From an uncultured Ruminococcus sp. (GTDB lineage Bacteria; Bacillota; Clostridia; Oscillospirales; Acutalibacteraceae), in the NCBI GenBank assembly GCA_902773265.1, contig CACYDZ010000278.1, positions 1-10,210 on the forward strand: a DNA stretch of 10,210 nt, given 5' to 3'. The notes under the pieces were generated by a model. That model did no database searches. It was not told where the DNA came from and saw only the letters and a program-made list of their open reading frames with translations. Positions within the stretch are counted from its first letter, which is position 1; every line of letters begins with the position of its first letter. The position numbers were made by a program, and so were the translations under genes. Below are positions 1 through 10,210 of this stretch, piece after piece.

Positions 1-166
1 AGTTTTTGTCGAACTTTTTTCAAAAAGTTCGTGGGGTCAAGGGGCAAAGCCCCTTGTGGGATTTTTAAGGGCAAAGCCCTTAAACTCCCCAGAAAAATCC
101 AAAATCTGCGTAAGCAGATTTTGACAATCATTATTTGACTTTTATCACTCAGGCAGAATTTTTTTT
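1..166 (+). repeat. Four-hairpin dispersed intergenic element, copy 1 (left end may be cut by the window)
   Basis: Copy in the forward orientation. Hairpin 1 is at 10-31 (CGAACTTTT / AAAAGTTCG), hairpin 2 at 38-56 (CAAGGGGC / GCCCCTTG, loop AAA), hairpin 3 at 64-84 (core AAGGGC / GCCCTT, loop AAA), and hairpin 4 at 101-122 (AAAATCTGC / GCAGATTTT, loop GTAA). GGATTTTT (59-66) can also pair with AAAAATCC (93-100), enclosing hairpin 3. The outer end at about 144-166 matches the outer ends of copies 3 and 4 and contains the rnhB stop codon and last codons. The bases that differ from other copies are paired changes that keep the stems. Identified by comparison within the window; the family name is unknown. 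Confidence 0.9.
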
Positions 167-747
167 AGAAAAGATAATCTGTGGATTTCACAAACTCCGT
201 ATTGCTTCAAGGCTTCTACATGAACTTTTGTACCATAGCCTTTGTGTTTATCGAAACCGTATTGCGGATATTGTAAAGCATACTCTTTCATTTTTCTGTC
301 ACGGCTGACTTTTGCCAGAATAGATGCAGAGGCTATCGACATAGATTTTGCGTCACCTTTAATAATAGAATGACATGGTATAGATAATTCAGGCGTTTTA
401 TTACCGTCTATGATAGCATAATCTGCTTTGACAGGTAAATTTTCGATTGCTCTTTTCATAGCAAGCATGGTTGCCTGTAGAATATTCATGGTTTCAATTT
501 CTTCGACACTTGCACTGGCAATGCCATAGGCTAATACTTTTTCGATGATGGTATCAAACAGCTTTTCTCTTTTTTTTTCGCTTAATTTTTTTGAATCATT
601 AACGCCCTCTATGATTTCATCAGGTTTAAGGATTACCGCTGCCGCATAGACTTCGCCTGCCAGTGGACCTCTTCCGGCTTCGTCGACACCGCATATATAT
701 TGATAGCCTTTCTTTTTCAATTCGTTTTCATATAATAACCAATCCAT
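145..747 (-). CDS. rnhB: Ribonuclease HII
   Basis: Cytoplasmic endonuclease that cleaves the RNA strand of RNA-DNA hybrids and nicks at ribonucleotides misincorporated in DNA. The signature [10 protein letters not shown] follows a short N-terminus. The four acidic catalytic residues are D22 and E23 in that motif, D114 in IIDGN and D132 in KGDAKS, numbered from the chosen start. The late HKGYGT and EIHRLSF motifs are also typical. Two in-frame ATGs lie in ATGACTATG. I chose the second (747), because GGAG then sits 7 nt upstream, whereas the first (753) leaves almost no spacer. The product is 200 residues, normal for the family. It lies downstream of rbgA, the same order as ylqF-rnhB in Bacillus subtilis. 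The C-terminal residues after HRLSF (LKKILPE) come largely from the end of repeat copy 1, so the tail may be acquired. Function is very secure; start fairly secure. Confidence 0.96.
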
Positions 748-769
748 AGTCATTCTCCGTTTGTCATAT

Positions 770-907
770 TGTCAAAATTTGCTTACGCAAATTTTGTTTG
801 AATTTTTATCCATTAAAGGGCTTCGCCCTTTAAAATCCCATCAGGGGCTTTGCCCCTGAACCCCACCACTTTTGAAAAAGTGGACAAAACTTTTCATTGT
901 CATAGCT
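770..907 (-). repeat. Four-hairpin dispersed element, copy 2 (reverse orientation)
   Basis: Lies between the end of rbgA and the start of rnhB. On the plus strand the order is hairpin 4 (774-795, loop TTAC, i.e. GTAA on the minus strand), hairpin 3 (813-833, loop TTC), hairpin 2 (841-859), hairpin 1 (866-883, CCACTTTT arm), then the shared tail ending in TGTCATAGCT. The outer extension beyond hairpin 4 seen in copies 1, 3 and 4 is absent or diverged. The outer helix around hairpin 3 survives with a G-T wobble. The element occupies most of the 176-bp gap, so rnhB is either read through it or has an unrecognised promoter here. Confidence 0.9.
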
Positions 908-923
908 AAACTTGACCGATAAT

Positions 924-1790
924 TCAGACACATTCTAAAGTAATGTTGCCAAGTTTTCCCGAACGATATTCGTCAAGTACAGTAACAGAAGCTCTTTCCG
1001 TGTTGACTTTTCCACCTGTCATCAACATACCTCTTTTTTTGCCGATGATTTCCAGTAAATCATAAGGTTGTGTATTCTGGAGGTCAGTATCCTGTAACTT
1101 GAACCTTTCGACAAACTGTGGTGTAGGGTACTGACACATGACTTCCAGAAGTCGGTAGGCAAGCAGTTCAGTATCGGTAATCCGGTCCTTTACCGCTCCC
1201 GTAAATGCCAGCTTTTCACCAACTTCAGGGTCATCGAATTTCGGCCATAATATTCCGGGAGTATCTAACAATTCCAGTCCCTGTCCTATTGAAAACCATT
1301 GATTTCCTCTGGTAACTCCCGGACGGTCTTCGACTTTGGCACTGTCTTTTTTTGCCATTCGGTTAATGAATGATGATTTTCCGACATTGGGTATACCCAC
1401 TACCATAAGATGAATAGCTCTGTTTTTCATACCTTTAGCTTCCCACTGTTCGATTTTATCAGCAAGTACACTTTTCACCGTTGGGATAAACAGATTTAAC
1501 CCCTTACCACTTCTGCAATCAACAGGAATAGCCTTGATATTTTGTGACTGATAGTAATTAATCCAACGCTTTGTCTGTATTTTGTCTGCCATATCGCATT
1601 TATTCATCAGGATTATGCGTGGTTTATTTTGAATAAGTTTATCCAAATCAGGATTACGACTGCTCACAGGTATACGGGCATCTATAATTTCCACAACAGC
1701 ATCTACCAATTTCAGATTAGCTTGTATACGCCGTTTTGTCTTTGTCATATGTCCGGGAAACCATTGTATATTAATATTCTGCATAGTCAT
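924..1790 (-). CDS. rbgA: RbgA/YlqF, circularly permuted GTPase for 50S ribosome assembly
   Basis: Cytoplasmic GTPase that acts late in assembly of the large ribosomal subunit. The G motifs are in permuted order: G4 NKCD at residues 63-66, then G1 GIPNVGKS at 132-139, G2 threonine in PGVT at 157-160 and G3 DTPG at 176-179, followed by the family signature ILWPKFDDPEVG. The N-terminal WFPGHM holds the histidine (H14) equivalent to the one implicated in GTP hydrolysis in B. subtilis RbgA. The C-terminal region (about 200-288) fits the RNA-binding helical domain, including GKKRGMLMTGG. Length is 288 residues, against about 282 in Bacillus. ATG codons at 1790 and 1784 are both possible; AAGAAG lies 3 and 9 nt upstream of them, so the second may be the real start. 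rnhB follows downstream. Confidence 0.96.
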   Translation of the reverse strand: MTMQNINIQWFPGHMTKTKRRIQANLKLVDAVVEIIDARIPVSSRNPDLDKLIQNKPRIILMNKCDMADKIQTKRWINYYQSQNIKAIPVDCRSGKGLNLFIPTVKSVLADKIEQWEAKGMKNRAIHLMVVGIPNVGKSSFINRMAKKDSAKVEDRPGVTRGNQWFSIGQGLELLDTPGILWPKFDDPEVGEKLAFTGAVKDRITDTELLAYRLLEVMCQYPTPQFVERFKLQDTDLQNTQPYDLLEIIGKKRGMLMTGGKVNTERASVTVLDEYRSGKLGNITLECV

Positions 1791-1825
1791 TTACTTCTTT
1801 CTGATAAATTTTACCGACATAAAAT

Positions 1826-1860
1826 AAGTTTCCCCGTATTGCGAAAATATGAGGAAACTT
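1826..1860 (-). terminator. Hairpin after yabR, probable transcription terminator
   Basis: Inverted repeat AAGTTTCC (1826-1833) / GGAAACTT (1853-1860). The stem extends inward past one mismatch through a CGTATT / AATATG helix (one wobble) to a GCGAA loop. On the minus strand it begins 24 bp after the yabR stop and is followed by ATTTTAT, a weak U-tract. On the plus strand it is followed by six T residues, but no gene on that strand reads into it. It separates the spore/division operon from rbgA. Confidence 0.6.
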
Positions 1861-1884
1861 TTTTCACTTTGTCTATTTTTGCGA

Positions 1885-2412
1885 TTAAGGTTTTGAATTT
1901 CTTCTCGGTCTTCTGGGAATATCAGAATTTTTTTTCATACTCGAAAATTTTTCTTCGCTGGATTTTTTAAAACTTGTCATAAGCTCTTCAAAATTACCTG
2001 AATCACTTTTTCGTGGTTGCCATTCAAAGTTACCGGGTCCTGTCATAGAAGCAGTTGAACCTTGCGAAGATGGTTTACCGTTATTTCTGTTATAACCACC
2101 TTTTTTACCGCTGTAATTGTTACTAAAATTTTTTCTTCCTCCGTCAGCACGCCTGTTCTGTTTTTTTTCGTTATTTTCGGTAGCCTTTTTGATGGAAAGA
2201 CTGATTTTTCCGCTTTCTTCATCTACACTGAGTACTTTTACTTTGACGGTTTGTCCCTCTTCCAGAAAGTCGCTGATTTTCTCCACATAAACAGGGGCTA
2301 CTTCTGAAATATGTACCATTCCTGATTTGCCCTCTTCCAGTTCCACAAAAGCTCCGAAATTTGTGATTCCTGTCACTTTACCCTCTAAAATACGCCCAAC
2401 TTCAACAGCCAT
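1885..2412 (-). CDS. yabR: YabR-like S1-domain RNA-binding protein
   Basis: Small cytoplasmic protein with one S1 (OB-fold) RNA-binding domain at residues 4-76, from VGRILEGKVTGITNFGAFVEL through GMVHISEV to GKISLSIK, all classic S1 blocks. The rest (about 77-175) is low-complexity, basic and rich in Ser, Asn, Gly and Lys. It ends in a short FEELMTSFKKSSEEKFSS segment like that of other clostridial homologues, then an Arg-rich tail. The ATG at 2412 is preceded by an AGGGGGA ribosome site about 9 nt upstream. It is last in the yabP-yabQ-divIC-yabR order known from Bacillus, where YabR belongs to the general-stress-protein-13/S1 family. The precise RNA target is unknown. A promoter overlapping the end of divIC may give it expression independent of sporulation. 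Confidence 0.9.
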   Translation of the reverse strand: MAVEVGRILEGKVTGITNFGAFVELEEGKSGMVHISEVAPVYVEKISDFLEEGQTVKVKVLSVDEESGKISLSIKKATENNEKKQNRRADGGRKNFSNNYSGKKGGYNRNNGKPSSQGSTASMTGPGNFEWQPRKSDSGNFEELMTSFKKSSEEKFSSMKKNSDIPRRPRRNSKP

Positions 2413-2448
2413 TAAAAAAATGTCCCCCTAAATTAAATTTAATATGAT

Positions 2449-2477
2449 TTTATATCAATACACACCCAAAAAATCAA
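2449..2477 (-). promoter_or_regulatory. Candidate sigma-A promoter for yabR
   Basis: On the minus strand, TTGATT (2477-2472), a 17-nt spacer, then TATAAA (2454-2449). This is 4/6 and 5/6 to the vegetative consensus with ideal spacing. The -35 box overlaps the divIC stop codon, and the predicted start lies about 30 nt before the yabR ATG. AT-rich DNA makes chance matches likely. Confidence 0.4.
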
Positions 2478-2842
2478 TCGCCTGAGATGTTGATGAAGAT
2501 ACGCTCATCTTTATAAGCATAGTCCAGATTTTCTCTTGCAGATTTCTCAATATAGGCTGCATTATCGGCTTCGTTAGAATTAAGTATGTTGTCGATTTCT
2601 TCGCTTTTCAGTTCCTGAATGGCAATCTCATTTTTTTTGCTTTCCAGTTCCTGCGTTTTAAGTTCGATATTTCTTCTTTGCGACAGCACTGTTACTAAAG
2701 CATACACCATAAAGACAGCAAAGATAATCAATATCAATCTGTTTACACGACTGAGTTCCTGTGATGTAGGTGTTGCTTTTTTTCTGTTTCTGAATTTCCT
2801 GATGGTGTTTTCACTCATTTCGGTCAATTTCATCAGTTCCAC
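2474..2842 (-). CDS. divIC: DivIC/FtsB-like septum formation initiator
   Basis: Single-pass membrane protein of the cell-division divisome; the family forms a complex with FtsL and DivIB/FtsQ. A charged cytoplasmic N-terminus is followed by one membrane segment (about 35-54, LILIIFAVFMVYALVTVL), then a coiled-coil region (about 56-88, rich in Glu, Lys and Leu). The typical extracytoplasmic end is YIEKSARENLDYAYKDERIF (97-116). At 122 residues it has the usual length. The start is uncertain. GTG at 2842 directly abuts the yabQ TAA, with AAAGG only 3 nt away; ATG at 2833 puts AAAGG 12 nt away. Either implies translational coupling to yabQ. The position between yabQ and yabR matches Bacillus, which supports the name despite low sequence conservation in this family. 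Confidence 0.88.
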   Translation of the reverse strand: MELMKLTEMSENTIRKFRNRKKATPTSQELSRVNRLILIIFAVFMVYALVTVLSQRRNIELKTQELESKKNEIAIQELKSEEIDNILNSNEADNAAYIEKSARENLDYAYKDERIFINISGD

Positions 2843-3331
2843 TTACCTTTTAAAAACATTTATACTTTTAGTTATTATACAATAAAATTTCCCTCTATTG
2901 CAAGCTATTTTTGATTTTTTATGAAATAACGGTATTTTAGCTATTAAATAGGAAATTATATTTATAATTTTTATAAATATTGCATTAAACATCTTTTTAA
3001 TCCATGAAATGACCGTTTTCATCAGCCAGAACAGGACACTAAAAATTTTTCCGCTGAGTAGTCCTACGCTATAGCGAAAAATCAGAAAGCCTACTAATTC
3101 GCCAAAAATAATAAATGTTCTGACATTGCCGTTGTTATAACATAAGCTGAAAAAGAATGTAACTGCTCCGCAAATACTCATAAAAAGGATATCCTGTATA
3201 AAAATTTCCGTTTTGCCAGAAAATCCTGCATAACGCATAAAACGAAACAGTTCATTAATAATTCCTGTCACCACTCCGCATACGATTGCCCACAGGAAGA
3301 TATTGATTTGTTCACCAACAAGAAAATCCAT
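2843..3331 (-). CDS. yabQ: YabQ, spore cortex biosynthesis membrane protein
   Basis: Integral membrane protein. In B. subtilis YabQ is made in the mother cell, located in the forespore outer membrane, and needed for spore cortex formation. Here 162 residues contain hydrophobic segments at about 10-30, 44-64, 71-90, 95-112 and possibly 117-133, followed by a basic tail. The N-terminal block QINIFLWAIVCGVVTGIINELFRFMR is characteristic of the family. The ATG at 3331 is the only sensible start. The nearest Shine-Dalgarno-like AAAGGA is about 12 nt upstream, so initiation may rely on coupling to yabP, whose stop lies 27 bp before. The C-terminus is poorly conserved. The call depends partly on its place between yabP and divIC. 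Confidence 0.88.
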   Translation of the reverse strand: MDFLVGEQINIFLWAIVCGVVTGIINELFRFMRYAGFSGKTEIFIQDILFMSICGAVTFFFSLCYNNGNVRTFIIFGELVGFLIFRYSVGLLSGKIFSVLFWLMKTVISWIKKMFNAIFIKIINIISYLIAKIPLFHKKSKIACNRGKFYCIITKSINVFKR

Positions 3332-3358
3332 AATAGTACTTTGTCCTTTCGGAATAGC

Positions 3359-3640
3359 TCATCGGAAAATTTTACTGAAAAAGTTGCCGTTGGCATTAGT
3401 TTTAGTATAAATCAGAGCTTCGATTTCTCCGTCTATGGTCACTTCGTTACTTTCCAGACTGAGTTTGTTGATATGCAGTTTTTCTCCTCTGATATGCAGT
3501 TCTCCGTAATCGCAGTATACGACCACAGCCTGTTCATCAAAACTGCCCATACGGATTATTCCGGTGAGGGTAAGTAGATTTCTGTTTTCTACAACGACAT
3601 TATGGGGAATTTTAGGTTTGCGGTTTTCTTCTGAACGCAT
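3359..3640 (-). CDS. yabP: YabP, sporulation protein
   Basis: Small soluble sporulation protein of 93 residues, the usual length. The conserved opening PHNVVVENRNLLTLTGI and the middle FDEQAVVVYCDYGELHIRG followed by EKLHINKLSLESNEVTIDGEIEALIY are diagnostic of the YabP/YqfC family. It is predicted to be all beta, without signal peptide or membrane segment. A strong ribosome site, GGGAGG, lies 7 nt before the ATG at 3640. It is the first gene of the yabP-yabQ-divIC-yabR unit. In Bacillus, yabP and yabQ are transcribed in the mother cell under sigma-E, and a sigma-E-like sequence is visible upstream here. The molecular role of YabP is not well defined. Confidence 0.94.
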   Translation of the reverse strand: MRSEENRKPKIPHNVVVENRNLLTLTGIIRMGSFDEQAVVVYCDYGELHIRGEKLHINKLSLESNEVTIDGEIEALIYTKTNANGNFFSKIFR

Positions 3641-3668
3641 AAGGCAACCTCCCTGAATTTGATGTTTT

Positions 3669-3697
3669 AATATATGCGTTTGGTTTAATGAGTATGT
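3669..3697 (-). promoter_or_regulatory. Candidate sigma-E promoter for yabP operon
   Basis: On the minus strand, ACATACT (3697-3691) resembles the sigma-E -35 (KMATATT, 5 of 7). A 14-nt spacer follows, then CATATATT (3676-3669), which matches the -10 CATACANT at 6 of 7 defined positions. The predicted start would give a 5' leader of roughly 20 nt. Fits the known sigma-E control of yabP/yabQ in Bacillus, but the site is inferred from consensus memory only. Confidence 0.4.
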
Positions 3698-3767
3698 CAG
3701 TAAAAACGCATATTTGAAATTAGTGCAGATAATAAAGTTATTTTTTAGAGTGATAGTTTTTCATTAT

Positions 3768-3827
3768 AAAAATCGAATGAGCAATTCATTTTCAATCCGA
3801 GTGGTTGAAAATGAATTGCTCATTCGA
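3768..3827 (-). terminator. 23-bp perfect hairpin followed by U-tract, strong intrinsic terminator
   Basis: The arms at 3773-3795 and 3805-3827 are perfectly complementary over 23 bp, with a 9-nt loop. On the minus strand the stem is followed by TCGA then five T residues (3772-3768). The orientation fits termination of transcripts coming from the TSCPD gene and repeat copy 3, insulating the yabP operon. A perfect stem this long is unusual for a terminator. Confidence 0.65.
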
Positions 3828-3956
3828 ATCAAATATATTATCAAAAGGGAGATGAAAAAATCTTATAATCGTTTTCAATAGCTATATTATAGACTAATTT
3901 TTTGACTAAATTATTAATTACGATTGAACTTTGCATGAAATTTTTACCTTATCCGG

Positions 3957-4135
3957 AAAAATTCTGCCTGAGTGGTTGATAAACAAGTTATGGTTGTCAA
4001 AATTTGCTTACGCAAATTTTGGATTTTTATGGGGAGTTAAAGGGCGTTGCCCTTTAAAATCCTATCAGGGGCTTTGCCCCTGAACCCCACAACTTTTTGA
4101 AAAAAGTTGACAAAAACTTTTCAGTTGTCATAGCC
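3957..4135 (-). repeat. Four-hairpin dispersed element, copy 3 (reverse orientation, most complete)
   Basis: Plus-strand order: outer motif TTCTGCCTGAGTGGTTGATA (3962-3981), hairpin 4 (3999-4020), hairpin 3 (about 4036-4058, loop GTT), hairpin 2 (4065-4083), hairpin 1 (4090-4109, CAACTTTT arm), and tail ending TGTCATAGCC. GGATTTT (4021-4027) and AAAATCC (4057-4062 region) form the enclosing helix. It begins 30-40 bp after the stop of the TSCPD gene. Compared with copies 2 and 4, hairpin 1 has an A-T pair where they have C-G, a compensated change. Confidence 0.9.
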
Positions 4136-4168
4136 ATAAGTTCGTTATCATTTTTCGGTAGGGAAAAT

Positions 4169-4420
4169 TTACTCCTGTAAAGCCTGTTCAACAGCCAGTG
4201 CAAGCTGGTCAGCACAGGAAGTGCCTCTGCCACCGCAATCATTACCTTTGAGTAGTTTTACTGTATTTTGGGCATCAGCTCCTTCCAGTAATTTGGAAAT
4301 AGCACTTAAATTTCCGGGACAACCGCCCATAAATCGGATATTATGCAGTTTGCCGTCTTCAAGCGAAAAAGTTATCTGACGGGAACATACACCTCTTGGT
4401 TTATAAACATAATTTTTCAT
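4169..4420 (-). CDS. TSCPD domain protein (TIGR03905-like), function unknown
   Basis: Soluble 83-residue protein that is almost entirely one TSCPD domain: YKPRGVCS, then FSLEDGKLHNIRFMGGCPGN, LLKGNDCGGRGTSCADQLA and a short C-terminal helix. Four cysteines (12, 34, 62, 69) lie at conserved positions and could bind metal or form redox pairs; this is inference. The motif that names the family reads TSCAD here, with Ala for Pro. The ATG at 4420 was chosen because GGAG lies 9 nt upstream; a longer TTG start would swallow that site. TSCPD domains also occur at the C-terminus of some ribonucleotide reductases, but stand-alone versions like this have no established role. It is followed by repeat copy 3 and appears to be monocistronic. 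Confidence 0.88.
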   Translation of the reverse strand: MKNYVYKPRGVCSRQITFSLEDGKLHNIRFMGGCPGNLSAISKLLEGADAQNTVKLLKGNDCGGRGTSCADQLALAVEQALQE

Positions 4421-4454
4421 TAAAATCAACTCCAAAAATTCACACCATATACTA

Positions 4455-4500
4455 CAACAGACTATTTCTATCCTTGATAACAGATAAAAATAGTCTGTTG
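4455..4500 (-). terminator. Long hairpin between amylase and TSCPD gene
   Basis: CAACAGACTATTT (4455-4467) pairs with AAATAGTCTGTTG (4488-4500). After one C-A mismatch the stem continues as TATC / GATA around a 10-nt loop. It begins 25 bp after the amylase stop on the minus strand. No U-tract follows, so it could be a weak terminator, a 3'-end stabiliser of the amylase message, or an attenuator ahead of the downstream gene. Confidence 0.5.
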
Positions 4501-4524
4501 ATTGATTATAGTAAAAAATAGAAA

Positions 4525-6927
4525 TTATTGTTCTTTAATTTTTCTTTTAGCAAAAGTTACGGTAGCACCAGCCAACAAGAGTAAAGAAATCATACCGGCT
4601 GTTGTTGTGGAGTCACCTGTTGCCACTTTACCTGTAGTATCGGTAGTAGTTGCGGTATTTCCGGAATTTGTATTGCTGTTGGTATTGTTACCGCCGTTGT
4701 TGGCTGATGTAGGCTGAGTCTGAGTTTTTTCAGTACCTTTATCAGTGGGATTAGTTGGATTGGTAGAAGTTTCCTCTTTGGCAACAGCTTTATCGGACAT
4801 AAGTACATCGTACTGTGCCTTAGTAATAAAATCTTCCTCTTTTATATTGGATTTTTTAAAGTATTCATGTATAGCTTTGAGGGTATTGTCGTCAAATACA
4901 CCTGTAGCTGATGACTGATAGTAGCCGAGTGAAGCCAGTCTGTTCTGCATATCAACGATGAGAGTACTTCCTTCGACATCACGCTCATTATAAGAGATAG
5001 TGCCGTCAGAAAGCGGATTTTCTTCAGGAGATGTAGGAGTTTCTTCTGTAGGAGGTTCAATAACAGGTTCGTTATATTTCTCAACAAGAATGGTATTATG
5101 TTCGCCACTGCTGAAAGTTACTTTGCCGTCTGTAACGACTGCCTGTGTACCATCATAAGCATTGACCACCTTTGTACCGTCTTCAAAGAGAGAAGATACA
5201 TCAAGATTTACATCTGTATTGGCAAAAGAGGTAATTGCACAGGCAACAGCATCTTTAACACCGTTCTTATCATATGTTCTGCTGAAAGCAACAACACTGC
5301 CTGCTGTGCTTTCAGCAGAACTGCTTGAAATTGAGCTGTGCTGACCTGCACCGACAGCAACATGGTTGTTTCTGAACTGTCCGACTTTCTGCCAGTGTGC
5401 CAGCAAATCGTTATCCATCTCGTCCCAGTTCATGAAACTTCTCAGAGCGTGGTCATTAAGAGCCAGTCTGCCACCTGTGGGCAACTTGACCATAGGCAAT
5501 TTCTGTCTGTTTGTTTCATCGCCGTAATAAATCTGGATAGCACCGGGCAACAGTTCAAAAGCAGAACCCTGATAGTACATATCTGCACCTGATTTGGCAT
5601 TTGCCATTTTATCATCATGTGAAGAAATGTAAGTCAATACATTGAAATTATCGTTGCTGTTAATCTTTGACGCATAATCCACATATCTGTCATTAAGTTT
5701 ATCAAGTGCAGGCATACCGCCACCGTTTTCAAAATTAATCATGGAGTCAAAACCAGCGGTAGTATAGTAATCACTGGAGGGTTCAAGAGCCATACCATAA
5801 TTTTCGCCTGTTGTCCAGAAATCGCTGTCGTCAAGCACTTTATCAGGATTGTTCGCTTTCCACTCATTAAGTGCAAGGACACATTCCGCTTTTAATGCAC
5901 CCCATGCTTCCTTATCGACATGTTTAGCTGTATCGCAACGGAAACCGTCAATACCATATTCTCTTACCCAGTCAGCCAGCCAGCAAATCTGATAATTTCT
6001 TGGTGTTTTCGCATAACCGTTTTTGGTAAACCAAGCATTTGTCTTAGCAACATTTGCGTCATAAGTGCCTTCTTTTGTCCATTTGGTTTTCAAAAGTTCA
6101 GGAATATCGACTTCTTTTGTAGAGTCTGTGCGGAAGTCAGGGAGATAGTCAACACCCTTTGTCAAGTCGTCATTACCGCCTGAAGTATATCCGGCAATAC
6201 CCGCTCTAATCCAGTCTGTACCCCACCATTTTGCCCAGTCAGAGGCATTATGGTCATAATCAATCTTGCTGTAGTAGGTACTGTTGATATTGCCGAAATC
6301 GTAATAGACATCTTCCCAACCGCTTTTCAGTGTTCCATAGCCGTATTCGTTCATATCGTACATTGTAGAATATCCGGGATGGTTCATAACGATATCCATG
6401 ACAATTCTGATACCGTGACTGTGAGCAGTATCTACCATTTCTTTAAATTCTTCTCTTGTACCGAAATTTGCGTCAGTGTTGAGGTAGTCAAGCAGATAAT
6501 AACCGTGATAGCCATAGTGAGGAAAACTTTTTGCTCCGTCACCGCCAACGGTATAGCCATGAGCTTGTTCGTAAGGGGCAGATATCCACAACGCATTGAC
6601 ACCCAGATTATCAAAATAGCCCTCATTGATTTTCTGTGTTATTCCCTTGAAGTCACCGCCCTGAAAACAACCGGCATCAGTGAGGATATCCGTTGATACA
6701 GACCCATCACGATTAAGACCTCTGTTATAGGAGTGGTCATTACTTGTATCAGCGTTATTGAAACGGTCTGTCAAAAGGAAATAAACGGACGCATTATCCC
6801 ATGAAAAGCTGGAAACGGTTTTCGGTGTTGTATCGGTGGCAGAGGAGGAAGCGACAGAACTTACCACCAGTGTTGTCACCATTGCTGCCGATAAAATAAC
6901 CGAAAGCGTTTTTTTACCTAATTTCAT
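4525..6927 (-). CDS. Secreted, surface-attached MalS-like alpha-amylase (GH13) with peptidoglycan-binding-like domain
   Basis: Extracellular alpha-1,4-glucan hydrolase for starch or maltodextrin. From ATG 6927 (AGGAG 9 nt upstream; ATG 6933 leaves only 3 nt) it has 800 residues: signal peptide 1 to about 26-30; GH13 barrel about 40-535 with DIVMNH (178-183), GFRCDTAKH (328-336, nucleophile D332), TTGENYG (acid/base E375) and SSHDD (437-438 being H-D); a beta domain about 540-617; a Pro/Thr/Glu linker; a PG_binding_1-like domain about 651-711 (MQNRLASLGYYQSSATGVFDD); a Thr/Asn linker; then VATGD (768-772), a hydrophobic helix (777-793) and KRKIKEQ. The WWGTDWIR, WVREYGIDGFR and SSHDD blocks resemble E. 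coli periplasmic MalS (GH13_19). The tail resembles a variant sortase signal, or it may be a simple membrane anchor. No dockerin or starch-binding module seen. Confidence 0.93.
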   Translation of the reverse strand: MKLGKKTLSVILSAAMVTTLVVSSVASSSATDTTPKTVSSFSWDNASVYFLLTDRFNNADTSNDHSYNRGLNRDGSVSTDILTDAGCFQGGDFKGITQKINEGYFDNLGVNALWISAPYEQAHGYTVGGDGAKSFPHYGYHGYYLLDYLNTDANFGTREEFKEMVDTAHSHGIRIVMDIVMNHPGYSTMYDMNEYGYGTLKSGWEDVYYDFGNINSTYYSKIDYDHNASDWAKWWGTDWIRAGIAGYTSGGNDDLTKGVDYLPDFRTDSTKEVDIPELLKTKWTKEGTYDANVAKTNAWFTKNGYAKTPRNYQICWLADWVREYGIDGFRCDTAKHVDKEAWGALKAECVLALNEWKANNPDKVLDDSDFWTTGENYGMALEPSSDYYTTAGFDSMINFENGGGMPALDKLNDRYVDYASKINSNDNFNVLTYISSHDDKMANAKSGADMYYQGSAFELLPGAIQIYYGDETNRQKLPMVKLPTGGRLALNDHALRSFMNWDEMDNDLLAHWQKVGQFRNNHVAVGAGQHSSISSSSAESTAGSVVAFSRTYDKNGVKDAVACAITSFANTDVNLDVSSLFEDGTKVVNAYDGTQAVVTDGKVTFSSGEHNTILVEKYNEPVIEPPTEETPTSPEENPLSDGTISYNERDVEGSTLIVDMQNRLASLGYYQSSATGVFDDNTLKAIHEYFKKSNIKEEDFITKAQYDVLMSDKAVAKEETSTNPTNPTDKGTEKTQTQPTSANNGGNNTNSNTNSGNTATTTDTTGKVATGDSTTTAGMISLLLLAGATVTFAKRKIKEQ

Positions 6928-6947
6928 TAACATTGTCTCCTTTTCTG

Positions 6948-6977
6948 TATAATGATAATTAATCATAACAATTATAC
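6948..6977. promoter_or_regulatory. Candidate operator at the amylase transcription start
   Basis: Two nested inverted repeats surround the predicted start site. GTATAAT (6948-6954) mirrors ATTATAC (6971-6977), which overlaps the -10 box. Inside them is ATGAT-AATTA-ATCAT (6952-6966). The position suits a repressor site, but the DNA is very AT-rich and no regulator is visible in the window. Confidence 0.25.
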
Positions 6978-6999
6978 CATAAAGTATGTTTGATTTGAA
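6971..6999 (-). promoter_or_regulatory. Sigma-A promoter of the amylase gene
   Basis: Minus strand TTCAAA (6999-6994), 17-nt spacer, TATAAT (6976-6971), with an extended -10 TGG directly before it. The predicted start near 6964 gives a leader of about 37 nt ending in the AGGAG ribosome site. It lies in the gap after the lipoprotein gene, so the amylase has its own promoter. Confidence 0.7.
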
Positions 7000-7063
7000 T
7001 ATACACTCAAAAAAAAACTTAACAAATTATTAATAATGTTTTTATTAAATTTTAATGATTTTT

Positions 7064-7699
7064 TTACTCATTTCTCATGAATACCGCAATATTGTCACCA
7101 TCTCTGTCGGTGAGGATATCTTTTGTTTCGTCAAAGACAAAGTTGCCGATTTCTCCGTTGATATCAGATACATAGGACAAAATCTCTCCGTTGAATGAAT
7201 AACGCCCTGTTCTTTCAAAATTATTATTGTTTACCGAGAATGTACCATCAATATTAAAAGTGTAGACAATAGTTGTTCTGGGGGAGATATGTCTGCCGTT
7301 GCGTTCATAGTAAGCGAGTGTCCAACTGCCTGCAACTGTTTCATTGTCTGAAGATGGAGAACTTTCCTCTTCGGTAGGAAGTTGTGTAGGCGGAGCGGTA
7401 GGTATTTCTGTAGGAGGGGGTGTTGTGATAGGTATTTCTGTAGGAGGGGGTGTTGTGATAGGTTCTTCTATGATGGTATAGAAAGTATTGTCTTCCGGAG
7501 GAATTTCCGGTGTCTGAGTAGGAGGTTCTGTAGGAGGTTGAGTAGGGGGAGGAGCTTGTGTAGGAGGAAGAGTAGGGGGTTGTGTAGGAATTTGAGTAGG
7601 AGGTTGTGTAGGTATATCATCAGTTGATGGCGAATTACACCCCGTTGCACTCAATGTCATTATAGATACAGCACAAAATAACAAAAGCAGTTTTTTCAT
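7064..7699 (-). CDS. Pro/Thr-rich lipoprotein with small C-terminal beta domain
   Basis: Predicted membrane-anchored lipoprotein of 211 residues; function unknown. The signal peptide MKKLLLLFCAVSIMTL leads to lipobox SATGC, with the lipidated cysteine at 21. Residues 28-110 form a stiff linker of PPTQ/PPTE/IPTQ repeats, including a perfect tandem ITTPPPTEIP (81-100). The C-terminal domain (about 123-210), from GSWTLAYYERNG through TYTF-like VYTFNIDGTFSV and GRYSFNGEILSYV, has the alternating pattern and GxW opening of small lipocalin-like domains found in Gram-positive lipoproteins. That fold is an inference. AGGAG lies 11 nt before ATG 7699. It has its own promoter. The amylase gene follows 137 bp downstream with a separate promoter, so a functional link is not shown. 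Confidence 0.85.
   Translation of the reverse strand: MKKLLLLFCAVSIMTLSATGCNSPSTDDIPTQPPTQIPTQPPTLPPTQAPPPTQPPTEPPTQTPEIPPEDNTFYTIIEEPITTPPPTEIPITTPPPTEIPTAPPTQLPTEEESSPSSDNETVAGSWTLAYYERNGRHISPRTTIVYTFNIDGTFSVNNNNFERTGRYSFNGEILSYVSDINGEIGNFVFDETKDILTDRDGDNIAVFMRNE
7401..7460 (-). repeat. Perfect 30-bp tandem duplication inside the lipoprotein linker
   Basis: Positions 7401-7430 and 7431-7460 are identical over 30 bp, encoding ITTPPPTEIP twice. Neighbouring PPTQ-type units are diverged at the base level, so this is a recent in-frame duplication and a likely site of length variation between strains. Confidence 0.95.
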
Positions 7700-7742
7700 G
7701 ATTTATCGTTCTCCTTTCTTCAGATTTTAGGATTACCCCTCT

Positions 7743-7770
7743 ATTATAGCGAAAATAAAATAAATTTCAA
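7743..7770 (-). promoter_or_regulatory. Sigma-A promoter of the lipoprotein gene
   Basis: Minus strand TTGAAA (7770-7765), 16-nt spacer, TATAAT (7748-7743). The leader to the ATG would be about 37 nt and includes GAAAGGAG. Close to consensus in both boxes and placed just upstream of the gene. Confidence 0.7.
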
Positions 7771-7856
7771 CAAATTTTGCATAAATCTGAACAAGATTAA
7801 CAAATATTTCATAACTGTTAGCAATTTGTAATTCATACTCCTACAACGGTGACAGG

Positions 7857-7883
7857 GAAAAGTTTTTGTCCACATTTTTGGAG
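7857..7883 (+). repeat. Solo fragment of the dispersed element
   Basis: AAAGTTTTTGTCCAC here repeats the start of copy 4 (from 7911) in the same orientation about 52 bp upstream. After it the second arm of hairpin 1 is lost (ATTTTTGGAG follows). It looks like a truncated or decayed end of another copy, or a partial duplication. Confidence 0.55.
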
Positions 7884-7897
7884 AAAAATCACTGATA

Positions 7898-8060
7898 GCT
7901 ATGACAACTGAAAGTTTTTGTCCACTTTTTTCAAAAAGTGGTGGGGTTCAGGGGCAAAGCCCCTGATAGGATTTTAAAGGGCAAAGCCCTTTAACTGCCC
8001 AAGAAAATCCAAAATTTGCGTACGCAAATTTTGACCTGTTTATCAACCACTCAGACAGAA
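7898..8060 (+). repeat. Four-hairpin dispersed element, copy 4 (forward orientation)
   Basis: Hairpin 1 at 7922-7941 (CCACTTTT / AAAAGTGG), hairpin 2 at 7948-7966 (TCAGGGGC / GCCCCTGA, loop AAA), hairpin 3 about 7974-7994 (loop AAA) and hairpin 4 at 8011-8032 (AAAATTTGC / GCAAATTTT, loop GTAC). GGATTTT (7969-7975) pairs with AAAATCC (8004-8010) around hairpin 3. The outer motif TATCAACCACTCAGACAGAA (8041-8060) ends 4 bp from the udg stop codon. With the promoter and solo fragment, it accounts for most of the 365-bp gap 7700-8064; nothing else is seen there. Confidence 0.92.
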
Positions 8061-8064
8061 CTTT

Positions 8065-8640
8065 CTAATCATAGGTATGGGGACAGATTTCTTTGATTTT
8101 GTCACGCAGTTTCTGAAAATCTTCAAAGGCATCAGGCTTTTTGCGAGGGTCACGCAACAGAGCTGCCGGGTGAAGAGTAGCCATCATGACTACACCGTTT
8201 TTCTCAAAGAAAATACCATGTTCTTTAGTGATTTTCATATCTTTCTTGATAATTTTTGTAGCCGCAACCCTGCCCAGACAGACAATAATTTTCGGACGGA
8301 TAATTTTTACCTGATTTCTCAGCCAGCCGATACAAGCGTCCTGTTCATCAGGGAGAGGGTCACGGTTTTTGGGAGGACGACATTTGACCATATTGGCAAT
8401 ATAAATATTCTTTTTACGGTCAAGGTCAACGGCATTAAGCATTTTGTCCAGCAGTTTTCCGCCACGACCTACAAACGGTTCACCCTGCAAATCTTCATTT
8501 TCTCCCGGACCTTCGCCGATAAAAAGTACATCAGCGTTTTCATTGCCGACACCGAAAACCAGATTTGTTCTGGTTTCACACAAACGGCATTTTTTACATT
8601 CCAGACACATCTTTTTCAAATCATTCATATTATCCGTCAT
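8065..8640 (-). CDS. udg: Family 4 (Fe-S) uracil-DNA glycosylase
   Basis: Removes uracil arising from cytosine deamination, leaving an abasic site for the AP endonuclease. The 191 residues carry the family 4 hallmarks: GEGPGENEDLQGEPFVGRGG (42-61, active-site and substrate loop), NMVKCRPPKNRDP (83-95), and TLHPAALLRDP (155-165) with the conserved H157. The likely 4Fe-4S ligands are C18 and C21 near the N-terminus plus C87 and C103. Two more cysteines (12, 15) precede them to give a CxxCxxCxxC run. The ATG at 8640 overlaps the stop of the upstream gene as ATGA, implying translational coupling. ATG at 8628 is a possible alternative. It is third after nfo and the zinc-ribbon gene, and repeat copy 4 follows its stop. 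The family is often annotated as phage SPO1 DNA polymerase-related. Confidence 0.95.
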   Translation of the reverse strand: MTDNMNDLKKMCLECKKCRLCETRTNLVFGVGNENADVLFIGEGPGENEDLQGEPFVGRGGKLLDKMLNAVDLDRKKNIYIANMVKCRPPKNRDPLPDEQDACIGWLRNQVKIIRPKIIVCLGRVAATKIIKKDMKITKEHGIFFEKNGVVMMATLHPAALLRDPRKKPDAFEDFQKLRDKIKEICPHTYD

Positions 8641-9281
8641 TGTTCACTGTTTCCTGCCTTTCCTGAAAGTTGTTGTAAAGTCCGGGTGATTTCATTCATC
8701 ATGTTCACCGTATTCTGATAAGTTTCCTTATTCCAGTCAGTGATAATATACTGATTCAGCCGCATAGTAAGAGTGGAAAACATCTCATGCTGAACATCTA
8801 TCATAATGTAGAACCAATAACCATAAAGCGGTGTACGGTTAATTTTCCGTCTGAGCCGGTTGGGAACACGGCTGAGTTTTCCATTGAATTTTTCAAATTT
8901 ATTGATACATTCCTTTCGGATATCTGTGCGGATAGCCTTAATTTGAGAGAGGGAAAAGATATCAGGATTATCATTATGACGAAATGGACGATTGGTATTC
9001 AATGACCAAAGACGGTGTACACTGTCAATTTGTAAAGTCTGATGTTTACCGAGAGTAATATCAGGACGGAATTTCTGAAAGCGTTCACTGGTTTTATTTT
9101 CGTGACGGTAGGCAAGATGTTTTCGGATATCGCTTACGGTAAAAGTTCTGATAGTATTGAGGATATGTTCACTGCATTTTGCGACACATTTTCCACAAAG
9201 AAATCCGTCTTTAATTTTCATTCTTGTCCAGATACTTGCCTTTTCGTGGCATATCGAACAGACCTGTTTCACTGTTGACAC
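8637..9281 (-). CDS. DUF4428-like zinc-ribbon protein, function unknown
   Basis: Soluble, basic protein of 214 residues. The N-terminus has a treble-clef or zinc-ribbon pattern: CSIC (8-11), 17 residues, then CGKC (29-32). Spacing and surrounding residues (KIKDGFLCGKC) are like DUF4428. The middle (about 71-120, FRPDITLGK...LQIDSVHRLWSL...PDIFSLSQI) has the layout seen after this ribbon in many Firmicute proteins, suggesting a small beta domain. The C-terminal third is helical and charged. No membrane segment or signal peptide. The start is uncertain: GTG at 9281 or GTG at 9272, neither with a strong ribosome site. It begins 11 bp after the nfo stop and overlaps udg by 4 bp, so it is co-transcribed with two base-excision-repair enzymes. 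That context hints at, but does not prove, a DNA-related role. Confidence 0.8.
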   Translation of the reverse strand: MSTVKQVCSICHEKASIWTRMKIKDGFLCGKCVAKCSEHILNTIRTFTVSDIRKHLAYRHENKTSERFQKFRPDITLGKHQTLQIDSVHRLWSLNTNRPFRHNDNPDIFSLSQIKAIRTDIRKECINKFEKFNGKLSRVPNRLRRKINRTPLYGYWFYIMIDVQHEMFSTLTMRLNQYIITDWNKETYQNTVNMMNEITRTLQQLSGKAGNSEQ

Positions 9282-9292
9282 CGCTTTCTTTT

Positions 9293-10129
9293 TTATGACT
9301 GTGTGTATAGACTTCTTAATAACCGTATTTCTTGGGCATAACCGTTAAGGTCATTGGGCGTTTCCAGTTCAAAGGGCAGATGACAAAGACTAGGGTGATT
9401 GATGATACGAACGAGTGCATCCAGACCGATATGACCGTTGCCGATAGTTTCATGACGGTCTTTGTGACTGCCACAGATATTTTTGCTGTCGTTGAGATGG
9501 ACAGCACATAATTTATGGATACCGATAATCTTATCAAATTCTTCCAGAACATTTTCGAGATTACCCACAATATCATAACCGCCGTCCCATACATGACAGG
9601 TATCCAGACAAATTCCCAACTTATGATTTAATGTTACATTTTCCATGATGGTCTGCAATTCCCTGAAATTTCTGCCGATTTCACTGCCCTTACCTGCCAT
9701 TGTTTCCAAAAGGACAGTAGTGGTCTGTTCAGGAGTTAAGATGGTATTGAGCATCTTAACAATATAGGTAATTCCTGTTTCCACGCCTTGCCTGACATGA
9801 CTGCCCGGATGAAAATTATAGTAATTGTTGGGGAGATATTCCATACGCTGAATATCGTCCAGCATGGTCTGAGTGGCAAGGTGACGGATTTTTGGGTCAG
9901 CGGAACAACCGTTGAGGGTATAAGGAGCATGGGCAACAATCGGAGCGAAATTCTTATCTTTAATATATAACAAAAATGCGTTTACATCGTCCAAATCCAG
10001 AGGTTTTGCCTGAAACCCTCTTGGATTTCTGGTAAAGAACTGAAAGGTATTTGCCTCTATCGAAACAGCTTCCTTTCCCATAGATAAAAATCCTTTTGAC
10101 GCTGACAGATGACAACCGATATTTAACAT
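9293..10129 (-). CDS. nfo: Endonuclease IV (AP endonuclease)
   Basis: Cleaves DNA 5' of abasic sites in base excision repair and uses a cluster of three zinc ions. The opening [13 protein letters not shown] matches the family start. Later hallmarks include [49 protein letters not shown] with [16 protein letters not shown], and FELETP near the end; these hold the His, Glu and Asp metal ligands. ATG 10129 gives 278 residues, normal length, with GGAGGA 5 nt upstream. The reading frame is open for 23 further codons (to 10198), but that extension has no family similarity. It is first of nfo, zinc-ribbon gene and udg; pairing an AP endonuclease with a uracil glycosylase makes functional sense. No promoter can be judged because the window ends 81 bp upstream. 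Confidence 0.96.
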
Positions 10130-10134
10130 AGCTA

Positions 10135-10140
10135 TCCTCC
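10135..10140 (-). promoter_or_regulatory. Ribosome binding site deciding the nfo start
   Basis: Minus strand GGAGGA, 5 nt before ATG 10129. It lies inside the longer open frame, showing that the extension to 10198 is not part of the protein. Confidence 0.85.
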
Positions 10141-10210
10141 ATAAAAATTCTTCTGCCTGAACGGTTGGAATGATTTTCTGAAATGTGTAATTTTTCATTA
10201 TAGAAAAACA

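Follow-up and report, generated by a model that had tools for sequence, protein, structure and literature searches.

A four-hairpin repeat with covarying stems in an uncultured Ruminococcus is probably a non-autonomous DNA transposon

The window, that is, the whole stretch of 10,210 nucleotides analysed here, is one whole contig of the 388-contig genome of an uncultured Ruminococcus sp. (GenBank GCA_902773265.1, contig CACYDZ010000278.1; G000 below, with G001 to G005 as the other genomes of its genus). The original prediction described four copies of a dispersed element with four stems in one order, and these were present as described, two per strand (1-166 and 7898-8060 on the forward strand, 770-907 and 3957-4135 on the reverse strand). 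The limits given were too narrow, since terminal inverted repeats lie beyond the stems in several copies; a fifth copy, beginning at 10145, was also present. The contig begins and finishes within repeat copies, as would be expected if the assembly broke at such copies. The features are as follows.

1..164, forward strand: copy 1, profile match to model positions 63-227, truncated by the contig start; hairpins 1-4 and, at about 142-158, the right terminal inverted repeat
767..913, reverse strand: copy 2, profile match to model positions 41-191; four hairpins, between rbgA and rnhB; no recognisable terminal inverted repeats
3957..4164, reverse strand: copy 3, profile match at 3957-4142, remainder from the empty-site comparison; left end shortened
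3962..3981, reverse strand: right terminal inverted repeat of copy 3, TTCTGCCTGAGTGGTTGATA as read on the forward strand
7850..7886, forward strand: broken second hairpin-1 fragment immediately 5' of copy 4 (direct repeats D7 and D10)
7893..8063, forward strand: copy 4, full-length profile match (model positions 43-224 of 229); hairpins 1-4 between the inner left linker and the right linker, followed by the right terminal inverted repeat; left terminal repeat not recognised
7922..7941, forward strand: hairpin 1 of copy 4, CCACTTTT-TTCA-AAAAGTGG; two significantly covarying pairs
7948..7966, forward strand: hairpin 2 of copy 4, TCAGGGGC-AAA-GCCCCTGA; one significant pair
7974..7994, forward strand: hairpin 3 of copy 4, TTAAAGGGC-AAA-GCCCTTTAA; one significant pair
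8010..8033, forward strand: hairpin 4 of copy 4, CAAAATTTGC-GTAC-GCAAATTTTG; paired changes, no pair beyond the null
8044..8060, forward strand: right terminal inverted repeat of copy 4, CAACCACTCAGACAGAA
10145..10210, forward strand: copy 5, model positions 3-47 at 10145-10189, truncated by the contig end; left terminal inverted repeat and left linker, nothing further; G002 has a copy at the same place

Elsewhere in the window, positions 3770-3828 form a near-perfect 59-nt palindrome that is about 90% conserved in G002 and whose loop, CCGAGTGGTTGAAAAT, resembles the terminal repeat, and a lipoprotein-like gene at 7364-7620 contains a variable Pro/Thr repeat tract.

With copy 4 as a query, we obtained at least 37 matches in its own genome, at least 23, 41, 24, and 25 in G001, G002, G003, and G005, respectively, and none in G004; these figures, which include partial matches of the self-complementary stems and are not copy numbers, are more than chance. 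Within Rfam 15 and the open-access PMC papers searched, the element is undescribed, as claimed: the Rfam matches (miRNA, snoRNA, riboswitch, and others) all stayed below threshold, none near a gathering score, and the papers gave no description of it. By simple ORF calls, copies were mostly intergenic, as 8 of the 57 with sufficient flank overlapped an ORF of at least 90 aa; the 44 copies lying between two such ORFs separated tandem (33), convergent (7), or divergent (4) pairs. Related hairpin sequence was present in the rnhB-rbgA gap of four genomes (G000, G001, G003, and G005), with G003 having it in reverse orientation, and none was seen in this gap in G004.

As single strands, copies 3 and 4 folded better than shuffled sequences on both strands (z-scores -4.5 to -6.4, 0 of 200 shuffles as good). 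Most of the paired changes listed in the original prediction were confirmed, with the exception of an A-T second pair in hairpin 1 of copy 1, where the stem is CGAAC/GTTCG and the pair therefore G-C. Likewise, the GTAA loop proposed for hairpin 4 was found in three of the four window copies, and in the wider set of 98 copies in only 46 of 86 parsed loops (12 were unparsed); GNRA loops made up 48 of the 86, others including GTAC, CAAA, GTAT, and TTAC. The TTAC class (n = 4) is the exact inverse of GTAA (n = 46).

Covariation was assessed on an alignment of 98 copies spanning hairpins 1-4 (60 from G002, 23 from G000, 9 from G001, and 6 from G003), truncated copies having been removed before the count, a filter that no G005 copy passed. 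The test was our own implementation, not R-scape itself, in which the inferred substitutions of each column were redistributed on a FastTree tree to give 20 null alignments. Values above the whole null range were obtained for four pairs, every one of them inside a drawn stem (two pairs of hairpin 1 and a single pair of each of hairpins 2 and 3), while hairpin 4 had no pair beyond the null in the 98 copies, despite 10 C-G versus 82 T-A at one pair. Stems were fully Watson-Crick in 89/98, 83/98, 84/92, and 85/93 copies for hairpins 1-4, respectively, with only 5, 6, 2, and 4 distinct perfect stems. Candidate pseudoknot pairings were also seen (GGGG/CCCC and GGATTTT/AAAATCC). Intrinsic terminators were rejected as a class, since the window contains 8 versus 7.8 in shuffles; some coincide with hairpins 2 and 4.

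Covariation is normally taken as strong evidence for a functional RNA, yet here it is found in what is probably a mobile DNA repeat. The hairpin cassette could be an RNA element (a cis-regulator, an insulator, or a small RNA) selected for its predicted fold, with the transposon ends as a secondary vehicle, and both the confinement of significant covariation to stems and the mostly intergenic location of the copies agree with this. We nevertheless consider it unlikely, as wobble cells in the 98-copy alignment had no clear strand bias (G-T 25 versus A-C 11, where the raw sequences indicate that 10 of the 25 G-T cells are artefacts of column trimming), the loops vary and one class is the inverse of another, copies 3 and 4 fold about equally well on either strand, and no Rfam match came near its gathering score.

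Inspection of the flanks revealed that many copies extend into TTTCYACCTGWGCGGTTG at the left and its inverse at the right. The right-end pattern CAACYGCWCAGRTRGAAAAWTTT, allowing up to two mismatches, matched 10, 13, 117, 26, 1, and 0 times in G000, G001, G002, G003, G005, and G004, respectively, whereas its reversed control gave 0 matches in all 6 same-genus genomes. A search with a core limit of 320 bp yielded 37 distinct elements with both ends and cores of 121-313 bp, four of them from a genome of another genus (G384); one element of 468 bp occurs in G003. With both ends, the element usually measures about 180-250 bp, including terminal inverted repeats of about 20 bp, and carries no transposase gene, as a MITE should, judged from the ORFs listed for two elements (L135 and L136). 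Outside the ends of the 37 elements lie AnTn runs that match as direct repeats better within an element than between elements: the longest match of an element's own pair averaged 6.73 versus 6.01 in shuffled pairs (0 of 5000 as high), and 6.58 versus 5.87 without the four G384 elements (0 of 5000 shuffles). No such rise was seen for the inverted match of these flanks among the 37 elements. The two ends of one element also agreed with each other (12.4 versus 11.6 of 15 positions in shuffled ends, 0 of 5000; 12.36 versus 11.69 without G384, 1 of 5000). There were exceptions, as the flanks of at least L137 and L144 fit inverted rather than direct AnTn. From the AnTn runs we infer a duplication of 8-9 bp. 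In addition, we found an empty site for copy 3, comparing window positions 3943..4166 with the sister genome G002 (L155, 7247..7264), which is syntenic on both sides: G002 has only ..TATTCAAAAGAATTTAATCC.. at this place, and the window has the element between AAAATTC and AAAATTT.

These ends also bear on a second possibility, namely that a RAYT (Y1) transposase mobilises the repeat as a REP/BIME-like element. The units are indeed palindromic, mostly intergenic, and in some cases arranged as head-to-head pairs with a linker (L034 and L036), as are the REP/BIME and REPIN palindromes (PMC3116915, PMC2817692). The ends, however, are terminal inverted repeats of DDE type with target duplications, and no intact Y1 transposase was seen in the genus: a RAYT gene was searched for, as the original prediction proposed, and Y1_Tnp had no match in G001, G003, G004, or G005, three of which carry the repeat, and matched only stop-bearing pieces in G000 and G002 (some of these assemblies are incomplete, G000 at 77% and G003 at 84%). 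We regard this explanation as highly improbable. In six loci (L022, L023, L026, L034, L044, and L045) an alternative left module like GGCTCACTTCGTTCGGATTGTTTATC replaces the left terminal repeat, and in several cases this module sits between two head-to-head units.

An exact scan of a named genome collection located a long form of the end in 26 stretches, including Lachnospiraceae and other Clostridia, in several cases around unrelated interiors, and in a Gracilibacteraceae locus (L268) the end adjoins a 409-aa protein. The nearest NCBIfam models are ISKra4 (82.1 of 205 bits) and ISLre2 (70.6 of 200 bits); since it scores under both cut-offs, we term it a relative of these groups rather than a member. 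It has 2072 homologues at an E-value of 0.001, in 18 of which, as aligned, D45, D115, and E230 are invariant and could, from the alignment, form the catalytic D, D, E. Two named MAGs (L268 and L272) have the same end adjoining the transposase, and in L265 the left end precedes MKVRFVAEIVDDNGKSVKA, which by eye resembles the N-terminus of P0109. Among 198 relatives of the window genome, G002 alone has a homologue (48% identity), a gene that is truncated by the contig edge and is followed by CAACCGCACAGGTGGAA, beginning 4 nt past the stop codon. G002 is also the richest in ends, with 95 of the 134 found at up to one mismatch (8 in G000, 7 in G001, 24 in G003, and 0 in G004 and G005). G000, G001, G003, G004, and G005 yielded no such transposase, nor did G384, which has 12 ends, and the end-carrying genomes that do have it number 2 of 18, both being sources of the query or of the fragment already seen. 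Nor did we see an autonomous copy that was uncut and had both ends. Two candidates for such an element were discarded: a 1451-bp end pair at G002:C1, a region holding two MITE copies where the longest ORF is by eye a metallophosphoesterase, and a 3216-bp end pair in Schaedlerella, with no transposase among its ORFs read and no P0001 homologue in that genome (G479). Among viral contigs, the end had 0 exact matches.

According to PMC3942029, ISLre2 and several ISKra4 members target sites upstream of sigma-A promoters; the spacing expected of a p-MULT (ISLre2/ISKra4) insertion is 13-17 bp upstream of the promoter. We found a promoter-like site (at least 10 of 12 positions) within 75 nt of 10 of 61 right ends versus 1.2 in shuffles, with 4 of 52 versus 0.9 for left ends and 2 of 19 versus 0.3 for unassigned ends; a -35 element starting 13-26 nt out was present at 5 of 61 right ends (0.3 in shuffles) and 2 of 52 left ends (0.3). 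These sites are enriched but occur at few ends, so most insertions do not show them. Relative to the account in PMC3942029, the likeness to ISLre2/ISKra4 comprises the nearest models with conserved D, D, E and, as a candidate parallel confined to a minority of right ends, the promoter-like sites; the differences comprise scores short of either curated cut-off, no such site at 51 of 61 right ends, and the lack of a transposase gene in the element itself.

From the terminal repeats, the empty site, and the end shared with the DDE transposase gene of G002, the only relative with the gene and the richest in ends, we conclude that the repeats are probably MITEs, non-autonomous DNA transposons with four hairpins as cargo, and that a separate transposase probably moves them. 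Of the classes originally put forward, the MITE-like one is thus supported: the repeat has terminal inverted repeats, outer AnTn direct repeats, and a high copy number, one copy has an empty site, and its end recurs at a transposase gene. The REP/RAYT class is not supported, and a structured RNA is not demonstrated by paired changes alone. The ISLre2/ISKra4-related transposase, which gives the repeat a probable mover, would act on the MITE in trans, targeting AAAATTTT-like sites and generating an 8-9 bp duplication on insertion. RUP elements are moved in trans by an insertion sequence, and BOX elements are modular. Both occur in Streptococcus pneumoniae as short, interspersed repeats of many copies that form extensive secondary structure (PMC3049150), and, by that description, differ from the present repeat in host and in its four ordered hairpins inside the ends.

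The ends are not always present. Around the best DNA matches of 76 hairpin-similar copies, the strict end pattern was found on both sides in 2, on one side in 27, and on neither in 38, the remaining 9 being cut on one side with no end on the other; copies with neither end made up 14/24 in G000, 21/29 in G002, 2/12 in G001, and 1/11 in G003. In G000 and G002, profile matches frequently terminate right after hairpin 4. As many hairpin copies have no recognisable ends, the cassette may spread by another route too. The terminal inverted repeat was present in 17 of 398 genomes, and in other genera the same ends enclose other interiors. In three loci from G349 and another MAG (L254, L278, and L279), for example, the enclosed interior is a different one of 187 bp with CATTCCGAACGAAGTGAGG and occurs in both orientations.

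The hairpins also occur outside the genus and resemble an apparently undescribed multi-hairpin family of many related gut bacteria. Hairpins 1-2 with their linkers matched 49 of 398 genomes, in 26 of the 135 genera of the bacterial family, and form the start of a 170-nt five-hairpin element in other genera. A covariance model of this relative (R1) matched 72 of 250 genomes in 49 of 135 genera, with at least 2 matches in 53 of the 72 genomes and at least 11 in 28; it also matched G000, G001, and G002, and had no match in G004. None of the 14 loci scanned had an Rfam family near its gathering score. In 8 sequences, 26 of 55 predicted pairs had changed on both sides, and this, together with the conserved linkers and the breadth of genera, speaks for selection on an RNA fold. 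In G218, a genome of the same family (L317-L324), 8 of 9 copies of the five-hairpin element lie between direct repeats of 24-34 bp, which vary by locus and by eye resemble terminator hairpins, and the element ends are CAG..CTG. The scores of own pairs were 16-31 versus a mean of 11.3 (sd 2.9, maximum 45) for other pairs. Such a long duplication recalls the IS1202 group, for which PMC10132070 gives 16-28 bp.

The cassette might then be a separate mobile unit, inserted into or captured by MITEs of different kinds, which we consider possible but doubtful. It would account for the copies without terminal inverted repeats, for the relative within other ends in G218, and for the wider occurrence of R1 than of the terminal repeat. 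Against it, no empty site was established for TIR-less copies at the two sites examined (L012 and L025), and several such copies retain end remnants by eye. If the repeats are MITEs, as we favour, most copies without ends would have decayed, and the interior would be a four-hairpin cassette, the local version of the family-wide element. More tentatively, we suggest a family-wide transferable hairpin cassette that rides on unrelated transposon ends, with p-MULT-type MITE ends in one case and other ends in G218. In the window's genus, short AT target duplications would stand beside the p-MULT-type ends, and in G218 the element would perhaps lie within intrinsic terminators, with a further copy of the whole terminator hairpin at its flank. 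Such a cassette, if real, would make insertions harmless and have its stems renewed in place by allele exchange.

Finally, we compared insertions common to G000 and G002. L009/L153 and L016/L181 were matched on both sides and L012/L291 on the left only; L010/L195, L025/L295, and L171/L197 were too rearranged and were left out of the count. The flanks of these orthologous insertions are 84-94% identical, whereas the hairpins differ and are paired or nearly so in both genomes, indicating that stems change in situ. For hairpin 1, the alleles were CCAC/GTGG versus CGAAC/GTTCG and CCAC/GTGG versus AAGCC/GGCTT, and hairpin alleles were drawn from a small shared set. Whole paired stem alleles are replaced, with few mismatched intermediates seen, and T-A/A-T flips (51 versus 39) left just 2 mismatched cells. 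Alleles of hairpins 1, 3, and 4 were not significantly associated, the two pairs inside hairpin 1 were linked, and hairpins 1 and 2 showed a weak association in G002 and in all 98 copies (p 0.006-0.048) and none in G000.

With stems replaced as whole alleles, paired changes alone do not show an RNA element, and templated copying or exchange between copies fits the change in situ better than RNA selection, given the lack of clear wobble asymmetry and the free loops. In the MITE that we propose, paired changes would most simply arise at the DNA level, with hairpins templating their own correction and hairpin alleles being exchanged from copy to copy, and such an origin of compensatory changes can be tested inside one genus. 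Multi-base paired stem changes and an inverse loop class also characterise the maintenance of hairpins by template switching (PMC8794818), which is published for RNA genes and applied here by inference. Selection on pairing may act too, as compensated changes would look alike, and selection for intact stems, e.g., insulating neighbouring genes, may add to the DNA-level processes. Recent transfer is suggested by one insertion locus common to G002 and G001 (L033/L164), which was 96-98% identical where other compared stretches were near 70%; an internal part is missing from the G001 copy.
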